This document shows positions 1 through 64,000 of a stretch of 64,000 nt of DNA, piece after piece. The stretch comes from Halalkalicoccus tibetensis. GTDB lineage: Archaea; Halobacteriota; Halobacteria; Halobacteriales; Halalkalicoccaceae. Location of the stretch: positions 521,684 through 585,683 of the forward strand of contig NZ_JBBMXV010000004.1 in the NCBI RefSeq assembly GCF_037996645.1. The letters are read 5' to 3'. Position numbers and translations under genes: made by a program. Within the stretch, counting starts at the first letter, position 1, and each line of letters begins with the position of its first letter. The notes below the pieces were generated by a model. It made no database searches. It was not told the DNA's origin and saw only the letters and a list, made by a program, of their open reading frames with translations.

Positions 1-429
1 GGCGCCGTAGTCGACGGCGTGCTCGTTGGCCATCTCGCTGACGTTGGGCGCGCTCTGGCCCTGGAGGGCGGCCGTCCACTCCTCGAAGACCTGGTCCCAG
101 GTGACGACGTTGGTGGTGACGTTGACCTCCTCGTCGGCCCAGTCCTCGAAGCCTTCGGCGGTCTCCTGGATCGCCTGCGTCTCCTCGGGGATGTAGCCTC
201 GCATCGTCCACCAGACGAAGTCGCCCTCGCCGGTTCCCTGGCTGTCGTCCCCGCCGATACAGCCCGCCAGCCCGGCGCTCGCGCCCGCGGCGGCCATCGT
301 CCCCGCCGTCTCCATGAACCCCCGCCGCGAGTAGTCGTCGGGATCGGGCTCGGAACCCGAAGACGCCGGGTCCTCGTCGTGTCCGTCCTCCGCAGTCGTT
401 CCTCCCCTTTCCGTGTCTCTATGTGTCAT
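1..429 (-). CDS. Sugar ABC transporter substrate-binding lipoprotein, family 1 (partial, cut by left edge)
   Basis: Only the first 143 codons are visible; the 3' part lies outside the window. The protein starts with an acidic leader, then a twin-arginine motif (SRRGF, residues 34-38), a hydrophobic stretch and a lipobox LAGC with the lipid-anchored Cys at 57. This predicts Tat export and membrane anchoring on the outer face. The mature start (FVWWTMRGYIP) matches the paralogue at 585-2144 nearly residue for residue. Family knowledge: such proteins deliver sugars or oligosaccharides to MalFG-type permeases. The permeases are not in the window and may lie to its left. By context the ligand is a xylan-derived sugar (inference). 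The start at 429 is the ATG aligned with the paralogue's start. Confidence 0.85.
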   Translation of the reverse strand, partial: MTHRDTERGGTTAEDGHDEDPASSGSEPDPDDYSRRGFMETAGTMAAAGASAGLAGCIGGDDSQGTGEGDFVWWTMRGYIPEETQAIQETAEGFEDWADEEVNVTTNVVTWDQVFEEWTAALQGQSAPNVSEMANEHAVDYGA

Positions 430-461
430 GGGTGACCTCGTCTCTGGTAGAGTATGTTCTG

Positions 462-473
462 ACATAAATAACC
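462..473 (-). promoter_or_regulatory. TATA-like element of the left binding-protein gene
   Basis: Read on the minus strand this is GGTTATTTATGT, centred about 38 bases before the ATG at 429. The same 12 bases stand at 2176-2187 before the paralogue, and GGTTATTTATG recurs at 14626-14636 before the ABC ATPase operon. The position suits a short-leader archaeal promoter. Confidence 0.55.
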
Positions 474-584
474 CTGTGGTTGAGGGGAGATACCGCTTCG
501 AGAGCCAGTGGTAGTACTCGCGCGGGAGCTCGAAGTCGCGCACGTCTCGTTCAGTGGACGTTTGCCGATGATCGTGAGTGGCTT

Positions 585-2144
585 CTATGGGTTCCAGATC
601 TGGGGTACTCCGTCGCCCTGAATCCAGGCTTGAAGCTCGTCGGGCGCGTCGTCGAGGTCCGGCAGGTCCGTGTTCTCCTCGAGTTCGTAATCCACCGCAT
701 CGCTGACGCCTTCGCGGACCCGGTTCGCCTGATCGACCACGGAATCACGGGGGTCCTCACCCCCACCGAGGATAGCCGAGATAGCGACCGAAAACCCGTC
801 CGTTGCGCCCTCGACGTCGCCGAGGAACGGTGTGTTCTGCTCGAGGCCGGTGATCCCGTAGGCGGCGACGTCCTCGGCCTGTTCGAGCCGGGAGTCGATC
901 CATTCGTCGGGGATCTCGGTGGAGTTCTCGGTAAACGGCGGGATCTCCTCCTGGGCCTCGCGCACGGGGAGGAAGTTCGGCGCCGCTTCCGGGAAATACT
1001 CCTCCATCGTCTCGGGCTCGGTCATGTACTCGATGAACGACATCGAGATGTCGTCGTCGACGTCGTGTTGCGTGTAGTCGGATTCGAACGCCGAGAGACA
1101 GCTCCCGCCCATGAAGGCGGTGTTCGTTCCCATGGGACCCTCCGGGATCAGCGAGAGTTCGGTTGCGTCGGCGATGTCCTCGTCTTCGTTGATCATCTCG
1201 TTTGCCGCGTCACCGGAGTTGATCATGAAGGCGGCGTTGCCCTCGCGATAGAGTTGTTCGGCGTCGGTACTGTCCATACCCGACCACCCACCCGGGGCGA
1301 TGTCCCACTCCTCCTGGAAGCTCGCCATCCAGAGATGCGCGAACAGCGACGTCGGTGAGTCCATCTCGACCGACCACTCGTCTCCATCGCGACCGAAGAA
1401 GTCACCACCGGACTGGGCGGTTATACCGTAGACCACCTGCCCGGTTCCGGTGTCCTGTGCCCCACCGGAGACGAAACCGGTCTCTCCAGTGTCGTCCTCG
1501 ACGTCCATCGCCATCTCGATCAGCTCCTCCCAGGTCTCGGGCGGACTGTCGTGGCCGGCCTCCTCGAGGAGAGCCATGTTCGAGTAGAAGCTTCGGATCT
1601 CCATGAACCACGGGAAGCCCCAGAACTCACCGTCGTAATCGCCCCAGTAGGAGGGGACCTCGTACCAGTCGTCGTACTGCTCGAACAGCTCCGTGTTCGG
1701 CTGTACAGCGCCAGCGGAACCATAATCGACCGCATGTGCGTTCGCCATCTCACTGACGTTGGGTGCGCTCTGGCCTTGGAGGGCGGCCGTCCACTCCTCG
1801 AAGACCTGGTCCCAGGTGACGACGTTGGTGGTGACGTTGACCTCCTCGTCGGCCCAGTCCTCGAAGCCTTCGGCGGTCTCCTGGATCGCCTGCGTCTCCT
1901 CGGGAATGTAGCCTCGCATCGTCCACCAGACGAAGTCGCCCTCGCCGGTTCCCTGGTTGTCGTCTCCGCCGATACAGCCCGCCAGCCCGGCGCTGGCACC
2001 CGCGGCGGCCATCGTCCCCGCCGTCTCCATGAACCCCCGCCGCGAGTAGTCGTCGGGATCGGGCTCGGAACCCGAAGACGCCGGCTCCTGATCGAATCCG
2101 TCCTCCGCAGCCGAGCCTCTCCTTGCCGTGTCTCTACGTGTCAT
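585..2144 (-). CDS. Sugar ABC transporter substrate-binding lipoprotein, family 1
   Basis: A 519-residue extracellular solute-binding protein. Residues 33-57 hold a Tat signal with a lipobox (SRRGF, then LAGC, Cys 57), so it should be exported folded and anchored to the membrane. The body shows features of the MalE-like family 1 fold: an early Trp-rich ligand strand (FVWWTMRGYIP), a GFPWFMEIRSFYSN stretch around residue 175, and EETWEELIEMA-like text in the middle. Its 5' 143 codons are nearly identical to the gene that starts at 429, directly downstream on the same strand with a 155-base gap, so this is a tandem pair. No permease or ATPase of this type lies inside the window. The ligand is probably a xylan or xylose-related sugar, inferred only from the neighbours. 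Confidence 0.88.
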   Translation of the reverse strand: MTRRDTARRGSAAEDGFDQEPASSGSEPDPDDYSRRGFMETAGTMAAAGASAGLAGCIGGDDNQGTGEGDFVWWTMRGYIPEETQAIQETAEGFEDWADEEVNVTTNVVTWDQVFEEWTAALQGQSAPNVSEMANAHAVDYGSAGAVQPNTELFEQYDDWYEVPSYWGDYDGEFWGFPWFMEIRSFYSNMALLEEAGHDSPPETWEELIEMAMDVEDDTGETGFVSGGAQDTGTGQVVYGITAQSGGDFFGRDGDEWSVEMDSPTSLFAHLWMASFQEEWDIAPGGWSGMDSTDAEQLYREGNAAFMINSGDAANEMINEDEDIADATELSLIPEGPMGTNTAFMGGSCLSAFESDYTQHDVDDDISMSFIEYMTEPETMEEYFPEAAPNFLPVREAQEEIPPFTENSTEIPDEWIDSRLEQAEDVAAYGITGLEQNTPFLGDVEGATDGFSVAISAILGGGEDPRDSVVDQANRVREGVSDAVDYELEENTDLPDLDDAPDELQAWIQGDGVPQIWNP

Positions 2145-2195
2145 GGTGGCCTCGCCTCTGGTAGAGTGTATTCTAACATAAATAACCCTGTGGCC
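1716..2195. repeat. Right copy of the tandem duplication
   Basis: This is the partner of 1-480. It includes the signal peptide and the beginning of the mature region of the binding protein, plus the promoter sequence up to about 2195. The near identity includes upstream non-coding bases, so the duplicated unit carried its own promoter. Confidence 0.8.
2176..2187 (-). promoter_or_regulatory. TATA-like element of the binding-protein gene
   Basis: Read on the minus strand this is GGTTATTTATGT, centred about 37 bases before the ATG at 2144. It is identical to 462-473. Confidence 0.55.
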
Positions 2196-2311
2196 AGGGA
2201 CACTGCTGGACCCGTTCGGGGACCGTAACCCGAGGGGTCGTCTCGTATCGACCCGACACCGTTATCGGGTGAACCGAAACAATAGAGTGGGTGGGCATCG
2301 ACGACACATGC

Positions 2312-3760
2312 GTGAGCGAGTCCAAGCAGAACTACATCGACGGAGAGTGGAGCGAAGCATCGACCGGGGAGACCTTCGAGACGACGGACCCGGCGGCACC
2401 CTCGGAGACCGTCGCCGAGTACCAGCAGTCGGGCGAGGAGGACGCCGAGGAGGCCGTCGCCGCGGCGGCCGCGGCCCAGGACGAGTGGGCGGCGACCCCC
2501 GGTCCCGAGCGCGGCGCGATCCTGCGCGAGACGGGGTCGATCCTCGAGAGCAGGAAAGACGAACTGACCGAGCTCATGACCCGTGAGGAGGGCAAAACTC
2601 ACGCCGAAGCCGGCGGCGAGGTACAGCGGGCCATCGACATCTTCTATTACTTCGCCGAGAAGACCCGCGACCTCGGCGGGAACGTCAAAGCCGCGAGCGG
2701 GCGGCGGACGAACCTCTATACGGTGAACCAGCCCGTCGGCGTCGCCGCGCTGATCACGCCCTGGAACTACCCGATCGCCATCCCCGCCTGGAAGGTCGCG
2801 CCCGCGCTCGCGGCGGGCAACACGCTCGCCCTCAAGCCGGCGTCGGTCGCGGCCGGCACCGCCGTCGCGATCTTCGAGGCGCTCGACGAGGCGGGACTCC
2901 CCGACGGCGTCGCGAACATCGTCACCGGCCCCGGCAGCACGGTCGGCGACACGCTGATCTCCCACGACGACGTCGACGCCGTCTCCTTCACCGGCAGCAG
3001 CGAGGTCGGCGAGATGGTCTACTCGAAGGCCACCGACGACGGAAAGCGCGTCCAGACCGAGCTGGGCGGGAAGAACCCGACGGTCGTCTCCGACACCGCG
3101 GACGTCGAGGAGGCCGCCGAGATCGTCGCCGGCGGGGCCTTCGGCGTCACCGGCCAGGCCTGTACCGCCGGCTCGCGCGCCATCGTCCACACCGACGTCC
3201 ACGACGAGTTCGTCGAGCGCGTCGTCGAGGAGGCCGAGGCCCTCGAGGTCGGCCCCGGTGACGAGTACGACATGGGACCGCAGGTCACCGAGAGCGAGCT
3301 CGAGAGCAGTCTCGAGTACATCGATATCGCCGGCGACGAGGGCGCCACCCTCGAGACGGGCGGCGGCCGCCCCGAGGGCGAGCGCTTCGAGGAGGGTTAC
3401 TACGTCGAACCGACCGTCTTCAGCGACGTCGAACCCCATGACCGCCTCGCCCAGGAGGAGGTCTTCGGTCCCGTGCTGGCCGTGCTCGAGGTCGAGGACT
3501 TCGAGGACGGGCTGCATGTGGCCAACGACGTCGACTACGGGCTCGCGGCGAGCATCCTCACGAACGACCACACCGAGGCCGAACGGTTCGTCGACGAGAT
3601 CGAGGCGGGCGTCGCGAAGGTCAACACCGCGACGACCGGCCTCGAGCTCCACGTCCCCTTCGGCGGGTTCAAGCGCTCCTCGAGCGAGACGTGGCGCGAG
3701 CAGGGCGACGCGGGCCTCGACTTCTACACGATCGAGAAGACCGTCTACGACAGCTTCTAA
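2312..3760 (+). CDS. NAD(P)-dependent aldehyde dehydrogenase, probable 2,5-dioxopentanoate dehydrogenase of the xylose route
   Basis: A complete ALDH-superfamily enzyme of about 482 residues. Visible motifs are ITPWNYPIAIPAWK, the NAD-binding FTGSSEVG, the general base Glu about residue 250 in TELGGKNP, the catalytic Cys about residue 284 in GQACTAGSR, and EEVFGPVLAV near the C-terminus. In Haloferax volcanii the last step of oxidative pentose degradation is alpha-ketoglutarate semialdehyde dehydrogenase (XacF), which belongs to this family. The nearby xylonate dehydratase and xylose dehydrogenase make that the best guess here, but the substrate is inferred. An upstream GTG at 2291 would add seven residues; I prefer GTG 2312, which gives MSESKQNYIDGEW, the usual beginning of such enzymes. 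Confidence 0.85.
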   Translation: MSESKQNYIDGEWSEASTGETFETTDPAAPSETVAEYQQSGEEDAEEAVAAAAAAQDEWAATPGPERGAILRETGSILESRKDELTELMTREEGKTHAEAGGEVQRAIDIFYYFAEKTRDLGGNVKAASGRRTNLYTVNQPVGVAALITPWNYPIAIPAWKVAPALAAGNTLALKPASVAAGTAVAIFEALDEAGLPDGVANIVTGPGSTVGDTLISHDDVDAVSFTGSSEVGEMVYSKATDDGKRVQTELGGKNPTVVSDTADVEEAAEIVAGGAFGVTGQACTAGSRAIVHTDVHDEFVERVVEEAEALEVGPGDEYDMGPQVTESELESSLEYIDIAGDEGATLETGGGRPEGERFEEGYYVEPTVFSDVEPHDRLAQEEVFGPVLAVLEVEDFEDGLHVANDVDYGLAASILTNDHTEAERFVDEIEAGVAKVNTATTGLELHVPFGGFKRSSSETWREQGDAGLDFYTIEKTVYDSF

Positions 3761-3769
3761 ACTACCCAT

Positions 3770-3793
3770 CCGGTCCCGAAGTTTTAGGACCGG
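3770..3793. terminator. Hairpin between aldehyde dehydrogenase and GH43
   Basis: A perfect 7-base inverted repeat, CCGGTCC and GGACCGG, with a 10-base loop that contains TTTT, stands ten bases after the aldehyde dehydrogenase stop. It could end transcription or sit in a processed leader of the next gene, whose start is 20 bases downstream. Confidence 0.4.
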
Positions 3794-3812
3794 CGGGGTG
3801 AATCGAGGAGTC

Positions 3813-5351
3813 ATGCAGTACGAGAACCCGGTGCTTCCGGGCACGCATCCCGATCCGACGGTCTGTCGCGTCGGCGACGACTACTACCTCGCGACGAGCT
3901 CCTTCGAGTATTTCCCGGGCGTTCCGCTGTATCACAGCAACGACCTCGTCTCCTGGGAGCACATCGGCCACGCGCTCGACCGCGAGAGCCAGCTCGATCT
4001 CGAGGATATCGAGTCCTCCGACGGCATCTACGCGCCGACGCTTCGCCACCATGAGGGGACCTTCTACCTCGTCACCACGCTCGTCGGCGGCGAGGGCAAC
4101 TTCGTCGTCACCGCCGACGATCCCGCGGGCGAGTGGTCCGATCCCGTTTCCCTCGACGCGCCGGGGTTCGATCCCGACCTGTTCTTCGAGGGCGACACCG
4201 CCTACCTCTCGTACGCCGCCGGGCCGACGCTGCCCGAAACGACGATCAAGAACGCAACGGTCGACCTCGAAACGGGGGACGTGGGCGAGCCCCAAGAGCT
4301 GTGGGAGGGGATCGAGGGGACGTTCTGCGAGGCCCCGCACCTCTACGAGGTCGACGGGACCTACTACCTCCTCACGGCGGAAGGAGGCACGCACGTCAAC
4401 CACATGGTCGTCGCGGCACGGGCCGACGATCCGATGGGACCGTTCGAGCCCTGTCCCCGGAACCCGATCCTCTCGCATCGCGGCCACCCGATGCGCTCGA
4501 TCGACGCGACGGGCCACGGCGACCTGGTCGACGCCCCCGACGGTTCGTGGTGGCTCGTCTTCCTCGGGATCCGCCAGCGGGGCGGCCACCCCGGCTGGCA
4601 CCATCTCGGCCGAGAGACGTTCCTCGCGCCCGTGGAATGGGACGGGGGATGGCCCGTCGTCAACGGCGGCGACCCGGTCGAGATCGAGACGACGGTCGAC
4701 TCCCTTCCCGGCGAAGGGACACCGAGACCGTCGGCGCCGGCCCGCGCCACCCGCGAGGCGTTCGACGGCGAGCGCCTCGACGGCGCGTTCGAGTACCGCC
4801 GCAACCCCGATGCCGACGCCTATTCGCTCGACGGTGAGGAACTGACCCTTCGCCCCCGAACGACGTCCCTCGACGAACCGGGCGCGACGTTCGTCGGCCG
4901 TCGGCAGGCACAGTTCGACTGTCGGGTCGAGGCCGATATCGCGTTCGACCCCGATCCCGGTGAGGAGGCCGGCCTTGCGCTGATCGCGGACGAACGGCAC
5001 CACTACGAGATCGGGATTGCCGGCCGCGAGGGGAACCCGATCGCGTTCGTCCGATTGCGCGTCGGCGACCTGTGTGACGTCGTCGCCGAGCGGCCGGTAG
5101 AGGGCACGGACCACCGGCTCGCTGTCGACGCGACGGCCGAGGCGTATCGCTTCCGTATCGGGACCGACGACGAGGGAACGGAGGAGCTCGCGTCGGCGGC
5201 GACGCGGTATCTCGCCACGGAGGTCACGGGCTGTTTCACGGGCGTCTACGTCGGACCCTACGCCACGGGCAGCTCGGACGCCCGATCCGACGACCGGGAG
5301 GGCGAGAGGGCGGCGCGTTTCGAGCGGTTCGCCTACGAACCGTCCGAGTGA
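3813..5351 (+). CDS. Glycoside hydrolase family 43 beta-xylosidase
   Basis: A 512-residue protein without a signal peptide, so it should act in the cytoplasm on imported xylo-oligosaccharides. The five-bladed catalytic domain is recognisable: HPDPTVCRVGDDYYL at residues 11-25 carries the general base Asp, SSFEYFPGVPLYHSNDL follows, YAPTLRHHEGTFYLV carries the next blade, and GTFCEAPHLYEVDGTYYLL (about 170-188) carries the general acid Glu. The C-terminal 200 residues form the beta-sandwich usual in XynB-type GH43 enzymes (FVGRRQAQFDCRVEADI). Some relatives are alpha-L-arabinofuranosidases. A GAGGAG stretch lies just before the ATG at 3813. The gene lies 52 bases after the aldehyde dehydrogenase and 86 bases before the xylonate dehydratase, all in the same direction. 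Confidence 0.9.
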   Translation: MQYENPVLPGTHPDPTVCRVGDDYYLATSSFEYFPGVPLYHSNDLVSWEHIGHALDRESQLDLEDIESSDGIYAPTLRHHEGTFYLVTTLVGGEGNFVVTADDPAGEWSDPVSLDAPGFDPDLFFEGDTAYLSYAAGPTLPETTIKNATVDLETGDVGEPQELWEGIEGTFCEAPHLYEVDGTYYLLTAEGGTHVNHMVVAARADDPMGPFEPCPRNPILSHRGHPMRSIDATGHGDLVDAPDGSWWLVFLGIRQRGGHPGWHHLGRETFLAPVEWDGGWPVVNGGDPVEIETTVDSLPGEGTPRPSAPARATREAFDGERLDGAFEYRRNPDADAYSLDGEELTLRPRTTSLDEPGATFVGRRQAQFDCRVEADIAFDPDPGEEAGLALIADERHHYEIGIAGREGNPIAFVRLRVGDLCDVVAERPVEGTDHRLAVDATAEAYRFRIGTDDEGTEELASAATRYLATEVTGCFTGVYVGPYATGSSDARSDDREGERAARFERFAYEPSE

Positions 5352-5437
5352 GGGACGCGGGTCGCGGTGGTCCGAGCGGGTCCGGGGCGTCCCTCGATAA
5401 CAAACGTGAAATACCTTGCTGTAGATATCCCGTTCGT

Positions 5438-6673
5438 ATGCCGAACTACCGGGAACTCCACGATCCCAACGCAGAGTATACGATGCGGGACCTCTCGGCC
5501 GAGACGATGCAGCTCGACGCCGACCGCGGCCCCCGAAACGTCGAGATCACCGACGTCCAGACGACGATGGTCGACGGCAACTACCCCTGGATCCTCGTCC
5601 GGGTCTACACGGACGCGGGGATCGTCGGCACCGGCGAGTGCTACTGGGGCGGCGGCGACGCCGCGATCATCGAACGGATGGCCCCCTTCGTCATCGGCGA
5701 GAACCCGATGGACATCGATCGCCTCTACGAACACCTGATCCAGAAGATGTCGGGCGAGGGCTCGATCTCGGGCAAGACCATCTCGGCGATCTCCGGGATC
5801 GAGATCGCGCTGCACGACATCACGGGCAAGATCCTCGACGTGCCCGCCTACCAGCTCGTCGGCGGGAAGTACCGCGACGACGTTCGGGTCTACTGTGACC
5901 TCCACACCGAGAACGAGGCCGACCCGCAGGCCTGCGCCGACGAGGGCGAGCGCGTCGTCGAGGAGCTGGGCTACGACGCCATCAAGTTCGATCTGGACGT
6001 CCCCTCGGGCCACGAGAAGGACCGCGCGAACCGCCACCTGCGCGCCCCGGAGATCGACCACAAGGTCGAGATCGTCGAGGCGGTCACCGAGCGCGTCGGC
6101 GACCGCGCGGACGTCGCCTTCGACTGCCACTGGTCCTTTTCGGCGGGCTCCGCGAAGCGGCTCGTGACCGCGCTCGAGGAGTACGACGTCTGGTGGCTCG
6201 AGGACCCCGTTCCCCCGGAGAACCACGACGTCCAGCGCGAGATCACCCAGTTCACCTCGACGCCGATCACCGTCGGCGAGAACGAGTACCGGACCCACGG
6301 CCAACGCCGCCTGCTCGAGGAGCAGGCCGTCGACATCCTCGCGCCCGACCTCCCGCGGGTCGGGGGAATGCGCGAGACGATGAAGATCGCGATCCTCGCG
6401 GACCTCTACTACGTTCCGATCGCGATGCACAACGTCTCCTCGCCGATCGGGACGATGGCGAGCGCGCAGGTCGCCGCCGCCATCCCCAACTCGCTGGCGC
6501 TGGAGTACCACTCCTACGAGCTCGGCTGGTGGGAGGACCTCGTCGAGGAGGACGGCCTCATCGAGGACGGCCGCATGGAAGTCCCCGAGAAGCCGGGGCT
6601 CGGGCTCACGCTCGACCTCGACGCCGTCGAGGAGCACATGGTCGAGGGCGAGGAACTCTTCGACGAGGCGTAA
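5438..6673 (+). CDS. xacD: Enolase-superfamily sugar acid dehydratase, probable xylonate dehydratase
   Basis: A 411-residue mandelate racemase/muconate lactonizing enzyme-type protein. The metal ligands are visible as Asp in FDCHWSFS, Glu in WWLEDPVPPEN and Glu in ITVGENEYR; an HNVSSPIG stretch supplies the C-terminal His. This fits acid-sugar dehydratases of the galactonate/gluconate dehydratase group. Haloferax XacD, which dehydrates D-xylonate to 2-keto-3-deoxyxylonate, belongs to this superfamily. The xylose dehydrogenase, aldehyde dehydrogenase and xylanases around it support xylonate as the substrate. The related gene at 17067 could have swapped roles with it. A TATA-like GAAATACC lies about 26 bases before the ATG. 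Confidence 0.8.
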   Translation: MPNYRELHDPNAEYTMRDLSAETMQLDADRGPRNVEITDVQTTMVDGNYPWILVRVYTDAGIVGTGECYWGGGDAAIIERMAPFVIGENPMDIDRLYEHLIQKMSGEGSISGKTISAISGIEIALHDITGKILDVPAYQLVGGKYRDDVRVYCDLHTENEADPQACADEGERVVEELGYDAIKFDLDVPSGHEKDRANRHLRAPEIDHKVEIVEAVTERVGDRADVAFDCHWSFSAGSAKRLVTALEEYDVWWLEDPVPPENHDVQREITQFTSTPITVGENEYRTHGQRRLLEEQAVDILAPDLPRVGGMRETMKIAILADLYYVPIAMHNVSSPIGTMASAQVAAAIPNSLALEYHSYELGWWEDLVEEDGLIEDGRMEVPEKPGLGLTLDLDAVEEHMVEGEELFDEA

Positions 6674-6686
6674 GCAAAGCAAAGCT

Positions 6687-6705
6687 CGCTGAGCTCTGCT
6701 CAGCG
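6687..6705. terminator. Hairpin after the xylonate dehydratase gene
   Basis: An 8-base perfect stem, CGCTGAGC and GCTCAGCG, with a TCT loop lies 14 bases after the stop codon. It stands between two convergent genes, which fits a terminator role. Confidence 0.45.
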
Positions 6706-6750
6706 GTGTTCGACGAAGCGTTCGTCCCGGTCCGCGCGGGCTGCCGTCTG

Positions 6751-7416
6751 TTACTGCGGTTCCATCCCCGCGGCCCATTCGACGCCGTTCACCAGCAACG
6801 AGCGAAAGCCGTCGGTCTCGAAGACCTCCTCGGTGTGGCCCAGCGAGAGGTAGTAGACCCGTCCCTCTCCATAGCGCTTCGTCCACGCCACCGGGTACTC
6901 CGCTAAGTCGGGGTGGTCCATCCGGGCGAGGACGGAGACGTCGTCGTCGCACTCCACCTGGTAGGGCTCGTCGAAGACCGTGAAGTCGTCGACGCCGGCG
7001 GTGATCGGGTGGTCGTCGACGATCCCGACGCCGAACTCGCTCTGTTCGGGATGGTCGAGGAAGTGACCGCTGAGCAGCTCGCGCAGCTCCGGAAGGGGCT
7101 CCTCGCGGGTGTCGAGGACGTCGTCGGGGTCGTCCGACGCAGTGCTCGTGAGGTCCGCGGCGCAGTGGACCCCGACGTAGCCGTTGCCCTCACGAACGAA
7201 CGCGAGGAGCCCCTCGCGCTGTTCGTCCGACAGCGTGCTGTCGGTCAGGTAGTCGAGGACGACGTCGTATTCGTCGAGGTCCGAGAGGGCGTCCTTGTCG
7301 GTCGTGAGCGTGAGTTCGATCGTGTTCCCGAGGACCTCCTCGAAACGCGGTCCGACCTCCTCGAAGTCGTGGAACGGGAACGCTGTCTCGCCGATCGCGA
7401 GCACGCGTAGTGACAT
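6751..7416 (-). CDS. ThuA-like domain protein
   Basis: A 221-residue ThuA-family protein (type 1 glutamine amidotransferase-like fold). Family features seen: the start with a short strand and an FHDFEEVGPRFEEVL helix, GYVGVHCAAD near residue 80, LSGHFLDHPEQ, the DHPITAGVDDF segment, and WTKRYGEGRVYYLSLGHTEEVF near the C-terminus. ThuA proteins occur in sugar utilisation clusters and are thought to act on carbohydrates, but the reaction is generally unproven. It lies 77 bases behind GH67 on the same strand and is probably the last gene of a GH10-GH67-ThuA unit. Confidence 0.82.
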   Translation of the reverse strand: MSLRVLAIGETAFPFHDFEEVGPRFEEVLGNTIELTLTTDKDALSDLDEYDVVLDYLTDSTLSDEQREGLLAFVREGNGYVGVHCAADLTSTASDDPDDVLDTREEPLPELRELLSGHFLDHPEQSEFGVGIVDDHPITAGVDDFTVFDEPYQVECDDDVSVLARMDHPDLAEYPVAWTKRYGEGRVYYLSLGHTEEVFETDGFRSLLVNGVEWAAGMEPQ

Positions 7417-7493
7417 GCCTCTTCGATCGACGTGCCTTCACAAAAATGCAGGGTATACGGGAAGGCTCTGCTCGGGGTGGGAGAGCGGCCGCG

Positions 7494-9566
7494 TCAGTCG
7501 AGCGGGACCCGCCCGCGTTCGTCGGCGACCCCCGAATGCTCGTGGAAGAACGTGACGAGCGTGTCTCGCCACCGCTCTGCCTGCAGGACGTGCTCGTCGA
7601 ACCGCTCGGCGACGTGGCGGTGGCGCCGGTCGTCGATGTCCCCCTCGAGCGAGCTCCATCGATCGTGAAGCCTCCGTACCTCCTCGACGCCGGCGAAGCA
7701 GTTGTCGTAGAGCCGTTGGATCACGGTCGTCCCGTCGGCGAGCTCGTGCTCCCAGGGGAGGCGATGGAAGAACAACAGCAGCTCCTCCGGGCAGTCCTCG
7801 GGGGAGGCGTAGCGCTCGGCGACCGGCTCGCGGTACTGCTCGACGTAGCCGCTCCCCTCGCTCGTGCGGTCGATCCCGATTCCCTCCCCGTCGGCGACGT
7901 GGTACTCGGGCCACTCGCCGGGCGAGGGGTCGTAGTGGTTCTCGAGGGCGGCCTCGCCGTTGTACATCATGTGCATCAACCCGATGCCGCCGGTGTGATA
8001 GTCGATCGAGGCCTCCCACGAATCGAGCAGGATCTCGCTCACTGTCTCGACGGTCGTCGGATCGTCGCCGAAGCTCTGTCTGATCCACTCGTCGGTGACC
8101 GTTTCCGAGTCGAGGTCGGGATCCCAGCAGAGCCGCCCGTAGCCGTAGAGGTTCGCTCCCGCGAGGTGGTGGCCGAACCAGTTGGGGTCGTCACCGACGA
8201 CGCCGACGCCGGCGATCCCCTGGCCCTCGGTCCCGCCGAGGACGTCCTTGACGGGCGAGCCGTTCCCATCGGTATCGAACTCGAGGACCTCCTTCCACTG
8301 GGGGACGAGATAGCACGCGTGAACGCCCTGGCCGGTGTACTCGCCGGTAATCTGGAGCTCACAGCCCATCGCCGTCTCGGGCATCGCGCCGAACAGCGTC
8401 GAGACCGGCTCGCGGGGCTGGAAGTCTATGGGCCCGTTCTTGATCTGGACGGTGACGTTCTCGTGGAACTCGCCGTCGAGCGGTTCGAACGTCTCGTAGG
8501 CCTGCACCGCCCGGTCCTCGTGCTCCGAGTAGACGAACGCGCGCCACCAGACGCGCCCGCCGTGGGGGGCGAGCGCGCGGGCGATGACGTTCGCGCCCTC
8601 GGCGTGGTCCCGGTCGTAGTCGTAGGGTCCCGTCTGGCCCTCCGAGTCCGCCTTGACGACGAACCCGCCGAAGTCGGGGATCCGGTCGTAGACTTCCTCC
8701 GCCTTCCCGGCCCACCACTCCTCGACGGCGGGGTCGAGGGGATCGGCCGTCTCTAATCCTCCAATGAGCATCGGGGAGGCGTAGTTCACCGACAGGTAGG
8801 TCTTGATCCCATACTGGCGGAACACGGACGCGAGCGCGGCGACCTTCTCCAGGTTCTCGGATTCGAGCAGCTGCCAGCCCGCCTGCCCGGAGACGACCTC
8901 GTTGGCGCCCTCTCGCCCGGGGATCTTCGTGTTGACGTTGTTGACCGAGACGCCGTTGATCCCGACCGAAGCGAGAAGCCGCGCGTAGTCGTAATAGCGC
9001 TCCTTCAGGTCGGGCAGGCGCTCCCAGTCGAAGAGCGTCCGGCCGGCATAGCCGCGCTCGACCGACCCGCGGAACGGGTCGTCCCAGTGGTTGATCATCC
9101 GCGTCTCGTTGGCGGGCTCCTCGACGACGTCGAGGTCAATGATCGGCTCGCCGGTCGCCATCAGCCGGAGCAGGTGGAAGGTGCCGTAGACCAGTCCTCG
9201 ATCCCGTGGCGCCGTGAGGACGGTACAGTCGCTCCCCTCCCACTCGACCGATCGGATCAGGTAGCCCTCGTCATGGAGCCCGCGGACCTCGTCGGGATCG
9301 ACCGACTCGCTGATCGGGCGCATCTCGTCGGGAAGCCCGATCGCGAGGAAGCCATCGACCGACCGGGGCGGGTGCTGCCAGAGGTGTGGCTCCCGCCCGA
9401 GCAGCCCGCCCAGCCCGCGTCGGAGCTCCTCGCGGACGGCGCCCAGTTCGGGGGCGCCCTCGGAGACGTAGGCGTGGGTGCAGTGTCTCCGATAGGCATT
9501 CGATAGTTCCTCGTCCTCGACCGGCTCGTAACGCAGCCAGCAGTCGTCGTAGTCCTCGACCGGCAT
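7494..9566 (-). CDS. GH67 alpha-glucuronidase (intracellular)
   Basis: A 690-residue protein, the usual GH67 length, with no signal peptide. It would remove (4-O-methyl)glucuronic acid from the non-reducing end of short aldouronic acids. Signature sequences: KADSEGQTGPYDYDRDHAEG with the presumed general acid Glu at about residue 309, WWRAFVYS, IKNGPIDFQPREP with a conserved Asp, and ELQITGEYTGQG with a conserved Glu. The PNWFGHHLAGANLYGYGRL segment is also typical. The ATG at 9566 (MPVEDYDDCW) is preferred over an in-frame TTG at 9593. It follows the intracellular GH10 gene by 60 bases, which matches bacterial systems in which aldouronic acids are imported and cut inside the cell. Confidence 0.95.
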   Translation of the reverse strand: MPVEDYDDCWLRYEPVEDEELSNAYRRHCTHAYVSEGAPELGAVREELRRGLGGLLGREPHLWQHPPRSVDGFLAIGLPDEMRPISESVDPDEVRGLHDEGYLIRSVEWEGSDCTVLTAPRDRGLVYGTFHLLRLMATGEPIIDLDVVEEPANETRMINHWDDPFRGSVERGYAGRTLFDWERLPDLKERYYDYARLLASVGINGVSVNNVNTKIPGREGANEVVSGQAGWQLLESENLEKVAALASVFRQYGIKTYLSVNYASPMLIGGLETADPLDPAVEEWWAGKAEEVYDRIPDFGGFVVKADSEGQTGPYDYDRDHAEGANVIARALAPHGGRVWWRAFVYSEHEDRAVQAYETFEPLDGEFHENVTVQIKNGPIDFQPREPVSTLFGAMPETAMGCELQITGEYTGQGVHACYLVPQWKEVLEFDTDGNGSPVKDVLGGTEGQGIAGVGVVGDDPNWFGHHLAGANLYGYGRLCWDPDLDSETVTDEWIRQSFGDDPTTVETVSEILLDSWEASIDYHTGGIGLMHMMYNGEAALENHYDPSPGEWPEYHVADGEGIGIDRTSEGSGYVEQYREPVAERYASPEDCPEELLLFFHRLPWEHELADGTTVIQRLYDNCFAGVEEVRRLHDRWSSLEGDIDDRRHRHVAERFDEHVLQAERWRDTLVTFFHEHSGVADERGRVPLD

Positions 9567-9626
9567 GACCCGTCGTTGACCGGCGTCGATCAAAGTCCTG
9601 CCGGTCGGTCGATTAGGAGGCCTCGA

Positions 9627-10601
9627 TCAGTCCTCCACGAGCGCCTCCCGGACGGCGTGATATGCGGGCTTGGGGTCGCAGCCGTCGTCGAACAGTAACG
9701 GATCGCCCGTGAACCGCTCGGGGAAGTCCTTGAAGCCCCGCAGCCAGGAGGTCGCGTCGTTGACGCCCCACTGGACGAGGGTATCACACCCCGCCTCGAG
9801 ACAGGCCTCGGTGATCGCCCGGTAGTACTCGGCCTGCTGCTCCAGAGCGTCCTCGGGCCGTTCGTCGGCCGGAAACGCGACGTCCATCTCGGTGATCTGC
9901 ACGTCGAGGCCGAGCTCGCGGAATCGCCGAACGTTCTCCGCGACCGAGTCGGGGTCGGGCCACTCCCCGAGCGCGTGACACTGGAGGCCGACGCCGTCGA
10001 TCGGGACGCCCCGATCGAGCAGGTCCGAGAGGAGGTCGTGGATGGCGTCGGACTTCCCGTTGACCGCGTCGGCGCCGTAGTCGTTGTAGTAGAGGTCGGC
10101 GTCAGTGACCTCGCGGGCCCACCGGAACGCCTTATCGAGGTACTCCTCACCCATCGCGTCGGCCCACACCGTCTCCCGGAGCGTGCCGTCGTCGGCGACC
10201 GCCTCGTTGACGACGTCCCAGGCGTCGATCTTCGCGCGATACCGCCCCGCCACCGTATGAACGTGGTCCCGGAGGAACGTTTCGAGCTGTTCGTCGGTGT
10301 AGTCCCACGCCTGGAACCAGTCGGGCTTCTGGTTGTGCCAGACGAGGGTGTGCCCGCGGACGTACATGTCGTGGGCGCGCCCGAAGTCGACGATCGCGTC
10401 GGCGTCGGTGAAGTCGTAGGTCTTCCGCGAGGGGCGGAGCGGCCCCATCTTCAGGGCGTTCTCGGGCGTGATCGCGTTGAACTCGTTTCTCGCGGCCTTC
10501 CAGTAGCTCGGGTCGCTCCGGAGCGACCGGGCGTTCAGCGCGGCGCCGATCCGGAAGCCGCGGTCGTCGGCCGTCTCTCTAAGGGACGAATGGGTCGACA
10601 T
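9627..10601 (-). CDS. GH10 endo-1,4-beta-xylanase, intracellular type
   Basis: A compact 324-residue GH10 catalytic domain without signal peptide or accessory modules. It has the canonical family motifs: TPENALKMG, VRGHTLVWHNQKPDWF, the acid/base Glu at about residue 133 in WDVVNEAV, LYYNDYGAD, LQCHALGEWP, and the nucleophile Glu at about residue 238 in VQITEMDVAF. Such short cytoplasmic enzymes trim imported xylo- and aldouronic oligosaccharides. A TATA-like GATTTATTCC at about 10623-10632 lies roughly 25 bases before the ATG at 10601. That supports this start over longer in-frame extensions. It is the first gene of a likely GH10-GH67-ThuA operon. Confidence 0.93.
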   Translation of the reverse strand: MSTHSSLRETADDRGFRIGAALNARSLRSDPSYWKAARNEFNAITPENALKMGPLRPSRKTYDFTDADAIVDFGRAHDMYVRGHTLVWHNQKPDWFQAWDYTDEQLETFLRDHVHTVAGRYRAKIDAWDVVNEAVADDGTLRETVWADAMGEEYLDKAFRWAREVTDADLYYNDYGADAVNGKSDAIHDLLSDLLDRGVPIDGVGLQCHALGEWPDPDSVAENVRRFRELGLDVQITEMDVAFPADERPEDALEQQAEYYRAITEACLEAGCDTLVQWGVNDATSWLRGFKDFPERFTGDPLLFDDGCDPKPAYHAVREALVED

Positions 10602-10692
10602 CGCTCTACCGAACACACGATTACGGAATAAATCTGTAGGTACCGGCGGCTCGGGGCGTAACGCCTGTATAGCTGGCTTTCGAAGCCGGGGT

Positions 10693-10932
10693 ATGGATTC
10701 CGCGCAGCGACAACGACGCCTCGCCCGCCGGGCGCTCTGGGGGTCGGTCGTCATCGGTCTCGGCGTCATCGGCTACTTCGGCCTGCAGGGGGAGTTCGTC
10801 ACGGCGACCGTGGTCGGCGCGCTGCTGATCGGCGGGGGCTACTTCGAGTATCGCCGTCGGCTGCGCGACCTCGAGATGATCGACGGCGACGCCGAGGAGG
10901 ACCCCTTCGAGCGCCGCGAGCGCTTTCGCTGA
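10693..10932 (+). CDS. Small membrane protein, unknown function
   Basis: A 79-residue protein with a basic N-terminus (RQRRLARRALW), two adjacent hydrophobic helices at about residues 15-50, and a charged cytoplasmic tail ending in RRERFR. The acidic and basic composition outside the helices is normal for a haloarchaeal membrane protein, and third-position GC bias supports coding. I do not recognise a family. It lies upstream of the GH10 gene in the opposite direction, 62 bases before the RraA-like gene. Confidence 0.6.
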   Translation: MDSAQRQRRLARRALWGSVVIGLGVIGYFGLQGEFVTATVVGALLIGGGYFEYRRRLRDLEMIDGDAEEDPFERRERFR

Positions 10933-10994
10933 CGGAGCTCGGGCGACCCGAGCGGTACGCTTATGGCTCGACCCCGAGTCTGTTCGCCGGTAGC

Positions 10995-11672
10995 ATGACA
11001 ACGGAACTCACGGCAGAGCAGCGCGATCGCCTGACGCAGCTCCACAGCGCGCTGATCAACGACATCACCGACGAGATGGGCATCGACGACAACGTGATCC
11101 CCGGGACGCGGATCCGGCCCGTCTGGGGCCGCGAGCCGGTCGTCGGGACCGCCTGCCCCTCCCAGCGCGTCGAGATCGGCTACGAGGAGGAGGGGTCGGA
11201 CGACCCCCGGGACTCCGAGTTCTTCCAGTACCTCGAGAGCGTCGAGGAGGGGGACTTCGTCGTGATGGCCGCACCCCCGGAGACCGAGGTCGGCCTCTGG
11301 GGGGAACTGCTGAGCACGATCGTCCAGGAGAACGGCGCCGTGGGCGCGCTGATCGACGGGCCGACCCGCGACTCGCGGCTGATCGAGGAGCACGCCTTCC
11401 CCGTCTGGTCGGACGGCCACAGCTCGATCGAATCGTTCGGCCGCGTGAGCTTCCGGGAGTACGACGTCCCCGTTTCCGTCCACGGCGTGACGATCCGTCC
11501 GGGCGACGTCCTCTTCGCCGACTACGAGTCGATCGTGGTCCTCGATCCCGGGATCGTCGAGGAGGTACTCGAACGGGGCGAGGAGGAACTCGAGACCGAG
11601 AACGCCGTCCGGGAGGACATCAGATCGGGCGACAGCGTCTTCGAGGTCTGGGACCGGTACGGCACACTCTGA
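10995..11672 (+). CDS. RraA-like / HMG-CHA aldolase family protein
   Basis: A 225-residue member of the RraA fold family. The family core is visible: WGELLSTIVQENGAVGALIDG followed by TRDSRLI, where the Gly-rich turn and the Asp-Gly-x-x-Arg-Asp arrangement bind the metal and substrate. A VSVHGVTIRPGDVLFADYESIVVL stretch is typical of the C-terminal half. Family members include 4-hydroxy-4-methyl-2-oxoglutarate aldolases, regulators of RNase E in bacteria, and many unassigned enzymes. In a pentose and uronate locus an aldolase or oxaloacetate decarboxylase-like activity on a 2-oxo acid is plausible, but that is inference. Confidence 0.8.
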   Translation: MTTELTAEQRDRLTQLHSALINDITDEMGIDDNVIPGTRIRPVWGREPVVGTACPSQRVEIGYEEEGSDDPRDSEFFQYLESVEEGDFVVMAAPPETEVGLWGELLSTIVQENGAVGALIDGPTRDSRLIEEHAFPVWSDGHSSIESFGRVSFREYDVPVSVHGVTIRPGDVLFADYESIVVLDPGIVEEVLERGEEELETENAVREDIRSGDSVFEVWDRYGTL

Positions 11673-11682
11673 TCGACCGTTC

Positions 11683-11931
11683 TCAGTCCATCCCCGAACG
11701 CCCGATGCGCCACTCCTGGAGCTTCTGGGTGCTGTAGGTGAGCGTGATGATCGCACCGTAGCCGATGGTACAGATGATCATCGCGACCATCGCGTACAGC
11801 GCCAGGAACCCGGCGGCCTGGTAGGAGCCGAGCGACTGGGCGAGCGCCGAGAGCCCCAACAACCCCGCCGCGATCGGGACGAGCGCCAGCAGGTACGGGT
11901 GCTCGAACCGTTGCATATAGACGTCCAGCAT
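11683..11931 (-). CDS. Small two- to three-helix membrane protein
   Basis: An 82-residue hydrophobic protein (MLDVYMQRFEHPYLL start) with helices near residues 10-30 and 38-63 and a basic tail. The ATG at 11931 follows a TATA-like TGATATAGG by about 23 bases, so it was chosen over an ATG further upstream. No family recognised. It is convergent with the RraA-like gene, with ten bases between stops. Confidence 0.6.
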   Translation of the reverse strand: MLDVYMQRFEHPYLLALVPIAAGLLGLSALAQSLGSYQAAGFLALYAMVAMIICTIGYGAIITLTYSTQKLQEWRIGRSGMD

Positions 11932-12065
11932 GGAACAGTGGTCTCGGTCCACCTATATCAATCATGTGGTCCAGTCGGGAACCGATCGCCCGTCCCGTAG
12001 AGAGGGCGAAACCGCCGCTCGATGGACCGTCGTCTTTATTGACTCAGGTATGGTACTCGTGGGCA

Positions 12066-12275
12066 ATGGCCCGTCGTCCCTCGAGTCTCAGCCACCAGAT
12101 CTGGCTGTCGATCCTCGCCGTCAGTATCGCGATGCTGCTGTTGCTCGGCTGGTCGTTCCTCCATCTCGAGCCCGGGACGCCCTCCTACGTGATCGGGCAG
12201 GTGAGCGCCGTCGTCGTCGTCGTCACCATTCTCGGTACGCTGCTCGCGCTGACCTCCGACTGGGTTCCGTTCTGA
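12066..12275 (+). CDS. Small two-helix membrane protein
   Basis: A 69-residue protein with a basic leader (MARRPSSLSHQIW) and two hydrophobic segments at about residues 13-33 and 43-63. A TATA-like CTTTATTGA lies about 28 bases before the ATG at 12066. Function unknown. It is convergent with the ABC ATPase gene, with 23 bases between stops. Confidence 0.55.
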   Translation: MARRPSSLSHQIWLSILAVSIAMLLLLGWSFLHLEPGTPSYVIGQVSAVVVVVTILGTLLALTSDWVPF

Positions 12276-12298
12276 AGTCGTAGAAGGAACGGAACGCG

Positions 12299-13465
12299 TC
12301 AGCTCCGCGCCTCGTCGGTAGCCGTCGTCCCGTCGGCCGTCGTCGCCTCCTCGGCGTCGTCCGTAATCTCCGGGCTGCGCCAGTACTCGTGGTCCTCGAG
12401 TTCGCGGAAGCACTTCGTCCGGTGGTGCTCGCCCTCCTCGGTCTCGTAGAGCTCCGGGGCCTCCTGGCGGCAGGCCTCGCGCGCCTCCGGACAGCGCGTG
12501 TGGAACCGACAGCCCGACGGCGGGTTGGTCGCGTCGGGGATGTCGATCTTCCGGACCGGCGGCGACTCGCGCATGGCCTCCTCGGCCTGCTCGGGGTCGA
12601 GTATGGGCGTCGCCCACCGCAGCACCTTCGTGTAAGGGTGTTGGGGGTCGTGGATGATCTCGTCGGCGGTCCCGATCTCGACGATCTCCCCGAGATACAT
12701 CACGGCGATCCTCCCGCCCGACTTCCCCGCCAGATACCGGGCGTTCGCGAGGTCGTGGCTAATGAAGACGAACGAGGTGTCGAAGACCTCCTGCATCTCG
12801 AGGAACAGGTCCATCACGCCGATCCGCAGCGAGACGTCCAGCGCGCTGACGGCCTCGTCGGCCAGGATCACGTCGGGTTCGACCAGCAGCGCGCGGATGA
12901 GCGCTACCCGCTGTTGCTCGCCGCCCGAGAGCTGGTGGACGTAGCGCTCGGCGTAGTCCTCGGGCGGGCTGATACCCGTCCGTTTGAGCATGTTGAGGAT
13001 CCGGTTTCGCCGTTCCTCGTAGTTGAGATGCGGGCTCCAGCGCTTCAGCGGCACCGCGAGGTTGTCGAGCACCGACCGATAGGGGTTGAGCGCGGCGCCG
13101 GGATCCTGGTGGATGATCTGCAGCGAGCGGCGGATCTCCTCGAAGGTGATGTCGGCGTCCGATTTCCCTTCCCTGATGTCCCAGATGTCGTTGCCGCGGT
13201 ACTCGATCGACCCGCCCGTGGGCCGCTGGAGGCCCACTGCGGCCTTCCCGAGGGTCGTCTTCCCACAGCCGCTCTCGCCGACCAGGGCGATCACGTCGTT
13301 CTCGTCGATATCGAGCGAGATGTCGTCGACCGCCCGGACGGTCGGCTCCGCCTCGATCCCTATCCGGTCGCCGAGCCAGGAGGGGACCATCGCGTTCATC
13401 ATCGAGGTGTCCTCGAAGTGGACCTCCAGGTCCGAGATCGAGACGAGGGAGTCGTCGGCGCTCAT
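12299..13465 (-). CDS. Oligopeptide/dipeptide-type ABC transporter ATP-binding protein (DppF-like)
   Basis: A 388-residue ATPase. Walker A is GESGCGKT, the signature is LSGGEQQRVALIRAL, and Walker B reads LADEAVSALD, with Ala where most relatives have Pro. The C-terminal oligopeptide-transporter extension has GCRFHTRCPEAREAC, the Cys-rich motif of this subfamily. The final 25 residues are low-complexity Asp, Glu, Thr and Ala. Its ATG overlaps the stop of the upstream ATPase by four bases (ATGA), so the two are co-translated. With the family-5 binding protein at 15129 and the fusion permease at 18396 it makes a complete importer. By context it probably carries xylo- or aldouronic oligosaccharides, as some bacterial dipeptide-type transporters do. 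Confidence 0.92.
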   Translation of the reverse strand: MSADDSLVSISDLEVHFEDTSMMNAMVPSWLGDRIGIEAEPTVRAVDDISLDIDENDVIALVGESGCGKTTLGKAAVGLQRPTGGSIEYRGNDIWDIREGKSDADITFEEIRRSLQIIHQDPGAALNPYRSVLDNLAVPLKRWSPHLNYEERRNRILNMLKRTGISPPEDYAERYVHQLSGGEQQRVALIRALLVEPDVILADEAVSALDVSLRIGVMDLFLEMQEVFDTSFVFISHDLANARYLAGKSGGRIAVMYLGEIVEIGTADEIIHDPQHPYTKVLRWATPILDPEQAEEAMRESPPVRKIDIPDATNPPSGCRFHTRCPEAREACRQEAPELYETEEGEHHRTKCFRELEDHEYWRSPEITDDAEEATTADGTTATDEARS

Positions 13466-14523
13466 CGCTCCCCACCCCCGAAGGAGAGGGGGACCGCCTC
13501 GTCGGCCTGTTCGTGGTAGTGACAGCGCACCTCGTGTTCGCCATCGACGTGGTAGAAGCCGGGATCGTCCGCCACGCAGCGCTCGTCGCCCAGCGGGCAT
13601 CGCGGGTGATACGAACAGCCCTTCGGATGGTTGACCGGGTCCGGGCTCTCGCCCTCGATCTGTCTCATATCGTCGAGCGGCGTCTCGAGGTTGGGCGTGG
13701 ACTTGAGCAACGCGCGCGTGTAGGGGTGAGAGGCGTTCCCGAGGATGTCGTTCGCCTCCCCGATCTCGATGAACTCGAAGGCGTACATCACCGCCATCCG
13801 GTCGGCGAACCCGGAGACGATCGGCAGGTCGTGGCTGATGAACACCATCGTGAGGTCGTACTTGTCCCTGATGTCGTAGAGCAGGTTGAGGATCGAGCGC
13901 TGCATCAGCAGGTCCAGCGCCGCGGTCGGCTCGTCCATCACCAGGACCTCGGGCTCGAGGATCAGGCTGAGGGCGATCAGCGCGCGCTGTTTCTGCCCGC
14001 CGGAGAGCTCGTGGGGGAACGACCGGAGCATTCGGTCGGGGTCGAGGTGGAGGTCCGTGAACAGCTGCTCGGCCCGTTCGAGCCCCTCGTCCTTGTCCCA
14101 GCCGTGGGCGTCGAGCGTTTCCTCGAAATGCTCGCGGATGTTCATCGTCGGGTTGAACGCGCTCATCGCGCCCTGGAACACCATCGAGACCCGTTCCCAG
14201 CGGAACTCGCGCAGCTCCCAGGGCTTGAGGTCGAGGAGGTCGAACGGCTCGCCGTCCTCCGGATGGTACGTGATCTCCCCGTCGACGATCCCCGGCTCGA
14301 CGACGGCGTCGAGAAGCGAGTCCGCGAACATCGACTTGCCGCTGCCGCTCTCGCCGACGACGCCGAGGGTCTCGCCGCGATAGATGTCGAGGTTGACGTC
14401 CTTCAGGACGTGCGAGGCGCCCTGATCCATCTCGAACCGGACGTCCGTGTCCCGGATCGTGATGATCGGGTCGTCCGTCGATCGTGTGGCGGCCGGCGAG
14501 ACGTCGATCGCTTCGTGTGACAT
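13462..14523 (-). CDS. Oligopeptide/dipeptide-type ABC transporter ATP-binding protein (DppD-like)
   Basis: A 353-residue ATPase with Walker A GESGSGKS, signature LSGGQKQRALIALSL and Walker B LVMDEPTAALD. The C-terminal extension includes GCSYHPRCPLGDERC. It is the first gene of the two-ATPase unit and overlaps the next by ATGA. The start MSHEAIDVSPAATRS at 14523 is the first plausible ATG. The nearest TATA-like element (14626-14636) is about 105 bases upstream, so the transcript may have a leader of about 75 bases, unusual beside the leaderless genes around it. Confidence 0.92.
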   Translation of the reverse strand: MSHEAIDVSPAATRSTDDPIITIRDTDVRFEMDQGASHVLKDVNLDIYRGETLGVVGESGSGKSMFADSLLDAVVEPGIVDGEITYHPEDGEPFDLLDLKPWELREFRWERVSMVFQGAMSAFNPTMNIREHFEETLDAHGWDKDEGLERAEQLFTDLHLDPDRMLRSFPHELSGGQKQRALIALSLILEPEVLVMDEPTAALDLLMQRSILNLLYDIRDKYDLTMVFISHDLPIVSGFADRMAVMYAFEFIEIGEANDILGNASHPYTRALLKSTPNLETPLDDMRQIEGESPDPVNHPKGCSYHPRCPLGDERCVADDPGFYHVDGEHEVRCHYHEQADEAVPLSFGGGER

Positions 14524-14625
14524 CGTCGGTTACCCTCCGTGCCGCTCGCTCGGCTCGAACGGCCCTGCTCGGGACCACCGCGGTACACCTGTGTGAGTCA
14601 TTCACTATAGCATCGAGACCAACAT

Positions 14626-14636
14626 CATAAATAACC
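14626..14636 (-). promoter_or_regulatory. TATA-like element of the ABC ATPase operon
   Basis: Read on the minus strand this is GGTTATTTATG, the same 11 bases as in the promoters of the two family-1 binding proteins (462-473, 2176-2187). It could be a plain strong TATA box or part of a shared control sequence. Confidence 0.45.
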
Positions 14637-14743
14637 TTCTATCCGTGCGGTCGGGTTCGAGCCCCGATCGACGCCCTTCTCACAGAACCTGATTCCATCC
14701 TGGAGAATAGAGTTCTATGTTAGTGAAGCGTTTTCCCCGTCGT

Positions 14744-14797
14744 AGAACTTCGTTCTCCGACATCGGCCACGTTTTATTACAAAAGTATGCTTGTAAT
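14744..14797. promoter_or_regulatory. Paired palindromes, possible operator
   Basis: AGAAC-TTC-GTTCT (14744-14756) is followed 19 bases later by ATTACAA-N8-TTGTAAT (14776-14797). The second palindrome has 7-base arms. Related sequences stand at 33744-33756 and 33808-33826. Dyad symmetry of this size usually marks a binding site for a dimeric regulator. Confidence 0.45.
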
Positions 14798-15092
14798 GAG
14801 AGTGAAGGTGTCGGGGATCGGCGATCGAGTTCTCGGGGCTCGTAGGGGTTTCCAGCGGGATCGAGGTACGAAACGGCCGGAGGACCGCTGTGACGGACGG
14901 AGCGTTCATCCTCTCGAAACCGAGTTCTCTCCTCCAGAACGGAGCCAGTAGCCGACCGAATCCATCAGGTGGCACCATGGCCGAGATCCGGTGAACCACA
15001 CGGTTGGTCCCGGCTCCGGAGTGACCTGTCGGGAACGGGTGCCGATGCCCGCTCGCGTTTTCCGGCCTATCAGTTCCTTGGTCCCCTTCCCG

Positions 15093-15109
15093 ATACATTT
15101 ATTATGTAT
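15093..15109 (+). promoter_or_regulatory. Promoter/palindrome before the family-5 binding protein gene
   Basis: ATACAT-TTATT-ATGTAT is an inverted repeat that contains the TATA-like TTTATTATG, 23-31 bases before the ATG at 15129. That distance fits a leaderless transcript. The dyad could also bind a repressor over the TATA box. Confidence 0.5.
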
Positions 15110-15128
15110 TATCACTCCTCTGTAGAGG

Positions 15129-16943
15129 ATGCCAGAGAACCACAGGCGGCCGGTAGCCGTCTCTCGGAGAAAGGTACTAGCACTGACAGGAGTTGCGGGC
15201 GTCGGTGCGGTCGCCGGCTGCCTCGGGGGCGACGACGACGATAGCGACCTTCTCAATGGGGAGTTGGACACCGTCGACGTGGACTACGACGAGAACTACG
15301 AGGAGGAGATGAACGAAGCGGTTCCCTCCGGGGCGGTCAACCCGTTCAACGCGGAGTACATCTTCAACCCGTATCACACCTCCTGGAACCAGGGCGACGC
15401 CCAGGAGACCTCCTTCGAGTACCTCGCCGTCTACAGCACCGAGGAGGGTGAGTTCCTCCCGCGGGTCGCCGAGGACTGGGAGATCGACGAGGAGACGGCC
15501 GCCACGCGCGTCGAGATCAGCGACGAGTACGGCTGGTCCGACGGCTCGCCGGTCACCGCGGCCGACTTTGTGACCGCCCTCAAGCTCCAGGCGTATCTCG
15601 ACCAGGGGATCGAGACCTACGTCGATCCGGACGACATCGTCGTCGACGGCGACTACGCGTTCGAACTCCAGCCCCGCGAGGGGTACCAGAACGTCGAGGA
15701 GGAGCTGTGGCTGAACCAGTGGGCCGAGACGATACTGGACGTCTCGGAGGCCCAGTACGGCGAGTTCGTCGAGCGCTTCGAGGACGCCGAGGACGACGAC
15801 GAGATCGAGTCGATCCAACAGGACGTCGTCTCCTTCGAGCCCGAGTGGGACGAGGCGCTCTTCTCGGGTCCGTTCGTCTTCGTCGAGGCAAACGAGGAGT
15901 ACGCCGATCAGGTCCCGAACCCCGAACACCCGATCGCACGGGACTGGGAGTTCTACCTCCGTCACGGACAGGCAGAGGAGGAAGCCGGTCTGCGCGCCGG
16001 CGAGGTCGACTGGGAGCACAACGACCCGACGCTCCAGGATCTGCCCGAGAAGTACGACGTGCCGCCGGTCTCGTTCTCCGGGCAGTCCTTCGCGCTGCTG
16101 TTCGGTCCCGAGGACGAATACATCAGCAGCTCGCCGCAGGTACGACAGGCGATCGCACACGCCGTCGACTTCGAGAGGCTCGTCGACGAGTTCTCCCCCG
16201 ACACGCCGGTCGACCCGTACTCCTGTGGCATCGACGCCGGCTACGTCGAGTTCTTCGTCGAGGAGGACGTCCTAGAGGCGATGACGAACTACGTGCCCCA
16301 GGAGACCGACCTGGCGGCCGAGCTCCTCGAGGACGAGGGGTTCACGCTGGACGACGGGCAGTGGTACACGCCCGACGACGAGCCCTGGGAGCTCAACTTC
16401 CCGGTCGGCGACTGGTTCCCGGACCAGGCCGAGATGATCTACAACAACCTCGACCAGTTCGGCGTCGGGATCGACTACTACGTCGACGAGATGCCGACCT
16501 GGCAGGCCGAGGTCGAGGACGACTCCCAGTACGACATCAGCGTCCACCTCAACTACGGGATGGCCCGCGACTACCACGCCCATGCCGACCTCCAGGAGGA
16601 GCTGTTCGGCCCCGTCAGGGGGGCCATCTCCGAGACGGGGGTTCTGGAGAACGAGGTCGAGGTCCCCGAGGTCGGCAACCCCGACGGCGAGACGATCACC
16701 GTCGACTTCGAGGAGAGCCTCAACGCGCTCGCCACCGCCGAGGACGAGGAGGAGGTCATGGAGCACGCCTCCGAGCTCGCGTGGGCTCACAACCAGCTCC
16801 TGCCCGCGGCGATGATCCACCCCTGGAGCGAGCACTACTGGGTCAACGCCGGCGAGTGGGACTTCGACCTCGAGTCGGACGACTGGCTGACCTCGAACCG
16901 GATCGTGCACTACTTCCTCGAGAACGGCCTCGAGCCGCAGTAA
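15129..16943 (+). CDS. ABC transporter substrate-binding lipoprotein, family 5 (dipeptide/oligosaccharide type)
   Basis: A 604-residue lipoprotein. Residues 12-31 hold a Tat-type motif (SRRKVLALTG) and lipobox VAGC with Cys 31. The mature protein begins with Asp and Glu runs. Family-5 features follow: FEYLAVYSTEEGEFLPRVAEDWEI near residue 100, DGSPVTAADFV, and SSPQVRQAIAHAVDFERLV in the middle. Family-5 proteins bind peptides, nickel or, in several bacteria, xylo- and other oligosaccharides. The xylan locus points to the last. It is the binding component for the ATPases at 12299-14523 and the permease at 18396. The gap to the next gene is 123 bases. Confidence 0.9.
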   Translation: MPENHRRPVAVSRRKVLALTGVAGVGAVAGCLGGDDDDSDLLNGELDTVDVDYDENYEEEMNEAVPSGAVNPFNAEYIFNPYHTSWNQGDAQETSFEYLAVYSTEEGEFLPRVAEDWEIDEETAATRVEISDEYGWSDGSPVTAADFVTALKLQAYLDQGIETYVDPDDIVVDGDYAFELQPREGYQNVEEELWLNQWAETILDVSEAQYGEFVERFEDAEDDDEIESIQQDVVSFEPEWDEALFSGPFVFVEANEEYADQVPNPEHPIARDWEFYLRHGQAEEEAGLRAGEVDWEHNDPTLQDLPEKYDVPPVSFSGQSFALLFGPEDEYISSSPQVRQAIAHAVDFERLVDEFSPDTPVDPYSCGIDAGYVEFFVEEDVLEAMTNYVPQETDLAAELLEDEGFTLDDGQWYTPDDEPWELNFPVGDWFPDQAEMIYNNLDQFGVGIDYYVDEMPTWQAEVEDDSQYDISVHLNYGMARDYHAHADLQEELFGPVRGAISETGVLENEVEVPEVGNPDGETITVDFEESLNALATAEDEEEVMEHASELAWAHNQLLPAAMIHPWSEHYWVNAGEWDFDLESDDWLTSNRIVHYFLENGLEPQ

Positions 16944-17066
16944 TCGTCAACCGATCGTTTCGACGTTCGCCCCGCGGGAAGCGAGGTTCCGGCAACCGTC
17001 CTCGTCGGCGGCCGACGCGGGACTCTGGACGACGGGTTTTATAGTGGTCTCCGCTGCACCCTTCCC

Positions 17067-18251
17067 ATGGTAGGAGATATCGACCCCCGTGAAGTAGCGA
17101 TAACGGACGTTCGGACCGCGCGGGTGGACTCGGAGTTCCACTGGACGTTCGTCCGAATAGACACCGACGCGGGCGTCAGCGGCATCGGCGAGGCGGTGCT
17201 CGGGCCGGCGGTCGATGGCTACATCGAGCACGCGAAGGGGCTCCTCGTCGGGAAGAGCCCGGTCGACATCGACGCGCGCTGTACGGAGCTCTACGACGGG
17301 TTGTCCTTCCTCGGCGGGATGAACGGGGTCGGCGTCACGGCGATCTCCGGGATCGACGTCGCGCTGCACGACCTCGCCGGGAAGCTCCTCGGCGTCCCGG
17401 CCTACCAGCTCGTCGGCGGGAAACACCGCGAGGAGGTGCGCGTCTACTGTGACACCCACGCGGGCGATCATCTCTTCCGAACGGACGAGAACTCCTACTC
17501 CCCGGAGGCGTACGCCGACGCCGCCGAGGCGGTCGTCGCCGACGGGTTCGACGCGCTGAAGTTCGACCTCGACGGGACGGAGAGAGACGAGCTCGACGGC
17601 CGAAACAAACACCTGAACGGGCGGGCGATCGAGCGGAAGGTCGCGATCGTCGAGGCGGTGCTCGACCGGGTCGGCGACCGCGCGGACGTCGCCTTCGACT
17701 GTCACTGGAGCTGGACGGGCGACACCGGGCGTCGGCTGGCGAGCGCGCTCGAACCGTACGACGTCTGGTGGCTCGAGGACACGGTCCCGCCCGAGAACCA
17801 CGACGTCCAGCGCTACGTCACCCACAACACCGACACCACCATCGCGGCCGGCGAGAACCTCTATCGGGTCGAGGGCGCCCGCCGGCTGATCGAGAGCCAG
17901 GGGATCGACGTCTTCCATCCGGACGTCCCCAAGACCGGCGGGATGCGGGAAACGAAGAAGGCCGCGGACATGGCCAAGGCCTACTCGATCCCGCTCGCGC
18001 TCCACAACGTGGCCTCGCCGATCGGGACGATGGCCAGCGCCCACGTCGGCGCCGCGGCGTCGAACTTCCTCGCCCTCGAGTTCCACGCGCGCGACCTGGA
18101 GTGGTGGGACGACCTGCTCGTCCGCGACGAGCCGCTGATCCGGGAGGGGCGGATCGCGGTCCCCGACGAGCCCGGCCTGGGGATCGAGCTCGACGAGGAC
18201 GCCCTCGCGGCGCATCTGGTCGACGGCGAGGAGCTGTTTGACGAAGCGTAG
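17067..18251 (+). CDS. Enolase-superfamily sugar acid dehydratase, second copy
   Basis: A 394-residue mandelate racemase-type enzyme, clearly related to the one at 5438. The metal ligands are visible in FDCHWSWTG, WWLEDTVPPEN and IAAGENLYR, and HNVASPIG supplies the distal His. An AISGIDVALHDLAGKLLGVP stretch is shared with the paralogue. It probably dehydrates an aldonic or uronic-derived acid such as xylonate, arabinonate or gluconate. Which of the two handles xylonate cannot be decided from sequence. The gene lies within the importer cluster, between the binding protein and the permease, so its substrate may come from the same oligosaccharide. Confidence 0.78.
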   Translation: MVGDIDPREVAITDVRTARVDSEFHWTFVRIDTDAGVSGIGEAVLGPAVDGYIEHAKGLLVGKSPVDIDARCTELYDGLSFLGGMNGVGVTAISGIDVALHDLAGKLLGVPAYQLVGGKHREEVRVYCDTHAGDHLFRTDENSYSPEAYADAAEAVVADGFDALKFDLDGTERDELDGRNKHLNGRAIERKVAIVEAVLDRVGDRADVAFDCHWSWTGDTGRRLASALEPYDVWWLEDTVPPENHDVQRYVTHNTDTTIAAGENLYRVEGARRLIESQGIDVFHPDVPKTGGMRETKKAADMAKAYSIPLALHNVASPIGTMASAHVGAAASNFLALEFHARDLEWWDDLLVRDEPLIREGRIAVPDEPGLGIELDEDALAAHLVDGEELFDEA

Positions 18252-18296
18252 CCTCATCGAGCCAGCAAGCCGATGGTTTGCGCTGTTCGACGAGGC
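18251..18296. terminator. Long imperfect hairpin after the second dehydratase
   Basis: Starting at the last base of the stop codon, GCCTC pairs with GAGGC (18292-18296), TCGA with TCGA, CAG with CTG, and an inner AAGCC/GGTTT stem closes on GAT. The 3' arm also repeats the end of the coding sequence (TTCGACGAGGCGT). Confidence 0.35.
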
Positions 18297-18354
18297 GTGG
18301 CCACCGCGACTACGTACACGGAACCGGGTCTCTCACCACCGTCGGAAGCGGAAA

Positions 18355-18366
18355 ATTATTAATAAT
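18355..18366 (+). promoter_or_regulatory. AT palindrome at the promoter of the permease gene
   Basis: ATTATTAATAAT is a perfect 12-base palindrome, 30-41 bases before the ATG at 18396. It is the only AT-rich patch in this gap and is likely the TATA region. Confidence 0.5.
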
Positions 18367-18395
18367 GGGGGTGTGATGGACAGTAGCAATAACGC

Positions 18396-20459
18396 ATGGC
18401 AAACTGGTTAATCAAGCGGCTGGGGCAGGCAGTGCTGACGGTCGTCGTGGTGTTTCACCTGACGTTCGTCTTGGTTCGACTGATGCCGGGGAACCCGCTG
18501 GAGGCGATGATGGCGCAGATGCTCGAGCAGTATCCGGGGGACCCGGCGACCGCCCGCCGAGTCGTCGAACTCCAGTTGAACATCAACCCCGACGCACCGC
18601 TGCACGTCCAGTATCTCGATTACATGACGGCGGTGCTGCAGGGCGACCTCGGCTACTCGATCTCGCAGAACGCATCGGTCAACCAGATCCTCGCCGAGGC
18701 CGTCCCGTGGACGATCTTCTACATGTCCATCGCCATGGTGATCACGTTCGTCACGAGCATCTGTCTGGGCGCGATCATGGCCTACTACGAGGGCACGAAG
18801 TTCGACACCGCGATGACCGGCATCGCCGTCATCGAGACCTCCACGCCTTACTACGTCGCGGCGCTGCTGCTGTCGTTCGTCTTCGCCTACCAGCTGGGAT
18901 GGTTTCCCACGGGGGCGCGCTATCCAGGTGGCGTCGAGATCGGCCTCAACGCCGGGTTCGTGCTCGGGTCGTTACACCACGCGGCCTTGCCGATCATCTC
19001 GTTGATCGTCACGGGCGCGGCGGCCTCGCTGAGCATGCGCGGCAACTCGATCAGCGTCCTCGGGGCGGACCACATACGGGTAGCCCAGCTACGTGGGCTC
19101 CCCCCGACGCGGATCGCCCTGCGATACGTCATGCGCAACGCGCTGTTGCCCCTCTACACCGGCCTCCTCCTGACGGTCGGGTTCATGATCGGCGGGTCGA
19201 TCATTCTCGAGGACATCTTCAACTACCGCGGGATGGGCTGGTACATGTTCGCGGGTGTCAACAACCGCGACTACCCGCTGATGGTCGGCGGGTTCATGGT
19301 CATCTGTGTCACGGTCGTGATCGCGATGCTCATCGCCGACGCCACCTACAGCCGGATCGACCCGCGGGCCCAGTCGGGCGGCGACAACATGGAGGTCTAC
19401 GGGAGCTCGACCGGCGTCCCGCTGCGGACCCAGCTCAAGCGCTACGTCCAGCGGCTCACCGGCCGGACAGGCGAGGAGAAGCGGGCCGACGGCGGGACCT
19501 CGCGCTACGAGTTCATGGGCGAGGAGACCGCCGTCGACGTCGACCGCAAGGAGGTGCTCTACCGGAAGTTCGACCGGTCGATCTACGCGCCGATGAAGAT
19601 CGTTCTCGGCGACTGGCGGGGGCTGACCGGCATATCGCTCATCCTCTCGTTCTTCGCGATCGGCTTCATCGGCCCGCGGTTCGTCCACAGCCCGACGACG
19701 ACGTTCGCGACGTGGGTCTCGCCGCTCGACGCCGGCCTCGCCCACCCGCTCGGCACGACCAACACCGGCGTCGACCTCCTCTCGCTGATGGTTCACGGGA
19801 CGACCCCCGTTCTGATCATGATCGTCACCGGCGCGCTCGCGACGGTGCTGGTCGGCGTCAGCGTCGGCACCGTCGCGGGGTTCCGGGGCGGGACCATCGA
19901 CCGCGTGCTGATGACGATCTGTGACATCGTCATCTCGATCCCCGGCCTTCCGCTCATCATCGTCATCGCGGCGATCATCGAGCCACGCCACCCGGCGCTC
20001 GTCGGATTGGTGCTGTCGGTCGCCGCCTGGGGCGGGCTCGGGCGCTCGATCCGCTCGGAGGTGCTGAAGGTCCGGGGCTACGAGTACGTCGAGGCCTCGC
20101 GCGCGATGGGGATCGGTACCCCGCCGATCATCCTCAAGGACATCCTGCCGAACATCTGGCCGTACATCCTGATCAACCTCGCGAACAACGCCAGGAACAT
20201 CATCTTCGCGTCGGTCGCGCTGTACTACCTCGGGTTCCTCCCGATCAGCTCGCAGAACTGGGGGGTCGTCCTCAACAACGCCGAGGAGGCCGGGGCGCTC
20301 TACACCCTCGGGCAGTCCCACTTCATCATCGCCCCGATGATCTTCATCATCCTGCTTTCGATGGGGCTGATCCTGCTGGCCCAGTCGCTCGACCGGATCA
20401 GCAACCCGCGGATCCGGGCCCGCCACGCGAAGTCCGTCGACGACGACGAGCCGCGCTGA
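18396..20459 (+). CDS. Fused DppB-DppC ABC transporter permease
   Basis: A single 687-residue reading frame contains both permease subunits of a dipeptide-type transporter. Residues 1 to about 325 are DppB-like, with the typical start (LIKRLGQAVLTVVVVF, RLMPGNP) and a coupling loop near 219-248 (HIRVAQLRGLPPTRIALRYVMRNALLP). Residues about 325-400 are a soluble charged linker. Residues about 405-687 are DppC-like, with FIGPRFVHSP, HPLGTTNTGVDLLS and the second coupling loop near 552-588 (EYVEASRAMGIG). Elsewhere these are normally two genes. No stop or frame break is seen, so this is a true fusion that supplies the whole membrane channel. Partners are the ATPases at 12299-14523 and the binding protein at 15129. 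Confidence 0.9.
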   Translation: MANWLIKRLGQAVLTVVVVFHLTFVLVRLMPGNPLEAMMAQMLEQYPGDPATARRVVELQLNINPDAPLHVQYLDYMTAVLQGDLGYSISQNASVNQILAEAVPWTIFYMSIAMVITFVTSICLGAIMAYYEGTKFDTAMTGIAVIETSTPYYVAALLLSFVFAYQLGWFPTGARYPGGVEIGLNAGFVLGSLHHAALPIISLIVTGAAASLSMRGNSISVLGADHIRVAQLRGLPPTRIALRYVMRNALLPLYTGLLLTVGFMIGGSIILEDIFNYRGMGWYMFAGVNNRDYPLMVGGFMVICVTVVIAMLIADATYSRIDPRAQSGGDNMEVYGSSTGVPLRTQLKRYVQRLTGRTGEEKRADGGTSRYEFMGEETAVDVDRKEVLYRKFDRSIYAPMKIVLGDWRGLTGISLILSFFAIGFIGPRFVHSPTTTFATWVSPLDAGLAHPLGTTNTGVDLLSLMVHGTTPVLIMIVTGALATVLVGVSVGTVAGFRGGTIDRVLMTICDIVISIPGLPLIIVIAAIIEPRHPALVGLVLSVAAWGGLGRSIRSEVLKVRGYEYVEASRAMGIGTPPIILKDILPNIWPYILINLANNARNIIFASVALYYLGFLPISSQNWGVVLNNAEEAGALYTLGQSHFIIAPMIFIILLSMGLILLAQSLDRISNPRIRARHAKSVDDDEPR

Positions 20460-20536
20460 CCTCGCGGCTCTCCCGTTTCTCCCGATCCCGCGTCGAGCGG
20501 CCGGATTTAAGTCGGTGCCCGGTGTCGAGGTCAACG

Positions 20537-21619
20537 ATGACCTATACCGTCGGTATCGTCGGCTGTGGCGACATCAGCGACGCGTATCTCTCCTCGGACG
20601 GCCGATTCGGGAACTACCGGATCGTCGCCTGCAGCAGCCTGGATCGGGCCCAGGCGGAGGAGAAAGCAGCGAAACACGGGATCGACGCGCTCGGCGTCGA
20701 CGAGCTGCTCGCCGATCCGGGGGTGGATATCGTGGTCAACCTGACGCCGCCCGACGTACACGCCGACGTGACGCTTCGGGCGCTCGACGCCGGCAACCAC
20801 GTCTACACGGAAAAGCCGATCGCGGCCTCCGTCGCCGCCTCCGAGCGGATACTCGAGACGGCCGCCGAGCGGGACCTCCTGGTCGGGTCAGCGCCCGATA
20901 CGTTCCTCGGGGCCGCACTGCAGACGTGCCGAAGCGTCCTCGACGAGGGTCGGATCGGCGAGCCGATCGGTGCGACCGCGCTCTGGACCTCCTCGGGCCA
21001 CGAGAGCTGGCATCCGAACCCCGACCTGTTCTATCGGGAGGGCGGCGGGCCGCTTCTCGACGTCGGACCCTACTACCTGACCGCGCTCGTCTCCCTCCTC
21101 GGGCCCGCGAGCCGGGTCACGGGGTCGGTAACGCGAGCGCGTGAGGAGCGACCGATCACGAGCGAGCCGCGCCGCGGGGAGACGATTCCCGTCGACGTGC
21201 CGACCCACGAGACGGGGATCGTCGACTTCGAGAACGGCGTCGTCGGGAACGTCACGGCCAGCTTCGACGTCCAGGGGTCGTCGCTTCCCTCGCCAGGGTT
21301 CGAGATCTACGGGACGGAGGGGACGCTGAGCGTCCCCGACCCGAACCACTTCGACGGGACGGTCTCCGTTCACGAACGCGGCGAGGGCTGGGAGGACGTC
21401 CCCCCGACCCACGACTACACCGACGGGCGCGGCATCGGCGTCGCCGATCTGGCGTCTGCCCTCGACTCCGACTGGGACCACCGGACGACGGGAAGGCTCG
21501 CCCACCACGTCCTCGAGATCCTCACTGGGGTGAGGAGGGCCTCGACCGAGGGGGAACACGTCTCGATCGACTCGACCGTCGAGCGCCCGAGCCCGCTTCC
21601 CCGGACGTTTCCCTACTGA
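20537..21619 (+). CDS. Gfo/Idh/MocA family oxidoreductase
   Basis: A 360-residue NAD(P)-dependent sugar oxidoreductase. The N-terminal Rossmann motif is VGIVGCGDISDAY and the EKP motif (VYTEKPIAAS) contributes the active-site Lys. GGGPLLDVGPYYLTAL is typical of the C-terminal domain. The substrate is unknown: a sugar, inositol or uronate are all possible. It differs clearly from the xylose dehydrogenase at 29071. ATG 20537 follows a TATA-like GGATTTAAG by about 30 bases. The gene lies 77 bases after the permease in the same direction and converges on uxaC with 14 bases between stops. Confidence 0.85.
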   Translation: MTYTVGIVGCGDISDAYLSSDGRFGNYRIVACSSLDRAQAEEKAAKHGIDALGVDELLADPGVDIVVNLTPPDVHADVTLRALDAGNHVYTEKPIAASVAASERILETAAERDLLVGSAPDTFLGAALQTCRSVLDEGRIGEPIGATALWTSSGHESWHPNPDLFYREGGGPLLDVGPYYLTALVSLLGPASRVTGSVTRAREERPITSEPRRGETIPVDVPTHETGIVDFENGVVGNVTASFDVQGSSLPSPGFEIYGTEGTLSVPDPNHFDGTVSVHERGEGWEDVPPTHDYTDGRGIGVADLASALDSDWDHRTTGRLAHHVLEILTGVRRASTEGEHVSIDSTVERPSPLPRTFPY

Positions 21620-21633
21620 CCGGCAGTCCTCGA

Positions 21634-22995
21634 TCAGAAGCCGTAGAGCTCTCGGGGCCGATCGTAGGCGACCGTACGAACCAGATCGCGCGCGACGTCT
21701 CGGGGCATCCGTCCCCGTTCGACCTGCCGGCCGACGACGTTCGCCAGGGAACGCCGGAACATCTCGAAGCGCGAGCCATAGGAGAGGAGCTTTCGCGAAT
21801 CGCTGACCATCCCCGGGGAGTTCGAGAGGAGCTCGACCGTGCCGACGTACTCCAACTGCTCCTCGATCCCGACCGGGCTGTCGTTGAACCACCACGCCGG
21901 ACCCACGTTGACGTTCGGGAAGACGCGCGCGAGGGTCGCGACCGTCGGGTAGTGGGTCGGATCCAGACAGTAGAGGACGACCTCGAACTCGCCGTCGAAG
22001 CGGTTGAGGAAGTGCTTCAGACTCCCCTCGATGTCGAGGTCCTGGGTCGAGACGTCGCCGCCGGAGGCCGGCCCGAGCGCCTCGTGGACCTCCTCGCGGT
22101 AGTCGCGGACGGGACCGAGATGGAACTGCGTCGTCCACCCCTTCTCGGCGTTCAGCTCGCCGATGCACTCGAGGAGATACGCCTGCAGGTCGGCCGCCTC
22201 TTCCCCCTCGATCGAGCCCGCGAGCGCCGCCTCGTAACACGCCGCTGCTCGCGCGTCGTCGACCGGCCGCGAGACCGGCATCCGGATCCCGACGTCGCTC
22301 GCGACACAACCGTGCTCGGCGAAGTGATCGTGGCTCGCGCGCAGCGCGTCGAGGAAGCCCTCGAGGTCCCCAGTGCCGACGTCAGTCGCCGTAGCGAGTT
22401 CGTCGACGAACCCGCCCCAGTCGTCGTCCTCGACCTGGAGAACACGATCGGCACGCCACGTCGGCAGGACGTCGACGCCCGAAATCTCCTCTTCGGCCCG
22501 TTCGTGGTTCTCGAGCGACGAGGTCGGGTCGTCGGTGCTGCAGACGACCTCGACGTCCATCTCGCGGAGGAGCGCCTGCGGACGCATCGAGTCGTCCTCG
22601 AGCTGGGCGGCCGTCTCCTCCCATATCTCGTCGGCGGTCTCGCTCGATATCGTTCGATCGATCCCGAACCGTCGTTTGAGGTCGAGGTGGACCCACTCGT
22701 AGGTCGGGTTGCCCGCGAACGAGGGGAACACCTCTGCCAGCGCCTCCCACTTCTCGCGGTTGGTCGCGTCGCCGGTGATCCGCTCCTCGGGGACGCCGCG
22801 GTTTCGCATCAGTGCCCAGACGTAGTGGTCGGTCGCGCCCTCGACCTCCCAGACGTCGGACCAGCCGTCGTCCTCGACGATCTCGACCACGTCGGCGTGA
22901 CTGTGGGGGTCGACGATCGGCAGGTCCGCGATCCCCTCGTAGAGCGTCCGTGCGGTTTCGGTCTCGAGCAGGTAGTCGTCGCCGAGAAAGCTCAT
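21634..22995 (-). CDS. uxaC: Glucuronate isomerase
   Basis: A 453-residue uronate isomerase of the amidohydrolase superfamily. It would convert D-glucuronate to D-fructuronate. Family motifs: LPIVDPHSHADVVEI with the metal-binding His pair, HYVWALMRNRGVPEE, TNREKWEALAEVFPSFAGNPTYEWVHLDL, VVCSTDDP, and PGMVSDSRKLLSYGSRFEMFRR near the C-terminus. The start at 22995 (MSFLGDDYLLE) is the usual beginning; longer in-frame starts exist. GH67 and perhaps GH4 would produce the glucuronate. The later steps are at 31789 and 32633. It is divergent from the first secreted xylanase. Confidence 0.93.
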   Translation of the reverse strand: MSFLGDDYLLETETARTLYEGIADLPIVDPHSHADVVEIVEDDGWSDVWEVEGATDHYVWALMRNRGVPEERITGDATNREKWEALAEVFPSFAGNPTYEWVHLDLKRRFGIDRTISSETADEIWEETAAQLEDDSMRPQALLREMDVEVVCSTDDPTSSLENHERAEEEISGVDVLPTWRADRVLQVEDDDWGGFVDELATATDVGTGDLEGFLDALRASHDHFAEHGCVASDVGIRMPVSRPVDDARAAACYEAALAGSIEGEEAADLQAYLLECIGELNAEKGWTTQFHLGPVRDYREEVHEALGPASGGDVSTQDLDIEGSLKHFLNRFDGEFEVVLYCLDPTHYPTVATLARVFPNVNVGPAWWFNDSPVGIEEQLEYVGTVELLSNSPGMVSDSRKLLSYGSRFEMFRRSLANVVGRQVERGRMPRDVARDLVRTVAYDRPRELYGF

Positions 22996-23090
22996 GATCG
23001 ATCGCTCGGCGGAGACTCGCATAAACCTATGGTCTCTCACCCGAGAACCCGCGCCCCGATCCTCGTCGGCCGCCCGCCATACCACTAGTC

Positions 23091-23110
23091 GATATTATGG
23101 AATGATTTAT
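23091..23110 (+). promoter_or_regulatory. Conserved promoter of secreted xylanase 1
   Basis: These 20 bases (ATATTATGGAATGATTTAT core) are identical to 24910-24929. The TATA-like GATTTAT ends 31 bases before the ATG at 23142. Identity extends in patches to the start codon and beyond. Confidence 0.55.
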
Positions 23111-23141
23111 GATCCAGAGCGCTCGACGATAGAACGAAGCC

Positions 23142-24872
23142 ATGCGAAAGGAGAACACAGACCATTCGGCGGGTAGCGACGGCTCGGCTCTCGATCGGCG
23201 GCTGTTCCTTGGCATGCTGGGGGCGCTCGGCGCCGGCGTCGGCTTCAGCGGTACGGCCGGGGCCGACGAGCACGAGGAGGAATCAGCCCCGAAACCCGAG
23301 GAGGGCTGGGAGGACGAGGCCAACGACCGCATCGGCGAGCATCGGGTCGCCGATCTCGAGGTGTCGGTCGTCGACGCGGGCGGTGACCCCCTCGAGACGG
23401 AGGTGGGAGTCGAGATGCTCGAACACGAGTTCACCTTCGGGACGGCGATCGACGCGCCTCGCCTCACCGGCGACGACGAGGACTCCGAGCGCTATCGCGA
23501 GCACATCCCCGAGCTGTTCAACGGCGCGGTGCTCGAGAACCACCACAAGTGGCGCTTCTGGGAGGAGAACCAGGCCGGAGCCGACACCTCGTGGGCGCTC
23601 GACCACAGCGGGGCGGACGACCTCGACGCGGAGGCGAACCTCTCCGACGTGGCCACCGAGTGGATCCTCGACCAGGGGCTCGACGTCCGGGGCCACGCGG
23701 CCCTGTGGGCGAACCGGGGCGTGGACGCCATCCCCGAGGACGTCCTGGAGGCCTTGGACGAGGGAGACGGCGAGTACGTCCGCGAACGGACCCACGAGCA
23801 CATCCAGCGGATCATCGAGTACTACGGCGAGGACATGCTCCACTGGGACGTCGTCAACGAGGCCATCCACGAGCCCGAGATGATCGAGGTGATCGACGGC
23901 GAGGACGTCGACCCCGTCGAGGCGCCCGTCCTGGCAGACTGGTATCGCACCGCGACCGAGGCGGCCCCCGAGGGCGTCGCCCTCGACGTCAACGATTACA
24001 ACACGCTCGCGGGACCCTACGAGGAGACCAGAGAGCAGTACGAGCGCCAGATCGAGTTCCTGAACGGCGCGGACGGCGTCGAGCTCGGCGGCGCCGGCAT
24101 GCAGAGCCACTTCAGCGAGGCTGAGACGCTGACCCCGGGCCAGATCATGGAGGGGCTCGACCGGTACGCCGCCCACGATGTCGAGCTCCGGATCACCGAG
24201 TACGACATGGCCGATCCGGAATGGGACGAGGAAGACAAGGCGGAGTTCTTCGAGCGGTTCCTGAAGACGGTCTTCAGTCATCCCGACGTCGAGGACTTCC
24301 TCATGTGGGGGTTCTGGGACGACGAACACTGGCAGGGCGACGCGCCGTTGTTCTACGAGGACTGGGAGCCGAAACCCACCCACGAGGTCTACACCGACCT
24401 CGTCTTCGAGGAGTGGTGGACCGACGAGTCGGGTACTACCGACGACGGCTCGGACTCCTTCGAGGCGTTCCTCGGCGAGCACGAGCTATCGGTCTCGTTC
24501 GCTGACGGGGAGTTCCGCACGGAGCTCTCGATCACGGACTCGGACGGGGAGAGCGTCGAGGTGGTCGTCGCCGACCTCGACGTTCGCGGGACGGCCGACG
24601 ACCGCCAGAAGGGGACGATCCCGGTCCACGTCCCGAGCGACGAGGCGTTCAACCCGACCGCGCTCGACCCCGATACGGTTCGCTTCGGAACGCCCGAGGC
24701 AGTCAACGCGGGCGAGGGAGCCACGCCCCGTTCAGACGAGATCGCGGGCGACGGCCGAAAGGGATGTCTGTTCCACTTCGATGCCGACGAGAGCGCCCTC
24801 GAGGGCGGCGTGGCGATGCTGTCCGGACGGACCGAGGACGGCCGGCTCGTCGTCGGCTTCGATCGGTACTGA
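23142..24872 (+). CDS. Secreted GH10 endo-1,4-beta-xylanase 1
   Basis: A 576-residue exported enzyme. A Tat signal (DRRLFLGMLGALGAG, Arg 19-20) ends near residue 41. A GH10 domain spans about 60-430: NHHKWRFWEEN, RGHAALWANRG, the acid/base Glu about 239 in WDVVNEAIH, DVNDYNTLAG, MQSHFSEAE and the nucleophile Glu about 353 in RITEYDM. The usual VWHNQ-type loop is replaced by LWANRG, so the His that normally contacts the -1 sugar is absent. Residues about 440-576 form a beta-rich module with FGTPEAVNAGEGATPRS, a C-terminal element found on many haloarchaeal exported proteins. It should begin xylan breakdown outside the cell. It is a tandem paralogue of the next gene. Confidence 0.88.
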   Translation: MRKENTDHSAGSDGSALDRRLFLGMLGALGAGVGFSGTAGADEHEEESAPKPEEGWEDEANDRIGEHRVADLEVSVVDAGGDPLETEVGVEMLEHEFTFGTAIDAPRLTGDDEDSERYREHIPELFNGAVLENHHKWRFWEENQAGADTSWALDHSGADDLDAEANLSDVATEWILDQGLDVRGHAALWANRGVDAIPEDVLEALDEGDGEYVRERTHEHIQRIIEYYGEDMLHWDVVNEAIHEPEMIEVIDGEDVDPVEAPVLADWYRTATEAAPEGVALDVNDYNTLAGPYEETREQYERQIEFLNGADGVELGGAGMQSHFSEAETLTPGQIMEGLDRYAAHDVELRITEYDMADPEWDEEDKAEFFERFLKTVFSHPDVEDFLMWGFWDDEHWQGDAPLFYEDWEPKPTHEVYTDLVFEEWWTDESGTTDDGSDSFEAFLGEHELSVSFADGEFRTELSITDSDGESVEVVVADLDVRGTADDRQKGTIPVHVPSDEAFNPTALDPDTVRFGTPEAVNAGEGATPRSDEIAGDGRKGCLFHFDADESALEGGVAMLSGRTEDGRLVVGFDRY

Positions 24873-24909
24873 CCCTTTTCGATCCCCCGGCCCCGCCGTA
24901 TCACCGCCC

Positions 24910-24929
24910 GATATTATGGAATGATTTAT
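24910..24929 (+). promoter_or_regulatory. Conserved promoter of secreted xylanase 2
   Basis: Identical over 20 bases to 23091-23110 and at the same distance (30 bases) from the start codon, so both xylanases should answer to the same signal. Confidence 0.55.
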
Positions 24930-24959
24930 AATGCAGAGGTCCTACGATAAAACGAAGCC

Positions 24960-26648
24960 ATGCGAGAAGAGAACATAGATCACTCGGCGGGTAGCGACGG
25001 CGACGTCTCGGGTCTCGACCGGCGACTGTTCCTGGGCATGCTGGGAGCGCTCGGGGCCGGCGGAAGTCTAAGCGGGGTAGCCGGGGCCGACGACGGGGGC
25101 GAACCGGGGGACGACTGGGAGGCGGCAGCCGACGACCGCATTCACGAGCATCGGACTGCGGAGCTCGAGGTATCGATCGCCGACGGCGACGGCGACGCCG
25201 TCGAGACGGAGGTGGACGTCGAGATGCTCGAACACGAGTTCACCTTCGGGACGGCCGTGGACGCGAACCGGCTCCAGGAGGAGGGCGAGGACGCCGACCG
25301 GTATCGCGAGGTCGTGACGGAGCTGTTCAACACCGCCGTCCTCGAGAACCACCACAAGTGGCGCTTCTGGGAGGACGACCAGGAGCTGGCGGACGAGGCC
25401 ACCGAGTGGGTACTCGAGGAGGGGCTCGACATCCGGGGCCATGCGGCCCTCTGGGCGGCCGTCGACTCCTGGGCGGTGCCGCCGGACGTCGTCAGCGCGA
25501 TGGGCGTCGAGTGGGAGGACAACGACGTCACTGATCCCGAGTTCGATCCTGAACACGTCGAGGAGCGCTCGTTCGAGCACCTCGAGACGATCATCGAGCA
25601 CTACGGCGAGGACATGCTCCACTGGGACGTCGTCAACGAGGTGATCCACGAGCCCGAGATGATCCAGGCGATCGACGGCGAGGACGTCGACCCCGTCGAG
25701 GCGCCCGTGCTGGCCGAGTGGTATCGCACCGCGACGGAGGTCGCCCCCGAGGCCGTCGACCTCGACGTCAACGACTACAACACGCTCGCGGGCCCCTACG
25801 AGGACACCCGCGACGACTACGAGCGCCAGATCGAGTTCCTCGCCAACGAAGAAGGAGCCGACCTCGACGGGGTCGGCATGCAGTGTCACTTCAGCGAGGC
25901 CGAGACGCTGACGCCCGAACAGACCATGGAGGGGCTCGATCGGTACACCGGGTACGGCGCGGACCTCCGGATCACCGAGTTCGACATGGCCGACGAGGAG
26001 TGGGACGAGAAGGAGAAGGCGGAGTTCTTCGAGGGGTTCCTCAGGACGATATTCAGCCACCCCGACGTCGAGGACTTCCTCATGTGGGGCTTCTGGGACG
26101 ACGAGCACTGGCTGGACGACGCACCGCTGTTCTTCGAGGACTGGGAGGAGAAACCCAGCTACGACGTCTACACCGACCTCGTCTTCGGGGAGTGGTGGAC
26201 CGACGAATCGGGCACGACGGCGGACGGCTCGGGCTCCTTCGAGCCGTTCCTCGGCGAGCACGAGCTGACGATCTCGTTCGAGGACGGCGAGTTCCGAACC
26301 GAACTTTCGATCACGGACTCGGACGGGGAGAGCGTCGAGGTGGTCGTCGCCGACGTCGACGTCCGCGGCGCGGCGGGCGGGCGCCGCCAGGGAACGCTCC
26401 CGGTCCACGTTTCGGGCGGCGAGGCCTTCGACCCGAGGACGCTCGACCCCCAGACGATTCGCTTCGGGACCCCCGAGGCGGTCGACACGGGCGAAGGAGC
26501 CACGCCCCGCTCCGAGGAGCTCTCGGGTGGCCGGAACGGCTGTATGATCCACTTCGACGCCGGCGAGAGCACTCTCGAAGGAGGCGTGGCGATGCTTCAC
26601 GGACGGACCGAGGACGGCAAGCTTGTCGTCGGCTTCGAGCGCTACTGA
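24960..26648 (+). CDS. Secreted GH10 endo-1,4-beta-xylanase 2
   Basis: A 562-residue paralogue of the preceding gene with the same layout: Tat signal (LDRRLFLGMLGALGAGG), GH10 domain with acid/base Glu about 227 (WDVVNEVIH) and nucleophile Glu about 340 (RITEFDM), then the C-terminal beta module (FGTPEAVDTGEGATPRS). The WANRG loop reads WAAVDSWAVPP here, so it also lacks the canonical His. The segment before the acid/base Glu is longer and differs (VEWEDNDVTDPEFDPEH). This suggests diverged cleavage preference rather than simple dosage. It lies 87 bases after copy 1. Confidence 0.88.
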   Translation: MREENIDHSAGSDGDVSGLDRRLFLGMLGALGAGGSLSGVAGADDGGEPGDDWEAAADDRIHEHRTAELEVSIADGDGDAVETEVDVEMLEHEFTFGTAVDANRLQEEGEDADRYREVVTELFNTAVLENHHKWRFWEDDQELADEATEWVLEEGLDIRGHAALWAAVDSWAVPPDVVSAMGVEWEDNDVTDPEFDPEHVEERSFEHLETIIEHYGEDMLHWDVVNEVIHEPEMIQAIDGEDVDPVEAPVLAEWYRTATEVAPEAVDLDVNDYNTLAGPYEDTRDDYERQIEFLANEEGADLDGVGMQCHFSEAETLTPEQTMEGLDRYTGYGADLRITEFDMADEEWDEKEKAEFFEGFLRTIFSHPDVEDFLMWGFWDDEHWLDDAPLFFEDWEEKPSYDVYTDLVFGEWWTDESGTTADGSGSFEPFLGEHELTISFEDGEFRTELSITDSDGESVEVVVADVDVRGAAGGRRQGTLPVHVSGGEAFDPRTLDPQTIRFGTPEAVDTGEGATPRSEELSGGRNGCMIHFDAGESTLEGGVAMLHGRTEDGKLVVGFERY

Positions 26649-26735
26649 TCGGGGAATCGCCCGACCAACCGCCGACCGACCCTCACCGAGCCCCACGTCA
26701 GAAACACTAAGACGGATGGCTCCGAGGGTGGTGGT

Positions 26736-29054
26736 GTGAGACGATCTACCCAACGGGAGGCCGGCGACCAGCCGGCCTCGGCCAAGAACCGGGTCGAGGA
26801 GCTCCTCGAACGGATGACCGTGGAGGAGAAGGCCGCGCAGCTGGGTTCGGTGAACGCCGACCGCGTGATCGAGGACGGCGAGGTCGACCGCGAGGCGGCG
26901 GCCGAGTGGCTCGAACACGGGATCGGTCACCTGACCCGGATCGGCGGCGAGGGGAGCCTCTCGCCGGCCGACGCGGCGCGCGTGACGAACGATCTGCAGG
27001 ACCTTCTGGAGGAGGAGACTCGCCTCGGGCTCCCGGCGATCCCCCACGAGGAGTGTCTGAGCGGCTATATGGGTCCGGAGGCGACGACGTTCCCCCAGAT
27101 GATCGGGATGGCGAGCACGTGGAACCCGGAGCTGCTCGAGGACGTCACCGAAACGATCCGCGGCGAGCTCCAGGCGCTCGGGACGACCCACGCGCTCTCG
27201 CCGGTGCTCGACGTGGCCCGCGACCTCCGCTGGGGGCGCGTCGAGGAGACGTTCGGCGAGGACCCGCTGCTGGTCGCGTCGATGGCCTGCGCGTACGTCT
27301 CGGGGCTGCAGGGCGAGGGCCGCTCCGATGGGATCTCGGCCACGCTGAAACACTTCGTCGGCCACGGGGCCACGGATGGAGGAAAGAACCGCTCCTCGCT
27401 CAACGTCGGCCCCCGGGAGCTCCGGGAGGTCCACCTGTTCCCCTACGAGGCGGCGATCAGCGAGGCCAACGCCGAGTCGGTGATGAACGCCTATCACGAC
27501 ATCGACGGGATCCCGTGTGCCAGCTCCGAGTGGCTGCTCACCGACGTTCTCAGGGGCGAGTTCGGCTTCGACGGCACCGTCGTCTCCGACTACTACAGCG
27601 TCAGGCATCTGGTGACCGAACACGGAACCGCGAACACCAAGCCCGAGGCCGCGACCCAGGCATTAGAGGCCGGCCTCGACGTTGAGCTGCCCTACACCGA
27701 CTACTACGGCGAGTTCCTCGTCGAGGCCGTCGAGAACGGCGACCTCTCGGAGGCGACCCTCGACGAGTCCGTCCGCCGGGTGCTCCGCGAGAAGGCCCGC
27801 AAGGGCGTCCTCGACGACCCGACCGTCGACGCCGAGGCTGCCGCCGACGCGTTCCACACCGACGAGGCCGCAGAGGTCAATCGGAAAGCCGCGTGCCAGT
27901 CGATGACGCTGTTGAAGAACGAGGACGACCTCCTGCCGCTCGACGTCGACTCGGTGGCGGTCGTCGGCCCGAAGGCCGACGCGAAGAAGGAGCTGCTCGG
28001 CGATTACGCCTACGCCGCCCACTACCCCGAGGAGGAGTACGAGTCCGATGCCACGACCCCGCTTTCGGCGCTCGAATCGCGCGACGGGCTCGACGTGCAC
28101 TACGAAGAGGGCTGTACGATCTCCGGACCCTCGACCGAGGGGTTCGATTCGGCCGTCGACGCCGCGAGCGACGCGGACGTGACGCTCGCGTTCGTCGGCG
28201 CCCGCTCGGCGGTCGACTTCTCGGACGTCGACGCCGAGAAGGAGAACAAACTGAGCGTGCCGACCAGCGGCGAGGGCTGTGACGTCACCGACCTCGGCCT
28301 CCCCGGCGTGCAGGAGGAGCTGGTCGATCAGCTCCTCGAAACCGACACGCCCGTGGTCGTCGTGGTCGTCAGCGGCAAGCCCCACTCGATCGAGGAAATC
28401 GCAGAGGAGGCACCAGCAGTGTTGTACGCCTGGCTGCCCGGCGACGAGGGCGGGCCCGCCATCGCGGACGTCCTCCTCGGCGAGCACAACCCCGGCGGCC
28501 GGCTGCCCGTCTCGCTGCCGAAATCCGTCGGCCAGCTCCCCGTCTACTACAACCGGAAGGCCAACACCGCGAACAAGGGCTACGTCTACACCGACAGCGA
28601 GCCCGTCTACCCCTTCGGCCACGGGTTGAGCTACACCGAGTTCGAGTACGCAGACCTCGAGCTCTCCGAGGAAAGCGTCCCGCCGCTCGGCACCCTTACC
28701 GCGAGCGTCACCGTAACGAACACGGGCGAGCGGGCCGGCAGCGAGGTTGTCCAGCTCTACACCCACGCGGCGAACCCGAGCCAGGCTCGACCCGTCCAGG
28801 AGCTGACCGGCTTCGAGCGCCTCTCGCTCGATCCGGGCGAGTCCGCACGCGTCTCCTTCGAGCTTTCACCCACTCAGCTGGCCTTCCACGACGAGTCGAT
28901 GGACCTCGCCGTCGAGGAGGGCCCCTACGAGGTCAGGATCGGCCGCTCGGCGAGCGATATCGTGGCAAGCGAGGAACTGGAGGTGAGTGCGTCGAAAGTC
29001 GTGCCGAAGACGGCCCGGCGATACTTCGCCGAGACGACCGTCGAGAGCGAGTAG
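26736..29054 (+). CDS. GH3 beta-xylosidase/beta-glucosidase
   Basis: A 772-residue GH3 enzyme without signal peptide. The N-terminal barrel shows RMTVEEKAAQLG, GLPAIPHEECLSGYM, TLKHFVGHGATDGG and the nucleophile Asp at about residue 285 in FDGTVVSDYYSV. The second domain has SMTLLKNEDDLLPL and WLPGDEGGPAIADVLLGEHNPGGRLPVS. The last 120 residues are a fibronectin-III-like domain (GSEVVQLYTHAANPS). In a xylan locus a beta-xylosidase role on imported oligosaccharides is most likely, but family members also cut glucosides. The start is GTG at 26736. It is convergent with the xylose dehydrogenase, with 16 bases between stops. Confidence 0.92.
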   Translation: MRRSTQREAGDQPASAKNRVEELLERMTVEEKAAQLGSVNADRVIEDGEVDREAAAEWLEHGIGHLTRIGGEGSLSPADAARVTNDLQDLLEEETRLGLPAIPHEECLSGYMGPEATTFPQMIGMASTWNPELLEDVTETIRGELQALGTTHALSPVLDVARDLRWGRVEETFGEDPLLVASMACAYVSGLQGEGRSDGISATLKHFVGHGATDGGKNRSSLNVGPRELREVHLFPYEAAISEANAESVMNAYHDIDGIPCASSEWLLTDVLRGEFGFDGTVVSDYYSVRHLVTEHGTANTKPEAATQALEAGLDVELPYTDYYGEFLVEAVENGDLSEATLDESVRRVLREKARKGVLDDPTVDAEAAADAFHTDEAAEVNRKAACQSMTLLKNEDDLLPLDVDSVAVVGPKADAKKELLGDYAYAAHYPEEEYESDATTPLSALESRDGLDVHYEEGCTISGPSTEGFDSAVDAASDADVTLAFVGARSAVDFSDVDAEKENKLSVPTSGEGCDVTDLGLPGVQEELVDQLLETDTPVVVVVVSGKPHSIEEIAEEAPAVLYAWLPGDEGGPAIADVLLGEHNPGGRLPVSLPKSVGQLPVYYNRKANTANKGYVYTDSEPVYPFGHGLSYTEFEYADLELSEESVPPLGTLTASVTVTNTGERAGSEVVQLYTHAANPSQARPVQELTGFERLSLDPGESARVSFELSPTQLAFHDESMDLAVEEGPYEVRIGRSASDIVASEELEVSASKVVPKTARRYFAETTVESE

Positions 29055-29070
29055 GCCGAACGGAGTTCCT

Positions 29071-30150
29071 TTAGATCTCGACCCGTTCGCCGCTCTCGGC
29101 GCTCTCGTAGACGGCCGCGAGCGTCCGCATGTCGACCAGTCCGTGTTCGGGCATCCCCTCCGGCTCGCGACCCGCGAGCAGGCAGTCCGCGAAGTAGTCG
29201 AACTCCTCCTCCATCTGGTCGACCCCCGGGGTGTCGACCTCGACGGTCGTGTTCCCGACCGTCAGTTCGAGGTCGCTCTCGCCGTGGAAGGCGGGCTCGA
29301 TCAGGATCGTCCCCTCGCTGCCGGTGATCCGGAGGTGGCTGCTCATGTGGGCGTTCTGGCTCGCGGTACAGGTCGCGTAGACGTCGTCCTCGAGGGCGAC
29401 GGTGAAGGCCGCGACCTCGTCGGGGACCTCCGAGAAGTACTCGTGGTCGCTGTGCATGGTCGACTGTGCGGCGACCGGGTCGCGATCGAGGACGAACCGG
29501 GTCGTGTTGATCGAGTAGATCCCCAGGTCCATCACGCTCGTCCCGTAGCCCGCGAGCTCGGGGTCGAGGCGCCACTGGTCGGCCCCCCAGCCGACGATCC
29601 CCTGGGACATGTCGCCATGGACGTGGACCGGTTCGCCGATCGCGCCGGCCCGCACCAGCTCCCGGGCCCGCCTGATGGTCGGCTCGGTGTGCATCCGGTA
29701 GGCGACCATCGCCGTGGCGTCGCCCTCACGGCAGGCCTCGACGATCGCCTCGCTCCGCTCGACCGACGCCTCCATGGGCTTCTCACAGAGGACGGCCTTC
29801 CCGCGCTCGGCGGCCGCCTCGACGTGTTCGAGGTGTTTCGCGTTCGGGGTGCAGACGTAGACCGCGTCGTAGGCGTCGCTCGCCTCACCGTCCTGAAACT
29901 CCTCGTAGGTCAGCCCGGCCTCGACGGTCTCATGTTCGTTCACCACCTCCTCTGCCTTCTCCGCCGAGCCGCTGACGACGACCGTCGTCTCGCAGAACGT
30001 CGACTCCTCGACGGCCGGCATCGCCTCGTCACGGGTCCACCAGCCCAACCCGACCATCGCGAACCGGACCGGGCCCTCCTCCTCGTCCGATTCCTGCCAG
30101 TCGCGGTGTGAGAACGAGTCGAGATACGAGCGGACGTCGTCTGGTTCCAT
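29071..30150 (-). CDS. xacA: D-xylose 1-dehydrogenase (NADP+), Gfo/Idh/MocA family
   Basis: A 359-residue enzyme that closely follows the haloarchaeal xylose dehydrogenases as I remember them: FSHRDWQES start, FAMVGLGWWTRDEAMPA, LCEKPMEAS with the active-site Lys, YRMHTEPTIRRARELV, QWRLDPELAG, and DQMEEEFDYFADCLL. It oxidises D-xylose to xylonolactone, the first step of the oxidative pathway known from Haloarcula and Haloferax. A TATA-like TGATTTATTAG at about 30172-30183 lies some 27 bases before the ATG. No lactonase or 2-keto-3-deoxyxylonate dehydratase was seen in the window. Confidence 0.9.
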   Translation of the reverse strand: MEPDDVRSYLDSFSHRDWQESDEEEGPVRFAMVGLGWWTRDEAMPAVEESTFCETTVVVSGSAEKAEEVVNEHETVEAGLTYEEFQDGEASDAYDAVYVCTPNAKHLEHVEAAAERGKAVLCEKPMEASVERSEAIVEACREGDATAMVAYRMHTEPTIRRARELVRAGAIGEPVHVHGDMSQGIVGWGADQWRLDPELAGYGTSVMDLGIYSINTTRFVLDRDPVAAQSTMHSDHEYFSEVPDEVAAFTVALEDDVYATCTASQNAHMSSHLRITGSEGTILIEPAFHGESDLELTVGNTTVEVDTPGVDQMEEEFDYFADCLLAGREPEGMPEHGLVDMRTLAAVYESAESGERVEI

Positions 30151-30221
30151 GTGCCTCGGTTGCGCGAGCGAGCTAATAAATCACGGTGATGGCCGGCGTC
30201 GGGGATGGCACTTCCCGAAAC

Positions 30222-31673
30222 CTACGCGAAGGCCTCCGACTCCTCGAGCACCGCCGATCCCTCGAGATCCCAGCCCTCGAGATAGCCTTCCTCGGCGACG
30301 ATCAGCTCCGCGAACATTTCGCGGGCGTCCTCCGTCCCGAGGGTACGGACCTGCTGATCGATGAGAAAGCCCTCGAACGCCGCGTCGACGTCGCCGGTTC
30401 GGGAGGCCTCTATGACCGTCTCGATCGTGTCGACGTGTCCTCGAATCAGGCTCTCGACGGGCCGGGGAAAGCCGCCCGCGGCGATCGGTTTCACCTCGCC
30501 GGCCCGGATCAGCGCGTTGGTCTCGACGACGGCGTCCTCCTGGAGGCCGTCGACCTGGCCGACGTTCGGGAGGTTGACGTTCGTGGTGTAGGTCCCCTCG
30601 CCGACGAGCGCGCGCAGGATGTCGACGAACGTCTCGTTTGACTCGGTGAGCTCGAACTCTTTTTCTCCCTCCAGCCACGCCTCGACGTCGGTGGTCTGGT
30701 CGGACTCGGCGGGCGTCCAGTGTTTCGCGCGGTAGTCGCTGCCCGTGCGTTTGACCCCCCAACGGTTGAGCTCCTCCCGACCGCCCTGCATGAACCAGGT
30801 CGCGTACTCGATCAGGTGGCGGTCGCCCGCGGCGGGCAGGACGCCGAACCGGCGAAAGAGCTCCCAGGTCACCTGCCAGTTGTCGACGAAGACGCTCTCG
30901 CCCTCGATCTCCTCGGGCGTGAACCGCCGGTGGCCGTGTTCGCTATCGCGGAGCTCCTCGAGGACCGGCCAGAGATCGACGCCCTGACAGCGCGCCTCGT
31001 CGACCCACGTGAAGTGGTTGATCCCCTTGACGTTGACCGAGACGTCCGATCGCTCGGCGTCCATGTCGAGCTCCTCGCGGGCGTAGCGCGCCAGCCGGTG
31101 GCGCGTGCCGAGCACCTCGTGACAGAGGCCGATGGCGTTGATCCCGGGGTACTCGTCGTAGAGCGCGCGGGTGACGAAGTGGACCGGGTTGGTGTAGTTG
31201 AACACCCACGCATCGGGACAGTGCTCGGCGATCGCCGCGGCGAACTCGCGGTACTGGGGGATCGTCCGCATCGCCCGGAGGATCCCGCCGGGACCGATCG
31301 TCGCCGCGACCGCCCCGTAGATGCCGTACTCCTTCGGGACGTCCAGATCGTGGACGAACGTCTCGGCGGGGTCGTACTGCGTGGAGATGATGACGACGTC
31401 GGCCCCCGTGAGCGTCGTCTCGAGGGTATCCGTCGCCTCGTAGCTCCATTCAGCGACCGCACCGTCCTGCTCTTGGACCCAGTTCCCGAAGCGGGCGTTC
31501 CGCTCGGCACTCTCCGGATGGGCGTCGTAGAGCCGGACCTCGCCGTCGAGCTCCGACTGCGCGAGGTCCTGGATGAGGTTCGGCGCCCACTGGCGGCTGC
31601 CGCCGCCGATGTAGGCGATGGTCACGTGATCCGAACTGGGCGCTGTCCGCACCTGTGTCGAGGCGAGTGTCAT
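30222..31673 (-). CDS. GH4 family alpha-glycosidase (NAD-dependent), possible alpha-glucuronidase
   Basis: A 483-residue GH4 protein. It has the NAD-binding start (VTIAYIGGGSRQWAPNLIQDL), FNYTNPVHFVTRAL, the metal-binding Cys-His in GLCHEVLGTRH, and VNVKGINHFTWV. GH4 enzymes need NAD+ and Mn2+ and cleave by an oxidation-elimination-reduction route. The four residues after Gly-Leu (CHEV) vary with substrate class. They differ from the motif of phospho-glycosidases, so an unphosphorylated substrate such as an alpha-glucuronide or alpha-galactoside is likely. Context favours alpha-glucuronides from xylan. A TATA-like ACTTATTTACC at about 31700 lies upstream. It is divergent from the short-chain dehydrogenase at 31789. 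Confidence 0.85.
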   Translation of the reverse strand: MTLASTQVRTAPSSDHVTIAYIGGGSRQWAPNLIQDLAQSELDGEVRLYDAHPESAERNARFGNWVQEQDGAVAEWSYEATDTLETTLTGADVVIISTQYDPAETFVHDLDVPKEYGIYGAVAATIGPGGILRAMRTIPQYREFAAAIAEHCPDAWVFNYTNPVHFVTRALYDEYPGINAIGLCHEVLGTRHRLARYAREELDMDAERSDVSVNVKGINHFTWVDEARCQGVDLWPVLEELRDSEHGHRRFTPEEIEGESVFVDNWQVTWELFRRFGVLPAAGDRHLIEYATWFMQGGREELNRWGVKRTGSDYRAKHWTPAESDQTTDVEAWLEGEKEFELTESNETFVDILRALVGEGTYTTNVNLPNVGQVDGLQEDAVVETNALIRAGEVKPIAAGGFPRPVESLIRGHVDTIETVIEASRTGDVDAAFEGFLIDQQVRTLGTEDAREMFAELIVAEEGYLEGWDLEGSAVLEESEAFA

Positions 31674-31788
31674 CGACTATCACTCACGCCCGGCCGGTAA
31701 ATAAGTACGGGCCGCGGTAGTCCGCAGGGGAGAGTCCCGGCGGCCGGGATTCCACAAGAGTTTTCGTAGCACGATTGAACGGGGGAGT

Positions 31789-32562
31789 ATGGCACACCAG
31801 TCGGAGTGTACGGTCAGCGTCGCGGACAAGTCGGCGGTCGTGATCGGCGGCTCGACCGGGATCGGCCGGGCGATCGCCCGCAGCTTCGCCGAGGAGGGCG
31901 CTGACGTCATCGCGACCAGCCGCAGCGAGGAAAACGTCGAGGACGCCACCGAGGAGCTGCGCTCGCTCGGCGCGACGACCACCGCCGTCACCTGCGACGT
32001 CCGTGACGACGACTCCATCGAGAACCTGTGGGAGGTCGCCGAGGAGACGCTGGGCGGCGTCGACGTGCTCGTCAACTCGGCGGGCTCGGTCGCGCGCGCG
32101 CCGGTGACGGAGATGACCGACGAGCAGTGGGCCCAGGACATCGACGTCTGTCTGACCGGCGTCTTCAGGGCCTGTCGGGCCTTCGGGCAGGGGATGAACG
32201 AGGGCGGGAGCATCGTCAACATCTCCTCGATGTCCGCGGGTCAGGCCCGCGAGAACCGCGGGGCGTACTGTGCGGCCAAAAGCGGCGTGAACGGGCTGAC
32301 CCGCGCGGCCGCCGCCGACCTCGCGCCCGAGATCCGCGTCAACGCGATCGCCCCCGGGTTCGTCAAGACGGAGATGGCCGGCGGCGCGTTCGACGAGGGC
32401 ACCGAGACCCGGGAGGCGATCGACGAACGCACGCCGATGGAGCGGGTCGCGACGCCCGACGAGATCGCCGGCGCGGCGGTCTACCTCGCGAGCGACGCCG
32501 CCTCCTTCACCACGGGTGAGATCATCACGATCGACGGCGCCTACGACGACAGCGCGTTCTAA
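31789..32562 (+). CDS. Short-chain dehydrogenase, candidate fructuronate reductase
   Basis: A 257-residue classical SDR. It shows the cofactor motif GGSTGIGRAIARSF, the NSAG motif, a Ser in NISSMS, and the catalytic YCAAK. The C-terminal half has RVNAIAPGFVKTEM and TTGEIITIDGAYD. It stands 70 bases before mannonate dehydratase in the same direction. Glucuronate isomerase is also in the locus, but no UxuB-type (polyol dehydrogenase family) reductase was seen. An SDR that reduces D-fructuronate to D-mannonate would close the gap. That is an inference from position; the sequence alone only says SDR. Confidence 0.85.
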   Translation: MAHQSECTVSVADKSAVVIGGSTGIGRAIARSFAEEGADVIATSRSEENVEDATEELRSLGATTTAVTCDVRDDDSIENLWEVAEETLGGVDVLVNSAGSVARAPVTEMTDEQWAQDIDVCLTGVFRACRAFGQGMNEGGSIVNISSMSAGQARENRGAYCAAKSGVNGLTRAAAADLAPEIRVNAIAPGFVKTEMAGGAFDEGTETREAIDERTPMERVATPDEIAGAAVYLASDAASFTTGEIITIDGAYDDSAF

Positions 32563-32632
32563 CTCCGGTGTTCCGTTCGCAGGGTGGCGGGTGACCCGGT
32601 ATCGTTATATCCGCCGGCGAGAGTCGATCGGT

Positions 32633-33661
32633 ATGGCAGAGCGCCCACCAGAAGCGAGTACCGAGCGGTTCGACGAGCTCCCGATGCGCGTCGGCCTCGG
32701 GCAGTTCATGCAGCCGACGCGCGAACGCCTCCGGTACATCTCCCAGCTCGGCGTCGAGCACGTTCTGTTGAACATGTACGCGACGCCGCTTCTGAGCGAC
32801 ACGGAGGTCCCGCTCACCGGCGAGAAGGAGTGGGCGTTCGACGAGCTCGTCCAGCTGCGGAACCGGGTGGAGGACGCCGGCCTCAGGCTGAACGCGATCG
32901 AGAACATTCCGATCAGTTTCTACGATGACGTGATGCTCGGCGGGCCGGGACGCGACGAGCAGCTCGAGCACGTCAAGAACACGATCCGCAACATGGGTCG
33001 GGCGGGGATTCCCGTGCTCGGCTACCACTGGTCGCCCAGCGGCGTCTGGCGCACCTCGACCTCCCGCAGAGTGCGCGGCGGGGCCGAATCGACGGGGCTG
33101 GACGCCGCGGAGCTTGAGAACGCGCCCCTGAGCCACGGCCGCGAGTACACCGAGGAGGAGCTCTGGAAGAACTACGAACGCTTTCTGGAGGCAGTGCTCC
33201 CGGTCGCCGAGGAGGCAGATGTGACCCTCGCGCTCCATCCGAACGACCCGCCGCTCGAGCGCGTCGCCGGGATGCCGTTCCTGTTCCGGGACTTCGAGAG
33301 CTTCCGGCGCGCGATGGAGCTCGTTCCGAGCGAGAACCACGGCCTCGAGTTCTGTCTCGGCACCTGGGCCGAGATGGGCGAGGACCTCTTCGAGGCCATC
33401 GAGCACTTCGGCGGGCGCGACGAGCTGGTCTACGTCCACTTCCGGAACGTCGAGGGGACGATCCCCTCCTTCACGGAGACGTTCATCGACGAGGGCGACT
33501 ACGACCCGTACGCGATCCTCGAAGCGCTCGACGAGGCCGGCTTCTCCGGGATGATGATTCCCGATCACGTCCCGCGCCTGGAGGGCGACGACGACTGGAA
33601 GGACCGCGGGCGGGCCTACACGGTCGGCTACATGAAGGGGATGCTCCGCGGGATCCGCTGA
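32633..33661 (+). CDS. uxuA: Mannonate dehydratase
   Basis: A 342-residue UxuA-type enzyme that would dehydrate D-mannonate to 2-keto-3-deoxygluconate. Visible features: MRVGLGQFMQPT start, NAIENIPISFYDDVMLG, GIPVLGYHWSPSGVWRTS, TLALHPNDPPLERVAGMPFLFR with the metal-binding His, GLEFCLGTWAEMG with the Cys ligand, VYVHFRNVEG and MIPDHVPRLEGDDDW. The product would feed the general haloarchaeal KDG pathway encoded elsewhere. Start ATG 32633 follows a TATA-like GTTATATCC by about 25 bases. It is the last gene of the xylan block. Confidence 0.92.
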   Translation: MAERPPEASTERFDELPMRVGLGQFMQPTRERLRYISQLGVEHVLLNMYATPLLSDTEVPLTGEKEWAFDELVQLRNRVEDAGLRLNAIENIPISFYDDVMLGGPGRDEQLEHVKNTIRNMGRAGIPVLGYHWSPSGVWRTSTSRRVRGGAESTGLDAAELENAPLSHGREYTEEELWKNYERFLEAVLPVAEEADVTLALHPNDPPLERVAGMPFLFRDFESFRRAMELVPSENHGLEFCLGTWAEMGEDLFEAIEHFGGRDELVYVHFRNVEGTIPSFTETFIDEGDYDPYAILEALDEAGFSGMMIPDHVPRLEGDDDWKDRGRAYTVGYMKGMLRGIR

Positions 33662-34018
33662 CGACCCTTCCGCTCCGAACCCTCGATACACCATCCCTCC
33701 ATCGAAACGATGGGTGCTCGAGTGAACTCTTACCCGGACATACAGAACGAAGTTCTGCCGATCCCATTCTCGACGCGCTACGCTCTACCCACACCGACGG
33801 CCCGTGCATTACAAACGCACGTTTGTCAGTCCACGGAGTCGCTACCGGAACCCCAGTGAGCGTCCGGTAACAAACCTCCGGAGACACGGGGACGTGCGAG
33901 GGGTAACGGATCGAACGTGTCCGGTCGGTTCCGGTCTCGGAACCGCGTTCTATACTGCAGAACGACCGGGGGGAAGGAAACGAGGGTTCGAGAGTGGAGT
34001 CGTCGCGACGGGACCGTG
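33662..34018. other. Convergent intergenic region with operator-like palindromes
   Basis: Both flanking genes end here, so no promoter is needed. Yet the gap holds AGAAC-N3-GTTCT (33744-33756), an ATTACAAA...GTTTGT palindrome (33808-33826) and GTTCT-N7-AGAAC (33947-33963), the same set as in 14744-14940. I see no open reading frame with normal codon bias. An unannotated small RNA or a relic of a lost gene is possible. Confidence 0.5.
33744..33826. promoter_or_regulatory. Second copy of the paired palindromes
   Basis: AGAAC-GAA-GTTCT is followed by a dyad with arms ACAAAC and GTTTGT. The latter shares ATTACAAA, the following G-Y-A-Y-G spacing and TTTGT with the palindrome at 14776-14797. The distance between the two palindromes is 32 bases longer than in the first copy, about three helical turns. 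Confidence 0.4.
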
Positions 34019-34381
34019 CTATCCGTCGAGGTTCCCCTTCGAGTCCCAGATGTCGGTCACGAGGTCGGCGAACACCCGCGTTCGAGCGCGGGCGCCCTCG
34101 CTCGCCTCCTCGTCGGGCGGGCTCCGCTTCACGTCCTCGACGAAGGCGTCCGTGTACTCCCACTGCTCGAGCTCCTGGCGGACGTCGAGCGTGATCGTGT
34201 CGTCGGCGTCGGTCGCCAACCAGGAGACCGCGCTCTGTCGGGAGGTGTACTCGAGCGTGTACGTCTCCCCGCCGATGTGTTCCACGATGGTGTCCATCGG
34301 CCCGACCTCGACCCGGTCACCCTCCCGGGCGAGGTAGAACGTCCCCCCGTCGATCCGCGCCCCGTAGCGTGCGTCGCTCAT
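34019..34381 (-). CDS. Haloarchaeal hypothetical protein
   Basis: A 120-residue acidic protein without signal or membrane segments. The first 70 residues look like a small beta-rich fold (GARIDGGTFYLAREGDRVEVGPMDTIV); the rest is helical (ADLVTDIWD at the C-terminus). Strong third-position GC bias supports it. No family recognised. ATG 34381 is the first good start. A TATA-like sequence (ATATAGCGA on the minus strand) lies about 30 bases upstream. Confidence 0.65.
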   Translation of the reverse strand: MSDARYGARIDGGTFYLAREGDRVEVGPMDTIVEHIGGETYTLEYTSRQSAVSWLATDADDTITLDVRQELEQWEYTDAFVEDVKRSPPDEEASEGARARTRVFADLVTDIWDSKGNLDG

Positions 34382-34800
34382 GATCCCATCACCTACGTGT
34401 GGCCCCTCGCTATATCTGTCTTCGGCTACGGTCACTTCTCGGGCCGTCGAGGCCGAAGCCGGCGATGCGTGTTCCCGATCCGAACCGACCCGACTCGAAC
34501 GCCTTCGATCGTGACACCCGCTACCCTGCAAGATCAACCCCGTCGTCGGTGATCGATCGCGCTGCCCGGGGGACAGGAAATGTATGGAGCTTACAGCAGT
34601 GGCTAGTAGTCCGTTCTACACAGATGGTATTAAGTGTGGTGATACACCACACCGTGACCGCTTCGGACGGGCGTCGAACGGGGACGAGCGCGCGCCGGGC
34701 GAGGTCGGGTAGTCCGGTCCCCCGACGCCGGTCCGCTACGCCCATGAGTGCAAGCCACACCACTAAGCGCCCCGCCGGGATCGTGCTAGACGGGATCAGC
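34382..34800. other. Divergent intergenic region
   Basis: This 419-base gap between two hypothetical genes contains one strong feature: GTGTGGTG-ATA-CACCACAC, an 8-base perfect inverted repeat at 34634-34652. CACCACT preceded by CCA recurs at about 34757. A 98-codon minus-strand frame (34521-34817) lacks normal haloarchaeal composition and was not called. Confidence 0.5.
34634..34652. repeat. Perfect inverted repeat
   Basis: GTGTGGTG and CACCACAC separated by ATA, preceded by TATTAA. It could be an operator or an RNA hairpin. It lies 150 bases before the start at 34801. Confidence 0.5.
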
Positions 34801-35481
34801 ATGTCCGATGACAGCACGCGGACCGACGAGACGAGGATGACGACCGATCACGGGACGATCAGGAACTGGATCGAGAGCAACGACCTGGCCGTCGCACGGA
34901 CGGCCGAGACGGCCCGGAACCGGTCGGGCGGTCTCACCGTCGTCACCGAAGGGCGGACCGACGACTCGATCAAGGAGGTCTCCTGGGACGAGTTCTTCGA
35001 GACCTTCGAGGACGAGGGGCTGGCCTTCGTCTATCGGACGGAGACGATGGGCCCCGAGGAGCAGCTCTACTACGAGTTCGTCCCCCGCGAGGACGCGGAG
35101 GGCGCCACCGACGGGACGAGCACGACCGAGGCCACGGGGCTCGATACCCTCGCGAAACTGGAGGGAAGGACGACCGGCGCGGAGTCGCCGACGGGTGAGG
35201 AGCCGTTGGGCGCCGGCGAGGTCGACGAAGAGGAGATCGTCGCGGGCGAAACGACGAACCGGCGGGAGACGCAGGACGACGGACTCGGCGAGGGAACGGA
35301 TCCCGTTGGCGAGGACGTACCCGAAACCGAGCCGAGTGATGAGGAACCGGGCGACGGGAACGACACGTCGACTGCCGAGGAGTCCGACGGGGACGAAGCG
35401 GCCGGAATCGAGGGCGACGACGCCGATCCGTCGGGCAACGAAGCAACGGAGCAACGGGAGAGGGACGAGGACGATAGCTGA
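34801..35481 (+). CDS. Haloarchaeal protein with acidic disordered tail
   Basis: A 226-residue protein. Residues about 18-100 form a compact domain (GTIRNWIESNDLAVARTAETARN, then VSWDEFFETFEDEGLAFVYRTE). The remaining 125 residues are almost only Asp, Glu, Gly, Thr and Ser and are surely disordered. The N-terminal domain resembles a small domain common among haloarchaeal hypotheticals, but I cannot assign a role. It is convergent with mgsA. Confidence 0.7.
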   Translation: MSDDSTRTDETRMTTDHGTIRNWIESNDLAVARTAETARNRSGGLTVVTEGRTDDSIKEVSWDEFFETFEDEGLAFVYRTETMGPEEQLYYEFVPREDAEGATDGTSTTEATGLDTLAKLEGRTTGAESPTGEEPLGAGEVDEEEIVAGETTNRRETQDDGLGEGTDPVGEDVPETEPSDEEPGDGNDTSTAEESDGDEAAGIEGDDADPSGNEATEQRERDEDDS

Positions 35482-35555
35482 TCGGCGATCGCCTCGACGG
35501 ATCGTATGAAGGCGATCTCACGCTCGAAAGGCACCCCGTCGAGCCTCCAGGGGAC

Positions 35556-35921
35556 CTACTCAGCTAGGTGGCTCATCATCATCTCGGCGCTCGAGCGGTT
35601 CGTCGCGACCGGGACGTCGTGAACGTCACAGACCCGCAACAAGGCCATGATGTCCGGCTCGTGTGGCTTTGCGGTCAGCGGGTCACGGAGGAATATCACG
35701 CCGTCGCAGTCGCCCGTAGCGACCGCCGCCCCGACCATCATGTCGCCGCCGTGTGATCCCGATTCGACCCGTTCGACCCCGAGTCCGGTCTCCTCCTCGA
35801 GCCGTTCGCCGGTCGAACCGGTCGCCAGACAGTCGAACCCGTCGAGTAGCTCGATGTGTTCGTCGACGAGGTCGATCAGGGCGGCCTTCCGTTCGTCATG
35901 AGCGATGAATGCGATGCGCAT
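35556..35921 (-). CDS. mgsA: Methylglyoxal synthase
   Basis: A 121-residue enzyme that turns dihydroxyacetone phosphate into methylglyoxal and phosphate. Motifs: MRIAFIAHDERKAAL, TGSTGERLEEETGLGVERV, SGSHGGDMMVGA with the catalytic Asp, FLRDPLTAKPHEPDIMALLRVC with the second Asp and the active-site His, and PVATNRSSAEMM. It is about 30 residues shorter than the E. coli enzyme but has all core segments. It could give a route for excess triose phosphate when sugars arrive faster than phosphate. Confidence 0.93.
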   Translation of the reverse strand: MRIAFIAHDERKAALIDLVDEHIELLDGFDCLATGSTGERLEEETGLGVERVESGSHGGDMMVGAAVATGDCDGVIFLRDPLTAKPHEPDIMALLRVCDVHDVPVATNRSSAEMMMSHLAE

Positions 35922-36127
35922 CGTCCGTTCGTTCGGGATTGGCGGACGTCAATCCACCCGTTGCACCGATCGGGTTCACGGCCGTCCGTCAAGCCACACG
36001 TCCGACGGCCTTCGAAACGACGCGCAGGTACAGTGGGAGTACCGAGCACCCGAACAGTCCCCCGTCCCGTTCTCGTTACCAGCCGAAATCCACGGGGCGG
36101 CAACACGACCGGGGGAGCGTCGGAGAC

Positions 36128-37363
36128 CTACCCCGACTGCCGGATCTCCCGCCGAACCCGTTCGACCACGTCATCGATGTCGCCCGTGTTCTCGACCGAG
36201 ATCACGGTGGTTCGAGTCGCCAGCAGATCGCACACCCGGGCACAGCTCTCCCGGTGGTGCCTCTGGAGCTCGGCGGGGTCGTCCGGTCCCCACTCGTTGG
36301 TGACGACCCTCCCGCGGCGGCGCTGTCGCTCGAGACAGACGTCGTCGGGGGCCTCGACGTGGATCAGTACGTCGGGAACCGGCACGGCGTCGAAGTACTC
36401 CTCGAGGGAGAACGAGTCGGCTGGCCGCCGCCACAGAACGGAGACGGCCCGCTGGACGAACCCCTCGTCCAGACAGAGGGCCTCGTCGTCCCCGATGGCA
36501 GTCATACCCAGCTGGTACTGCTCGGCGATCGGCTGACAGAGGGGGCGTATCCGCTCCGCGTCGTGGGCCACGGCCGCCTCGGCGACCGACAGGAGATGCG
36601 GGAAGTCGGGGTAGTTCTCGAGGAACTCCGACAGCGCGCGGTATCTGAGTCGGTACTCAAGGAACTCGCTCTCGACGACCGAGCGGGGACGCGAGGGCAT
36701 CGCCTGGTACGCTATCCGCCCTTTGAGGCCCGACCGCTTCCGGAAGACGGTGCCGATAGCCTCGTCCGTGTCGCCCCCGAAGAGACCGGGGTCCTCCGTC
36801 AGCGCCGCGTGGATCACCGATTTCCCGGCGCCGGGCGGGCCGACGAACTCGATATGGACCGCGTCCGCACCCCCTGGTTCCCGAGCCGACGATCCGCTCT
36901 CGGCAGGGGGACGGACCATCGAACCCGCCGACGCATCGGCGGCTCCGGCCGATCGGTGCCGTTGGAACGGGACGGCCGCGGACAACACGACCACCCCGCC
37001 ACCCAACCCCCCGACGAGGAACAGCCGTCCCGGCTCGCCGACGGGCGTCCCGGTGAGGTGCTGGAGGGCGACGTACCCGCCGACGAACACGTCTATGAGG
37101 AGGGCCCCACAGAGCACACCGCCGGCGACGACCCAGCGACCGGCCCGGTTCAGGGGCCGCGTCGAGAGCCAGTGTCCCGCATAGAGGATGATCGCCGCCG
37201 GCACGACGATCAGCGCGAGCTCGAGGAGCCAGATCGTCATCGGTTCCGGGTGGACGGCCTGGTAGACGACCCCGATCAGTCCGAGGCCGAGTGCGAAGGC
37301 CAGCAGGACCCCTGACGGCGCATCGTATCGGGTCGCCGTCCGTTCGAGGCTGTCCGTTGCCAC
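36128..37363 (-). CDS. Membrane-anchored P-loop kinase-like protein
   Basis: A 411-residue protein with two parts. Residues 1-135 contain four hydrophobic helices (about 18-34, 40-60, 78-98, 112-130) that resemble the sensor membrane module of haloarchaeal histidine kinases. Residues about 170-411 are a P-loop NTPase: Walker A GPPGAGKS near 175-182, CLDEGFVQRAVSVLW, DVLIHVEAPDDVCLERQRRRGR, and a C-terminal helix. The second part looks like the nucleoside/shikimate kinase group. GTG 37363 is chosen because TTTTTATACC at about 37385-37394 lies some 25 bases upstream. No substrate can be given. Confidence 0.75.
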   Translation of the reverse strand: MATDSLERTATRYDAPSGVLLAFALGLGLIGVVYQAVHPEPMTIWLLELALIVVPAAIILYAGHWLSTRPLNRAGRWVVAGGVLCGALLIDVFVGGYVALQHLTGTPVGEPGRLFLVGGLGGGVVVLSAAVPFQRHRSAGAADASAGSMVRPPAESGSSAREPGGADAVHIEFVGPPGAGKSVIHAALTEDPGLFGGDTDEAIGTVFRKRSGLKGRIAYQAMPSRPRSVVESEFLEYRLRYRALSEFLENYPDFPHLLSVAEAAVAHDAERIRPLCQPIAEQYQLGMTAIGDDEALCLDEGFVQRAVSVLWRRPADSFSLEEYFDAVPVPDVLIHVEAPDDVCLERQRRRGRVVTNEWGPDDPAELQRHHRESCARVCDLLATRTTVISVENTGDIDDVVERVRREIRQSG

Positions 37364-37500
37364 GCCAGGCGTTCGGCGTCGAGGTATAAAAACCCGAGCG
37401 ATGCAGTAGCCAGGGTGCCGGACGGTCGCCGAGAAAACGTTCCGGAAGGTGATACGAAACGTCTCGGTAGGTTTAATTCGAAACCCCCTCATGCAGGGAT

Positions 37501-38070
37501 ATGGGTGTCCGAAACGAGTTCTGGGCGATCTATCGGGAAGCGCTTCCGGTGTTGCTGGTCGCGCTCGGCGGCGGCCTCTTCGCCGGGCTAGTGCTCGAGG
37601 AGATCCTAGAGAGCGTCGAGCGCTTCCCGGGCCTGCTCGTGATGGTACCGGTGTTCTTAGCCACGCGAGGGAACGTCTACGGCGCGCTCGGCGGGCGGAT
37701 CGCGAGCGGCCTCCATCAAGGGCTGATCGAGCCGCGGTTCGAGCGCGACGAGCGCCTCGTCAACGCCGTCGTCGCCTCCTTCATCAACGGGATCGGCATC
37801 TCCGTCGTGATCGGCGTCATCACGTGGCTCGCGCTTCTGGTGCTGGGCTGGGAGTCCGCCGCGCTCTACGAGTTCGTCGGGATCATGCTGATCGCCGGCA
37901 CGCTGACCTCGATCGTCATGATCGTCGGGCTGCTGGTGTTGATCTTCGCGGGCTACGAGTACGGCTACGATCCCGACAACCTCGTCGGCCCGGCGGTCAC
38001 GACGCTCGGTGACATCTTCGGCATGCTCTTTCTCCTGCTCTCGGTGGGCCTCGTCGAGGTGATCCTCTGA
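37501..38070 (+). CDS. MgtE-type divalent cation transporter, half subunit 1
   Basis: A 189-residue membrane protein that equals the membrane domain of MgtE, without the N-terminal and CBS regulatory domains. The ion-pathway motif is PGLLVMVPVFLATRGNVYGA followed by LGGRIASGLHQG. Five hydrophobic helices can be seen. The next gene supplies a second such domain and starts on the last base of this stop codon, so the two probably form a heterodimer. Mg2+ is the usual substrate. A TATA-like GTTTAATTC lies about 28 bases before the ATG. Confidence 0.88.
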   Translation: MGVRNEFWAIYREALPVLLVALGGGLFAGLVLEEILESVERFPGLLVMVPVFLATRGNVYGALGGRIASGLHQGLIEPRFERDERLVNAVVASFINGIGISVVIGVITWLALLVLGWESAALYEFVGIMLIAGTLTSIVMIVGLLVLIFAGYEYGYDPDNLVGPAVTTLGDIFGMLFLLLSVGLVEVIL

Positions 38071-38648
38071 TGGTCGTCCCACAGGGCTCGCTCGGGACGT
38101 GGGAGACCAGTAGCATCGTCGGGAACATGTTCCCCCTACTGGTGGTGCTCTCGATCATCGTCCTCTGGGCCGGCATCACCCTCGAGGACGCCGAGGAGCT
38201 GCTCGAACAGTACGGCATCCTCGCGGTGATGGTCCCGACGATGGTCGACATGGGCGGGAACCTCGGGGCGATCCTCTCCTCGCGCCTCTCCTCACGTCTG
38301 CACCTCGGGACGACGGAGTTCGACCCCCGCGATCGGGTGCTGTGGGCGAACGTCGCCGCGGTCCTCGCGCTCGCGGCGACGATCTTCACCGCGCTCGCCG
38401 TCGGCGCATACCTGCTGGGGGCGTTCCTGGGAATCGGACTGCCGCTGACCACCCTGCTGATCATCTCGCTGATCAGCGGGATGTCCGTCGCCGTGATCGC
38501 GGTCGTCTTCAGCTTCGCGGCGACCTACGCCTCCTACCGGCTGGGGGTCGACCCCGACGACACCACGATCCCGATCGTCACGAACGTCGTCGACGTCTTC
38601 GGGATGGTCATCTTCATCGGCGTCTCGGCGCTCGTGCTCGGCTTCTGA
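38070..38648 (+). CDS. MgtE-type divalent cation transporter, half subunit 2
   Basis: A 192-residue partner of the preceding gene. The corresponding motif is GILAVMVPTMVDMGGNLGAI followed by LSSRLSSRLHLG. The ATG shares its A with the preceding TGA. The N-terminus (MVVPQGSLGTWETSSIVGNMFP) is slightly longer than that of the first half. The two halves have diverged enough that each probably has its own place in the pore. Confidence 0.88.
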   Translation: MVVPQGSLGTWETSSIVGNMFPLLVVLSIIVLWAGITLEDAEELLEQYGILAVMVPTMVDMGGNLGAILSSRLSSRLHLGTTEFDPRDRVLWANVAAVLALAATIFTALAVGAYLLGAFLGIGLPLTTLLIISLISGMSVAVIAVVFSFAATYASYRLGVDPDDTTIPIVTNVVDVFGMVIFIGVSALVLGF

Positions 38649-38688
38649 GTCGTGGACCGAGGAATCATCGGGTGTGACGGGTGGCTCG

Positions 38689-40569
38689 CTACCCGGTCAG
38701 CACTTCGAGCCTCGCGCCGCCCGCCTCGCCCTCCTCGATCGCGAGCTCCCAGCCGTGCGCGTCGACGATGTCTCGGATGACCTTGAACCCGAAGCGGACG
38801 TCGCCCTCCGAGGGGTCCCCCTCGAGGAACCGCTCGCGGTGGTCGGGGTCGATCCCGGGGCCGTCGTCCTCGACGTAGAACCCTCCGTCGATCGCCCCGA
38901 CGCGGACGGTGACGCCCGGTCCGCCGTGTTCAACGCTGTTTCGGAACGCGTTCTCGAACAGCCGCTGGAGCCACCCGAGCTCGGCGGTTATCTCCCGGTC
39001 GGTCTCGATCCGAAGCGAGGCGTCCTCCGTCTCGACCGAGGACCACGCCTCGCGCGCCAGCCGGGCGATCGTCCCCTCCTCGAACTCGTCGAACCCCTGT
39101 CCGGTCCGCGCGAGCGCGAGCAGGCCCTCGACGATCGTCACCACCCGTTCGATGCTGTTCTCGACGGGCGTGAGGTGCTCCATGTCGCCCGTCTCGCGCA
39201 CGAGCTTCGCGTACTCCGATGCGATGTTGAGCGGGTTCCGGAGGTCGTGCGCCAGGACGCCGGCGAACTCCTCCAGCCGCTCGTTTTTCGCCTGTATCTG
39301 TCGTTCGCGGCCGACTCTGTCCAGCGTGCTCTGGATCATCCCGCCGAGGATCGTCGCGAACTTGCGGTCGTGGTCGTCGAACGCGCGGGGTTCGGTCGAG
39401 CCGGCGAGCAGCACCCCGTACTCGCCGACCGGGACGGCGATCTCGCTCTCGATGGCGCTGTCGGGGTTGTGGGCGTCGGGATCGGCGCCGACGTCCTCGA
39501 CCATCCGCACCTCGCCGGTCGCGTACGCCCGCCAGGCGATCCCCGACCCGCGCTCGATCGCCGCCGGGTCCCCGAGCAGGTCGGTCGTCTCCTCGGTCGT
39601 CACGACCGGCCGGAGCACGCCCTCCTGCTTCTCGTGCTCCAGGAGGGCCGTGACCGGGAGATTGAGGGCGGAGTTCGCGGTGGAGACGGCGACCGAGCCG
39701 ATCTCCTCGGTCGTCCGACACTCAAGCAGTCGGGGCCCGGCCTCGGCCAGCGCCCGCATGCTCTCCTCGTGTTTCTTCTGTTCGGTGATCTCGGTGGCGA
39801 TCCCGTAGATTGCGTACGGCTCGCAGTCGCCGTCGAACAGGGGGACCCGCGTGTTCAGGTAGACCCGGCGCTCGCCATCGAACTCGAGCTCCTCGACGTG
39901 CTCGACCGGCTCCTCGCGCCGGAAGGCCTCGTTGTCCATCGCTTCGATCCGTTCGGCGTTCGCGTCCGGGTGGACGTCCCCTGTCCGCTTGCCGAGCGCC
40001 TCCTCCCGGGAGTGACCGACGACGCGCTCGAAGGCCGGGTTGACGTACTGGTATCGCCCCTCCGAGTCCTTCATGTAGATCACCGCCGGCGTGTTCTCGA
40101 GGATCGCCCGCAGGTGATCGCGCGTCCTGTTCAGCTCGTCGGTCCGCTCCTTGCGGTCCGTGATGTCGGTCGTGACGCCGACGACCTCGGAGACCTCGCC
40201 CGAAGGGGTATGCACCGGGAAGATCCGGGTCTCGACCCACCGACACTCGCCGTCGGGCCTGAGGACGCGGTGATCGAACCGGATCGACTCCCCGTTCCGG
40301 ACGCGCTCGTCCCGACCCGCCATGACCTCCGCGACCCGAGCGCGGTCCTCGGGGTGGACCCACTCGAGGATCACCGTGGGATCCTCCAGGACCTCCGCGA
40401 CGGGACGCCCGTAGATCCCCTCGAACCCGGAGCTCATGTAGTCGAACCCGGACTCGCCGCCCGACCACACGGCGACGTCGTCGAACTGGTCGACGAAATC
40501 GCGGAAGTCGGCGCGCTCGACCAGCTTCTGCTCGGACGTGTGATCCATCCGGGTACATACTGTATTCAT
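38689..40569 (-). CDS. PAS-PAS-GAF histidine kinase
   Basis: A 626-residue soluble sensor kinase. Domains: PAS at about 28-140 (ends FPVHTPSGEVSEVVGVTTDIT), PAS at about 145-265 (MKDSEGRYQYVNPAFERVVGHSREE), GAF at about 275-415, HisKA with His about 441 in LAHDLRNPLN, and HATPase with N box FENAFRNSVEHG and DDGPGID. The usual GLGL lid motif is replaced by RFGFKVIRD, typical for many haloarchaeal kinases. No response regulator is adjacent. An ATG seven codons later (40548) is equally possible. It is divergent from the dioxygenase gene. Confidence 0.88.
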   Translation of the reverse strand: MNTVCTRMDHTSEQKLVERADFRDFVDQFDDVAVWSGGESGFDYMSSGFEGIYGRPVAEVLEDPTVILEWVHPEDRARVAEVMAGRDERVRNGESIRFDHRVLRPDGECRWVETRIFPVHTPSGEVSEVVGVTTDITDRKERTDELNRTRDHLRAILENTPAVIYMKDSEGRYQYVNPAFERVVGHSREEALGKRTGDVHPDANAERIEAMDNEAFRREEPVEHVEELEFDGERRVYLNTRVPLFDGDCEPYAIYGIATEITEQKKHEESMRALAEAGPRLLECRTTEEIGSVAVSTANSALNLPVTALLEHEKQEGVLRPVVTTEETTDLLGDPAAIERGSGIAWRAYATGEVRMVEDVGADPDAHNPDSAIESEIAVPVGEYGVLLAGSTEPRAFDDHDRKFATILGGMIQSTLDRVGRERQIQAKNERLEEFAGVLAHDLRNPLNIASEYAKLVRETGDMEHLTPVENSIERVVTIVEGLLALARTGQGFDEFEEGTIARLAREAWSSVETEDASLRIETDREITAELGWLQRLFENAFRNSVEHGGPGVTVRVGAIDGGFYVEDDGPGIDPDHRERFLEGDPSEGDVRFGFKVIRDIVDAHGWELAIEEGEAGGARLEVLTG

Positions 40570-40655
40570 ACTGACATAACGTTGTCGGGTACGACCGACC
40601 CGGTAACACTCACGTCAGCGCGAACTCAAGTCCCCGGGGCCCGTAGCGACCGACG

Positions 40656-41633
40656 ATGGCAGATCCCACGCCCACGCCGGGCATCCACCACGTGACCTGT
40701 GTCGCCGGCGACCCACAGCGAAACGTCGACTTCTGGGTCGAGACGCTCGGCCTCCGGCTCGTCAAGCGCTCGATCAACCAGGACGACCCGAGCACGTACC
40801 ACTTCTTCTTCGCGGACGCCGAGGGAACGCCCGGGACGAGCATGACGTTCTTCCCCTGGGCGGACCTCCCGCCGGGGTCGGTCGGCGCCGGGCAGGTCTC
40901 CCGGACCGCCTTCCGCGTCCCCGAGGGGAGCCTCGGGTACTGGGAGGAGCGCTTCGAGGAGTACGGCGTCGACTACGACGACCGCATCGAGCGGTTCGGG
41001 GAGACCGTCCTCCCGTTTCGCGACCCCGACGGGCTGCCGGTCGAGCTGGTCGAGGTCGAGGTCCCCGCGGACGATCCCACGGTCCCCTGGACGGAGTTCG
41101 TCCCCGAGGAGGCCGCGATCCGCGGGTTCCATTCGGTGACGCTCGCGCTTTCGGACCCCGGTCCCACCGAGGAGCTGCTGGGGACGATGGGACTGGAGGA
41201 GGTCGGCTCCGAGCAGGACGCAGGCGGCGAGCGGACCCGGTTCGCCGCCTCCGGGCCCGTGGGGAAGTACGTCGACGTGCTCCCGACCGCCCGGAACGGG
41301 CAACAGGGCCACGGCACGGTCCATCACGTCGCCTTCCAGACGCCGAGCGACGAGGAGCAGGAGGCGATGCGGAGCGCCGTCCAGTCGGCAGGGCTGCGCC
41401 CGACCCAGCAGATCGACCGCCACTGGTTTCGCTCGGTCTACTTCCGGGAGTTCGGCGGGATCCTCTTCGAGCTCGCCACGAGCGGGCCGGGGTACACGAG
41501 CGACGAACCCCTGGAGGAGCTCGGCGAGCGGCTCGTGCTTCCCGGACGATTCGAGAGCCGGCGCCAGCGGATCGAGGCGGGGCTCCCCGATATAGAAATA
41601 CCGCGCCCCGAGTCGGCCGGAGCCGGCGAGTAG
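40656..41633 (+). CDS. VOC-family ring-cleaving dioxygenase-like protein
   Basis: A 325-residue protein with two tandem glyoxalase/bleomycin-resistance modules. It begins GIHHVTCVAGDPQRNVDFW, and the second module starts RGFHSVTLALSDP. Metal ligands expected in the PcpA/MhqO group are visible as His in GIHHV, His in GTVHHVAFQ and Glu in GGILFELATSGPGY. Relatives open hydroquinone-type rings. Other family uses are possible, so the substrate is open. The closing residues (ESRRQRIEAGLPDIEIP) are also typical of that group. Confidence 0.85.
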   Translation: MADPTPTPGIHHVTCVAGDPQRNVDFWVETLGLRLVKRSINQDDPSTYHFFFADAEGTPGTSMTFFPWADLPPGSVGAGQVSRTAFRVPEGSLGYWEERFEEYGVDYDDRIERFGETVLPFRDPDGLPVELVEVEVPADDPTVPWTEFVPEEAAIRGFHSVTLALSDPGPTEELLGTMGLEEVGSEQDAGGERTRFAASGPVGKYVDVLPTARNGQQGHGTVHHVAFQTPSDEEQEAMRSAVQSAGLRPTQQIDRHWFRSVYFREFGGILFELATSGPGYTSDEPLEELGERLVLPGRFESRRQRIEAGLPDIEIPRPESAGAGE

Positions 41634-41752
41634 CGGGTTCCGCGCGCGTTCGGACGGGGTCGGACGAGGTGGACCGGCGGAGCTGCCCGTGATTTATACA
41701 CCCGGTCACTGCATGGCCAACGGTTTCACCGGGGGAACCGATATCTCCGGAA

Positions 41753-43063
41753 ATGGCACTGGGTAGCATACGACAAGTATGGGGTCGATACCGATCGATA
41801 CCGATCGTCTACCGGATCGGGGCGGCGTTCTTCCTCGGTTCGATCGTCGGCCTGGCGGTCGGCGAGCCGGTGACCGTCCTCGAGCCGCTCGGCGACCTGT
41901 TCGTGCGGCTGCTCGAGATGATCGTCGTTCCGATCATCGTCTTCACCCTGCTGATGGGTATCAGGGAGCTCTCGCCCGCGTCGCTCGGCAAGATCGGCGG
42001 CCAGGTCGTGGCGATCTACGCGGTCACCTCGATGATCGCGGTGACGATCGGGCTGGTCATCGCGAACGTCATCCAGCCGGGGGAGGGGCTGACGCTGACG
42101 GACGCGGAGTTCGAGGCCGACGAGGCGCCCAGCTTTCTAGAGGTGTTCCTCGGGATCGTCCCCGAGAACCCGATCGAGGCGATGGCGACCGGCGACATCC
42201 TGGCGACGATCTTCTTCGTGATCGTCTTCGGGCTCGCGCTCGTGTTGCTGCGCGAGGGCACCGACGAGCAGAGCGTCGCGGAGGGCGTCGAAACGTTCTT
42301 CAATATGGCCGAGGCCGGATCGAAGGCGCTGTTCAAGGTCGTCTGGGGGATCATGGAGTACGGCGTGATCGGCATCTTCGCGCTCATGGCCGTCGCGTTC
42401 GCCGAGGCCGGGGTCGAGGTGTTCAGCACGTTCGCCATGCTGGCGCTGACGCTGCTGATCGCCGTCGCGATCCACGTCACGGTCGTCTATCTCGGTGTGA
42501 TGATCCTCGTGTTGACCCAGCAGTCGCCGATCGCCTTCCTCGTCGGGATCAAGGACGCGCTGATGACGGCGCTGAGCATCAGTTCCTCGAGCGCGACGCT
42601 GCCGGTCTCGATGTCGAACGCCGACGACAACCTCCACGTCAACGAGGGGATCTACAGCTTCTCGCTCCCGCTCGGCGCGACGATCAACATGGACGGGACG
42701 GGGATGTATCTGGGGATCGTCGCGGTCTTCGCGGCGAACGTCGTCGGCGCCTCGCTCACCATCACCGAACAGGTCGTCGTCGTCGCGATCGCGGTGCTCG
42801 CGGGGATCGGAACGGCGGGCGTCCCGAGCGCGGGCCTGATCCTGATGACGCTCGTGCTCACCCAGGTGGGGCTACCGGTCGCGGTCGTCGGCTTCATCGC
42901 GGGGATCGACCCGCTGCTCGACCGGCTTCGCACCATGACCAACGTCACCGGCGACCTGGCGGTCGCGACGCTCGTGGCCCACTGGAACGGTGCGGTCGAC
43001 TTCGACCGCGGCGTCTGGGCGAGCGGCGACGGGACCCCGGCGGTCGCGCCGAGCGACGACTGA
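41753..43063 (+). CDS. Dicarboxylate/amino acid:cation symporter (DAACS family)
   Basis: A 436-residue membrane protein related to glutamate and C4-dicarboxylate symporters. It shows MIVVPIIVFTLLMGIREL, the serine-rich re-entrant loop SISSSSATLPVSM and the NMDGTGMYLGI motif that contributes to cation and substrate sites, then GTAGVPSAGLILMTLVL. Eight transmembrane segments and two hairpin loops fit the length. The substrate, aspartate, glutamate or a C4-dicarboxylate, cannot be fixed. The PhoU-like gene follows 125 bases later. Confidence 0.9.
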   Translation: MALGSIRQVWGRYRSIPIVYRIGAAFFLGSIVGLAVGEPVTVLEPLGDLFVRLLEMIVVPIIVFTLLMGIRELSPASLGKIGGQVVAIYAVTSMIAVTIGLVIANVIQPGEGLTLTDAEFEADEAPSFLEVFLGIVPENPIEAMATGDILATIFFVIVFGLALVLLREGTDEQSVAEGVETFFNMAEAGSKALFKVVWGIMEYGVIGIFALMAVAFAEAGVEVFSTFAMLALTLLIAVAIHVTVVYLGVMILVLTQQSPIAFLVGIKDALMTALSISSSSATLPVSMSNADDNLHVNEGIYSFSLPLGATINMDGTGMYLGIVAVFAANVVGASLTITEQVVVVAIAVLAGIGTAGVPSAGLILMTLVLTQVGLPVAVVGFIAGIDPLLDRLRTMTNVTGDLAVATLVAHWNGAVDFDRGVWASGDGTPAVAPSDD

Positions 43064-43188
43064 CCCGCCGTCCCCATCGCCCGGGCGTCTCCCGGCCGTT
43101 CGGGGCCCTCGGCGCGTGCCGACCGGCCGAGAAGACATTTAATTCTGGTAGCAGATATATTAATATCCTCCAGGATGTATCCCCCTTC

Positions 43189-44220
43189 ATGGATACGCGC
43201 AAGGTCCAGCGACTGGGGCCCTCGACGCTCGCGATGACACTACCTGCGGAGTGGGCGAGGGAACACGGCGTCGAGAAAGGGGACGAGGTGACGCTGCGAC
43301 GCGGCAGCAAGGGCGCGCTGACCGTGATGCCCGAGTCCGCCGATCAGGAGGAGAGCGAGGCGATCATCCACGCCGACGAGCTCGACGCCCAGGCCGTCGA
43401 ACGGGCGATCGTCGCCCAGTACGTCCTCGGACGCCGCATCATCCACGTCCAACAGGAGGAGGGAGCGCTCTCTTCGGACCACATCAACGCCGTCTACGAG
43501 GCAGAAACCCAGCTCATGGGGCTGGGGGTCATCGAGGAGACTCCCGAGGACATCTCGATACGCTCTTCGGCAGATCCCGAGGACTTCACGCTCGACAACC
43601 TGCTCAAACGCCTCGAGAACACCGGCAGCACGATGCGCGGCGAGGCCGTCAAGGCGCTCGCGATGGGCAATCCCGACCTCGCGCGGCGAGCGTTGAACCG
43701 CGAACGACAGGCCAACAAGATCTTCGTCCTCCTGCTTCGATTGATCTTCACCGCGTATCAGAACCCGACGCTGGCGCGGGCGGTGGGGTTAGACGACGGC
43801 TTTGCCCTGATCGGCTACCGCTCGATCGCGAAGAACCTCGAGCTCACTGCCGATAACGCCGAGGACATCGCCGAGATCGTCCTCGAATCGGAGGACCACT
43901 CGCTTGCCGTCGACAGCGCGACGATGCGCCGGATCCGGGAGTTCACCGACCAGGTCGACGAGATCACGGCGCTGGCGGTCGAGGCGGCCGTCGAACGCGA
44001 TTACGACCTGACGATCCGGGTCCGCGAGCTGTTCAAGGAGATCTCGGATCGGGAGGACGAGATCCTGAGCGACCTGCCCGAGATGGACAACGAGGACCTC
44101 CTGCAGGTCCGGGAGGTGCTGGTGAGCCTCCAGCAGACCGCCCAGTTCGCCATGCGCAACGCCGAGATCGCCGCAAACCTCGCTCTCAACGAGGAAAGCG
44201 AACACGTCGCGATCGAGTGA
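43189..44220 (+). CDS. AbrB-PhoU domain regulator
   Basis: A 343-residue protein. Residues 1-45 are a SpoVT/AbrB DNA-binding fold (RKVQRLGPSTLAMTLPAEWA). Two PhoU-like helical repeats follow (about 115-205 and 225-335). This layout is common in haloarchaea, where it is annotated as a phosphate uptake regulator. No pst genes lie nearby. A TATA-like ATATTAATATC at about 43157-43167 lies 22-32 bases before the ATG, which supports the start. Confidence 0.88.
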   Translation: MDTRKVQRLGPSTLAMTLPAEWAREHGVEKGDEVTLRRGSKGALTVMPESADQEESEAIIHADELDAQAVERAIVAQYVLGRRIIHVQQEEGALSSDHINAVYEAETQLMGLGVIEETPEDISIRSSADPEDFTLDNLLKRLENTGSTMRGEAVKALAMGNPDLARRALNRERQANKIFVLLLRLIFTAYQNPTLARAVGLDDGFALIGYRSIAKNLELTADNAEDIAEIVLESEDHSLAVDSATMRRIREFTDQVDEITALAVEAAVERDYDLTIRVRELFKEISDREDEILSDLPEMDNEDLLQVREVLVSLQQTAQFAMRNAEIAANLALNEESEHVAIE

Positions 44221-44257
44221 GCGCCCCTGCGAGCCGTGCGTCCGAGGTCGGGCAGTT

Positions 44258-44299
44258 CGTCCTTATACCCGTATTACGCTATGGTATACACATAGGACG
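44258..44299. repeat. Inverted repeat with bulge
   Basis: CGTCCTTATACC pairs with GGTATA and AGGACG, which are separated by a five-base bulge. The loop is 13 bases. It lies 38 bases after the PhoU-like gene and could be its terminator. Confidence 0.45.
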
Positions 44300-44329
44300 A
44301 TAGCCGTTAGAGTTATGTTCTATCGCGAT

Positions 44330-44358
44330 CCGTGTTATCTCATGTCATGATAACACGG
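44330..44358. repeat. Perfect 10-base inverted repeat
   Basis: CCGTGTTATC and GATAACACGG flank TCATGTCAT. It could be a strong hairpin in RNA or a dimeric operator in DNA. Confidence 0.55.
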
Positions 44359-44452
44359 CGCGGCCCGACGATACCTTGAGGCATCGACGAAAGACCACCT
44401 TGCCATGTGATCCCGTTGCGCCCGCCCGTGGCGGACCGAAACGGGCACCCTT

Positions 44453-44483
44453 CGACGACCCACCCCCGTGAGCGGGGTCGTCG
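44453..44483. repeat. Perfect 9-base inverted repeat
   Basis: CGACGACCC and GGGTCGTCG flank a 13-base loop. The GC-rich stem would be very stable in RNA. Confidence 0.55.
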
Positions 44484-44520
44484 TTCCGGCCCCAACAGAT
44501 CCCCCGGACTCGATGTTCGG

Positions 44521-44560
44521 TCGTTTAAGTGGTTCTCGCGATAAGGGGTGAAGTAAGAAG
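44521..44560 (+). promoter_or_regulatory. Conserved element A (plus orientation)
   Basis: The run TCGTTTAAGTG, TTCTCGCGA, AAGGGG, GAAGTAAG is found here and, reversed, at 49440-49475. Thirty-three of 36 aligned bases are identical, and the flanks are unrelated. It stands 100 bases before the SMC-related gene. TTTAAG could be part of a TATA box. Confidence 0.6.
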
Positions 44561-44659
44561 TCTGCTGCGGGAAGAACTGTCCGATCCCTTTCGACCGGCT
44601 CCCGGCGGACCGCGCCGGCTGAACGCTTATTGGCTATAAGGTCGTAACGGGACTATATA

Positions 44660-46582
44660 ATGTCCTCAGATCAGGGTACGACCGCCGGCGTCGACATCGA
44701 GAAGATCGGTGGGATCGACGCCACGTCGGTCGAGTTCACGCCCGGCGTCACCGTCCTCGCGGGCCGAAACGCGACTAACCGAACCTCGTTTCTCCGATCG
44801 CTGATGGCCGCCCTCGGTAGCGAGCGGGTCTCGCTCAAGGGCGACGCCGACCAGGGGTCGGTCTCGCTCGATCTCGGCGGAGAGAGCTACACCCGCACGT
44901 TGACGCGCACGGACGGCGGCGTCGCGTTCGCCGGCGATCCCTACCTCGACGATCCGCAGCTCGCGGACCTGTTCGCGTTCCTGCTCGAGTCCAATCCGGC
45001 CCGGCGCGCCGTCGTCCGGGACGATGACCTCCGGGAGCTCATCCTCCGGCCGGTCGACGTCGACGCGATCGAGGCCCGGATCAGCCAGTTCCAGGCCGAG
45101 AAGCGCAGCATCGACGATCAGCTCTCGGAGCTCTCCGAGGCCGAACGCGAGCTGGGCTCGCTGGAGGAGGAGCACGCACGCGTCACCAACCGGCTCGAGA
45201 CCGCCGAGGCGGATCTCGAAGAGGCACGCGAGTCGCTGACGACGGTCCAGCGCTCCGACTCCGAGGGGACGGGCTCGGACCGGCTCGACTCGCTTCGCGA
45301 GACCCAGTCCCAGCTCGAGGACGTCACCTACGACCTCGAGACCGAGGAGGAGAGCGTCTCCTCGCTGGAAGCTGAGCGGGAGGAGCTCGAAGCGGAGCTC
45401 GAGGAACTCTCGACCGTCGACGAGGACGAGCTCGACGACCTGGCCGGTGAGATCGAACGGGTCCGGGGCCGGAAACGCGAGCTCGAGGAGATCGTCTCCC
45501 AGCTCCAGACGGTCATCCAGTTCAACGAGCGGATCACCGACGAGGGGGTCACGGATCTCCTCGGCGAGGAGGAACGGGAAGGGACGCGGACGGAGGCCGA
45601 CGGCGGGTCGGTGACCGATCAGCTGCTCGCGGACCAGTCGAACGAGGTGACCTGCTGGACCTGTGGCTCGGAGGTCGGCACCGAGGAGATCGAGTCGACC
45701 GTCTCGCGCCTCCAGGAGCTCCGCCAGGAGAAGGTCGAGCGGCGCAACGAACTCGATCGAGAACTCGAGGAGCTCAAAGCTCGACGCAAAGAACACGCCG
45801 CGACCAGGGACGAACGGACCGAACTCGAACGATCGCTTGAAACAACCAAGACGGAACTGGCGGATCGAACCGATCGGATCGATGAGCTCGAATCGCGACG
45901 GGAGGAGCTGCTCGAGGAGGTCGAGGAGCTGGAGTCGGCCGTCGAAACCGACGAAGAGGACGAGGAGCTCCTGACCGCCCAGAAGGAGGTCACGCAGCTC
46001 GAACTCGAGCGCGACCGGCTGACGCGCCAGCGCGACGCCCTCGAGGACGACATCGAGAAGTTCGAATCCCGCCTCGAGGAGCGCGAGCAGCTCGAGGCCC
46101 GCCGCGAGGAGATCAACGCGGAGCTCGAAGAGCTTCGGACGCGCATCGAGCGCGTCGAGCGCGAGGCGATCGAGGCGTTCAACGAGCATATGGAGACCGT
46201 CGTCGAGCTCCTCGATTACAGGAACCTCGCGCGGATCTGGCTGGAGTATCGCTACCCGGAGGGGAGCGACGACGCGAGCTTCGAGCTCCACGTGACCCGC
46301 CAGACGGACGACGGGACGACCTACGAGGACTCGGTCGAACACTTGAGCGAGAGCGAGCGCGAGGTGACCGGGCTGGTGCTCGCGCTGGCGGGCTATCTCG
46401 TCCACGACGTCCACGAGGAGATGCCGTTCCTCCTGCTCGACTCCCTGGAGGCGATCGACTCCGGGCGGATCGCACGGCTGGTCGAGTATCTCGAGGAGTA
46501 CGCCTCCTACATCGTCGTCGCACTGCTCCCCGAGGACGCGAGCGCCCTCGACGACGGCCACCAGCGGATCGAGGAGATCTGA
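44660..46582 (+). CDS. Archaea-specific SMC-related coiled-coil ATPase
   Basis: A 640-residue SMC/Rad50-like protein. The N-terminal ATPase lobe has a degenerate Walker A (GRNATNRTS, residues 35-43) without the usual Lys. Residues about 135-540 are coiled coil, broken by a zinc-hook-like CWTCG with Cys 332 and 335. The C-terminal lobe has LSESER in place of LSGG and a Walker B-like FLLLDSLEAID in which Ser replaces the catalytic Glu. These departures are, as I recall, normal for this haloarchaeal family, so ATP hydrolysis may be slow or absent. In other genomes such genes often neighbour rdfA; no rdfA is seen here. Confidence 0.88.
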   Translation: MSSDQGTTAGVDIEKIGGIDATSVEFTPGVTVLAGRNATNRTSFLRSLMAALGSERVSLKGDADQGSVSLDLGGESYTRTLTRTDGGVAFAGDPYLDDPQLADLFAFLLESNPARRAVVRDDDLRELILRPVDVDAIEARISQFQAEKRSIDDQLSELSEAERELGSLEEEHARVTNRLETAEADLEEARESLTTVQRSDSEGTGSDRLDSLRETQSQLEDVTYDLETEEESVSSLEAEREELEAELEELSTVDEDELDDLAGEIERVRGRKRELEEIVSQLQTVIQFNERITDEGVTDLLGEEEREGTRTEADGGSVTDQLLADQSNEVTCWTCGSEVGTEEIESTVSRLQELRQEKVERRNELDRELEELKARRKEHAATRDERTELERSLETTKTELADRTDRIDELESRREELLEEVEELESAVETDEEDEELLTAQKEVTQLELERDRLTRQRDALEDDIEKFESRLEEREQLEARREEINAELEELRTRIERVEREAIEAFNEHMETVVELLDYRNLARIWLEYRYPEGSDDASFELHVTRQTDDGTTYEDSVEHLSESEREVTGLVLALAGYLVHDVHEEMPFLLLDSLEAIDSGRIARLVEYLEEYASYIVVALLPEDASALDDGHQRIEEI

Positions 46583-46587
46583 CGGGG

Positions 46588-46846
46588 GACGCGACCGTTA
46601 CGGGACGCGATCAAGGCCGGCTTCTCGGGCTGGGCGATGAACGACGGCTGCCAGTACCGCGGCGACTACGAGGTGACGGTCCCGCTCTCCGATCACCGTG
46701 ACTTCGCCGAGCTCGTCGAGGCCGTCCGCGGGGTCGATCGGGAGGTCGTCTACACGCAACACGGTTCCGCCGAGGAGCTCGCGACGCATCTCACGACGGA
46801 GGAGGTATCCACTGGTGCGCAATCAGCGCTCGCTCAGTGACTTCTG
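46588..46846 (+). pseudogene. C-terminal remnant of a beta-CASP mRNA 3'-end processing-like nuclease
   Basis: The frame reads TRPLRDAIKAGFSGWA, then VTVPLSDHRDFAELVEAV and VVYTQHGSAEELATHL. This matches the C-terminal region of haloarchaeal MBL-fold/beta-CASP processing factors (SGWA, PLSDH, VYT.HG). Near 46810 the frame breaks: the expected family end RNQRSLSDF followed by a stop appears in another frame (46817-46846). The N-terminal 300 or more residues, including the zinc site, are missing. The remnant begins directly after the SMC-related gene, so it is dead. Confidence 0.75.
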
Positions 46847-46910
46847 AACTCCGATTCCGGGAGTTCGATCGCGGCTGGATGATGGGGGGTCGAGCGGAGC
46901 CCGGTGGACG

Positions 46911-47770
46911 CTACGACCCGCTCTCCCGGTGCTGGAGGACGATCGGTGCGAACAGGGAGACGACGGCCAGAAGCAGGATCGCCATCGCGATCGGGCTCGT
47001 GTAGATGATCGCCCAGCTCCCGTCCGAGAGCTCGAGCGATCGACGCAGGTTCTGCTCGGCGATCGGCCCCAGGATCAGCCCCAGCACCATCGGGGCCAGC
47101 GGGTAGCCGTCCATTCGGAGGACGAAGCCGAACACCCCCGCGGCGACCATCACCCACATGTCGAGGAGACTGCCCTGGAGCGCGAACGCGCCGACGACAC
47201 AGAACACGAGGATGCTGGGCCAGAGATATTTCGCCGGGAAGTTGATGACGCGGACCCAGAGGTGAGCCCCCAGGAGTCCGAGGACGAGGATCACGACGTA
47301 CACCACGAAGAATCCGATGAAGATCGAGAAGACGAGCCCCGGTTCGTTCTCGAACAGCCCCGGGCCCGGCTGGATCCCGTGAACGAGCAGGGCGCCGATC
47401 AGGATGGCCGTCACCGAGTCGCCGGGGATCCCCAGCGTCAGCGTCGGGATCAACGCGCCGGCGGTGCTCGAGTTGTTCCCGGCTTCGGCGGCGGCGACGC
47501 CTTTGGGGTTCCCCTCCCCGAACGCCGGGACCGCGTCCTTCGTCCATCGTTTGGCCTCGTTGTACGTCACGAACGAGGCGATGTCGCCGCCCGTCCCCGG
47601 GATCGCCGACGAACGACCCGATCACGCTCGACCCGATCGTGACGTTTCGTATCTCCTTCAGGTCCGCGATCGAGGGCGTGATGCCGGTGATCTCCTGTTG
47701 GACGTCGATGGCGCCGATCCCCTCCCGATACCGGTCGGTCCTGTGCGGGCCGAAGAAGTTCCCGTTTCTG
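46911..47770 (-). pseudogene. Truncated, frameshifted TctA-family tripartite tricarboxylate transporter permease
   Basis: The C-terminal 219 codons (46911-47570) are intact TctA sequence: ASFVTYNEAKRW, GALIPTLTLGIPGDSV, GIQPGPGLF, SILVFCVVGAFAL. Just upstream, at about 47605, one base appears lost: the frame ends SFVGDPGDG where the family needs GAIPGTGGDIASF. Before that, IADLKEIRNVTIGSSVIGSFVG can be read in the other frame. Homology stops near 47770, so about 250 N-terminal residues are gone. No TctB or TctC is present. The gene cannot make a working permease. Confidence 0.8.
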
Positions 47771-47853
47771 CGGGGAAGCCGACGCTTCGACCGATGGATC
47801 GGCGAACGGGAGCCGGGAAAACGTCTATGTGGCCTCGGCGGGATCGACGTCCA

Positions 47854-48009
47854 ATGACCGACGCGGACAGGGAGAACGACCCGGAGGTCCCCAGTCTCAG
47901 CGAGATCTACCGCGACGCGTGGAGCGATCCCACGTGGCGCCGGCAGCTGATCGGTCTCACCCTGCTGACCGTCGTGATGGTCGTCGCCCTGCTCTACTAC
48001 GCGATCTGA
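47854..48009 (+). CDS. Small single-helix membrane protein
   Basis: A 51-residue protein with an acidic cytoplasmic head (MTDADRENDPEVPSLSEIYR) and one hydrophobic helix (GLTLLTVVMVVALLYYAI). Codon bias fits the neighbours. No known family. Confidence 0.55.
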   Translation: MTDADRENDPEVPSLSEIYRDAWSDPTWRRQLIGLTLLTVVMVVALLYYAI

Positions 48010-48090
48010 CCGGAACGGGAGACGGGTGGGCCGTCATGCGGACCCCTCCCGTTCTTTCCCTCGTTCCACGGTGTCGTCCCCGGATCGCGC

Positions 48091-49263
48091 TCAGTGCAGC
48101 CGATCGAGCCATCGCCGGCCGGTTCGGAGGTCGTTCGGGACCTCCTCGCCGAACGCACACCGCGTCGCCCTGGCCCCACACGGGCTGCCCATCCAGACGT
48201 CGATCATCGGCGAGCCACCCTCGAAGATCGTGGCGCTCGCCGTCGTCAGCTGCCCGAACGCGTGTGGCTCGTCCGTCTCGGGCTCGGGATGGCGACAGAT
48301 CGACTCGTCGCCGGGTCCGTTCGCGTGATCCCGGGCGACCGCCCGCACCTCCTCGCGGTCGGGTCGCTCCCCCTCCAGCAGCTCCAGCGCGCGCTCACGG
48401 CGCTTCCTCGAGCTCTCGGTCCGGGTCGACGCCGAGTTCACGAAGTGGTTCGTCCTGACCACGACGGGGCCGTCCTCGACGGTGATCCGCTCGGTCACCG
48501 GGTCGACCTCGAGCAGGGCGCTGTCGGTCGCGTCGGCCAGGAACAGCGTCTGCCCACACAGCAGACGGGTCGGATGGGACTCGAGCAGCTCCCGCGCGTC
48601 GCCGACCGAGGCACACTCCTCCAGGATCCGGCGGATGACGGTCCCGTTCCGGAGCTGGTCCTCGGGCTCGACGTCGTCGCGCGCGCTGTCGATGTAGGTG
48701 TTGGCCGCGACCAGTCCCCGGTCGTTGACGCCCTTGAACGTCGAGATCGTCCCACAGGTGTCGACCGTCAGGAAGCCGTGGTAGTCGTCGATCGGCGGCT
48801 GCTCGATGATCGACTTCGGCCGCGTCCCCCGGCCCGCGATGTCCCGGTTCTTGAGGACGAGCGGCCCGGCGCCCTCGTCGGATCGCTGTGGGGCGACGAG
48901 CGCGTTCGTACACCCCTTCGGGTGTTTCTCGGACCGGCCGGGGCCGTCGGCCAGCTCCTCACAGAGCTCCGCGTAGGCGAAGACGTAGACGTCGTAGACG
49001 GCGGAGTCGACGTCGAGGACCTCGTCCATCGCCCGATACGCCCGGAGGTGGCGATCGGGCAGGCTCTCCCGACTGCGGCCGGCGTACTCGAGCAGCGGCT
49101 CGAGGTCGGTACCCTGCTCGTCGATCACGCGCTCGAGCTCGTCGATGGCCCACTCGACGGCGTCGCGTTCGGTTTCGGCCCGGCGCCGGGCCTGTTCGGC
49201 GAAACTGTCGACTTCCTCCACGACGGTCGCGTCGGCGGGAACGTCGACGCCCGTATCGTTCAT
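48091..49263 (-). CDS. C45 family peptidase / acyltransferase-like Ntn hydrolase
   Basis: A 390-residue protein similar to isopenicillin N acyltransferase-like hydrolases. The expected self-cleavage site and nucleophile is the Cys in HPKGCTNALV (about residue 117), followed by LVLKNRDIAG. DTCGTISTFKGVNDRGLVAANTYI and TLFLADATDSALLEVDP are also typical, and VRTNHFVNS follows. Family members cleave linear amides; the natural substrate here is unknown. The ATG at 49263 is 176 bases downstream of element B, on the strand toward which that element points. Confidence 0.85.
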   Translation of the reverse strand: MNDTGVDVPADATVVEEVDSFAEQARRRAETERDAVEWAIDELERVIDEQGTDLEPLLEYAGRSRESLPDRHLRAYRAMDEVLDVDSAVYDVYVFAYAELCEELADGPGRSEKHPKGCTNALVAPQRSDEGAGPLVLKNRDIAGRGTRPKSIIEQPPIDDYHGFLTVDTCGTISTFKGVNDRGLVAANTYIDSARDDVEPEDQLRNGTVIRRILEECASVGDARELLESHPTRLLCGQTLFLADATDSALLEVDPVTERITVEDGPVVVRTNHFVNSASTRTESSRKRRERALELLEGERPDREEVRAVARDHANGPGDESICRHPEPETDEPHAFGQLTTASATIFEGGSPMIDVWMGSPCGARATRCAFGEEVPNDLRTGRRWLDRLH

Positions 49264-49561
49264 GTAGTGTGACGACGGACTCGAGGGGATTGACTCTTGG
49301 CCCGGTGCATGCGACCTCGCCGTCGGAGGCGTTCGAGGACGTATCCGGGGACCGGCATTCCGGAGCCGAGAGAGGGCGCCGCCGGCCGTTCCGATCGATG
49401 GACGCCGCTGGACGACGCAGGCGGCTCGTAGAATCCCGCTTACTTCTCCCCTTGTCGCGAGAATCACTTAAACGAGTTCGGCGACGTCGGACTTCGGGAG
49501 CGCCAGAGGAGATCGATGCCCGGCCAGAACAGTAAGGATCGCCGAGCGAGAACGGTCGCGT
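49264..49561. other. Intergenic region with element B
   Basis: This gap separates the C45 gene (minus) from the small protein at 49562 (plus). Apart from element B (49437-49476) I see no conserved structure or gene. Confidence 0.45.
49437..49476 (-). promoter_or_regulatory. Conserved element B (minus orientation)
   Basis: Read on the minus strand it gives TCGTTTAAGTG, TTCTCGCGA, AAGGGG and GAAGTAAG in the same spacing as element A at 44521, with three substitutions in 36 bases. It lies upstream of the C45 gene. Confidence 0.6.
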
Positions 49562-49762
49562 ATGATCCGACGACGCACCATCGACATCGTCGACGAAGAG
49601 AGCGCCAGACACCCGGAGGACGGACTGACGGCCATCGACGGCATTCGGGACGTCCGTATCGATCGGCGGGAGGGAACGCTCGACGTCGCGGTCGAACAGT
49701 CCATGCGCGACGACGAGCTGGTCGGCGCCCTCCGCGGCGCCGGCTACCGGATCACGGTGTGA
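49562..49762 (+). CDS. Small HMA-like domain protein without metal-binding cysteines
   Basis: A 66-residue protein. AIDGIRDVRIDRREGTLDV and DDELVGALRGAGYRITV fit the beta-alpha-beta fold of heavy-metal-associated domains, but no CxxC is present. So metal binding in the usual way is unlikely. Third-position bias supports a real gene. Confidence 0.6.
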   Translation: MIRRRTIDIVDEESARHPEDGLTAIDGIRDVRIDRREGTLDVAVEQSMRDDELVGALRGAGYRITV

Positions 49763-49825
49763 CCGGTTCCCGATCGTGGGGCGACGGGCAGTAGAGCTTT
49801 GGCCCGATCCGACGAAGGGCCGACC

Positions 49826-50027
49826 ATGGCGGTGTATGCGATCGAGAACCTGGACGACGCATGGGCTGCGGCCCGGCGTTCGTCGCCGGGCTCCTCCTGC
49901 AGGTCCCGCTGCGGACCTACCTCCGGTACTACGCGCTGTTGATCCTCGGGGACACGAACGAACGGCTCGACCCGATCCCCGAGCTGCGGGCCCGGATACG
50001 CGGGGCGGACGATCCGGGACACGAGTA
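49826..50027 (+). pseudogene. Internally deleted remnant of a haloarchaeal multi-pass membrane protein
   Basis: It begins MAVYAIENLDDAW, the usual N-terminus of a haloarchaeal membrane protein family of about 300 residues (annotated DUF7544, as I recall). From 49861, in a different frame, it reads VPLRTYLRYYALLILGD then LDPIPELRARIRG, the usual C-terminus of the same family. The middle is missing and the two ends do not share a frame. This is a deletion relic. Confidence 0.6.
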
Positions 50028-50265
50028 GGCACGGCAACCCGTACTTAAACCTCTACATCCGTAAAATACAGACACGGATAAAGGCCTGTATATTAGATAT
50101 ACGTTGGTGTTTTTCCTAATATATGAACGAAAGGCCATAAATAGGAGGTAAAACAGAGGGGCGGGGAAGCTTTTAACATGTATGTGAAGAGTGCGGATGC
50201 GCGTCGTTCGACATCGACATCGGCAGGACCCCGTCGGTACGATGGGGAGACGGGCGGGGGTCCCC
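50028..50265. other. AT-rich intergenic patch
   Basis: This stretch is far richer in A and T than its surroundings, mainly 50040-50180. It contains ATACAG-N15-CTGTAT (about 50068-50094), two AAAGGCC repeats and a GGAGGT followed by TTTTAAC. No gene was found. It may mark an old junction between the decayed region and the purine locus. Confidence 0.4.
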
Positions 50266-50613
50266 TCAGCTCCCCCGATAGGTCGTGTACCCGCCCGGCG
50301 ACAGCAGGAGGGGGACGTGGTAGTGCTCCGTCGCGTCGGCGATGGTGAACCGTACCGGGACTATGTCCAGAAACGTCGACTCCCTCCCCTCGCGGTCGTA
50401 GTAGTCTCCGACGTCGAACAGGAGCCGGTAGGTTCCGGTTTCCATCCGATCGGGCGTCAGCAACGGCTCGTCAAGCCGGCCGTCGTCGTTGGTGGTCCCC
50501 CGACCGATCGTCTCAGCGCCCGAGTCGTCCAGGCGCTGGAGCGTCACGTCGACGCCGGAGGCGGGCCCCTCGCGGCTGGTGTCGAGGACGTGCGTGGTCA
50601 GTCCCGCGCTCAT
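50266..50613 (-). CDS. uraH: 5-hydroxyisourate hydrolase
   Basis: A 115-residue transthyretin-like enzyme that hydrolyses 5-hydroxyisourate, the product of uricase. The family frame is complete: LTTHVLDTSREGPASGV with the active-site His, RLDEPLLTPDRMETGTYRLLF, EHYHVPLLLSPGGYTTYRGS with the conserved His and C-terminal YRGS. The ATG overlaps the uricase stop by four bases, so the pair is translated together. Confidence 0.95.
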   Translation of the reverse strand: MSAGLTTHVLDTSREGPASGVDVTLQRLDDSGAETIGRGTTNDDGRLDEPLLTPDRMETGTYRLLFDVGDYYDREGRESTFLDIVPVRFTIADATEHYHVPLLLSPGGYTTYRGS

Positions 50614-51581
50614 CGTTCCTCCAGGTCGCTTCGGTCCATCGAGAACTGCTGGTAGCCGGTCGGTCGGGGCGGCTCCCTGAGCACCTTGGCGTCGCCCTCG
50701 AGGTCGTCGCGGACCTCGATCCAGGTGCGGTTGTTGGCCTCGAACTCGACGGATTCGAGCTGGGGATACCGCTCGAGGACCCGCAGGCCGATCCGGTAGA
50801 TCAGGTCCTGGATGGAGTTCGAGTCGACCTCGTCGAAGACGACCTGAGCGATATCACGGACCTGCTCGGCCGGCACGTATCGCTCGGGCTCTTCCCCCAG
50901 CGCGTCCTCCGGGTCCTCGTACTCCCAGAAGACGTCGAGCGAGATGTAGAGCGCGCGGTCCTCGCGTTCGGGGAGGGTGGTGTACTCGTCCTGAATGTAG
51001 CCGGTGAAGGAGTTGCCCTTCACCTTGACCAGTTCGATGTCCGTGACGCCGCTGGTCTGCTCGGCGATGGTCGGCTCGCCGTCGACCCGATCCAGGTAGA
51101 CCTCGCCGAACGCCGATTCGTCGTCGGACACCCGGAAGACGAGATCGCTCGGCTCGAAGCCGTCCTCGCCGGGGACCGGGCGCTCGTCGAAGGGGAACTC
51201 GGTGGCTGACATCTTCACCCGCTCCACGTGCGGGTACGTATCGAGGAACTCCCGTCCCACGAAGTGGAGGAAGCCCTCGGCCGTCGCCCCCTCGTACTCC
51301 CCGGCCTGGTGGAGGACGAAGTTCTTCATCGAGTCCGTCGCCACCACCTTGCTGTTGTCGGCCTCGCTGAAGGAGGGCAGGAACTCCTCGCCCTCGAACT
51401 GGACGCGCACCTCCAGCCCGAAGAGGACGTTGTCCCGGCCCTCGAAGCTGGACTCCGGGATGGGACGGATCCCTTCGAGTGGGGTCGCGTAGGTCCGGTA
51501 GACGGCGACCTTCTCCTTGCCGTAGTTCATCGTTCTGCGCTCTGTACCCCGATCGTCGTCGCGTTCGTTGCTGTGACTCAT
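50610..51581 (-). CDS. pucL: Urate oxidase (uricase), cofactor-independent
   Basis: A 323-residue urate hydroxylase that makes 5-hydroxyisourate. Motifs: YGKEKVAVYRTYATPL with the catalytic Lys, NSKVVATDSMKNFVL with the catalytic Thr-Asp, SFTGYIQDEYTTL with the substrate-binding Gln, and FEANNRTWIEV. In the last motif Arg stands where the eukaryotic NKH motif has His. The start at 51581 adds 17 charged residues before MNYGKEKV; ATG 51530 is a credible alternative. It overlaps uraH by ATGA and follows uraD by 47 bases, which makes a uraD-pucL-uraH operon. Confidence 0.95.
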   Translation of the reverse strand: MSHSNERDDDRGTERRTMNYGKEKVAVYRTYATPLEGIRPIPESSFEGRDNVLFGLEVRVQFEGEEFLPSFSEADNSKVVATDSMKNFVLHQAGEYEGATAEGFLHFVGREFLDTYPHVERVKMSATEFPFDERPVPGEDGFEPSDLVFRVSDDESAFGEVYLDRVDGEPTIAEQTSGVTDIELVKVKGNSFTGYIQDEYTTLPEREDRALYISLDVFWEYEDPEDALGEEPERYVPAEQVRDIAQVVFDEVDSNSIQDLIYRIGLRVLERYPQLESVEFEANNRTWIEVRDDLEGDAKVLREPPRPTGYQQFSMDRSDLEER

Positions 51582-51628
51582 GCGTGGTGACTCGATGTTC
51601 CGTCGCTCGTCGCAGGCGGGGTCGCTCC

Positions 51629-52159
51629 TCAGGGTCCCGACCCCCGTTCGTGCTCCCGTGGCTCCAGTAGCTCCTCGAGCCGGAGCGCCGCGATCTCGTG
51701 GACCTCCTCCAGCGCGGTTCGGAACTCCTCGGGCTCCGAGTGCTCGACCCGCTCCGTCATCGCGTCCTCGATCGCGTCGACCGACTCGTCCCGCACCGCC
51801 ATGATGAACGGGAACCCGAACCGCTCGCGGTAGGTCTCGTTGAGCCGCTGGAACGCCTCGTACTGGTCCGGATCCAGACTGTCGAGGCCGGCGGAGGCCT
51901 GCTCCTCGCGGGACTCCTCGGTCATCTCGGTTCGCTCCCCGAGGTCGGGATGTGCCCGGAGGAGCTCCAACTGTCGCTCCCGCGACGCGTTTCGGACGGT
52001 TTCCTCCATGGCCCGTTGGAGGTCGCTGACGGACGAGAACGGCCGTTCGGGCCAGCTCCGCTCGGCCACCCACGGCGACTCCTCGTACACCCCGCCGAGG
52101 GCGTCGACGAACTCCGCCTCGTCGGCCCGGTTCAGCTCCTCTACCGTGAGTCTCGTCAT
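51629..52159 (-). CDS. uraD: OHCU decarboxylase
   Basis: A 176-residue 2-oxo-4-hydroxy-4-carboxy-5-ureidoimidazoline decarboxylase, the step that gives S-allantoin. Catalytic residues are visible in LRAHPDLGER (His) and TEESREEQASAGLDSL (Ser, Glu, Gln). FGFPFIMAVRDES is also typical. A TATA-like GTTTTAAGTG at about 52186-52195 lies 27-36 bases before the ATG. It is the first gene of the uraD-pucL-uraH unit and is divergent from the allantoate hydrolase. Confidence 0.94.
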   Translation of the reverse strand: MTRLTVEELNRADEAEFVDALGGVYEESPWVAERSWPERPFSSVSDLQRAMEETVRNASRERQLELLRAHPDLGERTEMTEESREEQASAGLDSLDPDQYEAFQRLNETYRERFGFPFIMAVRDESVDAIEDAMTERVEHSEPEEFRTALEEVHEIAALRLEELLEPREHERGSGP

Positions 52160-52409
52160 CGCGTCTCAATTGGGGTGTACCCGTCACTTAAAACTTTTCG
52201 TCGGCTGGAGCTGTCGGAACCGGGTACGCCACAGCGGTTTCGGCGAACAGGCGTTGTGATCGCGCCCGACGGAACCGGTCGGCGTCGATACCGGGTCGGG
52301 ACCGGGGCGGCGATCGGCCGCCGCGGGGGACGTTCCCGAGCCGACCCGAAAACACACGCTTCCGATAGCTTCAAACGAATCCCTGTGGTACCGTAGCACG
52401 TCTAGGCGA

Positions 52410-53678
52410 ATGGATCAGCAGCTCCACCGGTACGTCGACGGGGACAGAGTTCGGGTCGACATCACGCGGACGGCGGAGTTCGGAGCCCTCCCCGACGAGG
52501 AGGGGCACGGGCGGACGGTGCTGACCGGGACCGAGGCCGACGGGCTGGCTCGGGAGTACTTCGTGGAGCGCCTCGAGGAGCGGGGGCTCGAGGTGCGCGT
52601 CGACGCCGTCGGCAACGTCACGGGGCGCTGGGTACCCGACGGTGCCGACCCGACCGCCCGCGCGGTCGCGACCGGGAGCCACCTCGACTCGGTCGTCTCG
52701 GGGGGGATCTTCGACGGGGTGCTGGGCGTGTACGCCGGTCTCGAGTCGGTCCGCGCGATGCAGGACGCCGGGCTCTCACCCGACCGTCCCGTCGAGGTCG
52801 TGGCGTTCACCGAGGAGGAGGGGGGGCGGTTCTCGGACGGCGTCCTCGGCTCCTCGGTCGCGATCGGCGCGCGCGACGTGGACGACGCGCTCGCGGCCGC
52901 CGACGGGGACGGCGTGACCCTCGAGGAGGCGCTGGCGAGGATCGGATTCCGGGGCGACGGCCGCCTGAACGCGGCGGCATGGGACTCGTGGCTCGAACTG
53001 CACGTCGAACAGGGCACCCGGCTGGAGGAGGCGCCGGCCTCGGCCGGCGTCGTGACGCATATCACCGGCACCATCCGGTGTCACGTCGATATCGTCGGCG
53101 AGGCGAACCACGCCGGAACCACCTCCATGGGCTCGCGTACCGACGCGCTGGCCGCCGCGAGCGAGCTGGTTCTCGACCTCGAGTCGACGACGAACGAGAT
53201 CGTCCGACGGCGAAGCGAAACGGCCGTCGGGACCGTGGGCCAGTTCGAGGTCGAACCCGGGTCGATCAACGTCATCCCCGGTGCGGTCCGTCTGGGGATC
53301 GACGTCCGTGACGTCGAGTACGCCACCATGGAACGGATCGTCTCGGGCATTCAAAGCTGTCTGGACCGCCTAGAGGACCAACGGAACGTCGAGACGAGCT
53401 TCAGCCGCCCGTACGACATCGAACCGATCGCCATGAGCGATCGCTGCGTCGCGGCCCTGCATGACGCGGCCGCGGGGGTGGGGATCGACGCGATCGACCT
53501 CCACTCCGGGGCCGGACACGACACGATGCATATCGCGAAGGCGACCGATGCGGGGCTCGTCTTCGCCCCCTCCGAGGGGGGTTACTCACACAGCGCGGCG
53601 GAGTGGACCGACTGGGAGGACTGTGCGGCGGCGACGCGTCTGCTCGCCGTTGCCCTCCACGATCTGGCGACTGAATAG
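52410..53678 (+). CDS. Allantoate amidohydrolase / N-carbamoyl amino acid hydrolase
   Basis: A 422-residue M20-type zinc amidohydrolase. Metal ligands and motifs: ATGSHLDSVVSGGIFDGVLG, FTEEEGGRF, WLELHVEQG, the dimer-domain AGTTSMGSRTDALAAAS and LHSGAGHDTMH near the C-terminus. Family members split allantoate or N-carbamoyl amino acids and release ammonia. In this locus allantoate is the natural substrate. Because some haloarchaeal relatives are annotated hydantoinase/carbamoylase, the symbol is left open. Confidence 0.88.
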   Translation: MDQQLHRYVDGDRVRVDITRTAEFGALPDEEGHGRTVLTGTEADGLAREYFVERLEERGLEVRVDAVGNVTGRWVPDGADPTARAVATGSHLDSVVSGGIFDGVLGVYAGLESVRAMQDAGLSPDRPVEVVAFTEEEGGRFSDGVLGSSVAIGARDVDDALAAADGDGVTLEEALARIGFRGDGRLNAAAWDSWLELHVEQGTRLEEAPASAGVVTHITGTIRCHVDIVGEANHAGTTSMGSRTDALAAASELVLDLESTTNEIVRRRSETAVGTVGQFEVEPGSINVIPGAVRLGIDVRDVEYATMERIVSGIQSCLDRLEDQRNVETSFSRPYDIEPIAMSDRCVAALHDAAAGVGIDAIDLHSGAGHDTMHIAKATDAGLVFAPSEGGYSHSAAEWTDWEDCAAATRLLAVALHDLATE

Positions 53679-53703
53679 GAATGCCGCCCGGACGCCCGTC
53701 GTC

Positions 53704-54123
53704 TCACTCCACGAGGCGGACGGTCACGTCCTTCATCCCGGTTCGGAGCGTCTCCTGCTCCATCTCCCGGAGCTCCTCGCGCGGCGCGTCGATCGTCGCG
53801 ACGTGGTTGCCGGCGAGCTCGCCCGCCGGGCTCTTGAAGCAGGTCGAGCCACAGGGGACGAGGATCTCCTGTTCGTTCCGGTAGCCGGGATACAGCAGGA
53901 TGTCTCCGTAGGAGGGGTAGACGGTGTGGTTCTCGCGGGGGAGCTCCGGGAGCTCGATCTCGTCGATGTTGATCCACGTCGCGTGGCCGCTCCATCTGAC
54001 GTGCATCAGCTCCGACTCCAGCGGGAGGAACTCGCGCATCGCCGCGACCGATTCGGGCGCCGCCTCCTCGTGTAGCTCCGCCGTGAACGTCCGCTCCTCG
54101 ATCTCGAGTTCTAATGTGCTCAT
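53704..54123 (-). CDS. DUF3830 family cyclophilin-like protein
   Basis: A 139-residue protein with the features of DUF3830: MHVRWSGHATWINI, ENHTVYPSYGDILLYPG, ILVPCGSTCFKSPAGELAGNHVATI. The fold is thought to be cyclophilin-like, but no activity is established. Its place between allantoate hydrolase and allantoinase suggests a role in purine ring breakdown, perhaps at the ureidoglycolate step or as a binding protein. ATG 54123 gives MSTLELEIEE. Confidence 0.8.
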   Translation of the reverse strand: MSTLELEIEERTFTAELHEEAAPESVAAMREFLPLESELMHVRWSGHATWINIDEIELPELPRENHTVYPSYGDILLYPGYRNEQEILVPCGSTCFKSPAGELAGNHVATIDAPREELREMEQETLRTGMKDVTVRLVE

Positions 54124-54245
54124 GGTTGGTGGTGGCGTGTAGCAGTCTCCGTCTCTGCCGTTCGCAATTATCTCTTTCGGCTGCCGACCGGTTCCGGGCC
54201 CGTCGGGCCCCATTGGCTCGGCGCCGTCGGTCGGTCGTCTCGGCC

Positions 54246-55628
54246 TCAGTCGTCGTCCCAGACGGGGCAGTCGCGCCGGACGAACTCGCCGTATCCGGGT
54301 TCGCCGACGAGCTCGCCGTCCCTCACGATCGGCTCGCCCCGCAGGTAGGTGTGGATCACCCGGCCGGTGACCTCGCGGCCCTCGTAGATCGAGTAGTCGG
54401 CGACCGAGGCGTTGTCGTCGGCCGAGACGGTGTACGTCTCATCGGGATCGAACAGCACGAGGTCCGCGTCGGTACCCGGCTCGAGGGCCCCCTTGCCGGG
54501 GAGGCCGAACGTCCGGGCCGGGTTCCGACACATCACGCGGACGAGAAACGGGTAGGAAAGCCCCCGTTCGTTCACCGCCTCGTGGTGGAACACCGGCAGG
54601 CTCGTCTGCAGGCCGTTCGCGCCGAAGGGATCCTCCCACCACTTGCCCTCCTCCTTCCGTGCGCGTGTCTGTGCGACGTGGTCGGTCGAGACGACGCTCA
54701 GCGTCCCGTCGCGCAGGCGCTCGAAGACCGCCTCGACGTCGTCCTCGGTGCGAAGCGGCGGCGCGATCCGCGGGAGGGTTCCCTGCTCCCGATAGACCTC
54801 GTCGGTGAGGGTCGTGTAGTGGGTACAGGTCTCCGCGCGCACGAGGCTCCCGTCGCCCTGGTGGCGCCCGAGCGCCTCGGCCGCCTTCCGACAGGAGGTG
54901 TGAACGCCGTAGTACTTGGTGCCGGTCTCCCGTGCGAGCCTGGCGAGGTCGTCGGCGGCCATCGCCTCCGCGTAGTCCGGTCGGGCGAGCGGGAGCCACT
55001 CCGGGTCGTCCCGGCCGGCCGCTCTGAACTCCGCCGTCAGCGACTCACAGACGCTGTCGTCCTCCGTGTGGGCGACGCCGACGGCGTCGAGCTCCCCCAA
55101 TCGCTCGAACAGCTCGCGGATGAACCCGTTCGAGAGCCCGAACTCGTAGGTGGTGTAGACCTTGAAGGAGGTGATCCCCGACTCGACGAGCGCCGCGAGT
55201 TCGTCGAACACGTCGGAATCCTCCCGGAGAACCCCTCCATGAAGCCCGAAGTCGACCAGCGCCTCCTCGCCGCTCTCGCGCTTTCGCTCGACGCCCTCGC
55301 GCAGCGTCCCCTCCTCCTCCCACGGGCCGTCGTCGCCGGCGTACGCCTGCCAGGCGAAGTCGATCAGCGTCGTCACCCCGCCGAGCGCGGCGGCGGCGGT
55401 GGCCGTCTCGTAGCTGTCCAGCGAGACGTGGTCGTCGATGTGGACGTGGGGGTCGACGACCCCCGGCATCACCAACAGACCCGACGCGTCGACGGTCGTC
55501 TCGGCCTCCGGCATGGCTCGTTCGTCGCCGATACCGACGATGGTGCCGTCGTCTATCGCCAGGTCGCTGTCGAAGGTGCTTCGAGCGGTGACGAGCGTGC
55601 CGCCGGAGATCACCGTGTCAACGGGCAT
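54246..55628 (-). CDS. allB: Allantoinase-type cyclic amidohydrolase
   Basis: A 460-residue hydantoinase/allantoinase. DPHVHIDDH supplies the first metal His pair, ITSFKVYTTYEF the Lys that is carbamylated, YYGVHTSCRKAAEAL and AETCTHYTTL the further His residues, and SVVSTDHVAQT the catalytic Asp. It could be an allantoinase or a dihydropyrimidinase. The uricase cluster favours allantoin. ATG 55628 follows the usual pattern (MPVDTVISGGTLVTA). It is divergent from the IclR gene. Confidence 0.88.
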   Translation of the reverse strand: MPVDTVISGGTLVTARSTFDSDLAIDDGTIVGIGDERAMPEAETTVDASGLLVMPGVVDPHVHIDDHVSLDSYETATAAAALGGVTTLIDFAWQAYAGDDGPWEEEGTLREGVERKRESGEEALVDFGLHGGVLREDSDVFDELAALVESGITSFKVYTTYEFGLSNGFIRELFERLGELDAVGVAHTEDDSVCESLTAEFRAAGRDDPEWLPLARPDYAEAMAADDLARLARETGTKYYGVHTSCRKAAEALGRHQGDGSLVRAETCTHYTTLTDEVYREQGTLPRIAPPLRTEDDVEAVFERLRDGTLSVVSTDHVAQTRARKEEGKWWEDPFGANGLQTSLPVFHHEAVNERGLSYPFLVRVMCRNPARTFGLPGKGALEPGTDADLVLFDPDETYTVSADDNASVADYSIYEGREVTGRVIHTYLRGEPIVRDGELVGEPGYGEFVRRDCPVWDDD

Positions 55629-55747
55629 TGCCCGCCCTTCCGCGCGAAGCCACATAACTGGTCGTGCCGCTCTCCCATCACCATCGGCGTTCGTATATCT
55701 CGGACGCGACGGCAAGGCTGAAGTGGGTGTGATTGAGATACCATCCC

Positions 55748-56569
55748 ATGCCACCGACCGATTCGGCGTCCACGCCGCGGACGCTCTCGACCGTGCTCAA
55801 CTCGGTCGAGGTAATCCACGCGCTCATGCGTCTCGACGGGGCCGGGGTGACGGAGCTCGCGGACCATCTCGACCAGTCCAAAAGCACGACCTACACCTAC
55901 CTCACATCGCTCGAGGAGGGTGGCCTCGTGGCGAAGGCCGACGACCAGTATCGGTTATCGTTCGATTTCCTGCTGTTCGGCGAGTACGTCCGCAACCGGA
56001 GCCCGCTGTACACGATCGGAAAGAGCCACATCGATGCTCTGGCCGCCGAGACCGGGCAGTACGCCCATCTCGTCGTCGAGGAGAACGGCCGGGGACTCAA
56101 CCTCTATAAGTCGAAGGGTGAGCGAGCGATCGGGGACGACTACCAGGCGGCCAAGTTCCAGCAGCGCGACTACCTCCACATCACCGCCTCGGGCAAGGCG
56201 ATCCTCGCCTATCTCCCCCGCGAGCGCGTCGAGGGGATCGTCGACCGCCACGGCCTGCCCGCCCGTACGGAGCGGACGATAACCAGCAGGGAGCGGCTGT
56301 TCGAGGAGCTGGCCGACGTCCGCGAACAGGGGTACGCACACAACGACGGCGAGGAGATCGAAGGGTTCCGGGCGGTCGGCGCGCCGATCAGGTCCCGCGA
56401 CGGCTCCGTCCTGGGGTCGATGAGCGTCTCCGGTCCGGAGAGCGCCTTCGGCGACGAGTCGCGCCACCGGGAGGTCGTCGACGCGGTGGTGAGGACGGCG
56501 AACGTCATCGAGGTCAACGTCAACATGTCGAGCCGGAGCTCCGAGATCGTCGAGAACGGGGAGGGGTAG
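55748..56569 (+). CDS. IclR family transcription regulator
   Basis: A 273-residue regulator. An N-terminal winged helix-turn-helix (about 15-80: STVLNSVEVIHALM, VTELADHLDQSKSTTYTYL) is followed by the IclR effector domain (about 85-260: YAHLVVEENGRGL, ITASGKAILAYLP, SMSVSGPESAF). It is the only regulator gene in the purine locus and lies 119 bases from the divergent allantoinase. It therefore likely controls the locus in response to a purine intermediate. Candidate operators are palindromes in the adjoining gaps. Confidence 0.9.
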   Translation: MPPTDSASTPRTLSTVLNSVEVIHALMRLDGAGVTELADHLDQSKSTTYTYLTSLEEGGLVAKADDQYRLSFDFLLFGEYVRNRSPLYTIGKSHIDALAAETGQYAHLVVEENGRGLNLYKSKGERAIGDDYQAAKFQQRDYLHITASGKAILAYLPRERVEGIVDRHGLPARTERTITSRERLFEELADVREQGYAHNDGEEIEGFRAVGAPIRSRDGSVLGSMSVSGPESAFGDESRHREVVDAVVRTANVIEVNVNMSSRSSEIVENGEG

Positions 56570-56936
56570 CGCCGCCGAACCAGACGGAACCCGCGGGGAA
56601 GCGGCTGCTCGGGCTCCCGTGGCCGTTCCGTCCCGCCCGGGACGCGGCGTTCGATCATGCCGGACGCCGCTCCTGCCCGACCGATCCATCGGGAGGAGAT
56701 GGGTACTTACAGAAGTACTGGTGTAATAGACACGCCTGACCATCGGCGGGGTCGCGGGGACCGGGCACCCGTATGGTCGTGGAGTTCGTATATGTTGAAC
56801 GGCACACCGTCCCGCCTGGGACGGGCCGATCGCCGCATCCGCCGTTCGGCCGTCGATACAGTCGTACGTGGCTACTGACAGCCCCACTACCAATGCAAAG
56901 GTTTAACACACTACATCGACACCTCTCGGTCGAAAA
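56570..56936. promoter_or_regulatory. Intergenic region between IclR and NCS2 permease
   Basis: This 367-base gap holds two near-identical strong hairpins, CGTCCCG-CC-CGGGACG at about 56629-56644 and CCGTCCC-GCCT-GGGACGG at 56807-56824. It also holds a dyad GTACTT-ACAG-AAGTAC at 56703-56718. GGTTTAACA at about 56900-56908 is a possible TATA element for the permease. No gene was found. Confidence 0.5.
56703..56718. promoter_or_regulatory. Palindrome, possible IclR operator
   Basis: GTACTT-ACAG-AAGTAC is a 6-base perfect dyad upstream of the permease gene and downstream of the IclR gene. Assignment to IclR is a guess from position. Confidence 0.35.
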
Positions 56937-58307
56937 ATGTCCAATGAAAGCGGCGATGGGATCGATTTAGCGTACGGTCTGGACGAAAAACCACCGTTGC
57001 CCAAGTCTATCCTCCTGGCATTGCAACACGTGTCCGTCATGATCGTCCCCTCGACCGCGGTCGCGTTCATCGTCGCGGGGGCCGCGGGGCTCGATGCCGT
57101 CGACACGACGTATCTGGTCCAGATGGTGATCCTGTTCGCCGGGGTGGCGACCGTCGTCCAGGCCTACACCGTCGGGCCCGTCGGCGCGAAGCTCCCCATC
57201 GTCATGGGCACCAGCTTCGCCTTCGTCGGGGCGATGAGCTCAATCGGCGCGGGCGCGGGCCTCGACACCGTCTTCGGCTCGATCGTCGTCGCGGCGATCG
57301 TGGTCCCGTTCCTGCTGGGCTGGCAGTTCAAGCGGCTCCAGGCGTTCTTCCCGCCGCTTGTCACCGGGCTCATCGTGGTCATCATCGGCCTGTATCTCAT
57401 CCCCGTCGGGATGGAGTACTCGGCGGGCGGCGTCGATGCACCCGATTTCGGTGCGCTGCACAACCTCGCGCTCGCCGCGTTGGTGCTGGGGATCACTGTC
57501 CTGTTCAACCTGCTTCTGAAGGGGGTCTGGCGGATGATGAGCATTCTCATCGGGATCGGTACCGGCTACGCCGTCGCGATCGGCCTCGGCGTCGTCGACT
57601 TCGGGCCGGTCGCCGATGCCGCCTGGTTCGCAGTGCCCACGCCCGGCGAGTTCGGGTTCAGCTTCGAGGCCGTCCCACTGCTCACCTTCGCGTTCCTGTT
57701 TCTCGTCTCGGGGATGGAGACCATCGGCGACATGTCCGGCATCACCGCCGCCGAGGGACGAAACCCCACGGCCGAGGAGTTCCGCGGGGGGATCTTCGCC
57801 GACGGGTTCATCAGCGCCATCGGCGCCGTGTTCGGCTCGTTCCCGCAGACCTCCTTCTCCCAGAACGTCGGCATCATCAACTTCACCGGCATCATGAGCC
57901 GACACATCGTCGGCATCGGCGGGGTCATGCTGATCGTCCTGGGACTGGTCCCGAAGATCGGGGCGATCGTGACGACGATCCCCGACGCGGTGTTCGGCGG
58001 CGCGGTGCTGGTCATGGTGGGGATGGTGGCCGCGAGCGGCATGCGGCTTCTCTTCTTGAACATCGAGATGAACCGGCGGAACATGGTGGTCATCGCGACG
58101 GCACTCGGGCTCGGGCTGGGCGTCGAGACGGTGCCCGAGGCGCTCGCCGGACTGCCCGAGGGCGCACAGCTCTTCTTCGGGGAGGCGGTGATCATGACCG
58201 GCCTCGTGGCGCTGCTGTTGAACACGTTTGTCCCGGGCGACTCAAGCCCCCTGTTCGACGTGCCCGATACGGTCCCGCCCGTCTCCGAGCCGGTCGACGA
58301 CGACTGA
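56937..58307 (+). CDS. NCS2 family xanthine/uracil permease
   Basis: A 456-residue nucleobase transporter with about 12-14 hydrophobic helices. LALQHVSVMIVPS carries the conserved Gln-His of helix 1, and PQTSFSQNVGII matches the NAT family signature. SGMETIGDMSGI supplies the conserved Glu of helix 8. Context with xanthine dehydrogenase and uricase points to xanthine or urate as the cargo. Confidence 0.92.
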   Translation: MSNESGDGIDLAYGLDEKPPLPKSILLALQHVSVMIVPSTAVAFIVAGAAGLDAVDTTYLVQMVILFAGVATVVQAYTVGPVGAKLPIVMGTSFAFVGAMSSIGAGAGLDTVFGSIVVAAIVVPFLLGWQFKRLQAFFPPLVTGLIVVIIGLYLIPVGMEYSAGGVDAPDFGALHNLALAALVLGITVLFNLLLKGVWRMMSILIGIGTGYAVAIGLGVVDFGPVADAAWFAVPTPGEFGFSFEAVPLLTFAFLFLVSGMETIGDMSGITAAEGRNPTAEEFRGGIFADGFISAIGAVFGSFPQTSFSQNVGIINFTGIMSRHIVGIGGVMLIVLGLVPKIGAIVTTIPDAVFGGAVLVMVGMVAASGMRLLFLNIEMNRRNMVVIATALGLGLGVETVPEALAGLPEGAQLFFGEAVIMTGLVALLLNTFVPGDSSPLFDVPDTVPPVSEPVDDD

Positions 58308-58424
58308 TCGGCGGGACCGTCGGGGTTCACGACAGGGAGGAGAGACGGTTACTTGATCCCCGTCCGCTCGACGAGATTGTCGTCACACGAGAACGCCTGA
58401 TGGCGGTACGCGGTCGTTCGCCGG

Positions 58425-60863
58425 CTACTCCTCGAGCTTCGCGCGTATCTTCTCGGCGGTGATCGGGAGGTCGCTCACCCGGACGCCGACCGCGCGGCGG
58501 ATCGCGTTGCTCAATGCCGGCGGGACGCCGTTGACCGGGATCTCGGCCACCGATTTCGCGCCGAACGGGCCCGTCGGCTCGTGGGTCTCGACCAGGATCG
58601 ACTCGAGGGGCGGCTGGTCGGCCGTCGTCGGCATCCCGTAGTCGCGAAAGCCGAGGACCTCCGGCGTGCCGTCCTCGTCGAACGAGAACCCCGCGGAGGT
58701 GGCTAGCTCATAACTCATGTGCATCGCGCCCTCGACCTGTCCCTCCGCGAGCGCCGGGTTGATGGCGACGCCACAGTCGACCGCGAAGACGAGCTTGTGG
58801 ACCTCAAACTCGCCGGTCTCCTCGTTCACGGTCACGTCGGCGAACTGGGCGCCGAACGGCGGCGGGGACTCGTCCGTCGAGAAGCTCGCCTGTCCCATCA
58901 CCTGCGCGCGCACCTCGTCGCCGTAGATGGACTCGTAGCCGACCTCCTCGAGCGTGACCGACTCGCCGGTCCGCTCGGAGCGAACCGCCCCGTTCTGCGT
59001 CTCGAGCGCGTCGGCCGGCTCCTCGAGCATTCGCGAGGCGAACTCGAGCAGCTGATCGCGCGCGTCCTCGGCGGCCGCCTTCACCGCGCTCCCGGTGACG
59101 TAGGTCGTCGAGGAGGCGTACGCGCCGTAGTCGAACGGCGAGACATCAGTGTCAGAGGGCTGGACGAGGACGTCCTCCGGGCGGGCCCCGAGCACCTCCG
59201 CGGCGATCTGGGCCATCGCGGTGTCGGCCCCGGGGCCGATGTCGACGGCCCCGGTCTGGAGGATGAACGAGCCGTCCTCGTTCATCTTGACGTGGGCCGC
59301 GCCGAGCTCGTCGCCGGCGACGCCGCTCTTCTGTGCGGTGAGCGCGACGCCGCAGGCCCGATGGAGGTGGTCCTCCTCGGGCTGTTCGATCTCGTCCCAG
59401 CCGATCGCGGCCTTCCCGCGGGCGATACAGTCATCGAGCCCGCACGAGCGGATCCGGCGGACGTGCTCGCCCTTCATCGTGATGCCCGAGACGGCCTCGA
59501 GGTCGCCCTCCGCGATGAGGTTCCGCGAGCGCAGCTCGATGGGGTCCATCCCCAGCTCGTGGGCGACCTCGTCCAGGTGGCCCTCGAGGGCGAAGTGTCC
59601 CTGGGGCGCGCCGTAGCCGCGGATCGCGCCCCCGACCGGGAGGTTCGTGTGGACGGCCGTCATCTCGAATCGGACGTTCGGCGTGTGGGCGTACAGCGGC
59701 AGGGGCTTCGTGCCGATGGAGCCGGGAACCGTCCGCCCGTGGGGGCCGTACGCGCCGGAGTTCGTCGTCGCCGACATGTCGAGCGCCTCGATGTCGCCCT
59801 CGTCGGTAACGACGCTTCGCAGACGAACGCGGGCGGGCCGGCGCGAGCGCAGCGCGTAGAACTGCTCGCGACGCGTCGTCTCCAGTTTCACGGGTCGGTC
59901 CGCGGCCTCCATCAGCGCGACCGTGATCGGCTCGATCAGCATCGACTGCTTGGCGCCGAACCCGGCGCCGATCCGCGGCTTCGACACTCTCACGTCCCGG
60001 ATCGGGAGGTCGAACAGGTGTGCGAGCTGCCGGCGCGTGTGGTAGGGTACCTGCGTGCTCGAGACGAGGTGAATGCGGTCGTCCTCGTCGCGACGCGCGA
60101 TCGTCGTGTGGGGTTCGGGGACGCAGTGGGACTGGTACGGCGTCTCCCACTCGGTCTCGGTGACGAGCCAGTCGTCCCTGGTCGCCACCTCCTCGAACGC
60201 CGCGTCGACGTCGCCGATCTCGCCCTCCTCGTGGGCCTCGACGTTCCGCTCGTAGTCCGCGCCGGGCTGGGCGTTCTCGATTTCGGCGGGGTCGTGGATC
60301 CGCGGCGCGTCGGGCTCGGTCGCTGCCTCGGGATCGAGGACGGGCTCCAGCTCCTCGTAGCTGACGTCGATCGCTCTGATCGCCCTGTCGGCGACGGCGC
60401 GGCTCTCGGCGGCGACGGCGGCGATCGGGTCGCCGACGAACCGCACCTTCCGCCGGAGGACAGTCAGGTCCCACGGGCTCGGCTCGGGGTACGACTGGCC
60501 CGCGGAGGTGTAGGTGGCGTCGGGCACCGCCTCGGAGTCGGGGGTGATGACGGCGTGGACGCCCTCCATCTCCTCGGCGGCGCTCGTGTCGAGCTCCGTT
60601 ACGTACCCGTGGGCGATATCCGACCGGAGGACCGCCGCCTCGGCGAGCTCCGGGAAGTTCCGCGCGTAGTCGGCGGTGTACTTCGACTCGCCCGTGACGA
60701 TCTTCCGGGCGTCGTTCTTCTCCTCGCGCTTCGAGATCGCTTGGCGTTCCTCCGCCGACTTCCGGTTGTTCGGCGTTTCGTCCCACTCCATCGGATGTTC
60801 GTCCTCGGCGGCCGTCGACTGTCGTTTCTCGTCGTCGTCCCGCGGTTCGTCAGTTCTGCTCAT
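58425..60863 (-). CDS. Xanthine dehydrogenase, molybdopterin-binding (large) subunit
   Basis: An 812-residue molybdenum hydroxylase subunit. After an acidic leader it shows KIVTGESKYTADY, FVGDPIAAVAAES, the Mo-cofactor contact IGAGFGAKQSMLIEPI, NLPVGGAIRGYGAPQ, GVAINPALAEGQVEGA and the C-terminal GPFGAKSVAEIPVNG with the expected catalytic Glu. Its start overlaps the stop of the 2Fe-2S subunit by ATGA. Xanthine is the probable substrate because urate degradation genes surround it. Aldehyde or CO dehydrogenases share this fold. No FAD-binding subunit is present in the window. Confidence 0.9.
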   Translation of the reverse strand: MSRTDEPRDDDEKRQSTAAEDEHPMEWDETPNNRKSAEERQAISKREEKNDARKIVTGESKYTADYARNFPELAEAAVLRSDIAHGYVTELDTSAAEEMEGVHAVITPDSEAVPDATYTSAGQSYPEPSPWDLTVLRRKVRFVGDPIAAVAAESRAVADRAIRAIDVSYEELEPVLDPEAATEPDAPRIHDPAEIENAQPGADYERNVEAHEEGEIGDVDAAFEEVATRDDWLVTETEWETPYQSHCVPEPHTTIARRDEDDRIHLVSSTQVPYHTRRQLAHLFDLPIRDVRVSKPRIGAGFGAKQSMLIEPITVALMEAADRPVKLETTRREQFYALRSRRPARVRLRSVVTDEGDIEALDMSATTNSGAYGPHGRTVPGSIGTKPLPLYAHTPNVRFEMTAVHTNLPVGGAIRGYGAPQGHFALEGHLDEVAHELGMDPIELRSRNLIAEGDLEAVSGITMKGEHVRRIRSCGLDDCIARGKAAIGWDEIEQPEEDHLHRACGVALTAQKSGVAGDELGAAHVKMNEDGSFILQTGAVDIGPGADTAMAQIAAEVLGARPEDVLVQPSDTDVSPFDYGAYASSTTYVTGSAVKAAAEDARDQLLEFASRMLEEPADALETQNGAVRSERTGESVTLEEVGYESIYGDEVRAQVMGQASFSTDESPPPFGAQFADVTVNEETGEFEVHKLVFAVDCGVAINPALAEGQVEGAMHMSYELATSAGFSFDEDGTPEVLGFRDYGMPTTADQPPLESILVETHEPTGPFGAKSVAEIPVNGVPPALSNAIRRAVGVRVSDLPITAEKIRAKLEE

Positions 60864-61366
60864 TCGTCCGTACCCCGAACCAGGCCGCCGTCCGTGGCGA
60901 CGCCCTCCTCGCCCATCCGGCCGGCGGCGTCCTGGACGGCGTCGATGATCTTCTCGTAGCCGGTGCACCGACAGAGGTTCTCGGAGAGCGCCTCGCGGAT
61001 CTCGGCCTCGGTCGGGTCGGGGTTCTCCGCGAGCAGGCTCCGCGACTGCATGATCATGCCGGGAATGCAGAAGCCACACTGGAGCGCGGCGTTGTCGACG
61101 AACGCCGCCTGGACGGGGTGGAGGTCGTCCTGGGAGCCGAGCCCCTCGATGGTCTCGATGTCCGTTCCGTCGATCGTCGCGACCGGCTTGATACAGGACC
61201 GTTCGGGCTCGCCGTCGACCGCGACCGTACAGAAACCGCAGTTGCCCGTATCACAGCCGCGTTTCGCGCCGGTGTAGCCGTTGCGCCGGAGGACGTCGAG
61301 AAGCGAGTCGGAGCGTTCGGCTTCGAACGTTCGTTCGACCCCGTTCAGCGTAACGTCTATTTCCAT
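60860..61366 (-). CDS. Xanthine dehydrogenase, 2Fe-2S subunit
   Basis: A 168-residue iron-sulfur protein with two clusters. The plant-ferredoxin-type cluster ligands are in RGCDTGNCGFCTV plus a later Cys in SCIKPV; the second cluster ligands are in QCGFCIPGM and NLCRCTGYEKI. It carries electrons from the molybdenum centre to an FAD subunit or another acceptor. The gene starts the minus-strand operon. Its promoter faces the XdhC gene 60 bases away. Confidence 0.94.
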   Translation of the reverse strand: MEIDVTLNGVERTFEAERSDSLLDVLRRNGYTGAKRGCDTGNCGFCTVAVDGEPERSCIKPVATIDGTDIETIEGLGSQDDLHPVQAAFVDNAALQCGFCIPGMIMQSRSLLAENPDPTEAEIREALSENLCRCTGYEKIIDAVQDAAGRMGEEGVATDGGLVRGTDE

Positions 61367-61426
61367 GGATATGGCACTATCGTGCGCGACGATAACACAT
61401 ATATGTGCCGGTCGGGTAGCTGATCC

Positions 61427-62587
61427 ATGCACACAGCGGCGGATTCGTGGAGTACCACGACGCCCGAGCTGTTCGAGCGGATCCGGCACGCGGTCGAGGA
61501 CGGTCGCCCGCTCGCGGTCGCGACCGTCGTCGACGTCGAGGCGGCCGCCTACCGGCGACCGGGCGGCAGGATGCTGATCGAGCCCGACGGGACGACCTAC
61601 GGCGGGATCACCGCCGGCTGTCTCGAAGGGCCGTTACGGGAGGTCGCGGGCGACGTCCTCGAATCGGGGGCCGCGACCGTCGTCACCTACGACCTCACCG
61701 AGGACGACGGCTGGGGGCTGGGAATCGGCTGCAACGGCGTCATCGACGTCCTCGTCGAGCCCGTCGACGGCTCCTGGCGGCGAGCGGTCGACGCGTACGC
61801 GAACCGCGAGGCGTGTAGCCTCGTCACGGCGGTCGAGAGCACCGACCCGTCGATACCGATCGGAGCGCGGACCACTGTGGGAAGCCACGGATCGGGTTCC
61901 GACGACCAGCCCGTCGACGACCGGGCCTCGCTTCCCCCGTCGATCGTCGACGGCGTCGCGGCCCGTGGGCGGGCGTGTGCGGCCACGGGGGACGTCGATC
62001 GGATCCGGGTTCCGACGGAGGCGGGCGAGGTCGTGCTCGTCGTCGACGGCATCGAGCCGCCACACCGGCTGGTGGTGTTCGGCAGCCAGCCGGACGTCCG
62101 ACCGGTGACGCAGCTCGCGGCTCGGGTCGGCCTCCGGGTGACGGTCGCGACGGCCCGCGGTGCCCGGGCGACCGACGACGCCTTCCCCGCGGCCGAGCGC
62201 GTGCTGTCGGTCCATCCCTCGGAGCTGGCCGACGTCGGGCTCGACGGGCGGACCTCCGTCGTCATCATGTCGCACAACTTCGTCGACGACGGGCTCGCCC
62301 TCGAGGCGGCGCTCGGGTCGGAGACGCCCTATATCGGTCTAATGGGGCCTCGCAAACGGTTCGAGGAGCTCCGGGCAGCGCTCGAGGAGGACGGCGTCGA
62401 GCTGTCGGCGGACGACCGCGAGCGGATCGCGACCCCGGTCGGCCTCGATCTGGGCGGCGGCGAGCCGATGGAGATCGCGCTGAGCATCGTCTCGGAGGTC
62501 GTCGCGGTCGGGAACGGTCGCGACGGCGGCCGACTCGTGGACGGGACGGGCCCCGTTCACGAGCGCCGTTCGGTCTCACGGGAGTGA
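61427..62587 (+). CDS. xdhC: XdhC family molybdenum hydroxylase maturation factor
   Basis: A 386-residue protein. The XdhC/CoxI N-terminal domain shows RRPGGRMLIEPDGTTYGGITAGCLEGPL and GIGCNGVIDVLVEP. The C-terminal domain is Rossmann-like (RLVVFGSQPDVRPV; VIMSHNFVDDGLALEAAL; YIGLMGPRKRFEEL). XdhC helps insert the sulfurated molybdenum cofactor into xanthine dehydrogenase. It is divergent from the dehydrogenase operon. Confidence 0.93.
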   Translation: MHTAADSWSTTTPELFERIRHAVEDGRPLAVATVVDVEAAAYRRPGGRMLIEPDGTTYGGITAGCLEGPLREVAGDVLESGAATVVTYDLTEDDGWGLGIGCNGVIDVLVEPVDGSWRRAVDAYANREACSLVTAVESTDPSIPIGARTTVGSHGSGSDDQPVDDRASLPPSIVDGVAARGRACAATGDVDRIRVPTEAGEVVLVVDGIEPPHRLVVFGSQPDVRPVTQLAARVGLRVTVATARGARATDDAFPAAERVLSVHPSELADVGLDGRTSVVIMSHNFVDDGLALEAALGSETPYIGLMGPRKRFEELRAALEEDGVELSADDRERIATPVGLDLGGGEPMEIALSIVSEVVAVGNGRDGGRLVDGTGPVHERRSVSRE

Positions 62588-62625
62588 AACGGACTGGGCC
62601 GGGCCCTCGCCGGCGCGGAGCCGGC

Positions 62626-63126
62626 TCAGTCGAGGGCGCCGAACCCCTCCTCGCGCATCAGTTCGGCGACCCGTTCCGGGTTCCGGTACGCCGCGAGGAG
62701 GGCGAACTCGCGGGCGTCCGTCTTCGCGACCTCGTTCGTGTCGAGCTGTTCGGCGAGCGCGCTCCTGAACTCGCCCTCCCGGTTCGCGACCTCGTCCCGA
62801 ACGTGGATCTCCAGGCGAGTCCCCCGTTCGTCACCGACGTTGCTCCGCCGGACGAAGTACGGGTACTCCTCCGAGGGTGCGGACGCCGTCGCCGGTTCCT
62901 CCGCTGACGCTCGATTCGACGCCTGCCGTTCGGGCTGATCGCCCGTGTCGCCGGCGTGCTCGCTCGCGGGGCCTCCCGAGGACTGTCCCGGGTCGTCGGA
63001 CCCTGATTCGTCAGTCTCCGACCGGGACTCGACTGATTCGTCCGTGCCGTTCTCCTCCTCCTCATCCTCACTCTCGCCACCCCCGCCGAAATCGAGGTTG
63101 CCGGAGCCGGACTTGAAGTTGGTCAT
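62626..63126 (-). CDS. Acidic protein coupled to ParA
   Basis: A 166-residue protein. Residues 1-85 are Glu-, Asp-, Ser- and Gly-rich and disordered. Residues 86-166 form a compact domain (YPYFVRRSNVGDERGTRLEIHV; ALLAAYRNPERVAELM). Its ATG overlaps the stop of the ParA-like gene by four bases. It may serve as a partition partner that binds DNA or ParA, as small proteins behind ParA genes often do. No family recognised. Confidence 0.7.
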   Translation of the reverse strand: MTNFKSGSGNLDFGGGGESEDEEEENGTDESVESRSETDESGSDDPGQSSGGPASEHAGDTGDQPERQASNRASAEEPATASAPSEEYPYFVRRSNVGDERGTRLEIHVRDEVANREGEFRSALAEQLDTNEVAKTDAREFALLAAYRNPERVAELMREEGFGALD

Positions 63127-64000
63127 ACGGTCGCCCCCGTCGTGGCGACGTCCCGAAGGTCGATCGTTCGGTTCCCGTAGCCCTGGATCTCGAGCTCCAG
63201 TACGGGATCGACCTCGGCCTCGAACGTCTCGGTCGCGACGAACCGCGCGAGCTCGAACAGCTTCCGCAGGGTCTCGACCTCCCGATCACGGACGCGGCGC
63301 TGGCCCGGCTCGCTCACCATCTCCCCGTCCCGCTCGAACGTCTTCCAGCGCTCCTCGATCACCTTGAACGCCGATCCCCGCGCCTCCCACATCGCGTCCA
63401 TGAGGCTCTCCCGGTTGCCGATGGTGACCGGCGTCGCGAACGACTCCGTGCTCTCGAAGCGGTCGCGATACTGCCGGTGGGCGTTGGTCTGCCCGACGCC
63501 CGACGGAACGACACAGGAGAGCCCGATCTCGATGTCAAGCTGGCGCTCCATGTTCCCGACGAGCTCCTCGAGCCCCTCCAGACTCAGGTTCCCCTTCCCG
63601 GCCGGCTTGACGGGCGCGATGAGCGTCCGAAGGGCGAAGATCGCGTTGTAGAGCAGGTCCTCCGCGCGCGCGTTCGGGTCGATGAGGACGGCGTCGTACT
63701 CCTCGTAGAGCTCCTCGCGCTCCCACAGCAGGTCGTACAGCAGTTCGAAGCGGGGGTACTCCTCGCGGCTCATGTTCTTCATCCCGATCTCATAGGAGAT
63801 CTTCTGCTCCAGGTTCGAGGTGAAGTCGCCGAGCATGTCGTGGCTCGGAACGATGTCGACGCCCTCGGCCGTCGTTTCGATCAGGTCCCGGAACTCGCCG
63901 TCCGGCATGTCGAGGACGTGTTTCACCAGGTTGTCCGCGTCGGGATCGCTCCGACGGCTGCCGGCGTCGAAGAGGCTGGTCAGGTTCCCCTCCTGTGGAT
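63123..64000 (-). CDS. ParA family ATPase (partial, cut by right edge)
   Basis: The C-terminal 292 codons are visible. YDAVLIDPNARAEDLLYNAI is the Walker B region of the deviant Walker ParA/MinD class, and LIAPVKPAGKGNLSLEGLEEL follows as in archaeal ParA proteins. The Walker A motif lies beyond the edge. It should be a partition or chromosome-positioning ATPase. Overlap with the acidic gene marks an operon. Confidence 0.8.
   Translation of the reverse strand, partial: PQEGNLTSLFDAGSRRSDPDADNLVKHVLDMPDGEFRDLIETTAEGVDIVPSHDMLGDFTSNLEQKISYEIGMKNMSREEYPRFELLYDLLWEREELYEEYDAVLIDPNARAEDLLYNAIFALRTLIAPVKPAGKGNLSLEGLEELVGNMERQLDIEIGLSCVVPSGVGQTNAHRQYRDRFESTESFATPVTIGNRESLMDAMWEARGSAFKVIEERWKTFERDGEMVSEPGQRRVRDREVETLRKLFELARFVATETFEAEVDPVLELEIQGYGNRTIDLRDVATTGATV

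Follow-up and report, generated by a model that had tools for sequence, protein, structure and literature searches.

An extended, directional DNA element of haloarchaea that accompanies the RNA polymerase epsilon gene, a candidate promoter class without BRE

A conserved DNA element, present twice in a region of the Halalkalicoccus tibetensis genome, belongs to a family with fixed direction and spacing that occurs in haloarchaea together with rpoeps, the gene for the epsilon subunit of RNA polymerase, and that clusters at rpoeps itself. Judged from sequence, the evidence leans towards these two copies, designated A and B, being members of an epsilon-associated, extended promoter class of haloarchaea that lacks the BRE. 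Epsilon was obtained in the purification of RNA polymerase from Halobacterium (Madon and Zillig 1983, cited in PMC8305020), and its gene corresponds to OE_1279R in Hbt. salinarum (PMC8305020). The epsilon-containing polymerase transcribes native templates efficiently, for which epsilon is reported as needed, and the role of the subunit is still termed enigmatic (PMC8305020). In the literature searched, no DNA signal or target for epsilon is described. The element represents the first concrete candidate for such a target, since it is confined to epsilon-carrying genomes, clusters at rpoeps and exhibits promoter geometry. If true, this reading would answer what the enigmatic subunit is for and would add a BRE-less type to the known archaeal promoters.

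The window, i.e., the whole analysed stretch of 64,000 nucleotides, contains the features listed in Table 1. In line with the original prediction of an element present twice in opposite orientation with three differences, a repeat search from 43.5 to 50.5 kb aligned 44521-44557 (plus strand) with 49439-49475 (minus strand), two arms of 37 nt with 34/37 identical positions (92% complementary) and mismatches at element positions 12, 22 and 29. This pair ranked far ahead of all other inverted pairs. Outside the element, the sequences around A and B are unrelated, likewise as predicted, and the two elements converge, located as described before the ASRP gene (gap of ~100 nt) and the C45 hydrolase gene (gap of ~175 nt). 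The ASRP gene harbors a TATA-like CTATAAG of its own ~30 nt ahead of the ATG. The conserved core of the element comprises ~38 nt, and the boxes that follow it are kept in B and poorly kept in A. The occurrence of A and B as a pair needs no special cause, because random scatter of 11 copies, the number found in this genome, places some pair less than 5 kb apart in ~15% of trials. None of the elements detected in the congener G006 adjoins an ASRP gene, and the site of element A is thus probably recent. Within the C45 gene, Rfam gave a match to Actino-pnp below the threshold (48710-48803, plus strand), which was taken as a chance match.

Table 1. Positions of the elements and neighboring features in the window
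Feature	Position	Strand	Remarks
Element A	44521..44561	+	TTTAAGT from 44524; conserved spacer TTCTCGCGATAAGG; predicted start of transcription ~44552-44556 (geometry only)
Archaea-specific SMC-related protein (ASRP) gene	44660..46582	+	downstream of A
TctA tricarboxylate transporter gene	46914..47567	-	C-terminal part only, N-terminal part broken off
C45 family autoproteolytic hydrolase gene	48091..49263	-	downstream of B
Element B	49409..49475	-	TTTAAGT from 49472 leftwards; core 49439-49475
Element B downstream boxes		-	GATTCTACG at ~49426-49434; CCAGCGG near 49409

The search of haloarchaeal genomes that had been proposed along with the original prediction revealed many further copies. The core pattern is present in 13 of 59 relatives (control total 1), also in named Haladaptatus, Halostella, Halospeciosus, Haloarchaeobius and Saliphagus genomes, and on plasmids of Haladaptatus, Halorussus, Halococcus and Halarchaeum, whereas a match in Paceibacterota (L057) was dismissed as a chance core match. 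From TTTAAGT (position 1) to approximately position 38 the 74 aligned copies are free of indels and yield the consensus TTTAAGTRSTTCTSGCGAYAAGGNGTAGATACGAGG. Column counts over these copies place the TATA-like TTTAAGT at positions 1-7 and an A-Y-A-A motif at positions 18-21, so that the element combines the TATA-like box and the W-rich -10 stretch of a canonical promoter at the right spacing. With the TATA-like box taken to be centred at -27, AYAA would lie at -10 and the start at approximately positions 29-33; a purine is found near this expected +1, and the spacer from the TATA-like box to the predicted start is nearly invariant. A BRE (CGAAA) was not found directly upstream of TTTAAGT. It is missing, because A is nearly absent there (0 and 2 of 74 copies at positions -2 and -1); T or C dominate the two bases ahead of the box, with TC favoured, which is the sole upstream preference. 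The element had originally been considered too long for a core promoter. This argument holds for the canonical archaeal promoter, but in its TATA-like box, AYAA at -10 and purine near +1 the element has the geometry of a promoter that carries a conserved spacer in addition.

Further conserved boxes are located downstream. TTCT boxes peak at +40 and +50-51, with a smaller peak at +59, over a background of 0.7 per position, and an AGC box follows 22-25 nt beyond the TTCT box. The TTCT positions are phased, with a resultant of 0.62 at a period of 10.3 compared to a maximum of 0.37 in 5000 uniform simulations, although the test includes copies from relatives and therefore overstates their independence. 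This phasing points to contacts along a single face of the helix. Moreover, 48 of 49 neighbor pairs within 300 nt share their orientation, at spacings of at least 84 nt and often of 117-140 nt. Such one-way arrays are common for promoters but would be out of the ordinary for a simple operator. The lineages differ in dialects, such as AGTAAG in family f1, TTCGTAGTGAGG in f7 and TGGTCACAAG in f8, which are common to separate copies within a genome; over positions 23-38, copies share an identity of 0.80 inside a genome, 0.77 inside a family and 0.61 across families. This pattern is the trace expected from a co-evolving trans-acting factor, although shared ancestry contributes to the pattern as well.

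A protein of ~250 aa recurs next to the elements, and its orthologues on plasmids of Halorussus, Halococcus and Halocatena are annotated as DNA-directed RNA polymerase subunit epsilon. We compared element and gene across 145 haloarchaeal genomes with a completeness of at least 90%, scoring the element as a model match at E<=0.01 and full-length rpoeps at E below 1e-60. Full-length rpoeps is present in 79 genomes, and the element in 77, every one of which also has full-length rpoeps; in one of the 77 (G107) the element was scored on the basis of truncated matches; none of the 66 genomes without full-length rpoeps contains the element (Fisher p 1e-39, counting genomes as independent despite their relatedness). 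The two genomes with rpoeps and no element at this cut-off harbor weaker copies, a full-length one just upstream of rpoeps in G098 and a weak one 1.2 kb upstream in G152. Applying laxer filters to 25 genomes without full-length rpoeps yielded truncated matches only (E 0.03-0.5). Both states, element with rpoeps or neither, occur within families f1, f4, f6, f7 and f13 and within the genus of the window, where both are found in this genome (G000) and in G006 and neither in G001-G004, indicating that several independent gains or losses agree. These data render the element a candidate for the DNA signal on which epsilon works, and the co-occurrence could instead reflect another factor inherited with rpoeps. 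Distant epsilon-like proteins (35-42% over ~100 aa) were observed in G029, G070, G109 and G146, genomes without the element that hold only such fragments, and as a second copy in this genome (G000:C7:140296-140595); they possibly constitute a paralogous family.

At the rpoeps locus, elements were found in 33 of the 34 loci examined. In a wider set of loci, 95 copies precede the gene on its own strand, 19 follow it and point back towards it, four follow it on the same strand and one precedes it in reversed orientation. The nearest element is usually located 110-200 nt before rpoeps, and a separate TATA-like box is found 30-33 nt ahead of the ATG in 27 of 34 rpoeps genes, a spacing as would be expected for a leaderless mRNA. 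The elements are thus additional to the rpoeps promoter. Moreover, the element is not simply the promoter of rpoeps, since the majority of the copies found here lie away from the gene, as do copies on other replicons in other genomes; nor is it the main promoter of the adjoining genes, as these often have their own TATA box ~30 nt before the ATG. The unlinked copies adjoin many unrelated genes, and no regulon of conserved genes was apparent. At three loci (L097, L111 and L127) a second element array lies upstream of a DsbA-like oxidoreductase gene that adjoins rpoeps. On several replicons of Haladaptatus (L019, L068, L070, L077 and L144) the element is found, with conserved flanks, directly behind a gene for a SprT-like zinc-ribbon protein and at most of these loci ~200 nt before a helix-turn-helix (DUF7437) gene. 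On the 25-kb Halarchaeum plasmid pCBA1220-04 (L146) it precedes by ~200 nt the gene for a protein of 288 aa without known family.

The main rival to a promoter is an operator, at which a dimeric regulator, epsilon or a co-inherited protein, would bind TTnTCGCGAnAA together with the phased TTCT boxes and thereby control neighboring genes, rpoeps foremost. We regard this reading as unlikely, despite an imperfect palindrome in the spacer of several lineages, the helical phasing of the boxes, the clustering around rpoeps and the TATA boxes that adjoining genes have of their own. The strict one-way arrays and the invariant TTTAAGT followed by AYAA at the -10 distance are better explained by a promoter, and the palindrome is gone in lineages with TGGCGA or TGGTCA. 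The suggestion of a conserved control site made at the outset is compatible with these data, which point to a promoter-like, directional control element.

A second alternative accepts the promoter and attributes it to a family of small RNA genes transcribed in the ordinary, TFB/TBP-dependent manner, the link to rpoeps being indirect, e.g., through an RNA that regulates epsilon. The tandem units with their minimum spacing, the conserved boxes downstream, and the long gap to the next start codon, as opposed to the 72% of protein-coding transcripts that are leaderless in Haloferax (PMC4983044), would agree with such genes. However, the region from +29 to +105 shows no folding excess over shuffled sequences (mean z 0.04, 158 copies), on which ground a structured small RNA was rejected, a search of Rfam gave no accepted match for the element, a BRE is missing, and phasing by 10 bp is a feature of DNA. 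We therefore consider this explanation improbable. The idea that the element is the start of a small RNA is nevertheless compatible with the promoter reading in so far as short transcripts are possibly produced. Under the promoter reading, we infer that the element probably drives short intergenic transcripts. Its products would most likely be short RNAs, intergenic or antisense, given that other promoters seem to lie close to the starts of ASRP, rpoeps and further genes and that elements at loci of TRAM-domain genes point into the 3′ side of the gene.

In this 3.6-Mb genome, 11 copies of the 25-nt core were found with at most 3 mismatches (reversed-pattern control 0), far in excess of chance, and a blastn-type search gave seven matches. 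The 11 are dispersed single copies, mostly unlinked to rpoeps. Seven of the 11 adjoin TRAM-domain genes or a remnant of one, and several copies at these loci point into the 3′ end of the gene and not toward a start. On contigs C5, C6 and C7 (L188-L192) we observed duplicated cassettes consisting of ASRP, a small acidic protein, TRAM-domain genes and the element, with ASRP copies of 80-86% DNA identity. Between the flanks of A and B and these cassettes, only the core and the downstream boxes are common, plus the ASRP gene itself.

The association with duplicated TRAM-ASRP cassettes, as well as the variation of sites between species, could be taken to indicate that the copies stem from a mobile element or a duplicated plasmid cassette, as its ends or relics. 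We deem this very improbable, given the unrelated flanks of A and B, the lack of a transposase and of a terminal partner, the one-directional tandem arrays that precede rpoeps in many families and the co-occurrence with a chromosomal gene. The same evidence speaks against the earlier proposal that A and B are ends of a lost mobile element bracketing a decayed region at 46.6-47.8 kb: the copies in this genome are scattered singly, elsewhere they are usually arranged in tandem in one direction, and the presence of the element tracks rpoeps. The decayed region (46.9-47.6 kb) is the broken TctA gene. No transposase was detected among the open reading frames between A and B, and the reading of the convergent pair as a transposon was discarded. 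The AAGT...GGATTCT ends had suggested an IS200/IS605 end or a guide-RNA scaffold, which was rejected as well, the adjoining genes encoding TRAM-domain proteins and no transposase. Viral carriage was likewise dismissed; the similarity seen in viral contigs is limited to a single 22-mer and does not extend into the element, and no relatives of epsilon were found in viral contigs.

Returning to the promoter reading, we asked what kind of protein epsilon may be. Two AlphaFold models, built from 3 and 5 sequences with a core confidence of ~70-83, both have TFIIB, Brf2 and cyclin domains as best structural matches. The first model matches yeast TFIIB with Z 10.7 over 97 residues at 2.4 A and Pyrococcus TFB with Z 9.2; the second reaches a top Z of 8.9, with unrelated folds starting below ~7.4, and helical models can attain such values by chance. 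In a plain Foldseek search TFIIB ranked first at a non-significant E of 0.46. At the sequence level, profile similarity to the six TFBs of this genome was not detected (hhalign probability 0.1), Pfam gave no TFIIB match and a search of PDB sequences no match; sequence homology of epsilon to TFB was rejected on the Pfam and hhalign results. The models predict that epsilon probably holds one cyclin-like domain, a prediction made in this analysis. It is conceivable, though we would put it somewhat short of an even chance, that epsilon acts in a TFIIB-like manner as a promoter-specificity factor of this lineage and has the extended element without BRE as its cognate promoter class.

Taken together, we infer that transcription initiates at the element, at the position given by its geometry, and that epsilon recognizes it. 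The element would be inherited together with rpoeps, and epsilon, with its one predicted TFIIB-like cyclin domain, would act with RNA polymerase at the element, as a factor for initiation or for specificity. In place of the BRE, which is normally read by TFB, the element shows a spacer conserved from the TATA-like box to the predicted start. Short intergenic or antisense transcripts would start from the element, and the arrays at rpoeps itself could perhaps serve autoregulation.

The Haloferax core promoter comprises the BRE CGAAA, the TATA box TTWT and WW at -10 (PMC4983044). Like this canonical haloarchaeal promoter, the element has a T-rich TATA-like hexamer, a W-rich stretch ~17 nt downstream and a purine near the expected start; unlike it, the element lacks a BRE and has a near-invariant spacer and extra phased boxes downstream. 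Haloarchaea possess multiple TFB and TBP factors (PMC2121645), and epsilon would similarly be an alternative initiation factor with a promoter class of its own, although, in contrast to TFB, it has only one predicted cyclin domain and no detectable sequence similarity to TFB.
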